In this document: positions 1-64,000 of the stretch, one piece after another
Layout: every line of letters starts with the position of its first letter
How positions within the stretch are numbered: the stretch's first letter is position 1
Source: Salipiger mangrovisoli
Lineage (GTDB): Bacteria; Pseudomonadota; Alphaproteobacteria; Rhodobacterales; Rhodobacteraceae
Assembly (NCBI RefSeq): GCF_015223355.1
Contig: NZ_JADFFK010000002.1
Coordinates: 1 to 64,000, forward strand
Direction of reading: 5' to 3'
DNA: 64,000 nt
Notes under the pieces: generated by a model
Told to the model about the DNA's origin: nothing
Database searches by the model: none
What the model saw: the letters and a program-made list of their open reading frames with translations, nothing else
Program-made: the position numbers and the translations under genes

Positions 1-625
1 CAAAACCAGACCAGTGCGCCCTAACTTCCGGCGCGCCCGCCTGCCCGTCTCTCGAAGTCTGTTCCGCCTCGTCTGCGCCGGCCCCGCGTTTCCGCTCGCC
101 GCCGCCCCGTCTGGCGTCCCGTCGTGCGCCTCAGCGCCGCCGGTGAGGGGCTATTTACGTACTCCTCGTAGGACCCGCAACCCCTTTTTTCAGATTTCGT
201 CATAAAAAATGCATGGAGGCTGGGATTCGCCTAAAAACACGCCCAGACGCGCCGCGCTTGGCGCCCAGCCCCACACCGATGGTCAACGCGGGGCTCTATC
301 GGCGCGGGGCAGCCTTATCCGGGGCGGCGCACAACTCTGATGTCCCTGCGCTCTCACGCCGAACCCCGTTCACCTGGGAACCAGGAGGCTCTCTATATGT
401 AACGCTTGATCCCAGGCCATGCTTGGCGGCGCGCGGCGGAACACGCGCGGCGCTGTAAATGGCTCCCTCCCCGTCGCACGGCCAAGACCGGAGAGCCACC
501 GCTGCGTCCACTTGCGCCGGCAGCTCCGATCGAAGCCTTCGCTCCGGGCCGGTCGGACGGCAGCGCACAACCGGGGCAAAGAGGAGGCCGCGCGCGGCAA
601 GGTCAATCCTGGAGGGCGAAAAAAC
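1..625. other. gene-poor stretch, nothing recognised
   Basis: No reading frame here looks like a real protein. The short frames on both strands are Arg/Pro/Ala-rich, as expected from random translation of high-GC DNA, and none has a good ribosome binding site or a familiar motif. An AT-rich patch around 180-235 could be a promoter for something left of the window, but I cannot assign one. The right end runs into the terminator of the tRNA-Leu gene. Confidence 0.5.
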
Positions 626-631
626 CAAAAC

Positions 632-659
632 CCCCGTGAAATCGTAAGATTTCACGGGG
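632..659 (-). terminator. rho-independent terminator of tRNA-Leu
   Basis: A perfect 12-bp stem (632-643 with 648-659) closes a 4-base loop. Read on the minus strand it lies a few bases past the tRNA 3' end and is followed by a T-rich run (two T tracts at about 619-630). This is the classic intrinsic terminator layout for the tRNA transcript. Confidence 0.85.
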
Positions 660-665
660 TTTTTA

Positions 666-752
666 TGGTGCCCAGGAGAGGACTCGAACCTCCACGACCG
701 TTAAGTCACTGGTACCTGAAACCAGCGCGTCTACCAATTCCGCCACCTGGGC
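666..752 (-). tRNA. tRNA-Leu (anticodon CAG)
   Basis: On the minus strand the sequence folds as a class II tRNA. The 7-bp acceptor stem GCCCAGG/CCTGGGC is followed by discriminator A and an encoded CCA end at 666-669. The D arm carries the Leu-type GGTAGACGC, the anticodon stem CTGGT/ACCAG surrounds loop TTCAGGT (anticodon CAG), a long variable arm follows, and the T loop is GTTCGAGTC. It decodes CUG, the main Leu codon in high-GC genomes. An intrinsic terminator follows directly. Confidence 0.97.
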
Positions 753-900
753 ACAGGTGGTGAGGGGGCGTTTAAATATGTCCGCAGGGAGTGTCAACGC
801 AGATTTTTCATTTTGTGCGACTTACCCTACGGAGCCTCCTTGCCCGGTGTCGGACGGGTGGGTATTCAAGGTCTCAGAACCTCGGAGCAGGAGTAGCCAG

Positions 901-1884
901 ATGAGCAAGCTCGTCACCATTTACGGCGGATCCGGATTTGTCGGTCGCTATGTCGCCCGCCGCATGGCCAAGCTCGGCTGGCGCGTCCGTGTCGCCGTCC
1001 GCCACCCCAACGAAGCGCTGTTCGTGAAGCCCTACGGCTCGGTCGGCCAGGTCGAGCCGGTGTTCTGCAACATCCGCGACGATTCTTCCGTGCGCAGCGT
1101 GATGCAGGGCGCCGACGCGGTGATGAATTGCGTCGGGACCTTCGACGCCCGCGGCAAGAACAGTTTCGACGCGGTGCAGGTCGAAGGCGCCGAGCGCATC
1201 GCGCGGATCGCAGCGGAACAGGGCGTCGGCACGCTGGTGCACGTTTCGGCCATCGGGGCCGACAAGGAAAGTTCCAGCGGCTATGCCCGCAGCAAGGCGC
1301 TTGGCGAAGAGGCGGTGCTTGCCGCCTTCCCCCGCGCGATGATCCTGCGCCCCTCGGTGATCTTCGGGATGGAGGACCAGTTCTTCAACCGTTTTGCCGC
1401 GATGTCACGCATGGGTCCGGTGCTGGCGCTGGTCGGGGCCGACAGGAACTTCCAGCCGGTCTATGTCGACAACGTTGCAGAGGCGGCCGAGAAGGGCCTT
1501 GCCGGGTCGGCGGCGCCCGGAGTCTACGAGCTGGGCGGGCCCGAGGTGAAAAGCTTCCGCGCTTTCATCGAGGAGATGCTGACCGTCATTCGCCGGCGCA
1601 AGATGCTGGTGAACCTGCCCTATGGCCTCGCCTCGGTGATCGGTCGCCTGTCGGAATTCGCGCAGCGGATCACCGGCGGGCTGTTCACCGCACCGATCAC
1701 CCGCGATCAGGTGGTGATGCTGCGGCGTGACAACGTGGTGAGCGACGGTGCCAAGGGCCTTTCCGATCTCGGCATCAGCCCGGTGGCCCCGGAAGCGGTG
1801 ATGCCGGACTACCTGTGGCGATTCCGCCCCGGCGGTCAGTACGACGCCATCAAGGAATCGGCCGCGAACCTGCGGACCGAGTGA
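901..1884 (+). CDS. complex I NDUFA9-like, extended SDR family protein
   Basis: A 327-residue NAD(P)-binding protein of the atypical/extended short-chain dehydrogenase group, usually annotated in Rhodobacterales as 'complex I NDUFA9 subunit family'. The Rossmann nucleotide-binding motif GGSGFVG is near residue 9, right after the first beta strand. A YARSK segment around residue 125 fits the SDR Tyr-x-x-x-Lys position. The frame is open further upstream to 757, but the ATG at 901 follows an AGGAG-type site and gives the normal family N-terminus, so I chose it. Homologues act as complex I accessory subunits or in quinone metabolism, but the substrate cannot be told from sequence. It is a single gene with its own terminator. 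Confidence 0.85.
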   Translation: MSKLVTIYGGSGFVGRYVARRMAKLGWRVRVAVRHPNEALFVKPYGSVGQVEPVFCNIRDDSSVRSVMQGADAVMNCVGTFDARGKNSFDAVQVEGAERIARIAAEQGVGTLVHVSAIGADKESSSGYARSKALGEEAVLAAFPRAMILRPSVIFGMEDQFFNRFAAMSRMGPVLALVGADRNFQPVYVDNVAEAAEKGLAGSAAPGVYELGGPEVKSFRAFIEEMLTVIRRRKMLVNLPYGLASVIGRLSEFAQRITGGLFTAPITRDQVVMLRRDNVVSDGAKGLSDLGISPVAPEAVMPDYLWRFRPGGQYDAIKESAANLRTE

Positions 1885-1894
1885 AATCAGGAAA

Positions 1895-1918
1895 GCCGGC
1901 CGCAGCGCCGGCTTTTTT
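1895..1918 (+). terminator. intrinsic terminator after the SDR gene
   Basis: GCCGGC at 1895-1900 pairs with GCCGGC at 1907-1912 around a 6-base loop, followed by six T residues. It begins 10 bases past the SDR stop codon, so it is the terminator of that gene. Confidence 0.85.
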
Positions 1919-1951
1919 CTTGTCCGACCCACCGTCTATCGAGGAGCCAGC

Positions 1952-2398
1952 ATGACCGACCTTCCCCAGATTGGCAGTTGCCGCTGCGGCGCGGTGCAGA
2001 TCGAGGTCAGCAAGCCTCCGATGATGACCGCGGCCTGCCATTGCCGAGGCTGCCAGAAGATGAGCGCCAGCGCCTTCTCCCTCACCATGATGGTACCGCC
2101 TGACGGGCTGCGGGTCCTTGCCGGCGAGCCCGTGAAGGGCGGCATCAGGGGGCCGCAGCTTGACCACTACCTGTGCCCCGACTGCGGCAGCTGGATGTTC
2201 ACCCGGATCACCGGGGTCGAGGCCTTCGTGAACGTGCGGCCGGTGATGTTCGACGTGCCCGCGTGGAGCCATCCCTTCATCGAGACGATGACAAGCGAGA
2301 AACTGGACTGGGCGCAGACCCCGGCAGCCCACAGCTACGAGGGATTCCCCCTCGAAGAGGACTTCCCCATGCTGCTCGAGGGATTCGCGCGGCGGTAA
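1952..2398 (+). CDS. GFA family (glutathione-dependent formaldehyde-activating-like) protein
   Basis: A 148-residue zinc-binding protein of the GFA/CENP-V fold. The zinc-ligand cysteines are visible: CRC near residue 10, CHCRGC near residues 29-34 and CPDC near residues 75-78. Only a few members act on S-hydroxymethylglutathione; most are of unknown function, so formaldehyde metabolism is a family-level guess. The start at 1952 is preceded by GAGGAG at good spacing. It stands alone between the SDR terminator and convergent gyrB. Confidence 0.88.
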   Translation: MTDLPQIGSCRCGAVQIEVSKPPMMTAACHCRGCQKMSASAFSLTMMVPPDGLRVLAGEPVKGGIRGPQLDHYLCPDCGSWMFTRITGVEAFVNVRPVMFDVPAWSHPFIETMTSEKLDWAQTPAAHSYEGFPLEEDFPMLLEGFARR

Positions 2399-2445
2399 CG
2401 CCACAACCGACGGATCGGGCCGGGCGATTCCCTCGAAACGACAAA

Positions 2446-2469
2446 CGGCGCGCAGTCTCCTGCGCGCCG
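2446..2469. terminator. hairpin between convergent GFA gene and gyrB
   Basis: A perfect 10-bp GC-rich stem (2446-2455 with 2460-2469) with loop TCTC lies between two convergent stop codons. On the minus strand it is followed by a short T-rich stretch, so it most likely terminates gyrB, perhaps both genes. Confidence 0.6.
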
Positions 2470-2494
2470 CTCCCGTCTCCACTCGCCCGGAGAC

Positions 2495-6098
<3,604 letters not shown>

Positions 6099-6136
6099 GG
6101 GATCAGCTGTGTCGCAGGGCGGCAGGCGTCGCAAGG

Positions 6137-6201
6137 GCGTATTTGGGGAACAATGAAGGGCAGAAGCCGCGCCCCTGCCCTTCATTGTTCCTCAAGTACG
6201 C
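6137..6201. repeat. long inverted repeat between dnaN and recF
   Basis: Arms 6137-6163 and 6175-6201 can form a 27-bp stem with an 11-base loop. The inner 17 bp are perfect (GGAACAATGAAGGGCAG and its complement), and the two outer differences are both G-U type, so an RNA stem would be unbroken. It lies after the dnaN stop and before the recF start, both on the minus strand. It may be a terminator or attenuator for dnaN, or a copy of a genome-wide intergenic palindrome. There is no T tract. Confidence 0.8.
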
Positions 6202-6233
6202 ATGGCGCGACCGCGAGGTCGGCGCGGCGCGCG

Positions 6234-7352
6234 TCAGACCCGCATCGGCATGACGACGTAGACCGCCGAGGTGTCGGTGCCTTCGCGCATCAGGGTCGGA
6301 TCGCCCGAGGAGTTGAACATGAAGACGGCGTTCTCGCGGTCGACCTGGCTGGCGATCTCCAGCAGGTATTTCGCGTTGAAGCCGATCTCCAGCGGCTCGT
6401 CGCCATAGGCCACGGCCAGCTCCTCCTCGGCGGCGCCGCTGTCGGGCGCGTTGACCGAGAGCACCAGCCGGTCTTCGTCGAGCTGCAGCTTCACCGCGCG
6501 CGAGCGCTCGGAGGAGACGGTCGCCACGCGGTCCACAGCCTTGGCGAACTCGCCCGCGTCGACCTCGAGCCGGCGGGTGTTGTTCATCGGGATGACCCGC
6601 GAATAGTCCGGGAAGGTGCCGTCGATGACCTTGGAGGTCAGCGAAATATCGGGGGTGGCGAAACGCACCTTGGTCTCGGAGACCGAGACGGCGATGTCCA
6701 TGTCGTCCTCGTCGAGCAGCTTGCGCAGCTCGCCCACGGTCTTGCGCGGCACGATCACGCCGGGCATCGCCTCGGCGCCGGCGGGCAGCGGCGCGTCGAT
6801 GCGGGCAAGGCGGTGACCGTCGGTGGCGACGCAGCGCAGCACCTGGCCCTCCTCGCTTTCGGCGACATGCATGTAGACGCCGTTGAGGTAGTAGCGGGTT
6901 TCTTCGGTCGAGATGGCGAACTTCGACTTGTCGAAGAGCCGGCGCAGCACCTCGGCCTTGGCGGTGAAATTCGACGAGTATTCCGACGAGGCCATGACCG
7001 GGAAGTCTTCCTTCGGCAGCGTCGCGAGGCTGAAGTTCGAGCGGCCCGCGGTCACCGTCAGCCGACCGGCGGAGGCATCCGCGGTCAGCAACACCAATGC
7101 GCCGTCGGGCAGCTTGCGGACGATCTCGTGCAGGGTCACCGCGGAAACGGTGGTGGCGCCGGCCTGCTCGACGACAGCGGGGGCGCGGTCGAGCACCTCG
7201 ATGTCGAGATCGGTGGCGCGGAAGCTGGCGGTATTGCCCTCGGCCTCGATCAGCACGTTGGCCAGGATCGGGATGGTGTTCCGGCGTTCGACCACCGATT
7301 GTGCCTGGCTGACTGCCTTGAGAAGAGTCGCCCGTTCTATGCTGACTTTCAT
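6234..7352 (-). CDS. dnaN: DNA polymerase III beta subunit (sliding clamp)
   Basis: The 372-residue ring-forming processivity factor that tethers DNA polymerase III to DNA. Its length and three repeated clamp folds match the family. The N-terminus MKVSIER and C-terminus ending VYVVMPMRV are typical (the terminal MPMRV/MPMRL pocket residues bind clamp partners). The start ATG at 7352 has GAGG about nine bases upstream. dnaA lies upstream on the same strand with a 178-base gap, recF downstream beyond the long inverted repeat. Confidence 0.98.
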
Positions 7353-7503
7353 CGCCCTGTTCCTCGGTTGGCCGAAGGGGCAGCTTGGCGGATCTGCGAA
7401 GCTACTCCAAAGTGTTTTGCAGATTGATCCGATGGATTGCCTGCATCGTCAAGGCCGCGGGGCCGCCCGAGGGCAGCCCCGTTCCCAGATGTGGTCATGC
7501 GGT

Positions 7504-7527
7504 CTCAGACCCAGTCCTCAGACCCAG
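7504..7527. repeat. short tandem repeat at the dnaA stop
   Basis: The 11-mer CTCAGACCCAG occurs twice (7504-7514 and 7517-7527) with a 13-base period just past the dnaA stop codon, and a further partial copy runs into the dnaA end. No function is evident. Confidence 0.5.
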
Positions 7528-7530
7528 CCC

Positions 7531-8934
7531 TCAGGCCTCGAGCGCGCGGCGCAGCAGTTCGATGTCATCGGCGATCTGGCTGTCCTGCATGCGCAGTTCC
7601 TCGATCCGCTTCACCCCGTGCATGACCGTGGTGTGGTCGCGTCCGCCAAACCGGCGGCCGATCTCGGGCAGCGAGCGCGCGGTCAGCTGCTTGCACAGGT
7701 ACATGGCCACCTGCCGCGGGCGCGCGAAGTTGCGCACGCGCTTGGGACCGATGAGGTCGCTCAAGCGGATGTTGTAGTGGTCCGCCACCTTTCGCTGGAT
7801 CTCCTCGATCGAGATCTTGCGGTCCGAGGCGCGCAGCACGTCGGCGAGGCAGTCCTGGGTCAGCTCCATGGTGATCGGCTGACCGACCAGCGAGGCGAAG
7901 GCGAAAAGCCGCGTCAGAGCGCCTTCGAGCACGCGCACGTTGGTCGAGATGCGGTGCGCAAGGAACTCGAGGATGCCGTTGTCGAGCTGCAGCGAGGGAT
8001 ATTGCTTGCGGTAGGTGTCGACCTTGGACTGGAGGATGCCGAGGCGCAGCTCGTAATCCGTCGGGTGCAGGTCGACCACAAGGCCGGACTGCAGGCGCGA
8101 GCGGATGCGGTTCTCGAGATCCTTTATCTCGTCCGGCGCGCGGTCGGCCGAGATGACGATCTGCTTGTTCTGGTCGACCAGCGCGTTGAAGGTGTGGAAG
8201 AACTCTTCCTGCGTCGAGTCCTTGCCGGCGATGAACTGCACGTCATCGACCATCAGCACGTCGACCGAGCGGAACAGTTCCTTGAAGTCCATCATGCGAC
8301 GCTCGCGCAGAGCCTGCACGAAGCGGTACATGAACTGTTCCGCCGAAAGGTACAGCACGTTCAGATCGGGGCGGCGGTTGCGCAGCTCCCAGGTGATCGC
8401 GTGCATCAGGTGCGTCTTGCCGAGGCCCACACCGCCGTAAAGGAACAGCGGGTTGAAGGTCACGGTTTCAGCCTCGGCCACGCGGCGCGCGGCGGCATGG
8501 GCCAGTTCGTTCGGCTTGCCGACGATGAAATTGTCGAAGGTAAACCGCGCATCGAGCGGCGCGCTCGGCAGCAGATCCGCCCCCGCCGCCTGGCCGTTTG
8601 CCGCCTGCGCAGGGCTCGGCTGTGCAGCGGCCTGCTCCGGCTGCGCTGCCATCGGGCGCGGGCTCGGACGACCCGCCGCCGGGCGCGGCGCGTTGCTGAC
8701 GCGGAACTGCAGGCGGCGCACCTGCGAGTCCAGCGTGGAGATCTGCGACAGCAGCAGGTCCCCGAAGTTCTGCGACACATAGGTGCCGATAAAATTCGTC
8801 GGTGCCAGGAAAACCGCAACCCCGTCGGCTTCCAGACCTTTGTACTCGAGGGGCTTGATCCAGGTACGGTAGTTGTTTTCCCCGATCGTGCCGCTCAGCC
8901 TGTCTTGCAGCGCGCCCCATTGTTCCTGCGTCAT
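7531..8934 (-). CDS. dnaA: chromosomal replication initiator protein DnaA
   Basis: The 467-residue AAA+ initiator that binds DnaA boxes at oriC and opens the duplex. Domain I covers residues 1-80, and a Pro/Ala/Gln-rich linker (domain II) about 81-125. Walker A GGVGLGKT is at 167-174, Walker B (VLMVDD) near 228-233, and the C-terminal DnaA-box recognition signature [10 protein letters not shown] near 430-439. The start at 8934 has a purine-rich GGAG/GGGGA site upstream. The long upstream region carries many GANTC sites and a 20-bp palindrome, suggesting cell-cycle control. The gene is about 45 kb from the probable oriC, which is usual in alphaproteobacteria. Confidence 0.99.
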
Positions 8935-9399
8935 TTATCCCCGCTCCGTCTCTTCACCGGTTCTTCTCTGTCCCTCAGGGCCACACACACAAAAGGGCCC
9001 AAATTGAAGCCACCGCAGGGAAGCAAAATACGGCCCCATGCCAATTGGCATGGGTCAGGCAGAGGATTCTCTGTCCCAGTGAATTGGCACGCATAAGGTA
9101 TCTCCGGGACTCCCAGCATCCCGAAGCGACCCCGCAAGGTGCACTCTTCACCCATTTTACAAATGGACTGGCAGGATGAAATCACCCCGTTTTCGGCGTC
9201 CTGTGATCAGACGACCGAAGCGACAGGAACATTTCCACAGTACCCGTGGTGATGTCCCCGATTGCCTGTCCCCCCAGCGATGTGACTCGCTCGATGAAAT
9301 TACTCCTGTTCCGAGAAGGGCAGCAACCGAACTTCAAACTTGACTCAATGGAATCCGAAAAAAGAATCTCCGCCTTCAAAATATGGTGTGAGTCATGAA
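8935..9399 (-). promoter_or_regulatory. dnaA upstream regulatory region
   Basis: About 465 bases without a credible gene. It has seven GANTC sites (starting at 9065, 9108, 9284, 9342, 9351, 9364 and 9390), five of them within 111 bases. A 20-bp palindrome lies at 9035-9054, with a repeated half site (AATTGGCA) at 9082-9089. ATTTCCACA at 9231-9239 is one base off the DnaA box TTWTNCACA. In Caulobacter, dnaA transcription is known to respond to GANTC methylation; extending that here is inference. An 85-codon frame on the minus strand (9182-9439) lacks any recognisable feature and is probably not coding. Confidence 0.6.
9035..9054. promoter_or_regulatory. 20-bp perfect palindrome, candidate operator of dnaA
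   Basis: CCCATGCCAATTGGCATGGG is perfectly self-complementary. The half site AATTGGCA recurs at 9082-9089, 39 bases away, as expected if a dimeric regulator binds more than once. It lies about 100 bases upstream of the dnaA start codon. The binding protein is unknown. Confidence 0.55.
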
Positions 9400-9428
9400 A
9401 AAAGGCACCACCGATGGCGATGCCTTTT
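9400..9428 (-). terminator. intrinsic terminator of rpsT
   Basis: AAAAGGCA (9400-9407) pairs with TGCCTTTT (9421-9428), with an inner CCA/TGG pairing. On the minus strand, downstream of rpsT, the stem ends in a run of T residues, so it is a rho-independent terminator for rpsT. Confidence 0.75.
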
Positions 9429-9477
9429 CGATCACACACTTTTTAGGTGTGTCATTTCAGCCGTACACTTGACGTGA

Positions 9478-9741
9478 TTAGGCGAGCGACTTCACGCGCG
9501 AGGAAAGGCGCGACATTTTGCGCGATGCGGTGTTTTTGTGGAAGACACCTTTGGTCACGCCGCGCATCAGTTCGGGCTGAGCTGCGACGAGGGCTGCGGT
9601 GGCTGCTTCCTTGTCGCCCGACGCGATCGCTTCCTCGACCTTGCGGAGGTAGGTGCGGATGCGCGAACGGCGTGCCTTGTTGACGGCGTAGCGCTTCTCG
9701 TTCTGACGGGCGCGCTTCTTGGACTGGGGCGAATTTGCCAT
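9478..9741 (-). CDS. rpsT: 30S ribosomal protein S20
   Basis: An 87-residue, Lys/Arg/Ala-rich 16S rRNA-binding protein of the small subunit. The N-terminus [13 protein letters not shown] is the family signature, and the length equals the usual 87-88 residues. The frame is open further upstream, but the ATG at 9741 gives the conserved N-terminus and has AGGA upstream. It is monocistronic, with a terminator downstream and a likely sigma70 promoter upstream, and it is the usual neighbour of dnaA in this group. Confidence 0.98.
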
Positions 9742-9887
9742 GATGATCGGTCCTATCTGTCTGTGGACTTGCCTGGTGCCGACAAGGCCTGGGTCTGAAT
9801 TTCGGACGTGCAATATCCACCAGACCCGGATCTGTCGTCGCCGGACCGATTCTTGCCTGAGCGGGCATCACACGCATGTAGGGGCGG

Positions 9888-9915
9888 CGCATAGCCCATT
9901 TTCCGCCGGTTGCAA
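9888..9915 (-). promoter_or_regulatory. predicted rpsT promoter
   Basis: On the minus strand, TTGCAA (9910-9915) and TATGCG (9888-9893) are separated by 16 bases, followed by a GC-rich discriminator (GCCGCCCC). This resembles a sigma70 promoter under stringent control, as expected for a ribosomal protein gene. It would leave a leader of about 140 bases. This is a motif match only. Confidence 0.4.
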
Positions 9916-10018
9916 AGGGGCTCACGGCAAAACTTGGGGATTGGGGTGGGAATCGGCTACCCTGTCCTCCCCGCGGCACTGGCCGCGGCCCGCTTCTGAC
10001 TGAAAGGAGGAATCAGCC

Positions 10019-10201
10019 ATGAACGCGATTCAGATCAACCAGACCGCCCAGGCGCTCTACCGGGCCCATGGTGGCAAGGCCGAGGCCGAGGCGGCCGCCA
10101 AGGTTCGAGAGAACGAGCAGAGGGGCGCGACCCAGGAAGCCGAGAACTGGCGCGCGATCCAGGCCGCCATCCGTCAGGCCCGCGGCCCGCTGCAATCCTG
10201 A
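10019..10201 (+). CDS. small conserved-looking hypothetical protein (60 aa)
   Basis: A 60-residue, charged, Ala-rich helical protein of unknown function. It has a strong AAGGAGG ribosome binding site at ideal spacing from ATG 10019 and its own terminator-like hairpin downstream, so it is probably translated. The composition (many A, E, R, Q) suggests one long helix or helical hairpin, with no signal peptide, membrane segment or cysteine. A hairpin with 7-bp arms (9971-9988) lies in the short leader. It is convergent with the enoyl-CoA hydratase gene. I do not recognise the family. Confidence 0.7.
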   Translation: MNAIQINQTAQALYRAHGGKAEAEAAAKVRENEQRGATQEAENWRAIQAAIRQARGPLQS

Positions 10202-10213
10202 CCGGCACGAAAA

Positions 10214-10239
10214 GGGCCTGCCCCCGCGGGGACAGGCCC
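10214..10239. terminator. hairpin between convergent genes
   Basis: GGGCCTG (10214-10220) pairs with CAGGCCC (10233-10239), with more pairing (CCCC/GGGG) inside. It is GC-rich, with A residues before and no clear T run after, and lies between the stop codons of the 60-residue protein gene and the enoyl-CoA hydratase gene. It probably serves both. Confidence 0.6.
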
Positions 10240-10261
10240 GAATGGCGCCATAGGGTCCAGT

Positions 10262-11038
10262 TCAGCGGTCGCGGAACTGCGGCGTCCGCTTCTCGAGGAA
10301 GGCCGACATGCCCTCCTTCTGGTCCTCTGTGGCGAAGAGCGAGTGGAACAGGCGCCGCTCGAAGAGCAGCCCCTCGTCCAGCGTTGTCTCGAAGGCGCGG
10401 TTCACCGCCTGCTTGGCAGCGATCGAGGCCAGCATCGATTTCTCGGCGATCTTCGCCGCGGCGCTCTGCGCTTCGTCCATCAGCTGCTTGACCGGCACGA
10501 CGCGGCTTACCAGCCCCGAGCGCTCGGCTTCCTCGGCATCCATGAACCGCCCCGTCAGGTGCATGTCCATGGCCTTGGCCTTGCCCACGTAGCGCGGCAG
10601 GCGCTGGGTGCCGCCGATCCCGGCGATGACACCAAGGTTGATCTCGGGCTGGCCGAACTTCGCGGTCTCCGATGCGATGATGAAGTCGCACATCATCGCC
10701 AGTTCGCAGCCGCCACCCAGAGCGTAGCCACTCACCGCAGCGATCACCGGCTTGCGCACCTTGGCGACCGCCTCGGTCGCCGGCTCGAAGAAGTCGCCGA
10801 GGAACATCTCGACAAAGGTCTTTTCCGACATCTCCTTGATGTCGGCCCCCGCGGCAAAGGCCTTGGCCGAGCCCGTGAGGATGATGCAGCGCACTTTCTC
10901 GTTGGCATCCGCCTCGGTCAGCGCCTGCGCAAGCTCGCCAAGCAGTTGGCTGTTCAGCGCATTCAGGGCATCCGGGCGGTTCAGGGTAATAGTGGCAACA
11001 TCGTCCTCTACGTCGACGATAATCGTCTCATAGGCCAT
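10262..11038 (-). CDS. enoyl-CoA hydratase
   Basis: A 258-residue crotonase-fold protein expected to hydrate trans-2-enoyl-CoA to 3-hydroxyacyl-CoA in fatty acid beta-oxidation. The oxyanion-hole segments are present ([27 protein letters not shown]), and the catalytic glutamates of the canonical enzyme appear in GGCELA and in the [18 protein letters not shown] segment. The ATG at 11038 gives the family N-terminus; the longer open frame overlaps mutM and is not used. Downstream of mutM on the same strand with a 64-base gap. Close relatives may act on other acyl-CoAs. Confidence 0.93.
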
Positions 11039-11102
11039 GTCTTCGGGCTCCCGTCCGTTGGCATTGTCGCGCAGCCTTACCAACTTGACCCTCGCAATCA
11101 AG

Positions 11103-11954
11103 TTATCTTTGGCAGCTCGGGCAGTAGAAGGAAGAGCGCCCGGATTGTACGAGTCTGTGAACGATGTTGGCGCAACCATCGCTCCGGCAGGGTTGCCCCT
11201 CACGCCCGTAGACATCGAAGCTGTGTTGAAAATATCCAAGTTCTCCATCGGCTTGACGGAAATCCTTGAGCGAGGAACCGCCCGCCGCGATGGCATCCGT
11301 CAGCACCTGCCGGATGATCGGCACGAGCGCGGCGATGCGCTTTTCCGAGATTTGGTTGACGCGGCGTGATGGCCGGATGCCGGCGCGGAACAGCGCTTCG
11401 CAGACGTAGATATTCCCCAATCCCGCAACAATCTTCTGATCCAGAAGCGCCGTCTTGATCGGCATCGTCCGCCCCTTCAGCGCCGCAACCAGGTGGGATT
11501 CGCTGAATTCATTGCCCAGGGGTTCCGGCCCGATCGCCGAAAGCAGCGGATGCGCCTCGGCGGTGGCGGTTGCCAGCAGGTCCATTGCCCCGAACCGGCG
11601 TGGGTCATTGAAGGTGATCCGCGCGCCGTTCGCCATCTCGAAAACCACGTGATCGTGCTTCTCGGGAGCCGGGTGCTCATGCACGAAGCGTCCCAGGGGG
11701 TCGCCAGAGACCAGCATGCGCCCCGACATACCCAGGTGGATCAGGAGCGTCTCCCCGGTGTCGAGATCCGCGAGAATGTACTTGGACCGCCGCCGCAGCC
11801 GCAGCACCCGCGCGCCGGTCAGCCGCTCCGCCATGCGTTCGGGAAAGGGCCAGCGCAGATCGGGCCGGTTCACCTGCGCCTTGGCGATCACCTGGTTTTC
11901 CATCACCGGGGCAAGCCCCGTACGGACAGTTTCCACCTCGGGAAGTTCGGGCAT
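11103..11954 (-). CDS. mutM: formamidopyrimidine-DNA glycosylase
   Basis: A 283-residue base-excision repair enzyme that removes 8-oxoguanine and other oxidised purines and nicks the abasic site. The invariant N-terminal PELPE is present (the Pro after Met is the catalytic nucleophile). The central helix-two-turn-helix and the C-terminal zinc finger with four cysteines (CRSDGC...CPSC) complete the family layout. The start at 11954 is fixed by that N-terminus, although the frame stays open far upstream over ubiE. Divergent from ubiE across 81 bases that must hold both promoters. Confidence 0.97.
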
Positions 11955-12035
11955 CACGGATCCTTTCCACTTGGCCGCATTGCAGCGCGGCGCGCGGGCT
12001 CTATAAGGAGTGTCGGACACAGGACGGCAAGGCCC

Positions 12036-12788
12036 ATGACCAAAGAGACCGGAAAAACCACCCACTTCGGGTTCACCGACATCCCTGAGGAAGAGAAGGC
12101 CGGCCGCGTGCGCGGCGTCTTCGGCTCGGTCGCGTCGAAATACGACGTGATGAACGACGCCATGTCCTTCGGCATCCACCGCATCTGGAAGGACGCGATG
12201 ATGGACTGGCTGGCACCGCGCCGCGGGCAGAAGCTGCTCGACGTGGCGGGCGGCACCGGCGACATCTCCTTCCGCTTCCTCAAGCGCGCGGGCCACGGCC
12301 ACGCCACGGTCTGCGACCTGACGGAACCGATGCTGGTCGAAGGCCGCAAGCGCGCCGAGGCAGGTGCCATGGCCGATCAGCTCGACTGGGTGGTCGGAGA
12401 CGCGATGGCCCTGCCCTTCGCCGACAACACCTTCGACGTCTACACGATTTCCTTCGGCATCCGGAACGTGACCCGCCCGCAGGAGGCCCTCAACGAGGCT
12501 TATCGCGTGCTCAAACCCGGCGGACGGCTGATGGTGCTCGAATTCAGCCAGATCCCCAACGATCTGATGCAGAAGGTCTACGACATGTATTCCTTCAACC
12601 TGATCCCGCGCATGGGACAGGTCATCGCGGGCGATCGCGACAGCTACCAGTACCTGGTGGAATCGATCCGCAAGTTCCCCGACCAGGAGACCTTCCTCGG
12701 GATGGTGCGCGCGGCGGGCTTCGGGAACGCCAAGTACCGCAACCTGAGCATGGGGATCGCCTGCCTGCATTCGGGCTGGAAGATCTGA
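12036..12788 (+). CDS. ubiE: ubiquinone C-methyltransferase UbiE
   Basis: A 250-residue SAM-dependent methyltransferase acting on 2-polyprenyl-6-methoxy-1,4-benzoquinol in ubiquinone synthesis. The UbiE signature [17 protein letters not shown] is near residues 35-51, SAM-binding motif [11 protein letters not shown] near residue 68, and the second signature [15 protein letters not shown] is clear. ATG 12036 is the natural family start. One base separates its stop from the ubiB start, so the two form a ubiquinone operon. Confidence 0.97.
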
Positions 12789-12789
12789 C

Positions 12790-14322
12790 ATGAAAGGTCC
12801 GCACAACATCTGGCGGCTGGTTCGCACCGGCGCCACCTTCGAGCGCACGGGCGCCATGCGCGTGGTACTCGACGCGGTGGATGCTCCGCCGACCCTGCGC
12901 GCCGCGGCGCGGATCCTCGCCTGGCCGTTCAAGTGGCTCGGCTACGAGGGCGATCTGTCGATGCCGCCGGTGACCCGCGCGCTCACCGCGCTTGGCCCGG
13001 CCTACATCAAGTTCGGCCAGGTGCTGTCGACCCGCCCGGACGTCGTGGGCGAGGAACTGGCCAACCAGCTGCGCGTGCTGCAGGACAAGCTGCCGCCCTT
13101 TGCCATCGAGGCCGCCAAGACCCAGATCGAATCCGAGCTCGGGGTGAAGGTCGACGAGGTGTTTTCCGAGTTCAGCCCGCCCGTCGCCGCAGCCTCCATC
13201 GCGCAGGTGCACAAGGCGCGGCTTGCCGAAACCGGCGAAACCGTCGCGGTGAAGGTGCTGCGGCCGGGAATCGAGCGCGCCTTCCGCAAGGACATCGATG
13301 CCTTCTGGCTGGCCGCCGACGCGATCAACCTGCTCTCGCCCGCCTCGCGCCGCCTGCGTCCCCGCGACGTCATCGCGCATTTCGAGGGCGTGGTGAACGG
13401 CGAGCTGGACCTGCGGCTCGAAAGCGCCTCGGCCAGCGAGTTCGCGGCCAATACGGTCGATGACGAAGGCTTCCAGCTGCCCGAGGTGATCTGGGGCCTG
13501 TCCGGGCGCCGGGTGATGACGATGAGCTGGGCAGAGGGCGTGCCGCTCGGCGACAACGAGGCGATCGACGCCGCCGGCCACGACCGCGTCGCGCTGAGCG
13601 AGCGGGTCCTGCAACTCTTTCTCAACCATGCGCTGCGCGACGGTTTCTTCCATGCGGACATGCACCAGGGCAATCTGAAGGTGGCGCCCAACGGCGACAT
13701 CATCGCCTATGATTTCGGCATCATGGGTCATATCGACGAGTACACCCGCCGGGTTTACGCCGAGATTCTCTACGGCTTCATCCGCCGCGACTACCGCCGC
13801 GTCGCCGAGGTGCATTTCGAGGCGGGCTACGTGCCCGCCGACCGGGACGTCGATGAATTCGCCCGTGCGCTGCGCGCGGTCGGCGAGCCGATCTTCGGCA
13901 TGGATTCGACGCGCATCTCCATGGGGCGCCTGCTGAACTATCTGTTCGAGGTGACCGAACGCTTCGGCATGCAGACCCGCACCGAGCTGATCCTGCTGCA
14001 ACGCACAATGGTCGTGGTCGAAGGTGTCGCCCGCTCACTCAATCCTCACATGAATATATGGAGCGTTGCTCGACCTGTGGTTGAGCAATACATCAAGACT
14101 TCGATCGGTCCGCGCGCTGCACTGCGTGACTTTGCCAAGACTGCTCGGGTGATGGCGCGTTTTGGCCCGCGCCTGCCCGCGCTCGTCGAAGAGGCGCTGA
14201 TCCGGCAGACCCAGGGACTCGCCGAGGAGATGGAGGCGAAGTGGACACGGCGTCTTGGCTGGGGTCTGGGCGGGCTGATTTCCGGGGCGGGGCTGACCCT
14301 GATCCTCCTGTCGATCTTCTGA
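12790..14322 (+). CDS. ubiB: ubiquinone biosynthesis protein UbiB (ADCK/ABC1 atypical kinase)
   Basis: A 510-residue atypical kinase-like ATPase needed for ubiquinone synthesis. The family KxGQ motif is seen as KFGQ at residues 74-77, the Ala-rich loop as [11 protein letters not shown], and the DFG metal site as YDFGIMG near residue 308, after the HADMHQGN catalytic loop. The C-terminus ends in a hydrophobic stretch expected to span the inner membrane. It is translationally coupled to ubiE. Downstream there is no coaBC, the usual partner in many relatives; a convergent flgD follows instead. Confidence 0.96.
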
Positions 14323-14348
14323 AGCTGACCGCGTCCTGCCCCGTTCGG

Positions 14349-15017
14349 TCATCCGTCCGGCCGGCGCAGGACCGACACGGCCGAAGCGGCCAGCTGGCCA
14401 CCGCCGTTCAGCGTCAGCACGAAGTCCTCTCCGCTACGGCTCACCTCGTCGATTCGCATGAAAGACCGCGCTTCGCGCGTTTCCGTCACGCTCCCCTCGC
14501 GGGAAATCTCGACCTGTGCGTCGTAAATGCCGTCGGGCAGCACCGTGCCCGACATGTCGGTGCCCTCCCAGATATAGCTCTCGCTCCCCGCGGCGAGGCT
14601 GATCCGGTTGCGCAGCACCCCGTCGGCGTCGCGCAACACGAGCACCGCGCTCTCCCCGTCCTCCGCTGGGTCGAAGGCAAGCTCGACCGCCTGACCGTCG
14701 AAAAACGCCGCGCCCGGCGTGAGGGTTTCCAGCCCGATCCAGGAGGCCATCCGCTCGAATCCCCCCCCATTCGCCATCGCCACGAGATCGGACAGCAATG
14801 CGTTCGTCATGACCTGCTGTTCCACGGCGGAGAAACTGGCAAGCTGTGACGCGTATTCCGTCGCATCGACAGGATTGAAAGGATCCTGGTTTTGCGCTTG
14901 CGTTGTCAGCATCTTCAGGAACGTTTCGAAATCGCTCGACTGCAGGGGCGCCGTGTCCGCGCTGGTTTCCGCCGCCGCCGAGCCGGTGAGCCCGGTCGTA
15001 ACCGTTGAAACATCCAT
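14349..15017 (-). CDS. flgD: flagellar hook assembly protein FlgD
   Basis: A 222-residue hook-capping scaffold that guides polymerisation of FlgE and is later replaced. The family N-terminal motif FLKMLTTQAQNQDPFNPVD is at about residues 32-50, with the following SQLASFSAVEQQ. The C-terminal half is beta-rich (FlgD Ig-like/tudor region). It is downstream of fliK on the same strand with a 27-base gap, a common pairing because hook length control and capping act together. It converges on ubiB. Confidence 0.95.
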   Translation of the reverse strand: MDVSTVTTGLTGSAAAETSADTAPLQSSDFETFLKMLTTQAQNQDPFNPVDATEYASQLASFSAVEQQVMTNALLSDLVAMANGGGFERMASWIGLETLTPGAAFFDGQAVELAFDPAEDGESAVLVLRDADGVLRNRISLAAGSESYIWEGTDMSGTVLPDGIYDAQVEISREGSVTETREARSFMRIDEVSRSGEDFVLTLNGGGQLAASAVSVLRRPDG

Positions 15018-15044
15018 TCCATCCTCCTGTCGTGGCGGGTTGTC

Positions 15045-17252
15045 CTAAAGCCTGAGATCCAGTCCTTGCGACGACCCGGGCCGCGGCAGCGGCCGTTCCG
15101 CTTCGGCATGGGCCGGACGCGCAGCCGCGGTGCTGTCCGGCGCCCCAGCACGCGGCACCGAGGTGAAGGGCCTGCTGCGCCGTTCGCCGGAAAAGCTGAA
15201 ACTGCCCCCCTGCAAGCCCGCGTCCGCGAGATGCCGCGCCAGTTGGTCCACGTGGCGACGCATCATCTCCAGGGTTTCGGGCCGCTCTGCGCTCACGTGC
15301 AGAACGACCCCCTGGTCCGAAAGCTGGATATGAAATCGCACCCGGCCCAGTTCTTCTGGTTCGAGCCGCAGATCGACTTGCCCCCCGTCCGCCGCGATGA
15401 TCGCTTCTGCGACCTGGCGGATCGGTGAAAGCTGCGCCATGCGCGGAGGCACCGGCGAGTCTTTCTGAGGAGCGAGGTCCATGCGCGTGTTTGTCAAATG
15501 CACGTCGCCACGCGTCTCGGTGAACACCCGGTCCTCGTCGCGCGGCGCGCTGGCAGCGCGCTGTCCGGTGTCGACGTCGCCAACGACGGACGCCGTGCGC
15601 GGTGCGAAACTTCCGGCGACGGTCGCCCTCGGATTTGCCTCCTGTGCCGAAGCCTTCCGGGCGATTAGCTCCGGCACAGCGCCATCACGCACAGGGGTTT
15701 CACGCACGGGGATTTCACTCGCAGGGGCTGCCTGCACGAAGCTTTCATGAATGGCAGCGTCCTGACGAGCAGCCGTCCCGGGTAACGCTGCCTGCCCCCT
15801 TGTGTCCTCCACGTTCGGCCCGGACGCCGCGGATGCGATCCGAGCCCTGCGTGCTGACGCATGGGCCGCGATCGCGCCATTGTCCCGCTGCCCGACCTCT
15901 TTCCGGGAGGTATCGAACTCCTGCAACTGGCCGCGCCGCGCGGGCACGGATGGCTTTGAGGTCGAGATCTCTCGCCAAGGCGATGTTGCCGGCTCGACGG
16001 TTTGAGAGGCAGTCTCCACCGAGGGTGCCACCGGGAGGTCCCGCGGCCGATCCGCCGAAACGTCTGAAAGACCGCTGGTCCGAGGCACCGGTTGCGTTGC
16101 TCCGGTGACCTGCGGCATTGGCGGTCCAGCCCTTTGCGCGAACCAAGCGGCTGCGCTGCGCTCGAGAACACCACCGGGCCGAGCCGCCTCACCGGAACCC
16201 CATTCCATCCGGTCCACAGGTTTCGCGTCAGACGGCGGCAATTCCGGATTTGCCCGGGGTGCCGTTGCGGCGGCCGCCCCCTCGGCAGGGGGAAACGCGC
16301 GTGGGGAAATCGCGCCCTGCGCGACAAGCCTCCCCTCACCCGCTCCTGCAGGAAGCCCTGCGTCCTGCAGGGGGGGGCTTGATTGTGTCGCGTCGGCCCG
16401 CGCTTGTTGCCCGGTCGCGGCGATCTCTGCGCCGTTCCGCGACGTTGCCAAGGCACTTGGCTGCGCGGCGGGCTCGTCCTGTCGAAAGTTGGCAGACGCG
16501 TTCCTGGAGGGCGGACGCGGCACGATCTGCTCTCGGGGGGGCCAAGACGCACGACGTTTGGGGGCTCGAAGCATCGCATCCTCGGTGCCGTCGCCTTGAA
16601 GACCGGTCTTCGACGCGTGACCAACTGTCATCTCCTCGCCCGGTAAGGATGAGCGGTCCCCCGCAGGAACCGCGGCCCCGGCGCTGCTCGGACCCCGTCC
16701 CGCACCCTCGGCTGCGCCCGGCTCAGGCGGCGCGCTGCGGCCACCCTGCCCGGCCCTTGGCACCGGATCGGAGACCGGGGCAACGTCGACACCCCTACCT
16801 TCCAGATGCATCGGGCGCTCATGCGCCGCATCCGCACCTGCCTGTGCCTGTGGTGCCTGCGTTTGATGTATCGCGACGCGTGTCCGATCATCCTCGGGCA
16901 CCGGCTGACCAAGGATCGGACCGGGAGGCACGACACCATCTGCGGGTGCCTCAGACCTCCCGTCCAGGATCGCATCTTGCGCCGTCGTCTCCGCCGGTTG
17001 CCCCCCCTCGCTACACGGTTCGGTATCGGATGCGGCAGCGGCCTCGGTGCCAGGACTCGGTTGATCCGGGGCCACGGGACAAAGCTCACCCGCGAGGTCG
17101 GACTCCGCCAACTTCTGAAAGATATGAAGGAAATCCCCCTTGACCGGATAGCCCACCACGACATCCCCCCCGCCGGGAGAGACCGCACCCACCGGGCGAG
17201 GCAGTTTTATCCCGCCTCCGGACAAGGGGCTTTCCATCGGAACTGGGCACAT
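15045..17252 (-). CDS. fliK: flagellar hook-length control protein FliK
   Basis: A 735-residue, mostly low-complexity protein rich in Ala, Pro, Arg, Gln and Ser. The ordered part is the C-terminal Flg_hook domain at about residues 610-700 (DLRLEPEELGRVRFHIQL and the following conserved segment), which switches FlhB from hook to filament export. The long disordered N-terminal part acts as the ruler in known FliK proteins. The start is uncertain: ATG 17252 has only a weak GGGG site, and a second ATG is at 17237. Upstream of flgD in one operon, divergent from the rod-binding gene. High sequence drift is normal for this family. Confidence 0.88.
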   Translation of the reverse strand: MCPVPMESPLSGGGIKLPRPVGAVSPGGGDVVVGYPVKGDFLHIFQKLAESDLAGELCPVAPDQPSPGTEAAAASDTEPCSEGGQPAETTAQDAILDGRSEAPADGVVPPGPILGQPVPEDDRTRVAIHQTQAPQAQAGADAAHERPMHLEGRGVDVAPVSDPVPRAGQGGRSAPPEPGAAEGAGRGPSSAGAAVPAGDRSSLPGEEMTVGHASKTGLQGDGTEDAMLRAPKRRASWPPREQIVPRPPSRNASANFRQDEPAAQPSALATSRNGAEIAATGQQARADATQSSPPLQDAGLPAGAGEGRLVAQGAISPRAFPPAEGAAAATAPRANPELPPSDAKPVDRMEWGSGEAARPGGVLERSAAAWFAQRAGPPMPQVTGATQPVPRTSGLSDVSADRPRDLPVAPSVETASQTVEPATSPWREISTSKPSVPARRGQLQEFDTSRKEVGQRDNGAIAAHASARRARIASAASGPNVEDTRGQAALPGTAARQDAAIHESFVQAAPASEIPVRETPVRDGAVPELIARKASAQEANPRATVAGSFAPRTASVVGDVDTGQRAASAPRDEDRVFTETRGDVHLTNTRMDLAPQKDSPVPPRMAQLSPIRQVAEAIIAADGGQVDLRLEPEELGRVRFHIQLSDQGVVLHVSAERPETLEMMRRHVDQLARHLADAGLQGGSFSFSGERRSRPFTSVPRAGAPDSTAAARPAHAEAERPLPRPGSSQGLDLRL

Positions 17253-17300
17253 TCTGTCGACCCCGCTTCTGATACCGCCGCCAGGTTAGGCCCTCAGGTG

Positions 17301-17315
17301 CTAAGAATACCTTTA
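17301..17315. promoter_or_regulatory. weak CtrA-like box in the fliK/flgJ-like intergenic region
   Basis: CTAA-N7-TTTA matches 6 of 8 positions of the CtrA consensus TTAA-N7-TTAA and lies between divergent flagellar genes. On its own it is weak; it is listed because better matches occur at three other flagellar promoters in this window. Confidence 0.25.
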
Positions 17316-17371
17316 CCCCTGTCATTTTAGACATCCCGGCAGACCGCTGTCCGATTCCAGAGGAGACCCTC

Positions 17372-17602
17372 ATGCCCCTTCAGACCGCCCAGACTGTCGC
17401 CACGCAGTACAGCTTGATGAATCGCTTGTTCCTGTCGCAGATGCTGCAGTTCTCCGGCGCCTTCGCGACGCGGGGCACATTCGGGGGCAGCACCGGCGAA
17501 GACCAATTTGCCTCATTCCTGCGCGAGGAATACGCAGCGCGCCTGGCGGAGCGGGTGCAAATTCTGCCCGAAGCGGCGTTCCGCGCGCAAACCGGGGGAT
17601 GA
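17372..17602 (+). CDS. rod-binding protein, FlgJ N-terminal-like (CheL-like)
   Basis: A 76-residue protein resembling the N-terminal rod-capping domain of FlgJ, including the F-x-S-F-L-x-E-E-Y-A segment near residues 48-55. It has no muramidase domain, so it could cap the rod but not open the cell wall; a separate transglycosylase gene lies at 31754-32455. Similar short proteins in alphaproteobacteria are annotated rod-binding protein or CheL. GGAG lies seven bases before the ATG. The stop overlaps the next gene by four bases (ATGA), so the two are translationally coupled. Confidence 0.7.
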   Translation: MPLQTAQTVATQYSLMNRLFLSQMLQFSGAFATRGTFGGSTGEDQFASFLREEYAARLAERVQILPEAAFRAQTGG

Positions 17603-17961
17603 GCCGGCCACCCACCGCGGGGAAATCGGCACACATGGCGCTGTTGCACCTTCTGGCGCTGGAACGGCGCGCGCTGCTCGCCGGGAATTTCGACGCGTTG
17701 CCAGAACTCGCGCTCAGGAAGCACGCCTGCCTCGGACCCTACGAGGCGCACCCCGAGCAATTGCGTCGTGCCCCCGCGTTGCTCGCGGCACTGCGCCACA
17801 ACCAGCGACTGCTCGAACACGCGATGCAGGGACTTGCGGCGGTCGGGTCTCGCCTCGGGGATTGGCAGGCTCTGACACAACGGATGGACACCTACGGTCC
17901 GAACGGGCGGAAGACCGGCATCGGGCAGGGTCCGGTCGGCAAAATTCACCGCAAACTCTAG
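17599..17961 (+). CDS. FlgN-like flagellar export chaperone
   Basis: A 120-residue, all-helical, Leu/Ala/Arg-rich protein. Its length, helical composition and place between the rod-binding gene and flagellin fit FlgN, the chaperone that delivers hook-filament junction proteins FlgK and FlgL to the export gate. No residue-level motif is decisive because FlgN is poorly conserved, so the call rests mainly on context. It overlaps the upstream gene by four bases. Confidence 0.6.
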   Translation: MSRPPTAGKSAHMALLHLLALERRALLAGNFDALPELALRKHACLGPYEAHPEQLRRAPALLAALRHNQRLLEHAMQGLAAVGSRLGDWQALTQRMDTYGPNGRKTGIGQGPVGKIHRKL

Positions 17962-17999
17962 AAACAACACCGGCCAGCTGGCGGGATTCGAACCGCGAC

Positions 18000-18014
18000 T
18001 TAGCCTTGGATTAA
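18000..18014. promoter_or_regulatory. CtrA-type box upstream of flagellin
   Basis: TTAG-N7-TTAA (18000-18003 and 18011-18014) matches 7 of 8 positions of the CtrA consensus. It is 160 bases upstream of the fliC start, in the gap after the FlgN-like gene. CtrA controls flagellar genes in Caulobacter and Rhodobacterales; direct binding here is inference. Confidence 0.5.
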
Positions 18015-18173
18015 GGTCTTGCCCCCTAGGCTGACGCGGCATCCCGGAGTGGGTGGCGCAGGGGGACAGGGTCTCCGTCTGCTTCGTCAGAACGACGTCC
18101 GAAGAGGTTGCCCCATCACGGGGCTTCCGGTGACAGGAATGGCGCAAAGCGCCTTATTCAAGGACGAAAATCG

Positions 18174-19484
18174 ATGTCTAGCATCCTGACGAACAATGGC
18201 GCGATGGTCGCGCTGCAAACCCTCAAGTCCATCAACATGAACCTGGCGAACACCCAGGGTGAAATCTCTACCGGCAAGAGCGTCGCCAGCGCCAAGGACA
18301 ATGCGGCGGTCTGGGCCATCTCCAAGGTCATGGAAGCCGACGTGAAGGGCTTCAAGGGCATTTCCGACAGCCTCAACCTCGGCCAGTCCACCGTGGCTGT
18401 CGCGCGGCAGGCCGCCGAGACGGTGACCGAACTGCTGACCGACGTGAAGGGCAAGATCGTCGCCGCGCAGGAGGAAAACGTCGACCGCGTGAAGATCCAG
18501 GCAGATATCGACGCGCTGCGCGGTCAGATCGGCGCCGTGGTCAGCGCGGCGCAGTTCAACGGCCTGAACCTGCTGTCCAACGTCGATGAAACCGAGGGCT
18601 CGGGGAGCATCAACGTGCTGGCCTCGCTCGACCGGTCGGTTACCGGCGTGGCGGCCTCCGACATCAGCGTGACCAAGCAGGACCTCGGCACCGGCGCCGC
18701 TGCGGTCGCGGGCACGGTCGCCGCCACCGCGCTCACGGCCTCGGTCGACAGCGTGACGCTGAACGGCACGCAGACCGACACGATCGACATCGGCACCACC
18801 AACAGCGGCTTCACCGCCGGCACCGCCTACACGCTGAACGTCTTCGGCACCGATGCTGACAACTCGAAGTTCACCCAGACCGACTATCGCGAGACCACCG
18901 CAGCCGGCCCCAGCGCCACCGAAGTTTCGGCGCTGTCGATTGTCTATGTTGCGCGTGAGGGCGACACTGCCGCAGATGTTGCCAAGGGTTTGCAAGCCTC
19001 GTTCAAGAGCTTCATGGCAGCCAACGACCTCGATACCGATGTGGTCGACATCAGCGTCTCCGGTGACACGCTGACCTTCACCTCGGCGGTCACAGATGCC
19101 ACCGACACGGTCGCAGTGACCATGTCCTCGGTCAATGCCTCCGCGGGCAACACCATTGGCGGCAAGCTCGAGCAGCTCAGCAATGTCGACGTGACGACGC
19201 AGTCCGGTGCGGACTCGGCGCTCGACCAGATCGAGGCCCTGATCCAGACCGCGATCGATTCCGCCTCGGCCTTCGGTTCGACCCAAGGCCGGATCGAAAC
19301 GCAGACGGCCTTCATCTCGAGCCTGACCGATGCGCTGAGATCGGGCATCGGCACGCTGGTCGATGCGGATATGGAAGAGGCGTCGGCCCGGCTCCAGGCG
19401 CTTCAGGTGCAGCAACAGCTTGGCGTTCAAGCCCTGTCGATCGCCAACCAGGCACCGCAATCGCTCCTCTCGCTCTTCCGCTGA
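18174..19484 (+). CDS. fliC: flagellin (filament subunit)
   Basis: A 436-residue filament protein. The N-terminal D0/D1 region (SSILTNNGAMVALQTL and the heptad-rich segment to about 150) and the C-terminal D1/D0 region (about 350-436, ending in the amphipathic SLLSLFR tail) are conserved. Between them, about 170-345, is a Thr/Asp/Ala-rich surface domain. ATG 18174 with AAGGA upstream gives the mature-type N-terminus; the open frame from 18108 is not used. It is followed by a GC-rich hairpin and by flaF and flbT, which control flagellin synthesis in alphaproteobacteria. Confidence 0.96.
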   Translation: MSSILTNNGAMVALQTLKSINMNLANTQGEISTGKSVASAKDNAAVWAISKVMEADVKGFKGISDSLNLGQSTVAVARQAAETVTELLTDVKGKIVAAQEENVDRVKIQADIDALRGQIGAVVSAAQFNGLNLLSNVDETEGSGSINVLASLDRSVTGVAASDISVTKQDLGTGAAAVAGTVAATALTASVDSVTLNGTQTDTIDIGTTNSGFTAGTAYTLNVFGTDADNSKFTQTDYRETTAAGPSATEVSALSIVYVAREGDTAADVAKGLQASFKSFMAANDLDTDVVDISVSGDTLTFTSAVTDATDTVAVTMSSVNASAGNTIGGKLEQLSNVDVTTQSGADSALDQIEALIQTAIDSASAFGSTQGRIETQTAFISSLTDALRSGIGTLVDADMEEASARLQALQVQQQLGVQALSIANQAPQSLLSLFR

Positions 19485-19494
19485 CGTAGCCTTT

Positions 19495-19519
19495 CCGGGG
19501 CCGGCGCAACCGGCCCCGG
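19495..19519 (+). terminator. hairpin after fliC
   Basis: A perfect 10-bp stem CCGGGGCCGG/CCGGCCCCGG with loop CGCAA starts 11 bases past the fliC stop. It lacks a T run, so it may act as an RNA-stabilising or partial terminator hairpin that lets flagellin mRNA exceed flaF/flbT mRNA. Confidence 0.55.
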
Positions 19520-19567
19520 AGATTCGCCAGAACGGACGGCACCGGATCAAGGATGAAGGGCCTCGTC

Positions 19568-20005
19568 ATGAATGCACATCTCATGGCTCGCCGCGCCTAT
19601 GCGCAGTCGAACACAAGCACGCGCACCGACCGCGCCATCGAATACGACCTGATCGCGCGCGTCACCCACCGCATCAAGAGCGCCGCCGAAGCCGGGCCGC
19701 GCAGCTATCCCGCGCTTGTCGCTGCCTTGCACGACAACCGCAAACTCTGGACCACGCTTGCGGTGGACGTGGCCGACCAAGGCAACAAGTTGCCCCAGGA
19801 GCTGCGCGCACAGATCTTCTACCTGTGCGAGTTCGTCCAGCATCACACCGCCAAGGTCTTGTCGCGAAAAGCCAAACTTGCGCCGCTCATCGAGGTGAAC
19901 AGGGCCATTCTTGCCGGGCTGAACACCCGCCCGGTGCCGGCTGCCGGACCCTCAGCGCAGAGCGCTGCCCGGCCGGAAACCACATCCATGGTGCCCCTGC
20001 GATGA
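19568..20005 (+). CDS. flaF: flagellar biosynthesis regulator FlaF
   Basis: A 145-residue alphaproteobacterial regulator that promotes flagellin synthesis or export, opposing FlbT. The family pattern is visible: N-terminal ARRAYAQ near residues 6-13, TDRAIEYDLIARVTHR, LHDNRKLWTTLAVDV and the LPQELRAQIFYL segment. An earlier ATG at 19553 has no proper binding site, whereas ATG 19568 follows AAGGG at good spacing. The last bases overlap flbT (ATGA). Confidence 0.94.
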   Translation: MNAHLMARRAYAQSNTSTRTDRAIEYDLIARVTHRIKSAAEAGPRSYPALVAALHDNRKLWTTLAVDVADQGNKLPQELRAQIFYLCEFVQHHTAKVLSRKAKLAPLIEVNRAILAGLNTRPVPAAGPSAQSAARPETTSMVPLR

Positions 20006-20406
20006 CCGGGCTTGTTCTCAAGCTAAGCCCGCATGAGCGGCTGCTGATCAACGGGGCGGTGATCGAAAATGGCGACCGGCGCAGCAAGCTCTCGATCATG
20101 ACGCCGGGCGCGAACATCCTCCGACTGAAGGACGCGATCCATCCGGACGAGGCCTGCACCCCCGTGCGCCGGCTGTGCTACGCGGTCCAGCTGGTGCTCA
20201 CCGGCGATGCGCCCGCGCGCGAAACCAAGACCCAGCTTCTGCGCAACATCGAGGAGTTGAGCCGGATCCTCACCGATCCGGACAGCCGGGCGCTGCTCAC
20301 CCGCGCCACGGAAGCGCTTCTCGAAGAGCAGTATTACCAATGCCTGAAATCGCTCCGAGCGCTCATCCCGCGCGAGGACCGGCTATTCGCAGCGGGGCGC
20401 GCATGA
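20002..20406 (+). CDS. flbT: flagellar biosynthesis repressor FlbT
   Basis: A 134-residue RNA-binding regulator that in Caulobacter destabilises flagellin mRNA until the hook is finished. Family features include the start MTGLVLKLSPHERLLINGAV, then RLKDAIHPDEACTPVRRLCY and the C-terminal YYQCLKSLRALIP segment. The start codon overlaps the flaF stop, and its own stop overlaps the next gene (ATGA at both ends), so the three genes are tightly coupled. Confidence 0.95.
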   Translation: MTGLVLKLSPHERLLINGAVIENGDRRSKLSIMTPGANILRLKDAIHPDEACTPVRRLCYAVQLVLTGDAPARETKTQLLRNIEELSRILTDPDSRALLTRATEALLEEQYYQCLKSLRALIPREDRLFAAGRA

Positions 20407-21212
20407 GCTTTCAACCCATCCTCATCGGCACCGGCCTTGTCGCCTGGCAGTTCTTGCAGAGCACCGCCGAAAGCCAACGCGCCAGCTTCGACAAGAGCCC
20501 GTCTCTGCTGCGCGACACCTCCTATTTTGCCGAAAAAATCGGCGAGGTCACCAGCGCCGAGGAGCTTGTCTCGGACCGTCGCCTGCTGCGCGTCGCGCTC
20601 GGAGCCTACGGGCTTCAGGATGACATCGACAGCAAGTATTTCGTCCAAAAGCTCCTCGAAGAGGGAACAACCGCGGCCGATGCGCTGGCAAACAAGCTTG
20701 CCGACGAGCGTTACAAGGCCTTCGCGCGGGGCTTCGGCTTTGACCGTGTCGGCGGCCCGCGCACCCAGCTCGACGGCTTTGCCGAAGAGATCATCGGCAA
20801 GTTCCGCGCCCAGCAGTTCGAGGTCGCCGTCGGCGAGCAGGACAATGCCCTTCGCCTTGCGCTGTCGCTGCGTCGAAGCCTGCCAGAGATTGCCTCGTCC
20901 GAAGTCGCCGATGATACCAAGTGGTTCCGGATCATGGGAAACCAGCCGCTGCGCACCGTCTTCGAGGGAGCGCTGGGGTTGCCGGACTCGCTCGGACAGC
21001 TCGATATCGACCAGCAGCTCGAAATCTTCCGCGACAAGGCGTCCGCACGGTTCGGTTCGGACGATCTGGCGGTGCTTGCCGAAGAGGAGACGTTGAACCG
21101 CATCGCGCAGACCTACTTGCTGCAGGAACAAGTCAAGGGCTTCAGCGCCGCGGGGACAGCGCAGATCGCACTGACGCTGTTGCAGAACCTGCCCCGCTGG
21201 GACGCGCTCTGA
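20403..21212 (+). CDS. DUF1217 domain flagellar-cluster protein
   Basis: A 269-residue protein of the DUF1217 family, common within alphaproteobacterial flagellar clusters but without a settled role. It is mainly helical. The conserved type of segment FAEKIGEVTSAEELVSDRRLLRVAL is seen near residues 42-65 and repeated helical units follow. There is no signal peptide or membrane helix. Its translation is coupled to flbT. A flagellar assembly role is inferred from context only. It converges on fliI. Confidence 0.75.
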   Translation: MSFQPILIGTGLVAWQFLQSTAESQRASFDKSPSLLRDTSYFAEKIGEVTSAEELVSDRRLLRVALGAYGLQDDIDSKYFVQKLLEEGTTAADALANKLADERYKAFARGFGFDRVGGPRTQLDGFAEEIIGKFRAQQFEVAVGEQDNALRLALSLRRSLPEIASSEVADDTKWFRIMGNQPLRTVFEGALGLPDSLGQLDIDQQLEIFRDKASARFGSDDLAVLAEEETLNRIAQTYLLQEQVKGFSAAGTAQIALTLLQNLPRWDAL

Positions 21213-21226
21213 TCCAGTCGCAAGCG

Positions 21227-22591
21227 CTACCCTGCCTGCCTGCCCCGCGTGCCGCGCGGGCCAGCTAGGCCAGCTCCGGACCGCCGCAGCAGCAGGGTCA
21301 GGCGCGCGAACGCCGCTTCCGGCCCCTGCGGCGCCGATTCCGCAAAAAATCCGTCCAACTCCGTCCAGATGCGAATCGCCTGATCCAGCACCGGATCCTC
21401 GCCATCGCGATAGAGCCCAGCGCGGATCATCGCCTCCGATCTCGCATAGGCTCCGAGCAGGTGCCGCACCTTCATCAGGATCTCGTTCTCTTCGGGGCTC
21501 GCCGCCTCGGGCAAGCTGCGCGACACCGACCGCAGGATGTCGATGGCCGGATAGCGCCCGCGCTCGGCGATCTCGCGGCTGAGCACCGTGTGGCCATCGA
21601 GCACACCGCGCAGGATATCGGCGATGGGCTCCTCCATGTCCGAGCCCGCCACAAGAACCGAAAAGACCGCCGTGATGTCACCGGTTCCCGCCAACCCCGG
21701 TCCGGCACGTTCGGCCAGCCGCATGATCTGATGCGCCGTCGAGGGGGGGAAGCCGCGAAGTGCCGGCAATTCCCCCGCGGCAATGGCCACCTCGCGGTAT
21801 GCCTCGGCGAAGCGGGTGACGGAATCGGCGAGGAAGAGCACCTGGCGTCCCTGGTCGCGGAAATGCTCGGCCACGGTCATCGCCGCCATCGCGCAGCGCC
21901 GCCGCTCAAGGGGCGAACGGTCCGAGGTTGCCGCCACCACCACCGAGCGCGCCATGCCCTCCGGGCCCAGCACGTTGTGCACGAAGTCATGCAGCTCCCG
22001 CCCACGCTCGCCGACCAGCGCCAGCACAACGACCTCTGCCGACATGCCCCGGGCCAGGGCCGCCAGAAGTCGCGACTTTCCCACGCCGGAGCCTGCGAAG
22101 AGCCCGATCCTCTGGCCACGCACGATGGGCAGCACGGTGTCGAAGGCGGCAAGCCCGGTGGGCAGGCGTGCGCCCAGCCCGCGCCGCCGCGCCGCGGGCG
22201 GCGGGCTGCCCCGGATCGAGCGCAGCCGCGGACCGGGGCTGATCGGCGCACCGTCGAGCGGCAGCCCGTAGGGGTCGATCACCCGGCCGATCCAGCTATC
22301 CGAGGGGGCCAGCCCCGGTGCCCCGAGCACCGCCACGCGGTCGCCCTGCGACACGCCCTCCAGGCCATCGTCGGGCAGCATCGCGACCAGCTCCTCGCGG
22401 ATGCGCAGCACCTCTCCCTCGAGCGGGCCGACATCGCGCATCAGCCGCAGCCGATCCCCGATCCGCGCCCTATGCGCCAGACCGCGCACCCAGATCACTG
22501 TCCCTTCGACCGAGCGCACCCGGCCCACCGCATGCACCGGCTGGACCGCCGCGATGCGCCGGCGCAGCGCGGCGATCTCAGTCTCTTCCAT
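21227..22591 (-). CDS. fliI: flagellum-specific ATPase FliI
   Basis: A 454-residue ATPase related to the F1 beta subunit that powers the flagellar type III export apparatus. Walker A AGSGVGKS is at residues 166-173, Walker B in VLFLADSVTRFAEA, and the catalytic-site LVGERGRE segment follows Walker A. The C-terminal region is a little degenerate but complete. Its regulator FliH was not found in the window; a FliJ-like protein is at 27367-27801. Divergent from flgB across about 98 bases holding a CtrA-type box. Confidence 0.96.
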   Translation of the reverse strand: MEETEIAALRRRIAAVQPVHAVGRVRSVEGTVIWVRGLAHRARIGDRLRLMRDVGPLEGEVLRIREELVAMLPDDGLEGVSQGDRVAVLGAPGLAPSDSWIGRVIDPYGLPLDGAPISPGPRLRSIRGSPPPAARRRGLGARLPTGLAAFDTVLPIVRGQRIGLFAGSGVGKSRLLAALARGMSAEVVVLALVGERGRELHDFVHNVLGPEGMARSVVVAATSDRSPLERRRCAMAAMTVAEHFRDQGRQVLFLADSVTRFAEAYREVAIAAGELPALRGFPPSTAHQIMRLAERAGPGLAGTGDITAVFSVLVAGSDMEEPIADILRGVLDGHTVLSREIAERGRYPAIDILRSVSRSLPEAASPEENEILMKVRHLLGAYARSEAMIRAGLYRDGEDPVLDQAIRIWTELDGFFAESAPQGPEAAFARLTLLLRRSGAGLAGPRGTRGRQAG

Positions 22592-22651
22592 CGGGCAACT
22601 CCATCGGCAGGACCCTTCCGCAGGTTCAAACCTTTTCTAAACGAATCGCCG

Positions 22652-22666
22652 TTAAGCCTTGGTTGA
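22652..22666. promoter_or_regulatory. CtrA-type box between fliI and flgB
   Basis: TTAA-N7-TTGA (22652-22655 and 22663-22666) matches 7 of 8 positions of the CtrA consensus, in the short gap between divergent fliI and the flgB operon. A GANTC site starts at 22643. Together they suggest cell-cycle control of early basal-body genes. Confidence 0.55.
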
Positions 22667-22689
22667 AGCCAATCGAGGGAGAAGCCCCG

Positions 22690-23082
22690 ATGTTCCAGAC
22701 CCTGGACGTGTTTCGCACCGCCATTGCCATGGCCCGCCACGCGGGTGCCACGCAGGCGGCAAGCGCACAGAACATCGCCAATGCCGATACGCCGGACTAC
22801 CGGGGGATCGACCTGCCGGCCTTTGCCGAAACCCTGCGCAATGCCCCCCTGCAGATGCGTGCCACGCGCCCCGCCCATCTGGGTGGCCAGCGCGACGGGT
22901 GGTCCGGCGGCGCCGATATCCACGACCTGACTGAGCGGCGGCGGGCAGAGGATCCCAATGGCAACACCGTGTCGCTGGAGGTCGAGATGCTGCAGGCGGT
23001 CGATGCGCAGCGCGCCCATGAGCGTGCGCTCGCCATCTATCGTTCCAACCTCACGCTGCTGCGCGCCAGCCTCGGCAACTGA
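22690..23082 (+). CDS. flgB: flagellar basal-body rod protein FlgB
   Basis: A 130-residue proximal rod subunit. The rod-family N-terminal pattern ASAQNIANADTPDYRG is near residues 24-39, and the C-terminal helix (MLQAVDAQRAHERALAIYR) is typical. ATG 22690 is chosen over a longer open frame. First gene of the operon flgB-flgC-fliE-fliQ-flgF-flgG-flgA-flgH-fliL. Confidence 0.95.
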   Translation: MFQTLDVFRTAIAMARHAGATQAASAQNIANADTPDYRGIDLPAFAETLRNAPLQMRATRPAHLGGQRDGWSGGADIHDLTERRRAEDPNGNTVSLEVEMLQAVDAQRAHERALAIYRSNLTLLRASLGN

Positions 23083-23097
23083 TCAGGGAGGTGAGAG

Positions 23098-23490
23098 ATG
23101 AGTGCCTTTTCCAACGCGCTTTCAGTCACCGCGAGCGGCTTGCAGGCCCAGTCCATGCGGCTGCGGACACTTGCCGAGAATATCGCCAACGCCGACACGC
23201 CGGGCTACCGGCGCAAGACCATCCCCTTCGATGCCGAGCAGGCCGCCAGCTCGGAGATGACCCGCGTCGTGCCCGGCCGGGTCGCGCTCGACCGCAAGGA
23301 CCTCGTGCAGATCTACGATCCCGGCCATCCGCTCGCCGACAGTACCGGCCATTACCTCGGCTCCAACGTCGATCTGCTGATCGAACTGGCCGACGCCCGC
23401 GAGGCGCAGCGCAGCTACGAGGCGAACCTCAAGATGTTCGAGCAGACGCGCCAGATGTCCTCGGCGCTGCTCGACCTGCTGCGCAGGTGA
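23098..23490 (+). CDS. flgC: flagellar basal-body rod protein FlgC
   Basis: A 130-residue rod subunit adjacent to FlgB. It has the N-terminal rod motif LAENIANADTPGYRRK (about residues 25-40) and the C-terminal helix SYEANLKMFEQTRQM. GGGAGGTGAGAG precedes the ATG. It lies 15 bases after flgB. Confidence 0.97.
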   Translation: MSAFSNALSVTASGLQAQSMRLRTLAENIANADTPGYRRKTIPFDAEQAASSEMTRVVPGRVALDRKDLVQIYDPGHPLADSTGHYLGSNVDLLIELADAREAQRSYEANLKMFEQTRQMSSALLDLLRR

Positions 23491-23535
23491 CCTGCGCCTC
23501 ACACGCCACCCGAAACACCGTGAAAGGAATTCAGA

Positions 23536-23826
23536 ATGGATGTCCGATCGCTTTTTGCCGCACAGCAATATGCCGCCCTGCGCCCCGCCACCGAGCCGGA
23601 GCCCGGGGCAGAGGGGGCCGGGCCCCGGCTGGCCAGCGCGGTCCGCGACTTCGCCGCGACCCTGGACGAGGCCGAGAGCATGGCCACCTCGGCGATGACC
23701 GGCGACGCCGATCCGCACGCCCTGGTCCAAGCCCTGGCGCAATCCGAGCTGGCCGTCGAAACCGTAGTGACGCTGCGCAACAAGGTGGTCGAGGCCTATC
23801 AGGAACTTCTCCGGATGCCGGTCTGA
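23536..23826 (+). CDS. fliE: flagellar hook-basal body protein FliE
   Basis: A 96-residue protein joining the MS ring to the proximal rod. The C-terminal family segment LAQSELAVETVVTLRNKVVEAYQE is clear (about residues 68-91); the N-terminal part is variable. AAAGGA lies upstream of the ATG. Its partner FliF was not found in the window. Confidence 0.93.
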   Translation: MDVRSLFAAQQYAALRPATEPEPGAEGAGPRLASAVRDFAATLDEAESMATSAMTGDADPHALVQALAQSELAVETVVTLRNKVVEAYQELLRMPV

Positions 23827-23829
23827 CCC

Positions 23830-24099
23830 ATGCTGAACGAAACCATCTTCTTCGACACGCTGCGCCAGGGACTCTGGGTCGCGACCGTCACGTCCCTGCC
23901 AATTCTCTCTGCGGCGCTCGTCGCGGGTGTGGCGGTCGGACTGTTCCAGGCACTGACCTCGATTCAGGAAATGACCCTGACCTTCGTGCCCAAGCTGCTG
24001 GCCATCGTCCTCACCTTCTGGGTTTCGATGAGCTACATGACCGAGACGCTGGTGGCCTTCTTCCAGTCCCGCGTCCTGCCGATGATCACCGGGGGCTGA
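23830..24099 (+). CDS. fliQ: flagellar export gate protein FliQ
   Basis: An 89-residue inner-membrane protein of the type III export gate (FliPQR). Two hydrophobic helices (about residues 14-40 and 50-78) flank the conserved FQALTSIQEMTLTFVPK loop. It starts three bases after the fliE stop. FliR and FlhA/FlhB are encoded in the convergent block, but FliP was not found here. Confidence 0.96.
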   Translation: MLNETIFFDTLRQGLWVATVTSLPILSAALVAGVAVGLFQALTSIQEMTLTFVPKLLAIVLTFWVSMSYMTETLVAFFQSRVLPMITGG

Positions 24100-24108
24100 G
24101 GGGCTGAG

Positions 24109-24822
24109 ATGGAAACCTCCGGCTACACCGTCCTGTCGCGCCAGAGCGGCTTGCTGCGCGAGCTGCAACTCGTCGCCAACAATGTCGCCAATGCGAACAC
24201 CACGGGCTACCGCCAGCAGGGGCTGGTTTTCTCGGAATTCATCCGCACGACCGATCGCGGCGGATCGGTCTCGATGAGCGCCGCGCATGTGCGCAACAGC
24301 TCGTTCGTCCAGGGTGCGATCACCCGCACCGGCGCCGCGCTCGACCTGGCGATCGAAGGCGAGGGCTTCTTTCTCGTGCAGACCGCCGCTGGTGAGCGGC
24401 TGACCCGGAACGGTGCCTTCACCACCAATGCCCAGGGCGACCTTGTCACCCACGACGGCAACCCGGTGCTCAGTGCCGGCGGCGGGCCGGTCTTCGTGCC
24501 CCCCGGCGCCGACGATCTCGCCGTGGCGCGGGACGGCACGCTCAGCAGCGGCGGCCTCCCGATCGGACAGATCGGTCTCGTCCGCCCAAGCGATCTCAAG
24601 GCACTCGAGCGTGAGGGCGCCACGCTGTTCCGCACGTCCGGCGCCACCGAGCCGGTCGACAGCCCGAAGATCATCCAGGGCGCCCTGGAATCCTCGAACG
24701 TCGATCCGATCCTGCAGCTTGCCCGCCTGATCGAGGTGCAGCGCGCCTATGAAATGGGGCAGGGCTTTCTCGATCGCGAGGACGAGCGCCAGCGCACAAC
24801 AATAAAGGCCCTGTTCACATGA
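24109..24822 (+). CDS. flgF: flagellar basal-body rod protein FlgF
   Basis: A 237-residue proximal rod protein. The N-terminal motif LVANNVANANTTGYRQQ is near residues 22-38, followed by the FlgF/G/E beta domain (IEGEGFFLVQT, TRNGAF) and the C-terminal pattern ending in LIEVQRAYEMGQ. It lies between fliQ and flgG in the same operon. Confidence 0.94.
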   Translation: METSGYTVLSRQSGLLRELQLVANNVANANTTGYRQQGLVFSEFIRTTDRGGSVSMSAAHVRNSSFVQGAITRTGAALDLAIEGEGFFLVQTAAGERLTRNGAFTTNAQGDLVTHDGNPVLSAGGGPVFVPPGADDLAVARDGTLSSGGLPIGQIGLVRPSDLKALEREGATLFRTSGATEPVDSPKIIQGALESSNVDPILQLARLIEVQRAYEMGQGFLDREDERQRTTIKALFT

Positions 24823-24850
24823 TCCCGTTCACCGATCCGGAGGTTCGCCG

Positions 24851-25636
24851 ATGCGTGCCCTGAAAATCGCCGCCACCGGCATGAGCGCCCAGCAGATGCG
24901 GGTCGAGGTGATCTCGCACAACCTCTCGAACATGAGCACCACCGGCTACAACGCCCGCCGCGCCGAATTCGCCGATCTCCACTATCAGCAGCTGCACCGC
25001 GCCGGGACCATCAGCGCCTCGGATGGAACCATGCTGCCCACCGGTGTACAGCTTGGCCTAGGCGTGCGACCAGCCGCCGTCTCGGTCAACTTGGCGCAGG
25101 GCAGCTCCTCCGCCACCGGCGGCGATCTCGACATCGCCATCGAGGGTAAGGGCTATCTTGAGGTCACGCTGCCCTCGGGCACCCCGGCCTATACCCGAGA
25201 TGGCGCGCTGAAGCGCAGCGCGGATGGGCTCATCGTCACCTCCGAAGGGCTGCCCGTCGCGCCGGAGATCGCCATTCCCGACGATGCCAAGAGCATCTCG
25301 ATCAACCCGCAGGGCGAGGTCTACGCCTATTTCGACGGCACGGTCGCGGCGCAGTTGCTGGGTCAGTTCACTCTCACCGGATTCACCAATCCGCGCGGGC
25401 TGGAGGCGATCGGCAGCAACCTCTTCAGCGAGACCGAGGCCTCTGGCCCGCCGCTTCAGGGCACCGCCGGTCTGGACGGGCTGGGACGGCTGCGCCAGGG
25501 ATACCTCGAGGAGAGCAGCGTCGATCCGATCTACGAGATCACCGAGCTGATCGAAGCGCAGCGCGGCTACGAACTGAACTCTAAGGTGATCACGGCAGCG
25601 GACCAGATGCTCGCGGCCACGGTCCAGGTGCGCTGA
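24851..25636 (+). CDS. flgG: flagellar basal-body rod protein FlgG
   Basis: A 261-residue distal rod subunit, the usual length for FlgG. It opens with MRALKIAATGMSAQQMRVEV, has NLSNMSTTGYNARRAEF in place of the common N-A-N-T-T-G-Y pattern, and ends with ITELIEAQRGYELNSKVI and a following helix. GGAGG lies eight bases before the ATG. Confidence 0.97.
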   Translation: MRALKIAATGMSAQQMRVEVISHNLSNMSTTGYNARRAEFADLHYQQLHRAGTISASDGTMLPTGVQLGLGVRPAAVSVNLAQGSSSATGGDLDIAIEGKGYLEVTLPSGTPAYTRDGALKRSADGLIVTSEGLPVAPEIAIPDDAKSISINPQGEVYAYFDGTVAAQLLGQFTLTGFTNPRGLEAIGSNLFSETEASGPPLQGTAGLDGLGRLRQGYLEESSVDPIYEITELIEAQRGYELNSKVITAADQMLAATVQVR

Positions 25637-25638
25637 TC

Positions 25639-26058
25639 ATGATGTGGGCCCTGCTCCTCCTGTTTCTCGCCGGCGGGCCGGCCCAGGCCGAAAGCGTCAT
25701 GGCGACGCGGACAATTCGTGCGCAAGAGGTCATCGCGCCAGACGCCGTGCGCCTTGACCCGCGCAGCGCCGACGGCGCGGCCGAGACGTTGCAGGCGGTG
25801 ATTGGCCGCGAGACGCAGGTCGCCGTCTACGCCGGCCAGCCGGTGCTGGCCGCGCAGCTGTCGGAGCCTGCCCTGATCGACCGCAACCAGCTCGTCGAGC
25901 TGGTCTACGAACACGCCGGCCTGCGCATCGTCACCGAGGGGCGCGCCATGTCCCGAGGCAGCGCCGGAGAACGGATTCGCGTGATGAACCTCTCGTCGCG
26001 CAGCCTTCTAGTGGGCACGATCCGCCCAGACGGTCAGGTCGATGTTTCACCGGAGTGA
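25639..26058 (+). CDS. flgA: flagellar P-ring assembly chaperone FlgA
   Basis: A 139-residue periplasmic chaperone for FlgI. An N-terminal signal peptide (hydrophobic core residues 3-12, cleavage likely after AQA) is followed by a SAF-type domain (TIRAQEVIAPDAVRL) and the C-terminal beta domain with RIRVMNLSSRS. The first two codons are both ATG (25639 or 25642), so the exact start is open. It begins just after the flgG stop. Confidence 0.92.
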   Translation: MMWALLLLFLAGGPAQAESVMATRTIRAQEVIAPDAVRLDPRSADGAAETLQAVIGRETQVAVYAGQPVLAAQLSEPALIDRNQLVELVYEHAGLRIVTEGRAMSRGSAGERIRVMNLSSRSLLVGTIRPDGQVDVSPE

Positions 26059-26061
26059 GCC

Positions 26062-26790
26062 ATGACACATCGCGCCCCGTTGCTGTTTTGCCTGCTGCTC
26101 ATCGCCGCCTGCACGCGGCTCGACCATTTCGGAAGACCCCCGGGCTTCACCCCCAAGGAAGACGGCGCCGAACACGCCGCGATGGCTTATTCCTCCGCCA
26201 GCGATCCGGGGCTGCCGCTGCGGATCACCGACCATGCCTCGCTCTGGAGCGGCGCGCGCGGCTCGCTGCTCGGCGACCGCCGTGCCGTGCGCAGCGGCGA
26301 CATCCTCACCGTGGTGATCGAGATCGACGAGCAGGCCGAGATTTCCAACGCCACCGACCGCGCGCGTTCCGGCTCTGAAAGCCTCGGGATCCCCGAGTTC
26401 TTCGGCTATCCGCAACGCCACGAGGCGACGATGACCGACGGCACCTCGCTGGCCACGGCGGTGGACATCAGCAGCTCCAGCAGTTCCAGCGGCGACGGTT
26501 CGGTGAAGCGCAACGAGAAACTCACGCTGCGGGTCGCCGCCACGATCACCAGGGTGCTGCCCAACGGCGTGCTGGAAATCTCCGGCTTGCAGGAGGTGCG
26601 CGTCAATTTCGAGATGCGGGAATTGCTGGTGTCCGGCTATGTCCGGCCCGAGGATATCTCGCGCCAGAACGAGATCACATATGACAAGATCGCCTCGGCG
26701 CGGATTTCTTATGGCGGGCGCGGACAGATCAGCGACATGCAGCAGCCGCGTTACGGTCAGCAGGCGCTCGATGCGATCCTTCCGTTCTGA
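26062..26790 (+). CDS. flgH: flagellar L-ring lipoprotein FlgH
   Basis: A 242-residue outer-membrane lipoprotein forming the L ring. The lipobox LIAAC puts the acylated cysteine near residue 17. The conserved SLWSGARGSLLGDRRAVRSGD region and the C-terminal beta structure with LVSGYVRPEDIS are diagnostic. A Ser-rich run is at about residues 135-143. Four bases separate it from flgA. Confidence 0.97.
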   Translation: MTHRAPLLFCLLLIAACTRLDHFGRPPGFTPKEDGAEHAAMAYSSASDPGLPLRITDHASLWSGARGSLLGDRRAVRSGDILTVVIEIDEQAEISNATDRARSGSESLGIPEFFGYPQRHEATMTDGTSLATAVDISSSSSSSGDGSVKRNEKLTLRVAATITRVLPNGVLEISGLQEVRVNFEMRELLVSGYVRPEDISRQNEITYDKIASARISYGGRGQISDMQQPRYGQQALDAILPF

Positions 26791-26799
26791 GAGAAGCGT

Positions 26800-27354
26800 A
26801 TGAAAAAGCTGCTTCCCCTCCTCCTCGCGCTTCTGGGCACTGCCGCGGGCGTCGGCGCGGGCATTTTCCTCGCCCCGGGTTCCGGGAAATCGACCGATCA
26901 TGCCCCCGCGCCCGCGGGAGCACCCGAGCATGAGGGTGCGGCACCTTCCGACGACACGGATCCCCATGCGCCCGCGGCGGATCACGCCGGGCCGGATCAT
27001 GCCGAAGCGGAGAGTGACGGCCATGGCGGAGAAACGGAATACGTGAAGCTCAACAACCAGTTCGTCGTTCCGGTTGTCGAAGACGCACGCGTCGGTGCCC
27101 TCGTCGTGCTCTCGATCTCGCTCGAGGTTACCGCCGGAAGCGCCGCCGGTATCTTTGACGCGGAGCCCAAGCTGCGCGACGGCTTCCTGCGCACGCTGTT
27201 CGATCACGCCAACATCGGCGGTTTTGACGGCAATTTCACCGAAACCCCGCGCATGGAATCGCTGCGTCGCGTGCTTTTCGAGACCGCGCGCAACATTCTC
27301 GGCCCACGGGTCAAGGATGTGCTGATCACCGATATCGCTCGGCAGGACAATTAA
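26800..27354 (+). CDS. fliL: flagellar basal-body-associated protein FliL (divergent linker)
   Basis: A 184-residue protein with one N-terminal membrane helix (about residues 4-25), then a linker of about 50 residues rich in His, Asp, Pro and Ala, and a FliL/stomatin-like domain (about 80-184) with KLNNQFVVPV and the LRDGFLRTLFDHAN and VKDVLITDI segments. FliL surrounds the MotAB stator and raises torque. The linker is longer and more His/Asp-rich than I expect. It is the last gene of the flgB operon; fliP, which often follows fliL in this class, is absent. Confidence 0.88.
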   Translation: MKKLLPLLLALLGTAAGVGAGIFLAPGSGKSTDHAPAPAGAPEHEGAAPSDDTDPHAPAADHAGPDHAEAESDGHGGETEYVKLNNQFVVPVVEDARVGALVVLSISLEVTAGSAAGIFDAEPKLRDGFLRTLFDHANIGGFDGNFTETPRMESLRRVLFETARNILGPRVKDVLITDIARQDN

Positions 27355-27366
27355 CATCTCCGCGGG

Positions 27367-27801
27367 TCAGCCTCGGCCGCCAGCGTGCTGCCAAAGGCGC
27401 AGCGCCGCCAGCGCTTCCAGCGCTCGCTCCTCGGCAGCAAGCTGCCGTGCGACCCGGTCGTCGCGGCTGCGATCGACGATCTGGCGTGCAGCCATGTCCC
27501 GCGAAAACGCAGCGCGCGCGGCCCTGCTGCTATAGCCCTGCCGGGCACGGGCCTCTGCCAGGCCAAGCTGCACCACCGCACGTCGGCGCAGCAACTCGCC
27601 CTGCCAAAGCGCCGCCATGCCCAGGAGCTGATGCGCGCCCATCGCCGGCCCTTCGTCCAGGGCTGCCATGCGCAATGCGTCGATGCGGTCGCGCTCGGCG
27701 CGGAGACTCGTCTCGGCGTCCAGATCGCGCCTGTAGGCTGCCAGCGCGCGGTCGCGCAACAGCGCCGAGACCCGCAGGAGATCGGCCTCCGACCGGTTCA
27801 T
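27367..27801 (-). CDS. FliJ-like helical protein
   Basis: A 144-residue, Arg/Ala/Leu-rich, almost entirely helical protein with no signal peptide, consistent with the coiled-coil export stalk FliJ. Its ATG overlaps the flhB stop (ATGA), so it is the last gene of the flhA-fliR-flhB block. FliJ is poorly conserved, and the identification rests on size, coiled-coil composition and position. It converges on fliL with only 12 bases between the stops. Confidence 0.55.
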   Translation of the reverse strand: MNRSEADLLRVSALLRDRALAAYRRDLDAETSLRAERDRIDALRMAALDEGPAMGAHQLLGMAALWQGELLRRRAVVQLGLAEARARQGYSSRAARAAFSRDMAARQIVDRSRDDRVARQLAAEERALEALAALRLWQHAGGRG

Positions 27802-28892
27802 GACCCGCGCCGCCACCCACGGCGGGCGCGGGCGCGCATCTCTTCGGAAAAGCGGATTGCTGCGGCAACGGGTCGATAGAACTCGGGGGCGATCTGCGCG
27901 CCGATTTCGGTCGTCGCGTAGAGCGCGCGCGCGGTGGCCGGGTCGGAATGCACCGGCACCCCGTGCTCGGCGGCGATCTCGCGAATCCGCCGGGCCATCT
28001 CGTCCTGGCCCTTGGCGATGCAGATCGGGGCCGAACCGGGTGTGCGATCCCAGCGCAGAGCGACAGCGTAATGAGTCGGGTTCGTGATCACGACGTCGGC
28101 GCGCGGCAAATCGGCGATCATCCGGCTGAGCGCGATTTCCTGCGCCCGGAGCCGCCGCTGCTGCTTGAACATCGGGTCGCCCTCGGCTTCCTTCTGCTCG
28201 TCGCGCAACTCTTTCTGGGACATGCGGTTGCGACTCAGATGCTCGGCGTTCTGCCAAATCAAATCGAGCATGCCGAGCGCCAGCGCCACCAGAACCGCCA
28301 GCCCGAGCAGGTCTCGCATCAGTCCTGCCAGGAATTGCGCCGCCGGGCCGGAGTCGAGCGTGACGCTTGCGGCGATCTCTTCAAGCCGCGACGACAGGAA
28401 CAGGCCCAGAACCGCGGAATAGAGACAGAGCTTTCCGAAACTTTTCGAGAACTCGAAGAGCCCGCGGCGGCCGTATTTGTTGCGCGCGTTCTCCAGCGGC
28501 GACAGGCGTTCAAGCTTGGGCATCAGCTTCGAGGGGGTGAAGACCAGGCCGCGGGTCGCGAGGAGCGCCAGCAGCACCGCGAGGGTCGGGGTCAGCAGCC
28601 AGGGCCAGACCGCGTGCACCACCGCGGCCATCAACCCGCCGACCGGCGCGCTCGACGGGTCGTCGAAGAACAGCGTCACCAGCCGGTCGGGCTGGTCGAT
28701 CGGCGCAACCAGCACCCTGCCGAGGGCCTGTAGCGCACCGGGCCCGACCGCCAGCGCGACCAGCAGCAGCCCCATGTAGCCCGCGGCGGTGAGCAGATCC
28801 GGTGCGCGCGCGATGTCACCCTTGCGGCGAGCCTCGTCCAGCTTGCGCTGCGATGGCTCGTGGCTTTTCTCGGACCCCTCTTCCGCCGCCAT
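27798..28892 (-). CDS. flhB: flagellar export switch protein FlhB
   Basis: A 364-residue inner-membrane protein of the export gate that switches substrate class after FliK signalling. Four hydrophobic segments lie between about residues 33 and 215. The autocleavage motif NPTH is at residues 271-274, and cleavage after the Asn is the known switching event. It starts seven bases after the fliR stop and overlaps the FliJ-like gene. The N-terminal SEKSHEPSQRKLDEARRKG is typical. Confidence 0.97.
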   Translation of the reverse strand: MAAEEGSEKSHEPSQRKLDEARRKGDIARAPDLLTAAGYMGLLLVALAVGPGALQALGRVLVAPIDQPDRLVTLFFDDPSSAPVGGLMAAVVHAVWPWLLTPTLAVLLALLATRGLVFTPSKLMPKLERLSPLENARNKYGRRGLFEFSKSFGKLCLYSAVLGLFLSSRLEEIAASVTLDSGPAAQFLAGLMRDLLGLAVLVALALGMLDLIWQNAEHLSRNRMSQKELRDEQKEAEGDPMFKQQRRLRAQEIALSRMIADLPRADVVITNPTHYAVALRWDRTPGSAPICIAKGQDEMARRIREIAAEHGVPVHSDPATARALYATTEIGAQIAPEFYRPVAAAIRFSEEMRARARRGWRRGS

Positions 28893-28898
28893 GAGGCG

Positions 28899-29666
28899 CT
28901 ACCGAAACGGACTTGCGAGGAACCCATCGACCTGCGCCAGCCAGGCCGACAGCAGCATCGGCGCGACCAAGGCCATCAGCGCCATGGCTCCAAGGGTGAT
29001 CACCGGCGCGCCGACGAAGGCGACCATGAGTTGCGGCATCGCCTTGTTGATGAAGCCGAGCGTCAGGTTGTAGAGCGCCGACAGGATGACGAAAGGCGCG
29101 GCGAGCGAAAAGGCCAGGGCAAAGGCATGGCTGACCTCGTTCCGGCTGATCTGCGCCAGAATTGCCGCGTCCGGCAGGGTCATCGGCGGCATCAGCTGGT
29201 AGGACAGGATGAGATAGCCGGCGGCCTTGACGTGAAATCCGGTGCCCATGAGCAGGGCCAGGGCGGCAACACTCAGCACGTGCCCAAGCGCCGGCATCGG
29301 CTCAGCCGCGACGGTGCCGAGCAGCTGTGACAGCGAGGTGGCCTGCGAGGCGATGGTGCCCGCGGTCTGCAGCGCGAACACGAAGAGCCGCAGGATCAGC
29401 CCGAGAAACAGCCCGATCAGGGTTTCGCAGGCCAGCGCCTGCACCAGCAGCGCCAGCGTGGGGGGCCCCGGTGGCAGGAGGATCGCAACGGCGGGCAAGA
29501 TCGCGACGCTCAACAGGAGGGCGAGCATCAGCCGCAGGCGCGGCGGCACCCAGGGTTCGCCCAGTCCCGGCAGCGCGAAGACCGCGGCTCCGACCCGCAG
29601 GAAGACCAGCAGACCAAGCCAGAGCGACTGCGTGCCGAGCGCGATCAACCCACCGAGCCCGGTCAT
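28899..29666 (-). CDS. fliR: flagellar export gate protein FliR
   Basis: A 255-residue multi-spanning membrane protein (about six helices) of the FliPQR export gate. Family segments include the N-terminal FLRVGAAVFALPGLGEPWVPPRLRLMLAL and the central LETLIGL-like ETLIGLFLGLILRL. I chose ATG 29666, which overlaps the flhA stop (ATGA). It sits between flhA and flhB. Confidence 0.95.
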   Translation of the reverse strand: MTGLGGLIALGTQSLWLGLLVFLRVGAAVFALPGLGEPWVPPRLRLMLALLLSVAILPAVAILLPPGPPTLALLVQALACETLIGLFLGLILRLFVFALQTAGTIASQATSLSQLLGTVAAEPMPALGHVLSVAALALLMGTGFHVKAAGYLILSYQLMPPMTLPDAAILAQISRNEVSHAFALAFSLAAPFVILSALYNLTLGFINKAMPQLMVAFVGAPVITLGAMALMALVAPMLLSAWLAQVDGFLASPFR

Positions 29667-31750
29667 GCGGCCACCAGCCCGACCAGCGCCGGGCGCGCCT
29701 CGAGCCCGATCTCCTCGAAGGAGAGGACCGGCGTCGACAGGCCCTTGGCCGCCATGATCGTGCGCAGGAAGCGGCGGCGGCGCGAGGAGGTGACCAGCGC
29801 CGGATAGATGCCGCGGCTGCCGGCGCTCCCCACCTCCTCGGCAATGCCGCGGGTCAGCGCCTCGAAGGTTTCGGGCGGCAGCGCCACATCGAGCACGCCG
29901 CGGCCGCCGTCGACCTGGTGGCTGGCGAACGTGTCTTCCCATTCCGCCGCGAGCTGGATCAGGGGAATCGTCCCGTCCTCGCGTCGCATGGTCGCGACCA
30001 GCTGGAAGCCGAGGCGCTGGCGCACGTGTTCGCAGATCGCCTCGGGCGCGGTCTGCTGACCGCGCATCTCGGCCACCGCTTCGAGGATCAGCGGCATGTT
30101 GCGGATGCTCACCTGCTCCTCGAGCAGCAGCCGCAGCACCGCGTGCAGCGTGTCGATCTGCACCTTGTCGGGAATCAGCTCGTCGAGCAGCCTCCGGTTC
30201 GCCTCGGCCCGGCCGGCGTCGGAAAGCGAGACCATCTCGTCGAGCAATCGGCGCAACGCCTTGAGCGTCAGCAACCGCCCGAAGTTGCGCTTGATCACCT
30301 CGAGCAGATGCGTCGCGAGCACCTCGGCGGGGGTGACGATGGTGACGCCGGTGAGCGCCGCGCGGTCCTGGTCCTCGGGGCGGATCCAGCGGGCCGGGGC
30401 GCCGTAGACCGGCTCGTGCACATCCCGTCCATCCGGCAGGGCGCGGGCGTCATCGGGCACCAGCGCCAGCACCAGGTCGGGGTTCAACTCGCCCCGCGCC
30501 ACTTCAACCCCATGCACGAGGATCACATAGACCCCGGTGGCCCGCGCCGGTGCGTCGGTGAGCCGGATCTCGGGCAGGATCAGCCCGTAGCTTGCCGCCA
30601 CGTGGCGGCGCATGTTGGCGATGCGGATGTCGAGCCCGGTGCCCGGATCCAGCACCATGGTCACCAGATCCGGTGCGAACTCGAGGTGGATCTCATCGAG
30701 GTCGAGGACATCGCCGATCGGCCGATCACGCGGCGGGCCTTCGGGCAAGTCTTCGGCCGGGCTTGCCGCCGCGGCGCGCATCCGCTGACCCATGCGCAGC
30801 GCCAGGAAGACCAGCGTCGCCGCGCCAAGGATGAACGGCACGAACGGCAACCCCGGCACCAGCGCGAAAAGCGCCATCAACACGCCGACCGTGCCCAGCG
30901 CCGCCGGGTGGCGCGCCAGCTGCGCGGCCACCGCCACATCGGTCGCGCCCGTCGCGCCGCCCCGCGCCAGCAGCAGCCCCGAGGCGATCGAGATGATCAC
31001 CGCCGGAATCTGCGAGACGAGCCCGTCCCCCACGGTCAGGATCGCGTAGGTTTCGAAGGCGTTGCCCAGCGCCATGCCATGCACGAAGACCCCCATGATC
31101 ATGCCCATGACGAGGTTTAGCAACGTGATCAGCAGCCCCGCGACCGCATCGCCCTTGACGAATTTCGACGCGCCGTCGAGTGAACCGAAAAACGTGGTCT
31201 CCTGCTGCTCGCGCTCGCGCCGCAGCTTCGCCTCGGCGTGGTCGATGGCCCCGGCGGACATGTCGCTGTCGATCGCCAACTGCTTGCCCGGCATGGCATC
31301 GAGCGCGAACCGCGCGCCGACCTCGGCCATGCGCGCGGCCCCCTTGGTGATCACCGCGAAATTCACGATCATCAGCACGCCGAAGACCACGAGGCCGAGG
31401 AACACGCTGCCGCCCATGACAAAATTGGCAAACCCCTCGATCACATCGCCGGCGGCCCCAGTGCCGGTGTGCCCCTGCCCGATGATCAGCTTGGTCGAGC
31501 TGACGTTGAGCGACAGCCGCAGCATCAGCGACCCCAGCAGGATCGTCGGGAAAGAGGAGAAGTCCAGCGGCCGCTCGATAAAGAGCGTGACGGTGAAAAT
31601 CAGGATCGCAAGCCCGAATGAGGCGGCAAGCCCGAGGTCCAGGACAAGCGAGGGCATCGGCAGGATCATCATGACGATGACCGCCATCAGCGCCACGGCG
31701 AGCAGCACCGTGGGCTTGAACAGGCTGGAGGCGGCTACGGGCTCGGCCAT
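29663..31750 (-). CDS. flhA: flagellar export protein FlhA
   Basis: A 695-residue membrane protein whose cytoplasmic domain forms the nonameric docking ring for export substrates. Eight hydrophobic segments lie in the first 330 residues, including the FHIPEP-family signature region with MPGKQLAIDSDMSAG near residue 150. The C-terminal half is the soluble docking domain. It overlaps fliR by four bases and starts four bases after the transglycosylase stop. Confidence 0.97.
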   Translation of the reverse strand: MAEPVAASSLFKPTVLLAVALMAVIVMMILPMPSLVLDLGLAASFGLAILIFTVTLFIERPLDFSSFPTILLGSLMLRLSLNVSSTKLIIGQGHTGTGAAGDVIEGFANFVMGGSVFLGLVVFGVLMIVNFAVITKGAARMAEVGARFALDAMPGKQLAIDSDMSAGAIDHAEAKLRREREQQETTFFGSLDGASKFVKGDAVAGLLITLLNLVMGMIMGVFVHGMALGNAFETYAILTVGDGLVSQIPAVIISIASGLLLARGGATGATDVAVAAQLARHPAALGTVGVLMALFALVPGLPFVPFILGAATLVFLALRMGQRMRAAAASPAEDLPEGPPRDRPIGDVLDLDEIHLEFAPDLVTMVLDPGTGLDIRIANMRRHVAASYGLILPEIRLTDAPARATGVYVILVHGVEVARGELNPDLVLALVPDDARALPDGRDVHEPVYGAPARWIRPEDQDRAALTGVTIVTPAEVLATHLLEVIKRNFGRLLTLKALRRLLDEMVSLSDAGRAEANRRLLDELIPDKVQIDTLHAVLRLLLEEQVSIRNMPLILEAVAEMRGQQTAPEAICEHVRQRLGFQLVATMRREDGTIPLIQLAAEWEDTFASHQVDGGRGVLDVALPPETFEALTRGIAEEVGSAGSRGIYPALVTSSRRRRFLRTIMAAKGLSTPVLSFEEIGLEARPALVGLVAA

Positions 31751-31753
31751 GGC

Positions 31754-32455
31754 TCAGCCTCCGCCAGAGGCGCGCAGGTCGAGGAAGGGTCGTGCCTGAC
31801 CGCCAAGCGGTGTCAGGGAGCCGGGGCTTCGGGCCCCCTCGCCCAATAGCAGCGGGAAGCCGTTGCCGGGCTCGGGTGGCGGCGCTTCGGAGAGCGCCGC
31901 GCGTACGCTGCGATACCGGGCGATGTAGCGTTGCGCATATTCCGGCGTACGGCTGTGATAGGCCGCCACCGCACGTTCCCAGTCGCCTTGCTCGTCGTGA
32001 AGGCGCTTGAGAAATCCGGCAGCATAAAGCGCGTTTGTCTCGGGATCGAACATCTCGTCGGTGGAGCCGAAGGCCGCGCCATGCCAACGCAGGTTCACCT
32101 GGAAGCAGCCGATATCCATGTTGCGCCGACCCCGCGCCACCTGGCTGGCGGCAAAGGCGCGCGCCTCGGCCGGGCTGTCGAACCAGAAACCGTCCCCCCC
32201 GAGGTTCACCGTCCAGGGCCAGGGCTGCAACACGCCGTCGCGACTGCGCCCTGTTTCGACCCGGGTGACGGCGCGCATCACGGGCAGCGGCACCCCGAGC
32301 TTGCGCGCGGCATGAGCTGCGGCCCGGTCGCAGCGCGACGTGTCTTCCACCGTCGCCTGCACGGGCTGCACCACCAGTACCGAGCCGATCAGCGACAGGG
32401 TCAGCCACCCGCGCACCGACAAAAGGCGCCTCACGCAGACCGCGTGCAGTGGCAT
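31754..32455 (-). CDS. flagellar-cluster lytic transglycosylase (SLT domain, SltF-like)
   Basis: A 233-residue secreted protein with an N-terminal signal peptide (hydrophobic core about residues 14-26, cleavage near VQA) and an SLT-type lysozyme-like domain. The probable catalytic Glu is in MRAVTRVETGRSRDG, with MDIGCFQVN and AAYHSRTPEYAQRY as family motifs. Rhodobacter sphaeroides uses a separate Sec-exported SltF to open peptidoglycan for the rod because its FlgJ lacks a muramidase domain; the same division of labour is likely here. A GTG at 32518 is an alternative start, but ATG 32455 gives the better signal peptide. Upstream of flhA. Confidence 0.82.
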   Translation of the reverse strand: MPLHAVCVRRLLSVRGWLTLSLIGSVLVVQPVQATVEDTSRCDRAAAHAARKLGVPLPVMRAVTRVETGRSRDGVLQPWPWTVNLGGDGFWFDSPAEARAFAASQVARGRRNMDIGCFQVNLRWHGAAFGSTDEMFDPETNALYAAGFLKRLHDEQGDWERAVAAYHSRTPEYAQRYIARYRSVRAALSEAPPPEPGNGFPLLLGEGARSPGSLTPLGGQARPFLDLRASGGG

Positions 32456-32595
32456 CCTAGCCGCAGACCAAGATCGCAGTGCGCGCTGAAAGACGAGGCT
32501 GTGTTTCACACCGGTCACTCCGCATCCTGCAGAACCTCCACCGGTTTAGGTGGATTCGCTTTCCAATTCCTTTCCGTCAGCGCAGCCCCAGGCGA

Positions 32596-34908
32596 TCACA
32601 TCTCCGGTGCCGGCCTGTCGGCCAGCAACGCACGGATTGTGTCGATCGTGGCCTGACCGCTGTCGGCCAATTCCTTGCCCTGCGTCAGCGTAGGCGCACC
32701 GGCCACCGGCGGCGCGGTGCCGCCGCTGGCGAGCGCCGCGGCGTCTGCCAGAACCGGGTCGCTGCCGCTGGCCGCCGCCGCGAGATCGCCGGCGAGCCAG
32801 GCCAGCCGCGCCGCGTTGCCGACATCGCCCAACTGCACATAGGCGGCGCGAGCGAACTCGTAATCACCCATCGCCTCGCGCGCGGCGGCGCGCAGCCGCA
32901 GCACGTCGTCCCCCTGCAGGCCGACCAGCGCGATCTCGGCCTCTTCAGGCTGTTGTTGCGCAAGCGCCCGGCGTGCCTGCATCAGGCGCCAGTCATGTTC
33001 CTTTCCGGGCGGGGCGGGACCGGACATCCAGCGCCCCGCCGCCTCGGGCAGTCCCAGCGCCAGCAGGCGGTCCGCGATCGTCAGGGCCAGCGCAGGCTCT
33101 GCCGGGGCCAGCGCAAGGTTGTCGGGATCGAGCGCATACCGCAGGAATTTGCCGTCCTCGGCCGCGCTGGTCAGCGCAGACAAAACTTCGGTCCGGGCAT
33201 GACTCCGCGTTTCGGCCGGCACCTCCTCGGGGGTGCCGATCTCGGCAAAGGCACGGTCGAACTCGCCATTGGCCCAGGCCGCGCGAATATGCGCCAGCCA
33301 GAGCTCATCGCGCGCCTCGGTGCTGCGCCGTTCGGTGCTGTAGGCCGCGGTCAGATCGACCATGCCCGGCGCCACCGGCCGTCCTTCGTGGGTGGCCAGA
33401 TCGATGCTCTCCACCGCGGCGGCAACGCCGAGGTCCCCCGGAGCCGCAAGCAAGCCGGACAGCAGCGTCGCCGCCGCATCCGGATTGCCGCTGGCGCGGG
33501 CGAGGCGCGCGTCCACCAGTTGCATGTCCTCGGTGCTGCGCCCAAGCGCCCGCGCGAGACGCGACAGCACGTTGCGCGCGGCATCCGGCTCTCCCTCTTC
33601 GAGCAGACGTTCCGCAAGCCGCGGTCCCAGCAGGCGGCGCAGGCCCAGCGGCAGTTCCTCGAAGGCCGCCATGATCGCGGGTGTGGCGATCTCCGCCGCA
33701 ACCGGAAGTCCCTTCGCCCCCAGCACACCCCAGAGCGCGGCGCGCCCCGGACATTCGCTCTGGCCCGCAAAGACTCCCGCAGGATCGCCGCCGCCCTCGC
33801 TCAGTGTCGCCAGGGTCATCAGAACCGGATCGGGCAGATCGTCATCGAGCTGCAGCAGCGCGCGGGCCTCTGCGCCGAAGCCGAGCGCGATGTAGAGCTG
33901 CGCAAGCTCCCGCTGCACCTGCGCATCGATGCGGTCGAACTCGCCGAGAAGCCGCCCGCGCAGCGTCCCGATCCGCGCGAGTGCTGCACCCTCGCCGCCC
34001 TCGCCGAACCAGCCGGGCAAATCGAGCCGCCGATCGTCGAGGCAGGCGCGCTGGCCGCCGATGCGCAGCACCGAGGACGCCCCGAAGCCGCGCGCAGTCG
34101 ACCCGGAGAGAAGCTCGGCGCTCACCGATCCGTCCTGCGCCTTCGCGGAGGGGTGGCGTTCCGGCTCGTCCTGCGCCGCGTCCTGCCGCGCTTGCGGCAG
34201 GCTGTGCCGCGGGCCATCGGCTTCGAGCAGCCCCTGCGTGGCGCCAAGCGCAAGCTGCTCGGCAAGCGACCGGCCGAAACTTTCCGCAATCTCGCGATCC
34301 GCCTCCGGGGTCGCCAACTCGGCGGCGAGCCGGGGCCCAGGATCGAAGCTCGGCAGCAGCGCGCGGGCACCCGCCGCATCCGAGGCACCCGGCAACAGAC
34401 CGAGATCAAGCCCGGCGGCCGGCGCAAGATCAGGATCGGGATGGGGCGCGGACACCAGAGCCGGTGCTTGCACGAGCGGCGCGTCGGACCCCGCCGCGAT
34501 GCCCGGCAGCGGTTCATCGGCGCGGCGCGGCCGGATGTCGAACACCGCCATGCGCCCCTCATGACCCGAGCTGTCGACCACGCAGTCGCAGGCCAGCACG
34601 ATCTCGACCCCCGTGCCACCCGGCAGCGCGGTGACCTCGGCAACGCGCGCCTGGTCGATGCGGTGGAAGACTGCCCCCAGCCCGATGTCGAAGCCGCCCC
34701 GCTCCAGATCGACCCGGTAGCGGTCTTCGGCCGTCGCCGCCCCTTGCCAGCCCAAACCGGCCGGAAGATCAAGCACCAGGCGGGTGAAGCCACCGTGCTC
34801 GCCGCTACGCATCTCAATCTGCTGCGCAGTAAGCGCGCCGGGCAGCAGCAACGGCCCAATGCGCAGACCGCAGAGAATTGGAAGGCGCAGCGCGCGGAGC
34901 CTGCTCAT
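32596..34908 (-). CDS. unknown 770-aa secreted flagellar-cluster protein
   Basis: I do not recognise this as a named family. A signal peptide (hydrophobic stretch about residues 9-28) leads into about 100 residues with alternating beta strands (TRLVLDLP, YRVDLERGGFD, GVEIVLACDC, MAVFDIRP) resembling the AMIN/periplasmic beta domain. A Pro/Ala-rich stretch follows, then about 450 residues of Ala/Leu-rich helical repeats of TPR-like character. Its start overlaps the motA stop by four bases and the transglycosylase gene follows, so it is co-transcribed with stator and export genes. Position recalls rhizobial MotC (a periplasmic motor protein), but the likeness is contextual. Confidence 0.7.
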   Translation of the reverse strand: MSRLRALRLPILCGLRIGPLLLPGALTAQQIEMRSGEHGGFTRLVLDLPAGLGWQGAATAEDRYRVDLERGGFDIGLGAVFHRIDQARVAEVTALPGGTGVEIVLACDCVVDSSGHEGRMAVFDIRPRRADEPLPGIAAGSDAPLVQAPALVSAPHPDPDLAPAAGLDLGLLPGASDAAGARALLPSFDPGPRLAAELATPEADREIAESFGRSLAEQLALGATQGLLEADGPRHSLPQARQDAAQDEPERHPSAKAQDGSVSAELLSGSTARGFGASSVLRIGGQRACLDDRRLDLPGWFGEGGEGAALARIGTLRGRLLGEFDRIDAQVQRELAQLYIALGFGAEARALLQLDDDLPDPVLMTLATLSEGGGDPAGVFAGQSECPGRAALWGVLGAKGLPVAAEIATPAIMAAFEELPLGLRRLLGPRLAERLLEEGEPDAARNVLSRLARALGRSTEDMQLVDARLARASGNPDAAATLLSGLLAAPGDLGVAAAVESIDLATHEGRPVAPGMVDLTAAYSTERRSTEARDELWLAHIRAAWANGEFDRAFAEIGTPEEVPAETRSHARTEVLSALTSAAEDGKFLRYALDPDNLALAPAEPALALTIADRLLALGLPEAAGRWMSGPAPPGKEHDWRLMQARRALAQQQPEEAEIALVGLQGDDVLRLRAAAREAMGDYEFARAAYVQLGDVGNAARLAWLAGDLAAAASGSDPVLADAAALASGGTAPPVAGAPTLTQGKELADSGQATIDTIRALLADRPAPEM

Positions 34909-35774
34909 GCCGCCTCCTGCTTGACCGATTTCAGCGCCTCCTCGAGGTCAACGAAACTGGGTCGGAAATGCGCCGGGGTGTTCTGACGACCGACCTCGAT
35001 GCAGATGTTGGTCGCGTGGTTGTGCAAGTTCGCCACCAGCACCTCGCGGATCAGCTTGTAGAAATGCAGATCCTCCTCGACCACCGATTTCACCTTGTTG
35101 GCAAAGGGCCCCATGAACCCGTAGGCGAGGAAGACCCCGAGGAATGTTCCGACCAGCGCGCCGCCGATCAGCTTGCCCAGAACTTCTGGCGGCTGGTCAA
35201 TCGAGGCCATGGTCTTGATCACCCCGAGCACCGCCGCGACGATGCCCAGCGCCGGCAGCGAATCCGCCATGCTCTGCAACGCATGGCTGGAATGCATGCG
35301 ATGCTCCTCCAGCGCCTCGATGCGCTTGTCGAGCACCTCTTCGACCTGGTGAGGGTCGTCATAGTTCATCGACATCGAGCGCATGGTGTCGCAAATCAGC
35401 TCGATGGCGACCTTATCTCCCTGGATCTTCGGATATTTCGAGAAGATCGCCGACTCTCCCGGAGATTCCACATGCTCCTCGATCGCCACCGGGCTCTGCC
35501 GCGCCAGCTTGATCAGCTCGAAGAGCAGGCAAAGCAACTCCTTGTAATCGTGAGGTTTCCATTTCACGCCTTTGAACACCTTGCCGATGTCCTTGAAGGT
35601 GTGCTTGACCACCCCCCCATCGTTGCCGAGCAGGAACGCCCCGGCCGCCGCGCCACCAATCATCATCATTTCGAAGGGCAGCGACTTGATGATGATCGCC
35701 ATCTTGCCGCCGGCGGCAAGGTAGCCGCCGAAGACCATGCCGAAGATGACCAATATGCCGATGATGCCGAGCAT
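34905..35774 (-). CDS. motA: flagellar motor stator protein MotA
   Basis: A 289-residue stator subunit forming, with MotB, the ion channel that drives rotation. Four membrane helices (about residues 1-20, 30-50, 170-190, 200-225) and a cytoplasmic loop are seen. The loop carries the charged ARQSPVAIEEHVESP segment, equivalent to the rotor-contacting Arg/Glu region. The conserved DSLPALGIVAAVLGVIKTM (helix 3 with its proline) is present. It overlaps the downstream unknown gene. Its partner motB is about 5 kb upstream, beyond flgE-flgK-flgL-flgI. Confidence 0.97.
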   Translation of the reverse strand: MLGIIGILVIFGMVFGGYLAAGGKMAIIIKSLPFEMMMIGGAAAGAFLLGNDGGVVKHTFKDIGKVFKGVKWKPHDYKELLCLLFELIKLARQSPVAIEEHVESPGESAIFSKYPKIQGDKVAIELICDTMRSMSMNYDDPHQVEEVLDKRIEALEEHRMHSSHALQSMADSLPALGIVAAVLGVIKTMASIDQPPEVLGKLIGGALVGTFLGVFLAYGFMGPFANKVKSVVEEDLHFYKLIREVLVANLHNHATNICIEVGRQNTPAHFRPSFVDLEEALKSVKQEAA

Positions 35775-35837
35775 CCGGTGACTCCTTCACCCCAGGATTT
35801 CCGCCTGGGCCGGACGGGTGTACCCGCCCTGCCCGCC

Positions 35838-36965
35838 TCACATGACAACGAATTCCGCGTGGAGCGCGCCCGCCGCCTTTATGCTCTTCAGGATGTCGAT
35901 CATGTCGCGCGGCGAGACCCCCAAGGCATTGAGCCCGGCGATCACCTCGGACAGCGACGTGCCCCCCGGCACCTCGGCAAGGCCGACGCCCGGTTCCTCG
36001 ACGATATCCGCGGTGCTGCGTGGCACGACGATCGTTTCGCCCTCTGCAAAGGGGTTGGGCTGGACCACCAGCGGCGCTTCGGAGATGCGCAGCGTCAGGT
36101 TGCCCTGCGACACCGCGACACGCGAGATGCGCACGTCCTCGCCCATGACAATGGTGCCCGAGCGCTGGTCAACCACCACCCGCGCGCGCCGCTGTGGCTC
36201 CACCGGAAGGTTCTCGATCGCCACGACCGCCCGTGCCGGCGATCCGGCACCGGTGCGCCGCAGGTCCACTGCAACCGTGCCGGCATCGAGCATCTGCGCC
36301 GCCGCCGCCCCGACCGCGCCGTTGATCACCCGCTCGATCCGGCCCGCGGTCGTGAAGTCGGGCTCGCGCAGCGCCAGGCGCAGGGTCGACAGCTGGGTGA
36401 AGTCGAAATCCACCTCGCGCTCGATCCGCGCGCCGGCGGGGATCACCCCAGAGGTCGGCACACCCTGCACCACCCGGGCCGCGGCGCCTTGGGCGTCGGC
36501 GCCACCGGCGATCACAGTGCCTTGCGCCACCGCGTAAATCTGCCCATCGGCGGCATTCAGCGGGGTCATGATCAGCGTCCCGCCAAGCAGGCTGCTGGCG
36601 TCACCGATGGCCGATACCGTCACGTCGATCTGGCTGCCGGCGCGCCCGAAAGGCGGCAAGCGCCCGGTGACGAAGACCGCGGCGACATTGCGCGGCCTGA
36701 ATTGCTCGCCCGTGACGTTCACACCCAGCCGCTCGAGGATGTTCTGCATGATCTCTTCGGTGAAGGGCGCATTGCGCAGCCCGTCCCCCGTGGCGTTGAG
36801 ACCCACCACCAACCCGTAGCCCACAAGATCGTTGGACCGAACGCCATCCAGCTCGACGAGGTCCTTGATGCGCACCGCCTGCGCGGCCGCCTGCCCCGCG
36901 ATGCCCAGCGCCAAGAACGCAAGGCCGCAGGTCAGCAGCAGGCGGCGCAGCGACGCGCGCATCAC
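35838..36965 (-). CDS. flgI: flagellar P-ring protein FlgI
   Basis: A 375-residue periplasmic ring subunit. A signal peptide (cleavage after AAAQA, near residue 29) precedes the family start VRIKDLVELDGVRSNDLVGYGLVVGLNATGD. The GSQIDVTVSAIGDASSLLGGTLIMTPL segment near residues 108-134 is diagnostic, and the C-terminus LNALGVSPRDMIDILKSIKAAGALHAE is conserved. Its start overlaps the flgL stop by four bases. FlgA is its assembly chaperone. Confidence 0.98.
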   Translation of the reverse strand: MMRASLRRLLLTCGLAFLALGIAGQAAAQAVRIKDLVELDGVRSNDLVGYGLVVGLNATGDGLRNAPFTEEIMQNILERLGVNVTGEQFRPRNVAAVFVTGRLPPFGRAGSQIDVTVSAIGDASSLLGGTLIMTPLNAADGQIYAVAQGTVIAGGADAQGAAARVVQGVPTSGVIPAGARIEREVDFDFTQLSTLRLALREPDFTTAGRIERVINGAVGAAAAQMLDAGTVAVDLRRTGAGSPARAVVAIENLPVEPQRRARVVVDQRSGTIVMGEDVRISRVAVSQGNLTLRISEAPLVVQPNPFAEGETIVVPRSTADIVEEPGVGLAEVPGGTSLSEVIAGLNALGVSPRDMIDILKSIKAAGALHAEFVVM

Positions 36966-37963
36966 AGGAAGTCCACGAGCGAGAGCTGCGAAGAGCGCGC
37001 CGTGATCGCGTAGAGGCTTTCGAGCTGCGCCCGCACGTTCTCGTAGCGCGCCGCCGCCTCGAAGCTGTCGGCCCCGACAAGGTCGACCCGTGTCATGCTG
37101 AGGGCGGTGCGTTCGGCGGCGTTGCGCGCGGTCACCTCCTCGATCCGCGCTTCCTTGGCCCCCAGGCCGGCTCGCAGCTCCACCAGTCCCTGCTGGTGCC
37201 CCAGAAGCTCGCGCCCGGCTTGCGACAGAAGCTCGGTCTGCACCTCCGGCGCGAGGCCCAGGCTGACGTCGGTCGCCAGCGCCGCCTTCGCAACCGATTT
37301 CAGCAGCGCGCGAAACACCGGATCGTCGCCCCGTACCGCAAGCGCCACCTGCTCGCCGCTGCCGATGCGGATCGGGCTGGGATCCTCGGTGCTGCCAAGA
37401 TAGCCCGTCGTCTCGAAGCCGCCGCCCGAACTGTCGAACCAGGCATCCAACGCCGTGTCGATGTCAGACGCCGTGGTCTGGCCGGATAGCGCGAGGCCCA
37501 GATCGGCCAGCATGTCATCGAGTCCTGCCACCGCGGGCGTGTCATTGGCGGTGCCCGAGAACAGGAAACGGCCACCGATATTGCGGTTGAGCCCGGCCAG
37601 CACCTGTCCCATGGCGTTGCGCGCCTCCTCGGAAAAGGTATCGCGCATTTCCTGCGTCGGCGTCAGCTCGGCCGACAGCAGAACCTGCGACAGAAGTTCG
37701 GCCCGGCTCTGGATCTCCTCCAGCGTGGTCTGCATGGTCGCCGCCCGTGCCGAGGCCTCGGTCGTGCTGATGCGGAAGGCTTCGAGCCGCGACAGGTCGC
37801 GGTCGAGCGCCACCAACCCCGTCACGTCGCCCTGCAGATGCCGCGCCGGATCGCGCACGAAGCCGGTGGCGATCTCCACGCCAAGCTTGTCGAGTTCGCG
37901 GTTGAGCCGCGTGTGATGCGTGCCCAGAACCAGGCTGCGCGCCAGATCTCCCACCGTGTCCAT
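36962..37963 (-). CDS. flgL: hook-filament junction protein FlgL
   Basis: A 333-residue flagellin-like junction protein (HAP3). N- and C-terminal coiled regions frame a variable middle; the GGRFLFSGTANDTPAV segment near residues 130-146 is the flagellin/FlgL signature, and the C-terminus ends in AITARSSQLSLVDFL. It follows flgK by 11 bases and overlaps flgI. Its export chaperone may be the FlgN-like protein at 17599-17961. Confidence 0.92.
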   Translation of the reverse strand: MDTVGDLARSLVLGTHHTRLNRELDKLGVEIATGFVRDPARHLQGDVTGLVALDRDLSRLEAFRISTTEASARAATMQTTLEEIQSRAELLSQVLLSAELTPTQEMRDTFSEEARNAMGQVLAGLNRNIGGRFLFSGTANDTPAVAGLDDMLADLGLALSGQTTASDIDTALDAWFDSSGGGFETTGYLGSTEDPSPIRIGSGEQVALAVRGDDPVFRALLKSVAKAALATDVSLGLAPEVQTELLSQAGRELLGHQQGLVELRAGLGAKEARIEEVTARNAAERTALSMTRVDLVGADSFEAAARYENVRAQLESLYAITARSSQLSLVDFL

Positions 37964-37974
37964 CTTCGTCCTCC

Positions 37975-39435
37975 TCAGATCGCCAGCAGCCGCTGCAACA
38001 ATTCATCGACGACGCTGATCACCCGCGCGTTGGCCGCGTAGCTCTGTTCGATGCGGATCAGCGTCTGGAGTTCGGCATCGCTGTCGACGCCTTTCGACAG
38101 CTCGATCTCGCGCAGTGCGGTGTTCCGTGCGCGGGTGAAGCTCAGCTCATCCTCGGCCCTTACGCGGGTCAGCGACAGCGCCGAATGGAACTCCGCCACG
38201 TGCTGTGCAAAGCCCTTGCTGCCGGTGCCGAGGCTGGCAGAGGCGGGCACGGTCAGGGTTTCCATCGCCGTCATGTAGCCGGTGAGCAGCGTTGCATCTC
38301 CGACCGGTCCCTGAGAGGCTGCGCCGAGCCCGTCGCGCAGGCGCCAGCTGCCGTCCCCCTCTGGATCGACCAATGCGTTGAGCGTGACGCGCCCCGCCAA
38401 CCCCACCTCGTCGAGCGGATCGAAGGCCAAGCCGGCATCGGTGAACAAACCCGGATCGCCGCTCGCCAGGGTGCCATCGGGACCGCCGGGCGCAAACCGG
38501 TCGATCAGGTCACGCGCGATCCCGTCGAGCCCCGCCTGAAGATCAGGGGCAAGCCCATCGCGGATCTGCAACTGCGCCCCAAGCGTTCCGCCGCCGAGCG
38601 GGCCGCTGTTGCTGCTGGAAATCGCCACGCCATTGATCGTCAGCCCCGAGAGCACGCCCCCCGCCATGGTCATCGCCGCATCGATCGCCCCGGTCGTGGT
38701 GAAGCCGATGTCGACAGGGGCGCTGTTGATCGTCGGATCCAGCAGCACCGTGCCGGAGGCGGCATAGAGCGCCTGCGCCCCAAGCGGCCGGTCCACCACG
38801 CGCAGCGGCACGATCTCTGCCAGCTCGTCGATGACCCGCTGCCGCTCGTCCATCAGCGAGGCGGCATCGCCGCCGCGGATCACCTCGGCAGAGATCGCGT
38901 CGTTGAGCGAGCGGACCCGGTTCAGCCCGGTGTTGAGCTGATCCACCTGCGCTCCGATGGCCGCGTCCGCCTCGACCCGGCCCTGTTGCAGCTCAGTGCT
39001 GAGCGCGTTCAGCGTGTCGGTGAAATCCAGACCGGCCTGCGCCAGGGTCTGCAGCCGTTGCGTCGAGGCCGGATCGGCGGCTGCCGAGACCAGCGCCGTC
39101 TCGAAAGCCGCGAGACGCCCGGTCAGCGAGCCCAGCGCGCCGCTTTCGCCGACCAGACCCTCGAAACGCGCGGCAAATGTCTGCATGTCGGTGGCGAAAC
39201 CCGCGCCCGCGTCCGACAGCCGCCGGTCCGAGAGCACCGCCGCATCGACCAGTCGCCGCACGCCCAGGATCGCCACGCCGCCATGGCTGCCGCTGCCGCG
39301 CGAGGCGGTGTCGAGCTCGCGCCGCCCGTAGCTTTCGGTGGTGGCATTGGCGATGTTCGAGGCGACCACCGTGGCGGCCCGGCTGTTTGCGGTCAGCCCG
39401 CTTGTCGCATTGGATAGTGCACCGGTCAGGGACAT
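37975..39435 (-). CDS. flgK: hook-filament junction protein FlgK
   Basis: A 486-residue HAP1 junction protein. The N-terminal motif (NATSGLTANSR, then SNIANATTESYGRRE) is near residues 8-43, and the C-terminal helix (LQTLIRIEQSYAANARVISVVDELLQRLL) is the rod/hook family tail. ATG 39435 with AGAGGAG upstream is preferred to the longer frame from 39474. Second gene after flgE. Confidence 0.95.
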   Translation of the reverse strand: MSLTGALSNATSGLTANSRAATVVASNIANATTESYGRRELDTASRGSGSHGGVAILGVRRLVDAAVLSDRRLSDAGAGFATDMQTFAARFEGLVGESGALGSLTGRLAAFETALVSAAADPASTQRLQTLAQAGLDFTDTLNALSTELQQGRVEADAAIGAQVDQLNTGLNRVRSLNDAISAEVIRGGDAASLMDERQRVIDELAEIVPLRVVDRPLGAQALYAASGTVLLDPTINSAPVDIGFTTTGAIDAAMTMAGGVLSGLTINGVAISSSNSGPLGGGTLGAQLQIRDGLAPDLQAGLDGIARDLIDRFAPGGPDGTLASGDPGLFTDAGLAFDPLDEVGLAGRVTLNALVDPEGDGSWRLRDGLGAASQGPVGDATLLTGYMTAMETLTVPASASLGTGSKGFAQHVAEFHSALSLTRVRAEDELSFTRARNTALREIELSKGVDSDAELQTLIRIEQSYAANARVISVVDELLQRLLAI

Positions 39436-39552
39436 TGGCCTGGCTCCTCTGGAAATCGGTCTTGCGTGGCGCAACCGGCCCGCGCTCCGCAGCGCCGGGC
39501 GTGACGCCGGGCAGCGCGATCGGCTCGGCGCGGGGTCCCGCGCAGCGCCGGC

Positions 39553-40851
39553 TCAGCGCTTGATGTTCGTGGTCTCCTGCAGCATCTCGTCGACCGTCTG
39601 GATCACCTTGGCGTTCGACGAATAGGCCCGCTGGGTCTGGATCATGTCGGTCAGCTCCTGCGCAACGTCCGTGGTGGATTCCTCGCGCGCGTAGGATTTG
39701 ATGTCGCCGGTCGGCCCGTCCCCCGCATCCCAGAGAAAATACGAGCCGCTTTCCGGAGACGGCTTGAAGGTCTGGTTGTCCATCGGGATCATGCCGTTCG
39801 GATTGGGCAGATCAGCCAGCGGGATCTGATAGAGGGTCTTGCTAACGCCGCTGTCGTAGAGCGCGTTCACATAGCCGTTCTCATCGACCTCGACCGAGAC
39901 CATGTTGCCGACAGGGGAGCCGTCCTTGGTGATCGAAATCGGCGCGAAGCTGTTGGAGAGCTGCGACAGACCGTTGCTATCTCCGATGGCGCCGATGTCG
40001 AATTCGATCGGCCCGCCGGCCACGGTCACCGTCATCTTGCCGGTGGTTCCACTGTAGGCGCCGCCCGACACGGTGGTCACGGCGCTGATCTTGCCGCCCG
40101 CGGCGCGCGTGTCGTCGAAGGTGACCACATACTCGCCGATCACCGCCCCGGCCGAGGCGGAATCGGTCATCACGATGGTCCATTCATTGGACATGCCGGT
40201 GGCTGGCACCGTTGGCGTGAAGGTCATGGAGATGTTCTGCGACACCCCGAGGTTGTCGAAATATTCCACCGACAGGGTTTCCGAGCCCCCGTCGGAATCC
40301 GACATGGTGGCCGTGGCGGGCAGGTTCAGGCTCATCTCGACAGAGGTGGTCGGATCGCCCTGAAGGTTGAGACTGAAGCGCACCGGTTCAAGCCCGTCGA
40401 CGGTGTCACGCGGGAAGTTCGGGATGGTGCCGTCAATGTCGGCCGGCCAGCCCATGAGGTAATAGCCCAGCTCGTTGGCGAGATAGCCTTCCTCGTTGAT
40501 GCGGAACGAGCCCGTGGAGGTCAGCAGAAGCTCGGGCTCGGCGGGATTGGCATCATATTGCGGGCCAGCGACCACGGGCAGCATCCCCCTGCCCCGCACC
40601 GCCAGATCGGTGGCATTGCCGGTGGTGACCAGCGAGCCCTTCTGGTCGATCACCCGCATGTTCGAGGACATGACCCCGCCGGCGGTGTAGGACCGCCCGC
40701 CATCGGTCATCACCAGCGAGTTGAACTCGGTCTCTGCCCGGCGATAGCCGTAGGTGGAGGAATTGGCGATATTGTCCGAAATCGCCGCCAGCCGGCTGGC
40801 GTTGGCCGTGAGCCCGGAGACACCGGCGTTCAGAGACGATGAGATGGTCAT
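39553..40851 (-). CDS. flgE: flagellar hook protein FlgE
   Basis: A 432-residue hook subunit. The N-terminus has SGLTANASRLAAISDNIANSSTYGYRRAETEF, and the C-terminus has the paired ELTDMIQTQRAYSSNAKVIQTVDEML helix. The middle carries the D1/D2 hook domains, rich in Thr, Ser and Gly. It is the first gene of the minus flagellar block, preceded by a CtrA-type box at 40909-40923. Confidence 0.96.
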   Translation of the reverse strand: MTISSSLNAGVSGLTANASRLAAISDNIANSSTYGYRRAETEFNSLVMTDGGRSYTAGGVMSSNMRVIDQKGSLVTTGNATDLAVRGRGMLPVVAGPQYDANPAEPELLLTSTGSFRINEEGYLANELGYYLMGWPADIDGTIPNFPRDTVDGLEPVRFSLNLQGDPTTSVEMSLNLPATATMSDSDGGSETLSVEYFDNLGVSQNISMTFTPTVPATGMSNEWTIVMTDSASAGAVIGEYVVTFDDTRAAGGKISAVTTVSGGAYSGTTGKMTVTVAGGPIEFDIGAIGDSNGLSQLSNSFAPISITKDGSPVGNMVSVEVDENGYVNALYDSGVSKTLYQIPLADLPNPNGMIPMDNQTFKPSPESGSYFLWDAGDGPTGDIKSYAREESTTDVAQELTDMIQTQRAYSSNAKVIQTVDEMLQETTNIKR

Positions 40852-40908
40852 GGGCGCGCCTTTCTGCTGTCACCTGTTCCCGTCCCTCCGGACACTACGG
40901 GCGCTGGC

Positions 40909-40923
40909 TTAACGGCGGGCTAA
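40909..40923 (-). promoter_or_regulatory. CtrA-type box upstream of flgE
   Basis: On the minus strand this reads TTAG-N7-TTAA, 7 of 8 positions of the CtrA consensus, and ends 58 bases upstream of the flgE start codon. The box upstream of fliC has the same half-site pair. Confidence 0.55.
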
Positions 40924-40994
40924 TAGGTAAAATCTTGGGAAATCGCCCACACCCGAACGTCCGACGCCGCGGCGTGCAACTCCGCCGCGCCCGG

Positions 40995-41828
40995 TCACCG
41001 GCGCAGGAAGATCACCTCGATCCGCCCATTGCGGACATCCATCGGGTTGCCGCGCGAGGGTTCGCGGTCGGCATGGGCGGTGACCCGCGCGATCCGCACC
41101 TTGGGCACGCCCTCACCCTGCAAGAGTTCGCGCATCCGCGCCGCGTGGTCCGAGGAGGCCTGCCACGACGGATCCTGCGCCAGGACGATCGGCGATGCAG
41201 CCACATGGCCCTCGACGGCGATCGGGTTGCGCACCGTCTGACTGGCCCCGGCGATGATCTGCGCCAGTCGCCGCAACAGGAAGGTCGGGCTGCCGTCCGC
41301 CGCGAAGAGCCGGGCTTCCCCGGTCTCGAAGAGCTCGACCACGAGCCCCTCGTCGGTGACCCGCGTCACCACGTGGCGCATCAACCCGTCATCCACCATG
41401 CTCTCGCCGTGCCGCGCGGTGAGCCGGTCCCGCAACTCCTCGAGCTGCGCGGTCTCGGCGGCGTTCGGGTCGGACTCCCCCGAGGTTTCGCTGCCGCGCG
41501 CGGCGTTCTTCTCTGTGGCTTGGAGCGCGGTGGAGCCGGTGCCCATCCGCGGCAGCACGTTTTCCGAGAATGTGCTCTCGCCACCCATCAACCCGTCCCC
41601 ACCCCCCGAAATCCGGGCCACGGCGATCGTCGGGTTGAAGTAGTCCGCAAGCCCCTTGCGCTGTTTCTCGGTCGTCGCGTTGAGCAGCCACATCAGCATG
41701 AAGAAGGCCATCATCGCGGTCACGAAATCCGCGTAGGCAACTTTCCAGGCCCCGCCATGATGACCATGGCCGCCGGCCTTCTTCTTCCGCTTGATGATGA
41801 CTGGCGCGACATTGCTGTCGACGGCCAT
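40995..41828 (-). CDS. motB: flagellar motor stator protein MotB
   Basis: A 277-residue stator subunit anchored to peptidoglycan. A Lys-rich cytoplasmic start precedes the single membrane helix; the ion-carrying Asp is D34 in YADFVTAMMAFFMLMWLLN. The C-terminal OmpA-like peptidoglycan-binding domain spans about residues 145-277 (VEGHVAAS, RNGRIEVIFLRR). I chose ATG 41828, which has GGAAGG seven bases upstream; an earlier ATG at 41843 lacks a binding site. Separated from flgE by a 143-base gap with the CtrA-type box, so it may have its own transcript. Confidence 0.96.
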   Translation of the reverse strand: MAVDSNVAPVIIKRKKKAGGHGHHGGAWKVAYADFVTAMMAFFMLMWLLNATTEKQRKGLADYFNPTIAVARISGGGDGLMGGESTFSENVLPRMGTGSTALQATEKNAARGSETSGESDPNAAETAQLEELRDRLTARHGESMVDDGLMRHVVTRVTDEGLVVELFETGEARLFAADGSPTFLLRRLAQIIAGASQTVRNPIAVEGHVAASPIVLAQDPSWQASSDHAARMRELLQGEGVPKVRIARVTAHADREPSRGNPMDVRNGRIEVIFLRR

Positions 41829-42049
41829 TCCACCACCTTCCATTCACCCCGCCACAGGGATAGGCCGGGCGCGGTTACCCCTGGCTTAAAAGATCGAAAT
41901 CTTCTGAAAATCCGCCTCGGCCCCGGTTTGAAAACCGTGCCGCAGAACCCACAGGCGGGACCCTACGGAACGCAGCTCCATGGACAGGCGGCGGATTTGG
42001 CTCTAGCACTTTCGGAAAACACGCGAGCGCATGAGCAGGTGAGGACGTG

Positions 42050-44176
42050 ATGGCAAGACGGGCGGGAATTGCGGCATTGCTGGCCGGGGCGACGGCGCTG
42101 GCTGGAGCCGTTCAGGCAGAGACCGTCCCGAGCTTCAACCTCTACGGCCTGCCCGGCCTCGTCGACATGCCCGACGCCAACATGGCGCCGGATGCGACGC
42201 TGGCCCTGACCTATGGCCGCATGGGCACCGCCAACCGCGGCTCGGTCAGCTTCCAGATCGCACCGCGGCTCGTCGGCACCTTCCGCTATACCGGCATCGA
42301 GAACTTCGACCATCGCGCCTCGGCCGACGGGGTCTATTACGACCGCAGCTTCGATCTGCGGTTCCAGATCCTCACCGAGGGCGACTGGCGTCCCTCGGTC
42401 GTGGTCGGGCTCCAGGATTTCATCGGCACCGGCATCTACAGCGGCGAATACCTCGTCGCCACCAAGACCCTGCGGCCCGGCCTTCAGGTCACCGGCGGTC
42501 TCGGCTGGGGCCGACTGGCCAGCTACAACGGCTTCGAGGGCTTCGGCGAGCGCTCCGAGGAGATCCTCGGCACCGGCGGCCAGCCCACCACCGACCGCTG
42601 GTTCCGCGGCGACATCGCGCCCTTCGGCGGCATCGCCTGGTCACCGAACGAGCGGCTGACCTTCAAGGTCGAATACTCGTCCGACGAGTATGTCACCGAG
42701 ACCGCGCAAGCCGGTTTCGAGCATAACTCGCCGATCAACCTCGGCATGGACTACCGCTTCAAGAGCGGCACGCAGCTGTCGGTCTACTACGCCCATGGCA
42801 GCACGCTCGCGGCACAGCTGACCTACGCGATGAACCCCAAGACCCTTGGCGTTCCCGGCGGCGTGGAAAGCGCGCCGAACCCGGTGAGCCCGCGCAGCGC
42901 CGCAGAGATCGCCGACCTGGGCTGGACCTCCGATCTGGTCTCGGCGCGGGCCTCGACCCAGGATCGTCTGGCGCGCAGCCTCGAACGCGAGAAGCTCGGC
43001 CTGGAAGGGTTCGACCTGGAACCGCGCCGCGCCACGCTGCGCCTGCGCAACGAGACCTACGGCGCCCCGGCGCAGGCAATCGGCCGCGCGGCGCGGGCGA
43101 TGAGCCGCATCCTCCCCGCCTCGGTCGAGGAATTCGTGATCGTTCCCTCCGAGAAGGGCATGCCCGCCTCTGCCGTCACCCTGCGCCGTTCCGATCTCGA
43201 GGCGCTGGAGAACGAGGCCGCGGACCAGATGCTGGCGCGCACCGGTTTCGGCGAGGCTCCGCGCGACACCCCGAAGATGGATCTCGAGGAATACCCGCGC
43301 TTCCTGTGGTCGCTCGCGCCCTATTTCGGCTATGCCACCTTCGATCCGGACGGACCGTTCCGCATCGATGTCGGCGCCTCGCTGCGCGGCGAGTTCCAGT
43401 TCACCCCGAACATCATCGCCAGCGGCTCGATCAACAAGAAGATCGTCGGCAACCTCGACGAGGTCACGCGGGTCTCGGAATCGCAGCTGCCGCGGGTCCG
43501 CACCGACTACGCCGAATACGCCCGCGAAGCCGACCCGCGCATCCCGCGCCTGACGCTGGGCTTCTACGGCAAGCCCGCCACCCAGCTCTACAGCCGGCTG
43601 ACGCTGGGCTACCTCGAACCGATGTACGCCGGTGCGTCGGCAGAGCTCCTGTGGAAGCCGTCGGACAGCCGTTTCGCGCTCGGGGCCGAGTTGAACTACG
43701 TCGAGCGCCGCGATTACGACATGCTTTTCGGCCTTCAAGGCAACGAGACCACCGATCCGGTCAGCGGCATCACCCGCAGCTTCCCGCATGTGAACGGACA
43801 CGTCTCGGCCTATTACGACTTCGGCAAGGGTTACAACGCGCAGCTTGATGTCGGCCGCTACATCGCGGGGGACACCGGCGCCACGCTGACCTTCACCCGC
43901 GAGTTCGTCAACGGCTGGCGCATCGGCGCCTTTGCCACGGTCACCGACGTTTCGTCCGAGGATTTCGGCGAGGGCTCGTTCGACAAGGGCCTGATGTTCA
44001 GCATCCCGGTGGCCATCGGCACCGGCCAGCCGTCGCGCAACGACACCACGATGACCATCCGCTCGGTGCAGCGGGACGGCGGGGCGAAACTCGCCATCGA
44101 CGACCGGCTCTACCAGCGCATCCGCGAAAATCACGAGCCCGACGTGGCCGCTTCCTGGGGACGATTCTGGCGATGA
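42050..44176 (+). CDS. YjbH-family exopolysaccharide outer-membrane protein
   Basis: A 708-residue protein of the YjbH/GfcD family, linked to exopolysaccharide and group 4 capsule systems. A signal peptide (hydrophobic core about residues 7-20, cleavage after VQA) precedes a beta-rich body with repeated Gly/aromatic strands, expected to form an outer-membrane barrel. The conserved start (FNLYGLPGLVDMPDA, about residues 27-41) is typical. GAGG lies before the ATG; a GTG at 42047 is an alternative start. It overlaps the yjbF-like gene by four bases. Confidence 0.9.
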   Translation: MARRAGIAALLAGATALAGAVQAETVPSFNLYGLPGLVDMPDANMAPDATLALTYGRMGTANRGSVSFQIAPRLVGTFRYTGIENFDHRASADGVYYDRSFDLRFQILTEGDWRPSVVVGLQDFIGTGIYSGEYLVATKTLRPGLQVTGGLGWGRLASYNGFEGFGERSEEILGTGGQPTTDRWFRGDIAPFGGIAWSPNERLTFKVEYSSDEYVTETAQAGFEHNSPINLGMDYRFKSGTQLSVYYAHGSTLAAQLTYAMNPKTLGVPGGVESAPNPVSPRSAAEIADLGWTSDLVSARASTQDRLARSLEREKLGLEGFDLEPRRATLRLRNETYGAPAQAIGRAARAMSRILPASVEEFVIVPSEKGMPASAVTLRRSDLEALENEAADQMLARTGFGEAPRDTPKMDLEEYPRFLWSLAPYFGYATFDPDGPFRIDVGASLRGEFQFTPNIIASGSINKKIVGNLDEVTRVSESQLPRVRTDYAEYAREADPRIPRLTLGFYGKPATQLYSRLTLGYLEPMYAGASAELLWKPSDSRFALGAELNYVERRDYDMLFGLQGNETTDPVSGITRSFPHVNGHVSAYYDFGKGYNAQLDVGRYIAGDTGATLTFTREFVNGWRIGAFATVTDVSSEDFGEGSFDKGLMFSIPVAIGTGQPSRNDTTMTIRSVQRDGGAKLAIDDRLYQRIRENHEPDVAASWGRFWR

Positions 44177-44850
44177 CCTTCAAGACCACCTGCCGCGCCG
44201 GGCTTCTGGCCGGGCTGATCGCCACGCTCGCCGCCTGCGGCAACGACGACCGCCGCGACCCGCTGCTGGAAAGCGCCTACGAAAGCCTCTTCGGCGGCTT
44301 CGGGGCCGAGGAGCAGACACCGATCACCGACCAGCAGGTGGGCCAGGCTCTGGCCGCCACCGATCGGCCGGTGATCCGCTTCACCGTGCTTGATCGCGAG
44401 GCCGAAGCGCTGGCGGTCGAGATCGAGCGCAACGGCGCGCATCGCACCTATGCCACCGCCGATCGTCAGGCCATCGTGCTGCGCAACGGTCTGATCACCG
44501 CGACCCGCGGGCTCGGCGGCGACCTGATGTCGGTCGAGGAAGACCGGCTCCTGGGGCTGCTGCGCGGGCGCAGCGCGGGGCAGGCGACCTACGTTCAGCG
44601 CTACCTGACCCCCGAGGACGTGACCGAAGCACTGTCCTTCACCTGCACGGTCACGCCCGGCCAGAGCTCGGACATCGCGCAGGGGGTGATCCGCACCTCG
44701 GTCACCGTCATGCAGGCGGCGTGCAGCGACGGGCAGGGCACCGCCTTCACCGACAGCTACCTGGTGGACGGCTCGGGCGAGATCGTCACCTCGAAGCAAT
44801 GGCTGGGCGAGACCACCGGCTATGCCACCATGCAGCAGCTTCGCCGCTGA
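44173..44850 (+). CDS. YjbF-family lipoprotein
   Basis: A 225-residue lipoprotein of the YjbF/GfcB family. The signal peptide ends in a lipobox LAAC (acyl cysteine near residue 22). The body is beta-rich with the pattern NGLITATRGLGGDLMS that is usual in this family. Co-translated with the YjbH-family gene (ATGA overlap). In E. coli the yjbEFGH operon affects exopolysaccharide production under envelope stress; the same role is inferred here. It converges on the sugar transferase gene, whose stop is only four bases away. Confidence 0.87.
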   Translation: MTFKTTCRAGLLAGLIATLAACGNDDRRDPLLESAYESLFGGFGAEEQTPITDQQVGQALAATDRPVIRFTVLDREAEALAVEIERNGAHRTYATADRQAIVLRNGLITATRGLGGDLMSVEEDRLLGLLRGRSAGQATYVQRYLTPEDVTEALSFTCTVTPGQSSDIAQGVIRTSVTVMQAACSDGQGTAFTDSYLVDGSGEIVTSKQWLGETTGYATMQQLRR

Positions 44851-44854
44851 CCGG

Positions 44855-45472
44855 TCAATGCAACCCGATACGCCTGATCACCGTCGCGGCCATCAGTTTC
44901 AGGTCGTAGCACAGGGTCCGGCGGCGCGCGTAGATCAGGTCCAGCTGCGCCTTGCGCGGCACGCAGCGCCGGCAGTAGACCGCCTCGGTCTCGTCGGCGT
45001 CGCGGCAGGGCGCCAGCAGGCGCTCCTCGGTGCGGTGGAAGGCGAGGGTGGCCAGCCCCGTGACACCGGGCCGGGAGCGCAGCACCTCGGCATAGAGCGC
45101 CGGGAACATCTCGGTGTAGCGGCGCAGCGGCGGACGCGGTCCGACGAAGCTGATATCGCCGCGCAGGATGTTCCAGAGCTGCGGCAGCTCGTCGAGCCGA
45201 TGCCTCCTGAGAAATTTTCCCGTTTCAGAGATACGGGTGATCTTGTCACCACCCGAGACGCCGCGATCGCCGACATCGGGGCGCATGGTGCGGAATTTCC
45301 ACAGCCGGAAGCCCTGCTCGGGCGTCTTCATCCGCTCCGACAGGTAGAACACCGGCCGGCCATCGCGGATCAGGATCGCGGCGGCGATGCCAAGGATCAG
45401 CGGCGACAGAAGAAGCAACAGCAGCGCGGCGAGCAGAATGTCGAGCCCGCGCTTCGAAACCGTCATCGCCAT
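44855..45472 (-). CDS. initiating sugar transferase (bacterial sugar transferase family)
   Basis: A 205-residue member of the bacterial sugar transferase family (ExoY/WbaP type), expected to transfer a sugar phosphate from a UDP-sugar to undecaprenyl phosphate and start polysaccharide assembly on the inner membrane. One N-terminal membrane segment (about residues 8-32) is followed by the family motifs KFRTMRPD, LRRHRLDELPQLWNILRGD, FVGPRPPL and RPGVTGLAT. ATGs at 45472 and 45466 are both possible starts. It lacks the extra four-helix N-terminal domain of WbaP. It is oriented opposite to its neighbours. Confidence 0.9.
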   Translation of the reverse strand: MAMTVSKRGLDILLAALLLLLLSPLILGIAAAILIRDGRPVFYLSERMKTPEQGFRLWKFRTMRPDVGDRGVSGGDKITRISETGKFLRRHRLDELPQLWNILRGDISFVGPRPPLRRYTEMFPALYAEVLRSRPGVTGLATLAFHRTEERLLAPCRDADETEAVYCRRCVPRKAQLDLIYARRRTLCYDLKLMAATVIRRIGLH

Positions 45473-45618
45473 CCATCCCCTGCAAACAAGCGCGCAACGC
45501 CACGCGAAGAAATGCCCAGTCGGGCCCCCCCAGGGCGCAAGCGGCTTTTCCCCTGTCAAGAAACTGTCTATCCCTTGATAAGATTTTTAGAAACCCTTGG
45601 AACGACCCGGAGCCCAAC

Positions 45619-46746
45619 GTGCTGAATCGATCGCGAAGCCTCATCGCCCTCGCCGCGAGCCTTGCTCTTCTGGCGGGCTGTGCACTGCCACGCGGCGCCG
45701 CGGTGCAATCCGAGATCCTCAAGCAGGCGGACAAGGACAACCCCAGCTTCCAGGTGGTCGAGGTCACCCGCGCCAACATGCCGCTGATCGCCGCCTGGCC
45801 GCAAACCGGCTCGGTGCTCGAGAACCGGTGGCTGGCCACGGCGACCGGGGCCGAGCAAAGCGTGATCCAGGCCGGGGACCTGGTCGACATCCGCATCTGG
45901 GACAGCCAGGAAAACTCGCTGCTGACCAACGCCGCCGAGAAATCCACCGTGCTGCCCAACGTGCAGGTCGGTGCCGATGGCGCGATCTTCCTGCCCTATG
46001 TGGACGAGGTCTTCATCCGTGGCATGACCCCCGCGTCGGCCCGCAAGCGCATCCAGGAGAAGCTCGAGGCGATCGTTCCCACCGCGCAGGTGCAGGTCAG
46101 CCTTACCGAGGGCCGTGGCAACGCGATCGAGATGGTCAGCGGTGTCGCCAAGCCCGGCAGCTACCCGATGCCGTCGCGCAACTACAAGATCTTCGGCCTG
46201 ATCGCCGACGCCGGGGGCGTCAGCCCGACGCTGAAGAACCCGCTGGTGCGGCTCATCCGGCAGGGCTCGACCTACGAGATCACCGCCCGCACGATGATGG
46301 AAGACGGCCGCTACAACACGCTGCTGATGCCCGGTGACTCGGTGATCATCGAAGAGGACTACCGCACCTTCACCGGCATCGGCGCCTCGTCGCGGCAGAC
46401 GCTGGTGACCTTCCCCAAGGACGACATCAACGCGCTCGAGGCGCTGTCGCTGATCGGTGGCCTCTACGACGTGCGCGCCGATCCCACCGGCGTGATGGTG
46501 CTGCGCGAATACACCCCGAAGCAGCTGAGTTCCTCGGCCAACCGGCCGAACATGCAGCAGGTGGTCTTCACCTTCGACATGACCACGGCAGACGGGCTGT
46601 TCGCCGCGCGGCAGTTCCAGATCTACCCCGATGACGTCGTGCTCGCGACCGAGAGCCCGCTGGCCGGCCTGCAGACGCTGCTCAGCATCATCAACAGCGG
46701 CGTGACGACCACGCAGCGCACCGCTGCGGCGGCGAACGCCTTCTGA
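45619..46746 (+). CDS. polysaccharide export lipoprotein (Wza-like)
   Basis: A 375-residue outer-membrane polysaccharide export protein. The signal peptide ends with lipobox LLAGC (Cys near residue 21). The Poly_export domain covers about 85-170 (AGDLVDIRIWDSQEN, VGADGAIFLPYVDEVFIRGMT), and two SLBB-type domains follow (GVAKPGSYPMPSRNYKIFGLIADAGGV and a later repeat). GTG 45619 is the start, with GGAG six bases upstream. It would export the polymer whose first sugar the neighbouring transferase adds. No Wzc-type kinase is in the window. Confidence 0.92.
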   Translation: MLNRSRSLIALAASLALLAGCALPRGAAVQSEILKQADKDNPSFQVVEVTRANMPLIAAWPQTGSVLENRWLATATGAEQSVIQAGDLVDIRIWDSQENSLLTNAAEKSTVLPNVQVGADGAIFLPYVDEVFIRGMTPASARKRIQEKLEAIVPTAQVQVSLTEGRGNAIEMVSGVAKPGSYPMPSRNYKIFGLIADAGGVSPTLKNPLVRLIRQGSTYEITARTMMEDGRYNTLLMPGDSVIIEEDYRTFTGIGASSRQTLVTFPKDDINALEALSLIGGLYDVRADPTGVMVLREYTPKQLSSSANRPNMQQVVFTFDMTTADGLFAARQFQIYPDDVVLATESPLAGLQTLLSIINSGVTTTQRTAAAANAF

Positions 46747-46777
46747 GCGGCAACACCGTCTCTGCGTCTGATGTCCG

Positions 46778-46809
46778 GGCCGGCACCTCGCAAAAGGTGC
46801 CGGCCTTTT
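46778..46809 (+). terminator. intrinsic terminator of the Wza-like gene
   Basis: A perfect 11-bp stem (46778-46788 with 46795-46805) is followed by TTTT, about 30 bases after the stop codon. Confidence 0.8.
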
Positions 46810-46891
46810 CGCAGCTCAGGACCCGGTGCATGCGTCTTCGCGATGCCGTCCGCAGCTCTGCGGGGCGCGTTGCGAGGTGCGGAAAAGGAAA

Positions 46892-46915
46892 GGGGCGCCG
46901 GATTAGCGGCGCCCC
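46892..46915 (-). terminator. intrinsic terminator of the cytochrome c gene
   Basis: GGGGCGCCG/CGGCGCCCC (46892-46900 with 46907-46915) forms a 9-bp stem; on the minus strand it is followed by a T-rich run. It lies 29 bases past the cytochrome c stop. Confidence 0.75.
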
Positions 46916-46943
46916 TGCACGTCTGCCCGTGATTCCCGCGGTG

Positions 46944-47357
46944 TTACTCGGCCACCGAGACCAGGTAGGCGTAGACATCTTCCATGCCCTTGTTGAGCTT
47001 GAAGGTCATGCCCGAGCGCGCGCCGCCATCGCCGAGATATTCCTGCAGGAAGCCCGAGGGGTCCTGCACGTAGGCGGTGAAGCTCGCCTCGTCCCAGACC
47101 AGCCCTTTTTGCCCGGCCTCGACGATCGACGCCTTGTAGCGGTAGCCGTCCTCGCTGCCTGCCGTGCGGCCGATGACCCCGTAGAGGTTCGGCCCGGTCT
47201 TGCCGCCTTTCTGGATCGGCGTGCCGTCCTCGGCTTGGATCATGTGGCAGGCGCGGCAGCGCTGTTCGAAGAGCTTCTTGCCCGCATCGGCATCACCCGC
47301 CTGAGCGGACGCCGCCATGAACACCGCCGCGATGCCAAGTATCATCTTGTTGTACAT
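46944..47357 (-). CDS. class I cytochrome c (c2-like), periplasmic
   Basis: A 137-residue secreted electron carrier. A signal peptide (residues 1-20, cleavage after AQA) precedes the heme-binding motif CRACH at residues 34-38; a later Met in GGARSGMTFKL is a likely sixth heme ligand. Loop lengths resemble cytochrome c2/c550 of Rhodobacteraceae, which shuttle electrons from the bc1 complex to oxidase. It stands alone, divergent from idi. Confidence 0.92.
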   Translation of the reverse strand: MYNKMILGIAAVFMAASAQAGDADAGKKLFEQRCRACHMIQAEDGTPIQKGGKTGPNLYGVIGRTAGSEDGYRYKASIVEAGQKGLVWDEASFTAYVQDPSGFLQEYLGDGGARSGMTFKLNKGMEDVYAYLVSVAE

Positions 47358-47497
47358 ACCATTCTCCAGTTTCGCGTCTCCGGGGACCGTTCTAGGTTAC
47401 TCTGCGCCACGATGCGCTGCGACGGAATGCCCGAAATGCCGCGACTTGACCTTGGCACGGGCAGCGAGGAAACAAGCGCTTCAGATGGAGGCACCGC

Positions 47498-48013
47498 ATG
47501 GCCCACGACATTCCCGCATGGATCAACGGAGCGCTGGTTCCCGCGGACAAGCTCGATGTGCATTTCAAGGGGCTGCGCCACAAGGCAGTCTCGGTCTTCG
47601 TCATGCGCGAGGGCCGCACCCTGCTGCAACGCCGCGCGCTCGAGAAATACCACACGCCGGGGCTTTGGGCGAATGCCTGTTGCACCCATCCGCATTGGAG
47701 CGAGGATCCGCGCGACTGCGCGCTGCGGCGGCTGGACGAGGAACTGGGCCTGCGCGGACTCAATCCGCTCCATCGTGGCCAGGTCGAGTATCGCGCCGAT
47801 GTCGGCGGCGGCATGACCGAGCACGAGCTGGTCGACATCTTCGTGGCCGAGGCCGGGGCAGGGATCGAGCCCCTGCCGAATGCCGAGGAGGTGATGGACA
47901 CCCTGTGGCTGACGCTGCCCGAGCTGCGCGCCCGTATCGCCGCCGAGCCCGAGTCCTTCACCCCCTGGTTGCGCATCTACCTCGCCGAGCATGGCGAGCT
48001 GATCCTCGGCTGA
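47498..48013 (+). CDS. idi: isopentenyl-diphosphate delta-isomerase (type 1)
   Basis: A 171-residue Nudix-fold enzyme that interconverts isopentenyl and dimethylallyl diphosphate for isoprenoid (quinone, carotenoid) synthesis. The catalytic Cys is in the ANACCTHPHW motif (about residues 58-67), with the Nudix Glu cluster LRRLDEELGL near 77-86 and the second active-site region GGGMTEHELVDIF. GGAGG precedes the ATG. Confidence 0.96.
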   Translation: MAHDIPAWINGALVPADKLDVHFKGLRHKAVSVFVMREGRTLLQRRALEKYHTPGLWANACCTHPHWSEDPRDCALRRLDEELGLRGLNPLHRGQVEYRADVGGGMTEHELVDIFVAEAGAGIEPLPNAEEVMDTLWLTLPELRARIAAEPESFTPWLRIYLAEHGELILG

Positions 48014-48017
48014 CGCC

Positions 48018-48608
48018 TCAGCGCCGCTTCTTGAGATAGACGTAATAGGCGCCGCCGCCGCCGTGTTTGATATGCGCCTCCGAGACCTGCAGCACGCAGG
48101 CCGAGAGCGGCGGCATCCGCAGCCATTGCGGCACCTGGGTCTTCAGCACACCGCGACGGCGCGGCATCGGGTCGTGCGGATCCTCGCGCATCCCCTTGCC
48201 GGTGATCACCAGAACGAGGCGAAAGCCGCGCATCTGGGTGCCAAGGATGAAGCCCGCCAGCTCGCGGTGCGCCTGGTCCAGCGTCATGCCGTGCAGGTCG
48301 AGCCGCGCCTCCGGTTGCAGCTTGCCGCGCTTGAGTCGGCCAAAGGCCTTGGCATCCATCCGCACCGGGTCCTGCGACAGCCGGTCAGAGGTCGACGCAT
48401 AGAAGTCATGCCGTTCCTGCGGCGTCGGGGCGCGAACGCCCAGCGCGAAATCGGGCAGCGGATCCCTGGGCAGCATCGGCTTGCGCAGCTTGAGCGGCTT
48501 CGGGGCAGGGATGTCGGCGGTCACCTTGCGGCCCGGCAGCTTCTCGGCGCTGCGCGCGACGAGCTCCCAGAGCTCGACCTCGTCGGGGCGCAGCTTGCGA
48601 CGGCTCAC
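48018..48608 (-). CDS. Smr/MutS2 C-terminal domain protein
   Basis: A 196-residue protein ending in a Smr domain (about residues 95-195), with LDLHGMTLDQAHRELAGFI and VLVITGKGMREDP as family motifs, and HGGGGAYYVYLKKR at the C-terminus. Smr domains have nuclease or nucleic-acid-binding activity, and the cellular role of stand-alone copies is unclear. Last gene of a three-gene operon (Tim44-like, mltA, this), overlapping mltA by four bases. Confidence 0.9.
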   Translation of the reverse strand: MSRRKLRPDEVELWELVARSAEKLPGRKVTADIPAPKPLKLRKPMLPRDPLPDFALGVRAPTPQERHDFYASTSDRLSQDPVRMDAKAFGRLKRGKLQPEARLDLHGMTLDQAHRELAGFILGTQMRGFRLVLVITGKGMREDPHDPMPRRRGVLKTQVPQWLRMPPLSACVLQVSEAHIKHGGGGAYYVYLKKRR

Positions 48609-49672
48609 AGCACCGACTCCGGCAGCAGCGCATAGGCGCGCTGGATCGGCAGCAGCACCACCAGGCGGCCCGGATCCTTCATCGTGCCGGCCTTGCGCCC
48701 GGCCGCATCGCCGGTGCCCATGAAGACATCGGCGCGCTGCGGGCCCTTGATCGCCGATCCGGTGTCCTGCGCGATCATCAAGCGGTGCAGGGGCTCAGCA
48801 CCCTCCTTCTCGATCCACACGGGCGCGCCCAACGGCACATAGGCCGGGTCCACGGCGATCGACCGCAGCGGCGTGATCGAGCGGTTCATCGCGCCAAGCG
48901 GGCCCAGCTCGGCGGGCACCTCGTTCACTTCACGGAAGAAGACGTAGGAGGGGTTGTGCATCAGCAGCTCGGCCCCGTCCTCGGGGTTGGCGCGGACCCA
49001 GGCCTTGATCACCTGCGCCGAGACCTCGTGCAGCGTGAAGAGCCCGCGCGCCACCAGCTCCTTGCCGATCGAGCGGTAGGGATGGCCGTTGGCGCCGCCG
49101 TAGCCGACCCGCAGGTGGTGGCCATCAGGCAGGCGGATGCGGCCCGAGCCCTGCACCTGCAGAAAGAACAGCTCGACCGGGTCGGCGATCCAGGCGATCT
49201 CGAGCCCGCGGCCCTGCATCACATCGCCGGTGACGATGTCGCGCCGGGTGAGCCATGGCCCCTCGGTTTCGCCGATCTCGGGCGGCAGTCGGTAGATCGG
49301 GTGGCTGTAGTGCGGATCGGGCTGCAACGCGCCGTCGATCTCAGGCTCGAAATACCCGGTGAACAGCCCGCCGGTGCCTTCCTCTGCGTCTTCCGGCGCG
49401 CCGGTGATCATCACCGGGCGGAAAAACAGTTCGAAAAACTCCCGCGGGTCGCCGGCATCGCGGGCCAGCGCGCAGAGCGAGCGCCAGTCCGGGTCGGTCA
49501 TATCGCCGCAGGTGTTGAGAAAAACCGAAAGGGCGGCGGAATGATCATCCGTCGCCCATCCGTCGAGATCGCCGAAGCTCAGGATCTCGTAGCTGGTGTC
49601 GCTTTCCGCAGCGGCCATGGTCCCTGCCAGTATTGCTCCTGTCAGCACGGCCGCCCGGATCGCGCGCCTCAT
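48605..49672 (-). CDS. mltA: membrane-bound lytic murein transglycosylase A
   Basis: A 355-residue peptidoglycan lytic transglycosylase acting in the periplasm. A signal peptide (cleavage after AAA, near residue 22) precedes the MltA domain (FTGYFEPEIDG, LEIAWIADPVELFFLQVQGSGRI) and the 3D domain with catalytic Asp in MIAQDTGSAIKGPQRADVFMG. There is no lipobox Cys, unlike E. coli MltA, so it may be soluble. Overlaps both operon neighbours by four bases. Confidence 0.95.
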   Translation of the reverse strand: MRRAIRAAVLTGAILAGTMAAAESDTSYEILSFGDLDGWATDDHSAALSVFLNTCGDMTDPDWRSLCALARDAGDPREFFELFFRPVMITGAPEDAEEGTGGLFTGYFEPEIDGALQPDPHYSHPIYRLPPEIGETEGPWLTRRDIVTGDVMQGRGLEIAWIADPVELFFLQVQGSGRIRLPDGHHLRVGYGGANGHPYRSIGKELVARGLFTLHEVSAQVIKAWVRANPEDGAELLMHNPSYVFFREVNEVPAELGPLGAMNRSITPLRSIAVDPAYVPLGAPVWIEKEGAEPLHRLMIAQDTGSAIKGPQRADVFMGTGDAAGRKAGTMKDPGRLVVLLPIQRAYALLPESVL

Positions 49673-50328
49673 TCGTCGGTCGCGACCAGCTGCCAGTTCG
49701 GATCGTCGCTACCCATGTTGCGGGCGTAGGTCCAGACGTCCTTCTGACGTTTCACCGACGTCGGGCTGCCCTCGATCACGGTGCCGGTCGCGTCCTTCAC
49801 CACCGAGGTCAGCTCGCCGGTGTAGCGCACGGTGATCTCGGCCAGCTTGCTCACCTCGTCAAAGGTCGCCTCGACCAGGGACATCTCGCGCACGCCGACG
49901 AATTCGGCCTCGATTGTCAGGCCCTGCTGGCGGCGGCTTTCGACCACTTCGGCAAAGCTGTCATAGACATCCCCGGCAAGGAACGGCTTCAGTTCTTCAA
50001 CCTCGCCGCGCTCGAAACCCATGAGGATCATCTCGTAGGCACCGCGCGCGCCGCCGAGGAACTCGCCGACGTTGAAGCTCGGCTCGACAGCCTTCATCCG
50101 GGCCAGCGCCTTGGCCGAGGGGCTGCCCTCGGGGGCATGGTCGATGATGTCATGGTCCGGTCCGCCCTCGATCACCTCGAAGTCGCGACGGCTGTCGTCA
50201 CGCCGGGAAGATGCCTGCACGGGAGGCTTCTCGAACCCGTCGCGTGTGCCCAGCACGCTCCGCAGACGCAGGATCAGGAAGATCGCGATCGCGGCAAGAA
50301 CCAGCAGCTGGACGATCGGCATATTCAT
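49669..50328 (-). CDS. Tim44/TimA-like membrane adaptor protein
   Basis: A 219-residue protein with one N-terminal membrane helix (about residues 4-21), a charged linker, and a C-terminal Tim44-like domain (about 75-219) with FLGGARGAYEMILMGFERGE and the following beta-sheet segments. Alphaproteobacterial relatives of mitochondrial Tim44 sit at the inner membrane near the Sec machinery; an export-linked role is supported by the next divergent genes (fxsA, secB). AGAGG precedes ATG 50328; GTG 50334 is an unlikely alternative. Confidence 0.85.
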   Translation of the reverse strand: MNMPIVQLLVLAAIAIFLILRLRSVLGTRDGFEKPPVQASSRRDDSRRDFEVIEGGPDHDIIDHAPEGSPSAKALARMKAVEPSFNVGEFLGGARGAYEMILMGFERGEVEELKPFLAGDVYDSFAEVVESRRQQGLTIEAEFVGVREMSLVEATFDEVSKLAEITVRYTGELTSVVKDATGTVIEGSPTSVKRQKDVWTYARNMGSDDPNWQLVATDE

Positions 50329-50433
50329 CGGCACCTCTTGGGCAAAACATGGAAAATCTTTTGTCGCATTCCTATGTAGGCACTGGGCAGCGCCAAGTCT
50401 ACCAGTGCGCGGCCACGGAAAAGGAGAGAGGCC

Positions 50434-50946
50434 ATGTGGCTATTTCTGGCATTCGTCGCGGTGCCGCTGATCGAGATCACATTGTTCATCCAGGTCGGGG
50501 GGCTGATCGGGCTCTGGCCGACGCTGCTGATCGTCGTGGTGACCGCCATTCTGGGCACCGCACTGGTCCGGCGCGAGGGCCTGCGGGCGCTTACCGATGT
50601 GCAGAGCTCCTTCTCTCAGCTCCAGGATCCGACCAGGCCGCTGGCGCATGGCGCGATGATCCTGTTCTCGGGCGCGCTGCTGCTGACGCCGGGCTTCTTC
50701 ACCGATGCCTGCGGCTTTGCCCTGCTGATCCCGGCGGTCCGCGACGCGGTGATGCGCTACGTCTCGAGCCGCATCAAGGTTCAGCGCTTCGAGATGGGTG
50801 GCCGCCCGTCGAACGGACCGCGGCCGCAGACAGAGCCCTATCGGCCCGGCCCGCGCGCACAAGATGATGTGATCGAGGGGGAATTTACCGAGATTCCCGG
50901 CTCCAAGAGACCCAATCACCCTGGGTCAGGGTGGACTAAGCATTGA
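50434..50946 (+). CDS. FxsA family membrane protein
   Basis: A 170-residue inner-membrane protein with about four hydrophobic segments in the first 110 residues and a Pro/Arg-rich cytoplasmic tail. The FxsA core IEITLFIQVGGLIGLWPTLLIVV and LLTPGFFTDACGFALLIP are clear. In E. coli FxsA limits exclusion of phage T7 by the F plasmid; its chromosomal role is unknown. AAGGAGAG precedes the ATG. It lies just upstream of secB. Confidence 0.9.
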   Translation: MWLFLAFVAVPLIEITLFIQVGGLIGLWPTLLIVVVTAILGTALVRREGLRALTDVQSSFSQLQDPTRPLAHGAMILFSGALLLTPGFFTDACGFALLIPAVRDAVMRYVSSRIKVQRFEMGGRPSNGPRPQTEPYRPGPRAQDDVIEGEFTEIPGSKRPNHPGSGWTKH

Positions 50947-50997
50947 GCCGTTAATCGGGGGCTGCTATTCCGGGTGAAAATCCAACAGGAGCTTTCC

Positions 50998-51516
50998 ATG
51001 GCTGAAATCAGCGAAAACGGCGCGGCGGACGCGCAGCAGACCCCGGCAGCGGTGAAGATGAACGTGCTCGCGCAGTTCGTGCGCGACATGAGCTTCGAGA
51101 ACATCCTCGCGCAGAAGGGCGTGAGCGGTGAGGTCCAGCCCGACGTTCAGGTGCAGGTCAACCTCGACGCCAAGAAGCGCTCGGCCGAGAACCAGTACGA
51201 AGTCGTTCTGAAGCTGAAGGTCGAGTCCAAGTCGAAGTCCAGCGCCGACATGCTGTTCCTGCTCGAACTGGACTACGCCGGCGTGTTCAACATCGAAGGC
51301 GTGCCCGCAGAGCAGCTGCATCCCTTCCTGCTGATCGAATGCCCGCGGATGCTCTTCCCCTTCGTGCGCCGCATCGTCTCGGACGTGACCCGCGACGGGG
51401 GCTTCCCGCCGCTGAACCTGGAAACCATCGACTTCGTTGCCCTGTACCGCAACGAGATCATGCGCCGGCAGCAAGCGACCGCCGCAACGGGCGAAGAGCG
51501 CAAGCTCGACGCCTGA
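50998..51516 (+). CDS. secB: protein-export chaperone SecB
   Basis: A 172-residue cytosolic tetrameric chaperone that keeps preproteins unfolded and hands them to SecA. The core QFVRDMSFENILAQKG (about residues 26-41) and LHPFLLIECPRMLFPFVRRIVSDVTRDGGFPPL are diagnostic. ATG 50998 with AGGAG upstream is chosen; the open frame from 50974 has no binding site. It converges on dnaQ. Confidence 0.98.
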   Translation: MAEISENGAADAQQTPAAVKMNVLAQFVRDMSFENILAQKGVSGEVQPDVQVQVNLDAKKRSAENQYEVVLKLKVESKSKSSADMLFLLELDYAGVFNIEGVPAEQLHPFLLIECPRMLFPFVRRIVSDVTRDGGFPPLNLETIDFVALYRNEIMRRQQATAATGEERKLDA

Positions 51517-51530
51517 GCGCCGGCCGGGTG

Positions 51531-51548
51531 GCGGGGCCTCAGCCCCGC
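51531..51548. terminator. hairpin between convergent secB and dnaQ
   Basis: GCGGGGC/GCCCCGC (51531-51537 with 51542-51548) with loop CTCA lies at the junction of the two stops and overlaps the last codons of dnaQ. There is no T run, so termination is likely but not certain. Confidence 0.45.
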
Positions 51549-52231
51549 GACCAGAGCGCTTTTTCCCCGAGTTTCTCGACAAAGGCGGCGTGAGCCGCCT
51601 TTTCTTCTTCGGTGATCCGCGACGGCAGCGGTGTCGCGCGCCGTTGCGGACGCCACTCTTCCTCGCCGCCCGCGCTGTTGCGGCCCGAGGACACGGGCGC
51701 CAGCACCAGATCCGGCTGCTTGCCGCCAATCAGTTCAAGATAGACTTCGGCCAGGATCTCGCTGTCGAGCAGCGCCCCGTGCAGCGTCCGGCTGGAGTTG
51801 TCGATGCCGAAGCGACGGCAGAGCGCATCCAGCGAGGCGGGCGAGCCGGGGAACTTCTTGCGCGCGATCATCAGCGTGTCGATGGCGCAATCTTTCGGAA
51901 GTTGTGGTCGGTTCGCCCACTTCAGCTCTGCGTTGAGGAATTTCACGTCGAATGTGGCGTTGTGGATCACCAGCTTGGCGTCGGTGCCGATGAAGGCGAT
52001 GAACTCGTCGACGATCTTGGCGAACACCGGCTTGTCGCGCAGGAAGTCGTCGCCCAGCCCGTGCACCTCGAAGGCTTCCTGCGGCATCGCGCGTTCGGGA
52101 TTGATGTACTGGTGGTAGACCTTGCCCGTCGGCACGTGGTTGTAGAGCTCGACCGCGCCGATCTCGACGATGCGGTCGCCCTGTTCCGGCTCGAAGCCGG
52201 TGGTTTCGGTGTCGAGTACGATCTCACGCAT
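51539..52231 (-). CDS. dnaQ: DNA polymerase III epsilon subunit (proofreading exonuclease)
   Basis: A 230-residue DEDDh 3'-5' exonuclease that proofreads replication. Motifs: ExoI DTETTGF (about residues 7-13), Exo[13 protein letters not shown], Exo[17 protein letters not shown] with the catalytic His. The C-terminal tail is the polymerase-binding region. ATG 52231 is the family start ([12 protein letters not shown]); it overlaps coaE by eight bases. Last gene of maf-aroE-coaE-dnaQ, the conserved left flank of alphaproteobacterial origins. Confidence 0.97.
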
Positions 52232-52814
52232 GGATCCGCCTTTCGATGTCTTCCAGCACATCCTGAACCTGCGCGCGGGCATGGTCCAGCGTGTCCGTCG
52301 TAATCACGTAATCCGCGCGGGCGCATTTCTCGGCGTTCGGCATTTGCCGGGCAAGGATGCGGTCGAGGTCGTCCGCGCTCATCGTGCCGCGGGCCAGAAC
52401 CCGCTCGCGCTGGATCTCTTCGGGGATGGTGACGCAGACCACCGCGTCGAATTCGGCTTCCGAGCCGGTCTCGTAGAGCAGGGGGATGTCGAAGACGCCG
52501 ATCGCCTCGGGGTGCGCCTTGTCGAAGGCCGCGCGGTCGGCCCGCACCAGCGGATGCACGATGGCCTCGATCCGCTTCAGCGCGCCGGGATCCGCCGCGA
52601 TGATCCCGCGCAGAGCCTCACGTGAAACCTCGCCTTCGACGATGGCCTGCGGGAACGCCGCGCCGATCGCCGCCACCGCGGCGCCACCCCTGCCATAGAG
52701 CCGGTGCACCGCCGCGTCAGCGTCCCAGACAGGGCAGCCTGCCTCGGCGAAGAAACCCGCGGTCTGCGACTTGCCCATGCCGATGGAGCCGGTGAGGCCG
52801 AGACGGAAGCGCAT
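52224..52814 (-). CDS. coaE: dephospho-CoA kinase
   Basis: A 196-residue P-loop kinase catalysing the last step of coenzyme A synthesis. The P-loop [11 protein letters not shown] is at residues 6-16, with DADAAVH near 31-37 and the HPLVR segment in the middle. It overlaps aroE by one base and dnaQ by eight. A parS-like sequence (12 of 16 bases) falls inside the gene at 52614-52629. Confidence 0.97.
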
Positions 52815-53644
52815 CAGAGTACCGCGTCGCGGGTCGCCTGATCCACCACAGGGCGCTTGCCGAACCAGCGCTCGAAGCCCGGCACCGCCTGGTGCAGCAG
52901 CATGCCCAGACCATCGACGCAAACGCAGCCCATCTCCCGCCCGATGCGCAGAAGCCGGGTTTCCAGCGGCGTGTAGACGATGTCGGTCACCAGCGTGCCC
53001 GGACGCAGCCCGTCCAGCGGCACCCGCAGTTCGGGCTTTCCGACCATGCCGAGCGAGCTGGTGTTGACCACCGTGTTCGCCTCTTCCAGCAGATTGCCCG
53101 CATGCACCCAGTCGATGACATGCACGCGCTGGCCGAAATCCTCGCGCAGCTTCTCGGCCCGCACGCGGGTGCGGTTGCACAGATAGAGTTTCGGCACCCC
53201 GGCCTCGAGCAGCGCGGTGATCACCGCGCGTGCCGCACCGCCCGCGCCGAGCACCACGGCGGGACCGGCTGCCGCCCGCCACTCCGGCGCATTCTGCTTG
53301 AGGTTCTCGATAAAGCCGTAGCCGTCGGTATTGTCGGCGTAGATGGTGCCGTTCTCGCGGAAGGTCAGCGTGTTCGCGGCGCCGATCAGCGTCGCGCGGT
53401 CCGACACCACGTCGGCGATCTCCATCACCCGCTCCTTGTGAGGAATGGTGATGTTCACCCCGACGAAGCCGATCTGAGGCAGCAGCCGCAGCGTCTCCTG
53501 CAGCTTGGCCGTCGGCACGTCCATCGGGATGTAATGCCCCGGCAGACCATAGGTCTTCAGCCAGTGCCCATGCAGCAGCGGCGAGCGCGAATGCGCTATG
53601 GGCGAGCCGATGACGCCCGCCAGGGGGATCTTTTCGCCACTCAT
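52814..53644 (-). CDS. aroE: shikimate dehydrogenase
   Basis: A 276-residue NADPH-dependent enzyme of the shikimate pathway that reduces 3-dehydroshikimate. The substrate site SRSPLLHG (about residues 19-26), the catalytic Lys in NITIPHKE, the NTDGYGF segment and the Rossmann GAGGAARAV motif are all seen. It overlaps maf by four bases and coaE by one. Confidence 0.97.
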   Translation of the reverse strand: MSGEKIPLAGVIGSPIAHSRSPLLHGHWLKTYGLPGHYIPMDVPTAKLQETLRLLPQIGFVGVNITIPHKERVMEIADVVSDRATLIGAANTLTFRENGTIYADNTDGYGFIENLKQNAPEWRAAAGPAVVLGAGGAARAVITALLEAGVPKLYLCNRTRVRAEKLREDFGQRVHVIDWVHAGNLLEEANTVVNTSSLGMVGKPELRVPLDGLRPGTLVTDIVYTPLETRLLRIGREMGCVCVDGLGMLLHQAVPGFERWFGKRPVVDQATRDAVL

Positions 53645-54240
53645 CCTGCGATGACCCCGCGCACTTCCAGGAACCCCAGAAGCTCCAGCAGGGGCAGGCC
53701 CAGAATGGTGAAATGACTGCCCTCGATGCTTGCGAACAGACGCACGCCTTCCTCCTCCAGCTTGAAGCCGCCCACCGATGTGCGCAGGCTCTCCCAGTTT
53801 CTCTCTATATAGTCGTCGAGATAGGCCTCGGAGAAGGCGCGCATCTTGAGCCGCGCCACGCCGACGTGCCGCCAGACCGGCTCGCCGCCCTCGTAGATCA
53901 CCGCCGCCGAAAGAAGATGCAGCCGCTGGTCCCGCAGCTCCATGAGCTGCACGCGGGCCTCCTCGGGGCTCTTGGGCTTCGAGTAGAGCTTGCCGTTGCA
54001 GCTCAGCACCTGGTCACAGCCCAGCACCAGTGCACCGGGGTTCTTGTCGGAAACCTTGCGCGCCTTGTACTCGGCCAGCGCGTCCGCCACGTCACGCGGC
54101 GGCGCGCCCTCCGCCAGCAGCGAGTCGCGAATCGACGATTCATCGACGCGCGCCACCTCTATTCCAAAGGGAACGCCCGCGGCGCGCAGCAGATCGGCGC
54201 GGATCTGCGAGCCGGAGGCGAGGACGAGCGGAAGACTCAT
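53641..54240 (-). CDS. Maf family nucleotide pyrophosphatase
   Basis: A 199-residue Maf/YhdE/YceF-type nucleotide pyrophosphatase that hydrolyses non-canonical or excess nucleoside triphosphates. Family motifs: LASGSQIRADLLRAAG at residues 8-23, VLGCDQVLSCNGKLYSKP near 72-89 and the later SVGGFKLEEEGV. First gene of the leftward operon that borders the origin. Confidence 0.95.
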   Translation of the reverse strand: MSLPLVLASGSQIRADLLRAAGVPFGIEVARVDESSIRDSLLAEGAPPRDVADALAEYKARKVSDKNPGALVLGCDQVLSCNGKLYSKPKSPEEARVQLMELRDQRLHLLSAAVIYEGGEPVWRHVGVARLKMRAFSEAYLDDYIERNWESLRTSVGGFKLEEEGVRLFASIEGSHFTILGLPLLELLGFLEVRGVIAG

Positions 54241-54780
54241 GGGGATAAACCTGTTCGCAGTCTTGGGTCTTTGTCAGGGGAAGCTTCTGGGGAAAATCGC
54301 CCCCGGTTTCAAGGCTGGGGAAATCTCCTGAGGCTTACGCCGAGTCGTGGTGATTCCTGAGTCTGTGGGTTTTGATAACTTCCCACTGTGGAGAACCGGA
54401 TCCCTTGAGATCTTTCAAAGATCTATCCCCAGCGGGGCTTACACGATTGATAGCCCTTATTTACATGATCCGAAAGGCGATTCCCCCAAAGCCCGCCCGA
54501 CAGATCTCCGCAGATCTATCCACAGAGAGATCCGCCGTGGACAGAGCTCCGTGAAACATTTGATCCACCGGACTCGGGTTACCCTTAACCAAAATCATCT
54601 CTTCTTTTTCTTTCTAAATTTTTTTCAGAGAGCGGGCCGGCCCCCGGTGTCCGGCCAGGAATTGACTTCGAGGGGGGGAGGGGATAGGCATCTTCTCAAC
54701 ACCTGTTCTGGTGGGACCTTCCCGAAAGACACACGCAGAAATCTGCGAAAGCGACGGCCGAACGCGGCCCGGAGGAATGC
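54241..54780. other. probable chromosomal origin of replication (oriC)
   Basis: This 540-base gap separates leftward maf from rightward rho, the point where gene orientation switches on both sides. DnaA-box-like sites, each one base off TTWTNCACA, are at 54387-54395 (minus), 54457-54465 and 54516-54524 (plus), with weaker ones nearby. An AT-rich tract (54585-54626, with C/T and T runs) suits duplex unwinding. Five GANTC sites start at 54342, 54352, 54359, 54479 and 54571. A 17-base inverted repeat AGATCTTTCAAAGATCT is at 54408-54424, and CAGATCT is repeated at 54501 and 54511. The flanks match the conserved alphaproteobacterial origin neighbourhood. The right end also holds the rho leader. 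Confidence 0.8.
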
Positions 54781-56064
54781 ATGACCGATGCCGATATCGT
54801 CGAGCGTCTGAACCTGTCCGACCTGAAGGCGCAGAGCCCGAAGGATCTCCTGGCAATGGCCGAGGAGCTCGAGATCGAGAACGCCTCGACGATGCGCAAG
54901 GGCGAGATGATGTTCCAGATCCTGCGCGAACGCGCGGACGAGGGCTGGACCATCTTCGGCGACGGCGTGCTCGAGGTGCTGCAGGACGGCTTCGGCTTCC
55001 TGCGCTCGCCCGAGGCGAACTACCTGCCGGGCCCCGATGACATCTATGTCTCGCCCGAGATGATCCGGAAATACTCGCTGCGCACCGGCGACACCATCGA
55101 AGGCGAAATCCGCGCGCCCGACAACGAGGAGCGCTACTTCGCGCTGGTCGACGTCTCGGCGATCAACTTCGAGGATCCGGAACGCGCGCGCCACAAGATC
55201 GCCTTCGACAACCTTACGCCGCTCTATCCCGATGAGCGCCTGAAGATGGAAGTCGAGGATCCGACGATCAAGGACAAGTCGGCCCGGATCATCGACCTGG
55301 TCGCGCCGATCGGCAAGGGACAGCGTTCGCTCATCGTGGCACCGCCGCGGACCGGTAAGACGGTGCTGCTGCAGAACATCGCCAACTCGATCGAGAAGAA
55401 CCACCCCGAGTGCTACCTCATCGTTCTGCTGATCGACGAACGTCCCGAGGAAGTCACCGACATGCAGCGCTCGGTGAAGGGCGAGGTTGTCTCCTCGACC
55501 TTCGACGAACCGGCGACCCGTCACGTGGCCGTGTCGGAAATGGTCATCGAGAAAGCCAAGCGCCTCGTCGAACATAAACGAGATGTTGTGATTCTTCTCG
55601 ACTCGATCACAAGACTTGGTAGGGCGTTCAACACCGTCGTGCCGTCGTCGGGCAAGGTTCTGACCGGTGGTGTCGATGCGAACGCTCTGCAGCGTCCGAA
55701 GCGCTTCTTCGGCGCGGCGCGGAACATCGAAGAGGGCGGCTCGCTCACCATCATCGCCACCGCGCTGATCGACACCGGCTCGCGCATGGACGAAGTCATC
55801 TTCGAAGAATTCAAGGGTACCGGTAACTCGGAAATCGTGCTCGACCGCAAGGTCGCCGACAAGCGCGTCTTCCCGGCGATCGACATCCTCAAGTCGGGCA
55901 CCCGGAAAGAGGATCTGCTCACCGACAAGGTCGACCTGCAGAAGACCTTCGTCCTGCGCCGGATCCTCAACCCGATGGGCACGACCGACGCGGTCGAGTT
56001 CCTGCTGTCGAAGCTCAAGCAGACCAAGACAAACGGCGAATTCTTCGACTCGATGAACAGCTAA
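54781..56064 (+). CDS. rho: transcription termination factor Rho
   Basis: A 427-residue hexameric RNA helicase that ends transcription at rut sites. The N-terminal RNA-binding domain shows [23 protein letters not shown] (about residues 70-92), Walker A APPRTGKT lies near residue 186, and [12 protein letters not shown] marks the catalytic region. GGAGGAATGC precedes the ATG. First gene to the right of oriC, reading away from it, followed by mnmE. Confidence 0.99.
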
Positions 56065-56088
56065 AGAAAAACCGCAAAGGAGGCGGGG

Positions 56089-57372
56089 ATGGACACGATC
56101 TTCGCACTTGCCAGCGCGGTCGGCAAAGCAGGCGTTTCCGTGGTGAGGGTCTCCGGACCCTCCGCATGGGACGCCTGTTCTCGTCTTTGCGGCGATGTAC
56201 CCGCGCCGCGCCGCAGCGCGCTGCGCAAGCTGACCGACGGGGCAGGGCAGGTGCTCGACGAGGCGCTGGTCCTGACATTCGAGGCAGGCAAGAGTTTCAC
56301 CGGCGAACAGGTCGTCGAGTTTCATCTGCATGGCAGCATCGCGATCCTGCGCGCGGTACTTCGCGAACTTGCAGCGATGGACGGTGTTCGTCAGGCGGAA
56401 CCGGGAGAATTCACCCGGCGCGCGTTGGAACATGACCGGCTGGATCTGACCCAGGTCGAGGCGCTCGCGGATCTGATCGAGGCCGAGACCGAAAGCCAGC
56501 GCAGCCAGGCGATGACGATTTTCGCCGGCGCGCTTGGAAAAAAGGTCGATCTCTGGCGCGAAGAGCTGATTTTCGCCGCCTCTCTGCTCGAGGTGACCAT
56601 CGATTTCGCCGACGAGGAGGTTCCGGTCGACGTCAGCGACGACGTGCGCGCCGCGCTCCTCAAGGTGAAGGCGGAAGTCGCCCGCGAACTGGCCGGGATT
56701 GACGCTGCGGAACGCATCAGATCCGGCTTCGAGGTTGCGATCATAGGTCGTCCGAATGTCGGAAAATCAACTCTTCTCAATACCTTAGCTGGTAGGGACG
56801 CGGCCATCACCTCGGAACATGCGGGGACCACCCGCGACGTTATCGAGGTCCGCATGGAGATCGCTGGCCTTCCGGTAACGCTTCTTGATACGGCGGGGCT
56901 TCGCGAGGCAGCGGATCCGGTGGAGAAAATCGGCATTCAACGGGCGAGGGACCGCGCTGAACTGGCAGATCTGCGGGTCTTCCTGCTCGAAGCGGACGAG
57001 ACGCTCGATGTCATTCCGCGCAAGGGCGACATCGTGCGTCGGTCGAAGGGAGATCTCTCCGGGGACGTGCTGGCGATTTCAGCCGCGACCGGGCAGGGGA
57101 TCGAAGCGCTGATCGCCGAAATCGGCAACACCCTGTCCGCGCGGGTGCAGACCAGTGGTCTCGCGACGCGCGAGCGGCATAGAATTGCCTTCCAGGAAGG
57201 CGCCGATGCGCTTACGACCGCGCTGGAACTGCTTGATTTCGGGCCCGAGCGGTACGATATCGCTGCGGAGGAAGTCCGTGTCGCGATTCGACGCCTCGAG
57301 GCCCTGATCGGCCGCGTCGACGTGGAAAATCTGCTGGACAAGATCTTTTCGAGCTTCTGCCTGGGCAAGTAA
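56089..57372 (+). CDS. mnmE: tRNA modification GTPase MnmE (TrmE/ThdF)
   Basis: A 427-residue GTPase that, with MnmG, makes the 5-carboxymethylaminomethyl group on wobble uridine 34. The N-terminal folate-binding domain has SVVRVSGPSAW, followed by a G domain with G1 GRPNVGKS near residue 221 and G3 DTAGLR. The family C-terminal Cys is in FCLGK at the very end. The gene is followed after three bases by mnmG, its functional partner. Confidence 0.98.
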   Translation: MDTIFALASAVGKAGVSVVRVSGPSAWDACSRLCGDVPAPRRSALRKLTDGAGQVLDEALVLTFEAGKSFTGEQVVEFHLHGSIAILRAVLRELAAMDGVRQAEPGEFTRRALEHDRLDLTQVEALADLIEAETESQRSQAMTIFAGALGKKVDLWREELIFAASLLEVTIDFADEEVPVDVSDDVRAALLKVKAEVARELAGIDAAERIRSGFEVAIIGRPNVGKSTLLNTLAGRDAAITSEHAGTTRDVIEVRMEIAGLPVTLLDTAGLREAADPVEKIGIQRARDRAELADLRVFLLEADETLDVIPRKGDIVRRSKGDLSGDVLAISAATGQGIEALIAEIGNTLSARVQTSGLATRERHRIAFQEGADALTTALELLDFGPERYDIAAEEVRVAIRRLEALIGRVDVENLLDKIFSSFCLGK

Positions 57373-57375
57373 GGA

Positions 57376-59249
<1,874 letters not shown>

Positions 59250-59253
<4 letters not shown>

Positions 59254-59870
59254 GATCTCTGGACCTTGGAGGCGGGCTCAGTGTTTCACGTGAAACATGC
59301 GACCGCCTCGAGCATTACATGGACCTGCTTCACAAGTGGAACCCGCGCATCAACCTGGTTTCGCCGACCACGCTGGAGGAGGCTTGGACCCGGCATATCG
59401 TTGATTCCGCGCAGGTCTGGAGTATTCCACAGGAATATCCCCAGCATTGGGCGGATCTCGGTGTTGGCGGCGGCTTTCCCGGCCTTGTGGTTGCGATCTT
59501 GCGCGCGGAGTTCGCGCCCGAGATGATCGTTACCCTGGTGGAAAGCGACCAGCGGAAATGTGCTTTCCTGCGGACAGTGCTGCGGGAAACCGGCGTCGAG
59601 GCCAAGGTCGAGGCGCAGCGGATTGAGGAAATTCCGCCGCTTGGCGTGGATTTGCTCAGCGCCCGCGCTCTGGCCTCGCTCGACAAACTTTTGGGCTTTG
59701 CCCAGCGTCACCTGTGCGAGAATGGCACGGCGCTCTTTCCCAAGGGGGCGCAAGCGGAAAAAGAAATCGCGGACGCACGCAAGATGTGGCAGTTTGATCT
59801 GGTACGGCATACAAGTCTTACGGATCCCAACGCGGTTGTCTTGCAAATCGGAGCGCTGACTCATGTCTGA
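59250..59870 (+). CDS. rsmG: 16S rRNA 7-methylguanosine methyltransferase RsmG (GidB)
   Basis: A 206-residue SAM-dependent methyltransferase that makes m7G527 in 16S rRNA. The SAM motif is [17 protein letters not shown] (about residues 67-83), with [19 protein letters not shown] and [13 protein letters not shown] as family motifs. The SVSRET segment near residues 11-16 is encoded by a perfect parS site. Overlaps mnmG by four bases and parA by eight. Confidence 0.98.
59282..59297. other. parS site 2 (perfect)
   Basis: TGTTTCACGTGAAACA occurs again with all 16 positions matching, inside rsmG, where it is read in a different frame from site 1 (giving VSRET). It is 1,905 bases from site 1 and just upstream of parA. 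Confidence 0.95.
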
Positions 59871-60672
59871 TTCCTTCCGGCCCGGCGCGGCCAAGATCGT
59901 TGCCATTGCCAACCAGAAGGGCGGGGTGGGCAAGACCACGACGACGATCAACCTTGGCGCGGCGCTGGCCGAACGCGGGTTGAAGGTGCTGATCGTCGAT
60001 CTCGATCCGCAGGGGAACTCGTCGACCGGTCTGGGTATCGAGCCTGAGGCAAGGGAATATACCGCCTACGAGCTGTTGCTCGAGGATGCGCCGCTGTCGG
60101 ACATGATCCTCGAAACCGAGACGGCGAACCTTAAACTGATCCCGGCGACGGTGGATCTGGCGTCGGCCGACATCGAACTGGTGGCGAACGAGAAGCGGAG
60201 CTTCCTTCTGCATGACGCCCTGCGCCAGGCGGACATGGCGCAATTCGGCTTCGATTACATCCTGATCGACTGCCCGCCCTCGCTGAACCTTCTGACGGTC
60301 AACGCGATGGTCGCGGCGCATTCGATCCTGGTGCCCCTGCAGAGCGAATTTTTCGCTCTGGAGGGTCTGTCGCAGTTGATGCTGACAATCCGTGAGGTCC
60401 GCCAGAGCGCGAACCCGGACCTGCGCATCGAGGGCGTGGTGCTGACCATGTTCGACGCCCGCAACAATCTCTCCCGCATGGTCGAGGAAGACGCGCGCGC
60501 CAACCTTGGCGACCTGGTGTTCACCACGGTGATCCCGCGCAACGTTCGGGTGAGCGAAGCGCCGTCCTATGCGTGTCCCGTGCTGACCTATGACACCAAT
60601 TCCAAGGGCGCGCTGGCTTATCGGGCGCTGGCCGACGAGCTGCTGCGCAACAATGCGCAGATGGCGGCATAA
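59863..60672 (+). CDS. parA: chromosome partitioning ATPase ParA (Soj)
   Basis: A 269-residue deviant-Walker ATPase that binds DNA non-specifically and drives origin segregation with ParB. The motif KGGVGKTT is at residues 19-26, with the signature [14 protein letters not shown] near 46-59 and [12 protein letters not shown] in the middle. It overlaps rsmG by eight bases, with parB 27 bases downstream. Confidence 0.98.
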
Positions 60673-60699
60673 GACCAAATTCGAGACGAGAGGGCAGTT

Positions 60700-61608
60700 A
60701 TGGCAGAGAAACGCGAAATGCGTCGGGGACTCGGGCGGGGTCTGTCGGCCCTGATGTCGGATGTGGATGTGCGCCCGGCCGTGGTGGCCGAGGAAGAGGC
60801 AACACCGCGGACGCCCGATCGGATGATCCCGATCGAGAAGCTGTTCCCGAACAAGGACCAGCCGCGCCGGACCTTCACGTCCGAACAGCTCACCGAACTT
60901 TCGGAATCGATTCGGGCGAAGGGCATTATCCAGCCGATCATCGTGCGTCCCAGGCCCGGTTCGGAAGGGGACTTCGAGATCGTCGCCGGCGAGCGCCGCT
61001 GGCGCGCCGCGCAGATGGCGCAGCTCCACGAGGTGCCGGCGCTCGTCCGCGAGTTCGACGACATCGAAGTGCTCGAAGTTGCGATCATCGAGAACATCCA
61101 GCGCGCGGATCTGAACGCGATCGAAGAAGCGGCAGGCTACAAGCAGCTGATGAACCGCTTCGGGCATACGCAGGAAAAGATTGCCGAAGCGCTCGGCAAG
61201 AGCCGCAGCCACATTGCCAACCTGCTGCGTCTGCTGAACCTGCCGGAGTCGGTACAGACCATGGTGGTCGAAGGCGAGCTGACCGCGGGTCACGCCCGCA
61301 CGCTGATCACCTCGGAGAACCCTGAGGAGCTGGCGAAAGAGATCGTCCGGCGCAAACTTTCGGTCCGCCAGGCCGAGCAGCTTGCCAAACCACAGACACA
61401 GAAAGCTCCGAAACAGGGTCTCAATGGATTTGGCGGGGCGCAGAAGGATGCCGACACGCGCGCGCTGGAGGGAGATCTCTCGGCAGCGCTCGGAATGAAG
61501 GTCGCGATTCAGAATGCGCCGGGCGCCGAGAGCGGAAAGCTGGTCGTGAGCTACGAAAGCTTCGAGGAGCTGGACAAGCTCTGCGCGATCCTCAGCGCTG
61601 CCCGCTAA
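60700..61608 (+). CDS. parB: chromosome partitioning protein ParB (Spo0J)
   Basis: A 302-residue CTPase clamp that loads at parS. The N-terminus RRGLGRGLSALMSD is the ParA-activating peptide. The CTP-binding domain has EIVAGERRWRAAQMAQLHEVPALV (box II, including the GERR motif) and an HTH with SRSHIANLLRLLNLP. GAGGGCAGTT precedes the ATG. Downstream is the palindrome-rich gap. Confidence 0.98.
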   Translation: MAEKREMRRGLGRGLSALMSDVDVRPAVVAEEEATPRTPDRMIPIEKLFPNKDQPRRTFTSEQLTELSESIRAKGIIQPIIVRPRPGSEGDFEIVAGERRWRAAQMAQLHEVPALVREFDDIEVLEVAIIENIQRADLNAIEEAAGYKQLMNRFGHTQEKIAEALGKSRSHIANLLRLLNLPESVQTMVVEGELTAGHARTLITSENPEELAKEIVRRKLSVRQAEQLAKPQTQKAPKQGLNGFGGAQKDADTRALEGDLSAALGMKVAIQNAPGAESGKLVVSYESFEELDKLCAILSAAR

Positions 61609-61610
61609 GG

Positions 61611-61640
61611 GATCTCTCCACAGGATCCTGTGGAGAGATC
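61611..61640. repeat. 30-bp perfect palindrome just after parB
   Basis: Bases 61611-61640 are perfectly self-complementary, centred on GGATCC, with TCCACA (the DnaA-box core) on each arm. It starts three bases past the parB stop. There is no T run after it, so it is not a standard terminator. The outer GATCT and GAGAGATC resemble the oriC segment around 54512-54532. Confidence 0.8.
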
Positions 61641-61694
61641 TCGTTGAGGTGCACATGAGGCAATAGCCGTACCCGGAAGACCGGGCGTTTGTTC

Positions 61695-61725
61695 ACCAGA
61701 TCCGACCGGATCCGACGGATCTGGT
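61695..61725. repeat. inverted repeat with ACCAGATCCG arms
   Basis: ACCAGATCCG (61695-61704) is inverted as CGGATCTGGT (61716-61725). The 15-mer GATCCGACCGGATCC at 61699-61713 recurs exactly at 61803-61817. It is the second member of the palindrome family in this gap. Confidence 0.7.
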
Positions 61726-61733
61726 TCAAATAG

Positions 61734-61764
61734 AGAAGGCCGAGCCCATGTGGCTCGGCCTTCT
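61734..61764 (+). terminator. intrinsic terminator of parAB
   Basis: A perfect 13-bp stem (61734-61746 with 61752-61764) with a 5-base loop is followed by GGTTTT. It lies between convergent parB and hemW. Given its T residues on the plus strand it mainly serves parB. Confidence 0.8.
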
Positions 61765-61796
61765 GGTTTTCCGCGATCATTCTGGGGGCGAGATCT

Positions 61797-61822
61797 CCAC
61801 AGGATCCGACCGGATCCTGTGG
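61797..61822. repeat. inverted repeat with CCACAGGATCCG arms
   Basis: Two perfect 12-bp arms (61797-61808 and 61811-61822) flank AC. It is the 61611-61640 palindrome core opened by a GACCG-type insertion, and contains the 15-mer shared with 61699-61713. The degenerate parS follows four bases later. Confidence 0.75.
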
Positions 61823-61826
61823 GTAA

Positions 61827-61842
61827 CGTTTCACATGAAACG
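61827..61842. other. degenerate parS-like site 3
   Basis: CGTTTCACATGAAACG matches parS at 13 of 16 positions and keeps both GTTTCAC and TGAAAC half sites. It lies between the inverted repeat and the hemW stop. Binding strength is unknown. Confidence 0.55.
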
Positions 61843-61850
61843 GCGAGGGC

Positions 61851-63023
61851 TCAGTTGGTCAGAAGCTCGGAAATGACCCCGTTGAGCACCAGCCGCCCCT
61901 CGGTCGTGGCCCCGATCAGGTCGCGCTCGCGCCAGATCAGGCCAAGGTCCTGAAGCTCGCTCAGCTTGTGGGCGGGCAGGGGCGTCGGTGAGATCTCGGC
62001 AAGACGCGCCAGCGAGATCCCCTCGCTCAGACGCAGACCCATCATGACAAATTCTGTCATGATGTCCTCGGAACCGAGCGGATCGAAAACGCTGTCGCCG
62101 CGACCGGCCTCGGCCTTTTCGATCCAGGCGCCGGGCATTTTCCAGGCCTCGGTGGCATGACGTGTGCCGTTCACCGTGACACGGCCGTGCGCACCGGGAC
62201 CGACGCCGACGTAATCTCCGCCGCGCCAGTAGACGAGATTGTGCCGCGACTGCGCGCCGGCCAAAGCGTGGTTCGACACTTCGTAAGGGGCATAGCCCGC
62301 CTTCGCGGTGATCTCCTGCGTCGCAAGGAACATGTCGGCGGCAAGATCCTCGTCGGGCAGCTTCTTCATCTGGCCGCGCTGCGCGCGCTCCCAGAACATC
62401 GTGCCTTCCTCGATCGTCAGCTGGTAGAGCGACAGGTGGTCGGCAGCGAGATCGAGCGCTTCGCGCAGCTCTGTTTCCCAGCCTTTCAGGGTCTGGTTCT
62501 CGCGCGCGTAGATCAGGTCGAAGTTGACCCGCTCGAAGACCGACTTGGCGGTTTCCAGCGCGACGATCGCCTCATCCACGTCATGCAGTCGCCCGAGGCG
62601 GCGCAGATCGTCCGGCCGCAGGCTCTGAATGCCCATGGAGACCCTGTTGACGCCCGCCTCGCGGAAGCCCTCGAACTTCGAGACCTCGACCGAGCGCGGG
62701 TTCGCCTCCAGCGTGATCTCGATGTCATTGGCCCAGGTCCAATGTTCCTTGGCGGCGTCCAGAACGGCCTGAACCGTCGCCGGCTCCATCAAGGAGGGCG
62801 TGCCGCCGCCGAAATAGATCGAATTGAGGATGCGTCCCGAGGTCAGCGCGCCGTAGCGGCGGACCTCGGAACCGAGTGCGTCTGCCCAGCGGGTCTGGTC
62901 GATCGACCGGACGACATGGCTGTTGAAGTCGCAGTAGGGGCATTTGGCCTCGCAGAAAGGCCAATGCACGTAGAGGCCGAAGCCTCCTTCACGCCAGGTT
63001 TCAGACCCGGACTCAGGCATCAT
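61851..63023 (-). CDS. hemW: HemW-like radical SAM protein
   Basis: A 390-residue radical SAM protein once annotated as oxygen-independent coproporphyrinogen oxidase; HemW proteins bind heme and act in heme trafficking. The iron-sulfur cluster motif CEAKCPYC gives Cys at residues 24, 28 and 31. The start of the domain, YVHWPFCEAKCPYCDF, lacks the further HemN-type features, favouring HemW. Two adjacent ATGs (63023, 63020) are possible starts, overlapping the rdgB stop. Last gene of rph-rdgB-hemW. Confidence 0.92.
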   Translation of the reverse strand: MMPESGSETWREGGFGLYVHWPFCEAKCPYCDFNSHVVRSIDQTRWADALGSEVRRYGALTSGRILNSIYFGGGTPSLMEPATVQAVLDAAKEHWTWANDIEITLEANPRSVEVSKFEGFREAGVNRVSMGIQSLRPDDLRRLGRLHDVDEAIVALETAKSVFERVNFDLIYARENQTLKGWETELREALDLAADHLSLYQLTIEEGTMFWERAQRGQMKKLPDEDLAADMFLATQEITAKAGYAPYEVSNHALAGAQSRHNLVYWRGGDYVGVGPGAHGRVTVNGTRHATEAWKMPGAWIEKAEAGRGDSVFDPLGSEDIMTEFVMMGLRLSEGISLARLAEISPTPLPAHKLSELQDLGLIWRERDLIGATTEGRLVLNGVISELLTN

Positions 63024-63636
63024 CGCGGGCAAAGCAGCCCTGCACGAACTTGGCGAAGGCATCGGCGCGGTGGCTGATGCGGTTCTTTTCGTCGCTCGCC
63101 ATCTCGGCGAAGGTGATCTCATGGCCCTCGGGCTGGAAGATCGGGTCGTAGCCGTGGCCGTTGTCGCCGCGCATCGGCCAGACCACCTGGCCCTCCATCA
63201 CGCCGGGGAAGACGGCATCGGTGCCATCGGGCCAGGCAAGGACGAGCGTGCAGTTGAACCGCGCGGTCCAAGGCTGTGCAGAGCCGGTCTTCAGCAGCGC
63301 GTCGTGGGTCTTGCCCATGGCCATGACGAAGTCCCGACCATTGGGCGTTTCGGCCCAATCGGCGGTGTAGACACCGGGAGCGCCGTCGAGCGCATCGACC
63401 GAGATGCCGCTGTCGTCGGCGAGCGCCGGCAGGCCGGTGGCCTTGGCAGCGGCATGCGCCTTGATGCGGGCGTTCTCGACAAAGGTGGTGCCGGTTTCCG
63501 CAGGCTCGGGAAGGTTCATCTCCTTCGCGCCCACGACCTCGACCCCGTAGGGTGCGAGCAGCTCGGTGATCTCCTCGAGCTTGCCCGCGTTATGGGTCGC
63601 GACGAGCAGCTTCTTGTCGCTGAAGATCCGGCTCAT
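63013..63636 (-). CDS. rdgB: XTP/dITP pyrophosphatase (Ham1/RdgB)
   Basis: A 207-residue enzyme that removes inosine and xanthosine triphosphates from the nucleotide pool. The N-terminal nucleotide-binding segment [11 protein letters not shown] (about residues 13-23), [13 protein letters not shown] and the substrate-site [10 protein letters not shown] and [10 protein letters not shown] are family features. It overlaps hemW and rph. Confidence 0.97.
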
Positions 63637-64000
63637 TTGCAGGCCGCCAGCTGCGCTTCGACCAGTTGCGAGACGCCCGCCTCGGCAAGGTCCATCAGCT
63701 TGTTCATCTGGTCACGGCTGAAGGTCGCGCCCTCGGCGGACATCTGAACTTCGATCAGCTGGCCGTCGCCGCGCAGGATGAAGTTGCCGTCGACGCCGGC
63801 TTCGCTGTCCTCGGCATAGTCGAGGTCCAGCACCGGCTGACCGGCGTAGATGCCGCAGCTCACCGCCGCGACCGGGGTCAGAGGGTCGGTGGTGATGGCG
63901 CCGGTCTTCATCAGCTTGTTCACGGCAAGGCGCAGCGCGACCCAACCGCCGGTGATCGAGGCGCAGCGGGTGCCGCCGTCGGCCTGGATCACGTCGCAGT
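63633..64000 (-). CDS. rph: ribonuclease PH, C-terminal part (cut by window end)
   Basis: About 121 codons of a phosphorolytic 3'-5' exoribonuclease that trims tRNA 3' ends. The segment [22 protein letters not shown] is diagnostic (usual form [17 protein letters not shown]). The gene continues past position 64000, so the N-terminal part is not visible. The stop overlaps the rdgB start (ATGA). Confidence 0.95.

Follow-up and report, generated by a model that had tools for sequence, protein, structure and literature searches.

RGATCY arrays in the parB–hemW gap share a composite code with the likely oriC in one Rhodobacteraceae clade

The convergent parB–hemW gap in a 64,000-nucleotide stretch of Salipiger mangrovisoli DNA (the window; source genome of 6.35 Mb in 95 contigs) carries three arrays of RGATCY boxes accompanied by TCCACA cores, and the same composite code occurs in the likely chromosomal oriC. 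Within the genus sample of 20 genomes, comprising seven clade genomes and 13 others, this code is exclusive to the two loci, restricted to a single clade, and present at both loci together. We assign about an even chance to the reading that the gap is an origin-satellite element, located approximately 7 kb from the likely oriC and predicted to bind proteins through the same code. The first-pass annotation had described a family of palindromes and proposed an origin- or segregation-linked element or a recruited repeat family. The origin link was upheld and is sharpened by the code shared with oriC, whereas the palindrome and repeat-family framing was not.

The gap and the genes relevant to it are located as follows.
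61609..61850, no strand: whole element, the convergent parB–hemW intergenic gap of 242 bp, between the parB stop at 61608 and the hemW stop at 61851
59863..60672, + strand: parA, from the open reading frame list
60700..61608, + strand: parB, from the open reading frame list and relatives
7531..8934, − strand: dnaA, with the same signature stretch in all 20 genus genomes

We take the first of these genes to be parA from family features and synteny, and the genes bordering the gap are presumably parB and hemW. Judged by ParB, the closest named relatives, at 95–97%, are two Rhodobacteraceae, the marine bacterium Alloyangia pacifica and A. mangrovi. An 80-amino-acid minus-strand open reading frame (61592–61834) overlaps the gap; its coding reading is disfavoured by gap lengths of 240, 242, 243, and 252 bp. 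An Rfam search confined to 60600–63200 returned three matches, all below the gathering scores and taken as chance. A search of open-licence papers found none on a parB–hemW element, from which we do not claim its absence from print. In three loci from Ruegeria and other genera (L034, L065, and L019), parB and hemW lie approximately 345–356 bp apart, and these gaps hold what we take, by eye, to be a gene for a small YbaN/DUF454-type membrane protein.

Anatomy and conservation of the gap

Nine RGATCY boxes, grouped in three arrays with spacings of 9–13 bp, lie in the gap, together with a hairpin and two degenerate sites.
61610..61641: array 1 (P1), RGATCY at 61610, 61623, and 61636, with TCCACA at 61617–61622 (+) and 61629–61634 (−), enclosing a 30-bp perfect palindrome
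61698..61722: array 2 (P2), RGATCY at 61698, 61708, and 61717, spaced by 10 + 9 bp, without a DnaA-like core
61734..61764: terminator-like hairpin (inverted repeat I5) with a 13-bp stem followed by GGTTTT and a presumed terminator function
61791..61817: array 3 (P3), RGATCY at 61791, 61802, and 61812, with TCCACA at 61796–61801
61818..61826, − strand: DnaA-box-like TTACCCACA, matching TTATCCACA at 8 of 9 positions
61827..61842, + strand: degenerate parS CGTTTCACATGAAACG, 13 of 16

Shuffled versions of the 242-bp gap contain a mean of 0.86 RGATCY and a maximum of 4 (2000 shuffles), against the nine observed; this density is not due to chance. GATC itself is common in the window, at approximately 10 per kb, and RGATCY accounts for 9 of 10 GATC sites in the gap and 6 of 8 in oriC, compared with 107 of 635 in the whole window. 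Plain GATC enrichment was dropped as a signal in favour of RGATCY, close GATC triples being found elsewhere in all 21 origin regions.

All three arrays are present in 7 of 7 clade genomes (G000, G005, G009, G010, G011, G014, and G015; the named loci L004, L005, and L007 were not counted again beside G005, G009, and G015). Their gaps measure 240–252 bp and contain 9–10 RGATCY among 9–11 GATC sites each, and a single 8-of-9 DnaA box occurs in the gap of 6 of the 7. The spacing is 13/13 in array 1 (11/13 in two species), 10/9 in array 2 in all seven species despite changing flanks, and 11/10 in array 3 (11/9 in one species and 13/11/11 in two); array 3 consists of four boxes in G011 and G014. In the seven-species alignment, 31 of 36 GATC columns are invariant, and the five variable ones fall in the leading boxes of arrays 1 and 3; there the alignment is displaced by indels, and no box is lost. 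The outer R/Y positions are invariant at 8 of 18 columns, yet remain R and Y within the boxes. Invariance extends to 23 of 26 TCCACA/TGTGG columns and to 25 of 136 columns outside the boxes and the terminator.

The symmetrical features previously noted are indeed present: the 30-bp palindrome at 61611–61640 is perfect, with identical strands; the shared 15-mer GATCCGACCGGATCC lies at 61699–61713 and 61803–61817; and inverted repeats span 61695–61725 (I9) and 61797–61822 (I6). The proposal that the palindrome is the functional unit did not survive comparison across species. The middle-array arms of G014 (L145) are unpaired outside GATC, as judged by eye, and its three boxes at 10/9 remain; the first palindrome of G010 (L142) is imperfect and its RGATCY boxes are retained. 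Each of these two gaps still contains at least nine RGATCY. Because the boxes persist where symmetry is lost, palindromy is not the conserved unit, and the palindromes of the gap appear to be largely a by-product of the RGATCY boxes.

The hairpin at 61734–61764 and its GGTTTT occupy the same position in the seven clade species, with 12 of 31 columns invariant. A consensus terminator scanner did not list this hairpin and listed a weaker candidate at 61672–61685 instead; we infer that the central hairpin is an ordinary convergent-gene terminator. The gap might accordingly be viewed as a set of ordinary convergent-gene terminators or hairpins, or as dispersed palindromic repeats of the REP/BIME kind, a view with which this hairpin, the foldable inverted repeats P1 and P3, and the recurrence of the 16-mer core at two mismatches (1–6 places in 19 of 20 genus genomes) are compatible. 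However, the reversed control yields two-mismatch matches in comparable numbers (1–5 per genome), and the boxes persist in some species whose palindromes are imperfect or gone. The exact 16-mer occurs in the genus only in this gap, in 6 of 7 clade genomes (with one mismatch in G010), and among 394 family genomes, sampled at about one per genus, its single exact match outside the genus lies inside a coding gene of G374. The 15-mer GATCCGACCGGATCC is likewise exact only at its two gap positions in the 6.35-Mb genome, with four further places at one mismatch. Exact cores thus occupy one locus and do not behave as REP/BIME-like dispersed repeats. Pattern searches found neither the dispersed copies expected of a recruited repeat family nor repeats scattered at ordinary gene ends, and we consider this whole class of explanation highly improbable.

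The gap contains no AT-rich unwinding segment in any of the seven species, its lowest 40-bp GC content being 0.42–0.50 compared with 0.15–0.20 in oriC. A second replication origin was rejected on this ground.

The code shared with the likely oriC

The maf–rho intergenic region was examined as the probable origin, with the following features.
54241..54780: likely chromosomal oriC, maf–rho intergenic, with 8-of-9 DnaA boxes, the GC-skew minimum, an AT-rich part, and a length of 513–541 bp in 20 genus genomes
54398..54424: oriC RGATCY array A, boxes at 54398, 54408, and 54419
54502..54533: oriC RGATCY array B, boxes at 54502, 54512, and 54528, with the CTATCCACA DnaA box at 54516–54524

Cumulative GC skew in the window reaches its minimum at 52001–56000, and the maf–rho region has three 8-of-9 DnaA boxes within it or at its border; with the features listed above, this makes it the likely oriC. 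Published oriC placements in Rhodobacteraceae, made with Ori-Finder, draw on GC disparity, DnaA boxes, and proximity to parAB (PMC6699656). The gene dnaA lies approximately 45 kb from the inferred oriC.

The window's oriC contains six RGATCY, a number reached by 1 of 2000 shuffles (mean 1.30). Gap and likely oriC, about 7 kb apart, have in common the composite RGATCT-N-TCCACA; the earlier remark that TCCACA stands beside GATCT as in the origin is borne out by RGATCTNTCCACA, whose only occurrences in the genome are at 54512, 61610, and 61629. The resemblance extends to longer stretches in other species. The oriC array begins with GATCCGACCGGATC, followed by TCT(C/T)CAAGATC, in 4 of 7 clade genomes (G005, G009, G010, and G015). 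This 14-mer is that of arrays 2 and 3 in the window and is absent from the window's own oriC, and the gap arrays of those four genomes differ from it by 1–3 bases. A 21-bp gap stretch of G014 matches oriC at 20 of 21 positions. The best local alignment between gap and oriC outscores every one of 200 shuffles in only three of the seven species, and in one of these, G015, it lies outside the box region; in the remaining four, its score is reached by 1–5 of 200 shuffles.

The composite is almost entirely confined to these sites. Across the 20 genus genomes, RGATCTNTCCACA has 26 matches. The seven clade genomes account for 25, every one of them at oriC or in the gap, and the one other match is in G013. 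The reversed control gave three matches. RGATCY triplets number 54 in the seven clade genomes, 34 of them within oriC or the gap (four in G000 and five in each other clade genome, counted as start positions on the extracted locus sequences), and 62 in the 13 non-clade genomes, none of them in either locus. Seven of the 20 background clade triplets were inspected and all lie within open frames, though such frames are a poor indicator of coding where DNA is GC-rich. Of the window's 11 RGATCY pairs separated by no more than 17 bp, 10 belong to oriC or the gap, as do all four TCCACA that adjoin RGATCY, from a total of 21 TCCACA. The single close pair elsewhere, 7797/7812, lies inside dnaA. Among 80 named ParB loci, RGATCTNTCCACA or the triplet motif was found only in three Alloyangia loci, and both motifs were absent from the 77 other named Rhodobacteraceae loci within flanks of at most 3 kb, a range beyond which oriC lies. 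Since the patterns were defined after viewing the same sequences, all these counts describe genomic specificity and are not independent discovery or prediction. The proposed link to the origin holds in this sense: TCCACA beside GATCT is confined, within the clade, to oriC and the gap.

A tree of the rho–parB stretch (21 genomes, 6854 columns, midpoint root) places the seven element-bearing genomes on one branch with 100/100 support, and G016 on the next branch, also with 100/100. The oriC region holds 6–8 RGATCY in the seven clade genomes, five in G016, and 0–1 in the other 12 genus genomes. The ends of parB and hemW overlap in G016 and G008 and are 3–93 bp apart in 11 other genus genomes. On the simplest reading, oriC accumulated its RGATCY boxes before the gap element was gained. 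G016 (L146), with five RGATCY in oriC and overlapping parB and hemW ends, has the appearance of an intermediate state.

Candidate binding proteins and the parS-like site

The TCCACA cores and the 8-of-9 box make DnaA the most likely binder, and the gap may titrate DnaA, as the first-pass annotation proposed. The gap has a single 8-of-9 match, and the cores of P1 match TTATCCACA at 7 of 9 positions, as counted by eye. DnaA may not bind array 2, which has no DnaA-like core, or these 7-of-9 boxes of P1. The main oriC box is CTATCCACA throughout the clade, TTATCCACA in 8 of the 13 other genus genomes, and TTTTCCACA in G016, G004, and G001; two other genus genomes have no box at one mismatch. The clade form CTATCCACA completes AGATCT, which suggests either a weakened DnaA box, of the sort known from the G-boxes of Caulobacter (PMC4468827), or a second putative protein that needs RGATCY. 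Over 105 compared residues, DnaA has one residue peculiar to the clade (M in ELRMQDS) and a few other variable ones, all outside the signature stretch. A changed DnaA specificity is an unlikely cause, judging from sequence comparison and the identity of that stretch in 20 of 20 genomes.

These features also accommodate, as a tentative alternative, a clade-specific protein other than DnaA, such as an origin-domain or partition-coupling factor, that reads the RGATCY arrays beside parB and in oriC and would bridge the two loci or organise them, with the TCCACA of the gap being incidental. RGATCY is the sole component common to all arrays, array 2, which lacks a DnaA core, retains its 10/9 bp triplet of boxes in all seven species, and the oriC box CTATCCACA completes AGATCT while the DnaA signature stretch is unchanged. 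Against this, the adjoining TCCACA cores are also conserved (23 of 26 columns), it is the composite that forms the locus-exclusive motif, and the nearest outgroup G016 has TTTTCCACA, which leaves the ancestral oriC box uncertain. This alternative overlaps in part with the origin-satellite explanation.

IHF sites, methylases, and SeqA were searched for by consensus or by protein family. The sequence WATCARNNNNTTR, which we take to be the IHF consensus, has no match in the gap at up to one mismatch in the seven species. Dam-type (D12, PF02086) methylases were found in 0 of 7 clade genomes and 2 of 13 other genus genomes, and SeqA (PF03925) exceeded the cut-off in 0 of 20 genus genomes (one match in G016 with E 0.64); E. 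coli controls were positive in both searches. Every genus genome encodes one strong PF01555 protein, presumably CcrM, and G010 is the single clade genome with an additional match, a weaker one. In G008, the strongest CcrM-like PF01555 match, L232 (G008:C1:179006-179674), contains one in-frame TGA, which reflects a broken gene or an assembly error. Methylation and sequestration of GATC at oriC and a second site, in the manner of Dam and SeqA in E. coli, would fit the number of sites, since clade genomes contain 8–11 GATC in oriC and 9–11 in the gap, resembling the 11 of E. coli oriC (PMC5145175). Within the PF02086 and PF01555 families that made up the methylase search, the clade contains neither a Dam-type enzyme nor a clade-wide additional PF01555 protein, SeqA is below the cut-off throughout the genus, and the R/Y flanks are constrained although Dam and SeqA do not need them. 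We regard this mechanism as scarcely probable.

The site at 61827–61842 is the parS-like sequence reported earlier. It matches TGTTTCACGTGAAACA, which we take to be the canonical 16-bp parS, at 13 of 16 positions and does not qualify as a canonical site. Two canonical sites lie in the window.
57377..57392: canonical parS, 16 of 16, at the 5' end of mnmG, inside coding DNA
59282..59297: canonical parS, 16 of 16, at the start of rsmG (gidB), inside coding DNA

Each of the 20 genus genomes has the canonical 14-mer exactly twice, in the window within mnmG and rsmG. Its degenerate counterpart GTTTCACATGAAAC has 10 sites in the 20 genomes, seven of them in the gap (6 of 7 clade genomes, with two in G015 and none in G014). 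For the other three, the distance to parB is approximately 4.4 kb (G006 and G013) or approximately 38 kb (G008). In G006 (G006:C5:1657609) and G013 (G013:C1:456528), the degenerate parS, with a central A, lies beyond parB and outside the parB–hemW gap. Because GTTTCACATGAAAC sites are confined to the vicinity of parB while the canonical core occurs twice per genome, a weak third parS near parB is plausible. The suggested segregation link is made plausible by the occurrence of degenerate parS only at distances of at most 40 kb from parB. The parS-like site is unnecessary for the persistence of the arrays, which G014 keeps without it. The same data bear on an accessory partition cluster, in which the arrays would aid ParB spreading or loading. 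The presence of 7 of 10 GTTTCACATGAAAC sites in the gap and of the other three within 40 kb of parB speaks for such a cluster; the retention of arrays in G014 and the sharing of arrays with oriC, but not with the canonical parS sites, speak against it, and we consider it unlikely.

Proposed role and relation to known systems

Under the origin-satellite explanation, the code would consist of arrays of three to four RGATCY boxes, mostly 9–13 bp apart, with TCCACA half-DnaA-boxes beside or between them. DnaA would most likely occupy the 8-of-9 box as well as the TCCACA cores, with RGATCY read by a putative second protein. The satellite site would be copied soon after initiation, within the parB/parS neighbourhood, and would therefore compete with oriC or report to it: it might titrate or remodel DnaA, or connect oriC with the partition complex. 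The proteins named here and the effect on initiation or segregation are predictions from sequence. A broader idea, which we put forward as possible but doubtful, is a lineage-specific, methylation-independent origin control in which a putative RGATCY reader would physically link the DnaA initiation complex to the ParB/parS partition complex, with oriC acquiring the boxes first, as G016 suggests, and the satellite following later.

The element bears on the open question of how bacteria without SeqA limit initiation and couple it to segregation. It presents a rare code common to oriC and a second site and confined, within the genus, to two loci in genomes of 5–6 Mb. It also offers a testable handle: it can serve as a probe for the reader protein and can be cleanly deleted, and close relatives that lack it provide natural controls.

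The best-known origin-satellite sites are those of E. coli, among them datA, a DnaA-inactivating site that promotes DnaA-ATP hydrolysis or titrates DnaA. In E. coli, datA, DARS1, and DARS2 are non-coding, lie away from oriC at conserved positions, carry clustered DnaA boxes, and influence initiation through their action on DnaA (PMC4585315). The gap is also non-coding and away from oriC, and differs in having one 8-of-9 box together with an RGATCY code shared with an oriC 7 kb off. Both datA and DARS2 use IHF sites (PMC4585315), and the gap has none at up to one mismatch; a datA-like mechanism would lack its IHF site here. The Dam/SeqA system resembles the present case in its many GATC sites in oriC, here accompanied by a second site; in contrast, the clade has no PF02086 Dam or SeqA match, and its motif is the 6-bp RGATCY rather than GATC. 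Caulobacter Cori, with its G-boxes and W-boxes, exemplifies an alphaproteobacterial origin with weak DnaA sites (PMC4468827), and the oriC box of our clade likewise departs from TTATCCACA. Here, however, the departure completes an RGATCY box, and the passages cited mention no second locus beside parB (PMC4468827). Finally, an origin-proximal region of E. coli is dense in DnaA motifs, and motif density near the origin is described as favouring titration (Olivi et al. 2025, PMC12371093). Compared with that region, the element described here is a clade-specific single locus of 242 bp built on a composite motif.
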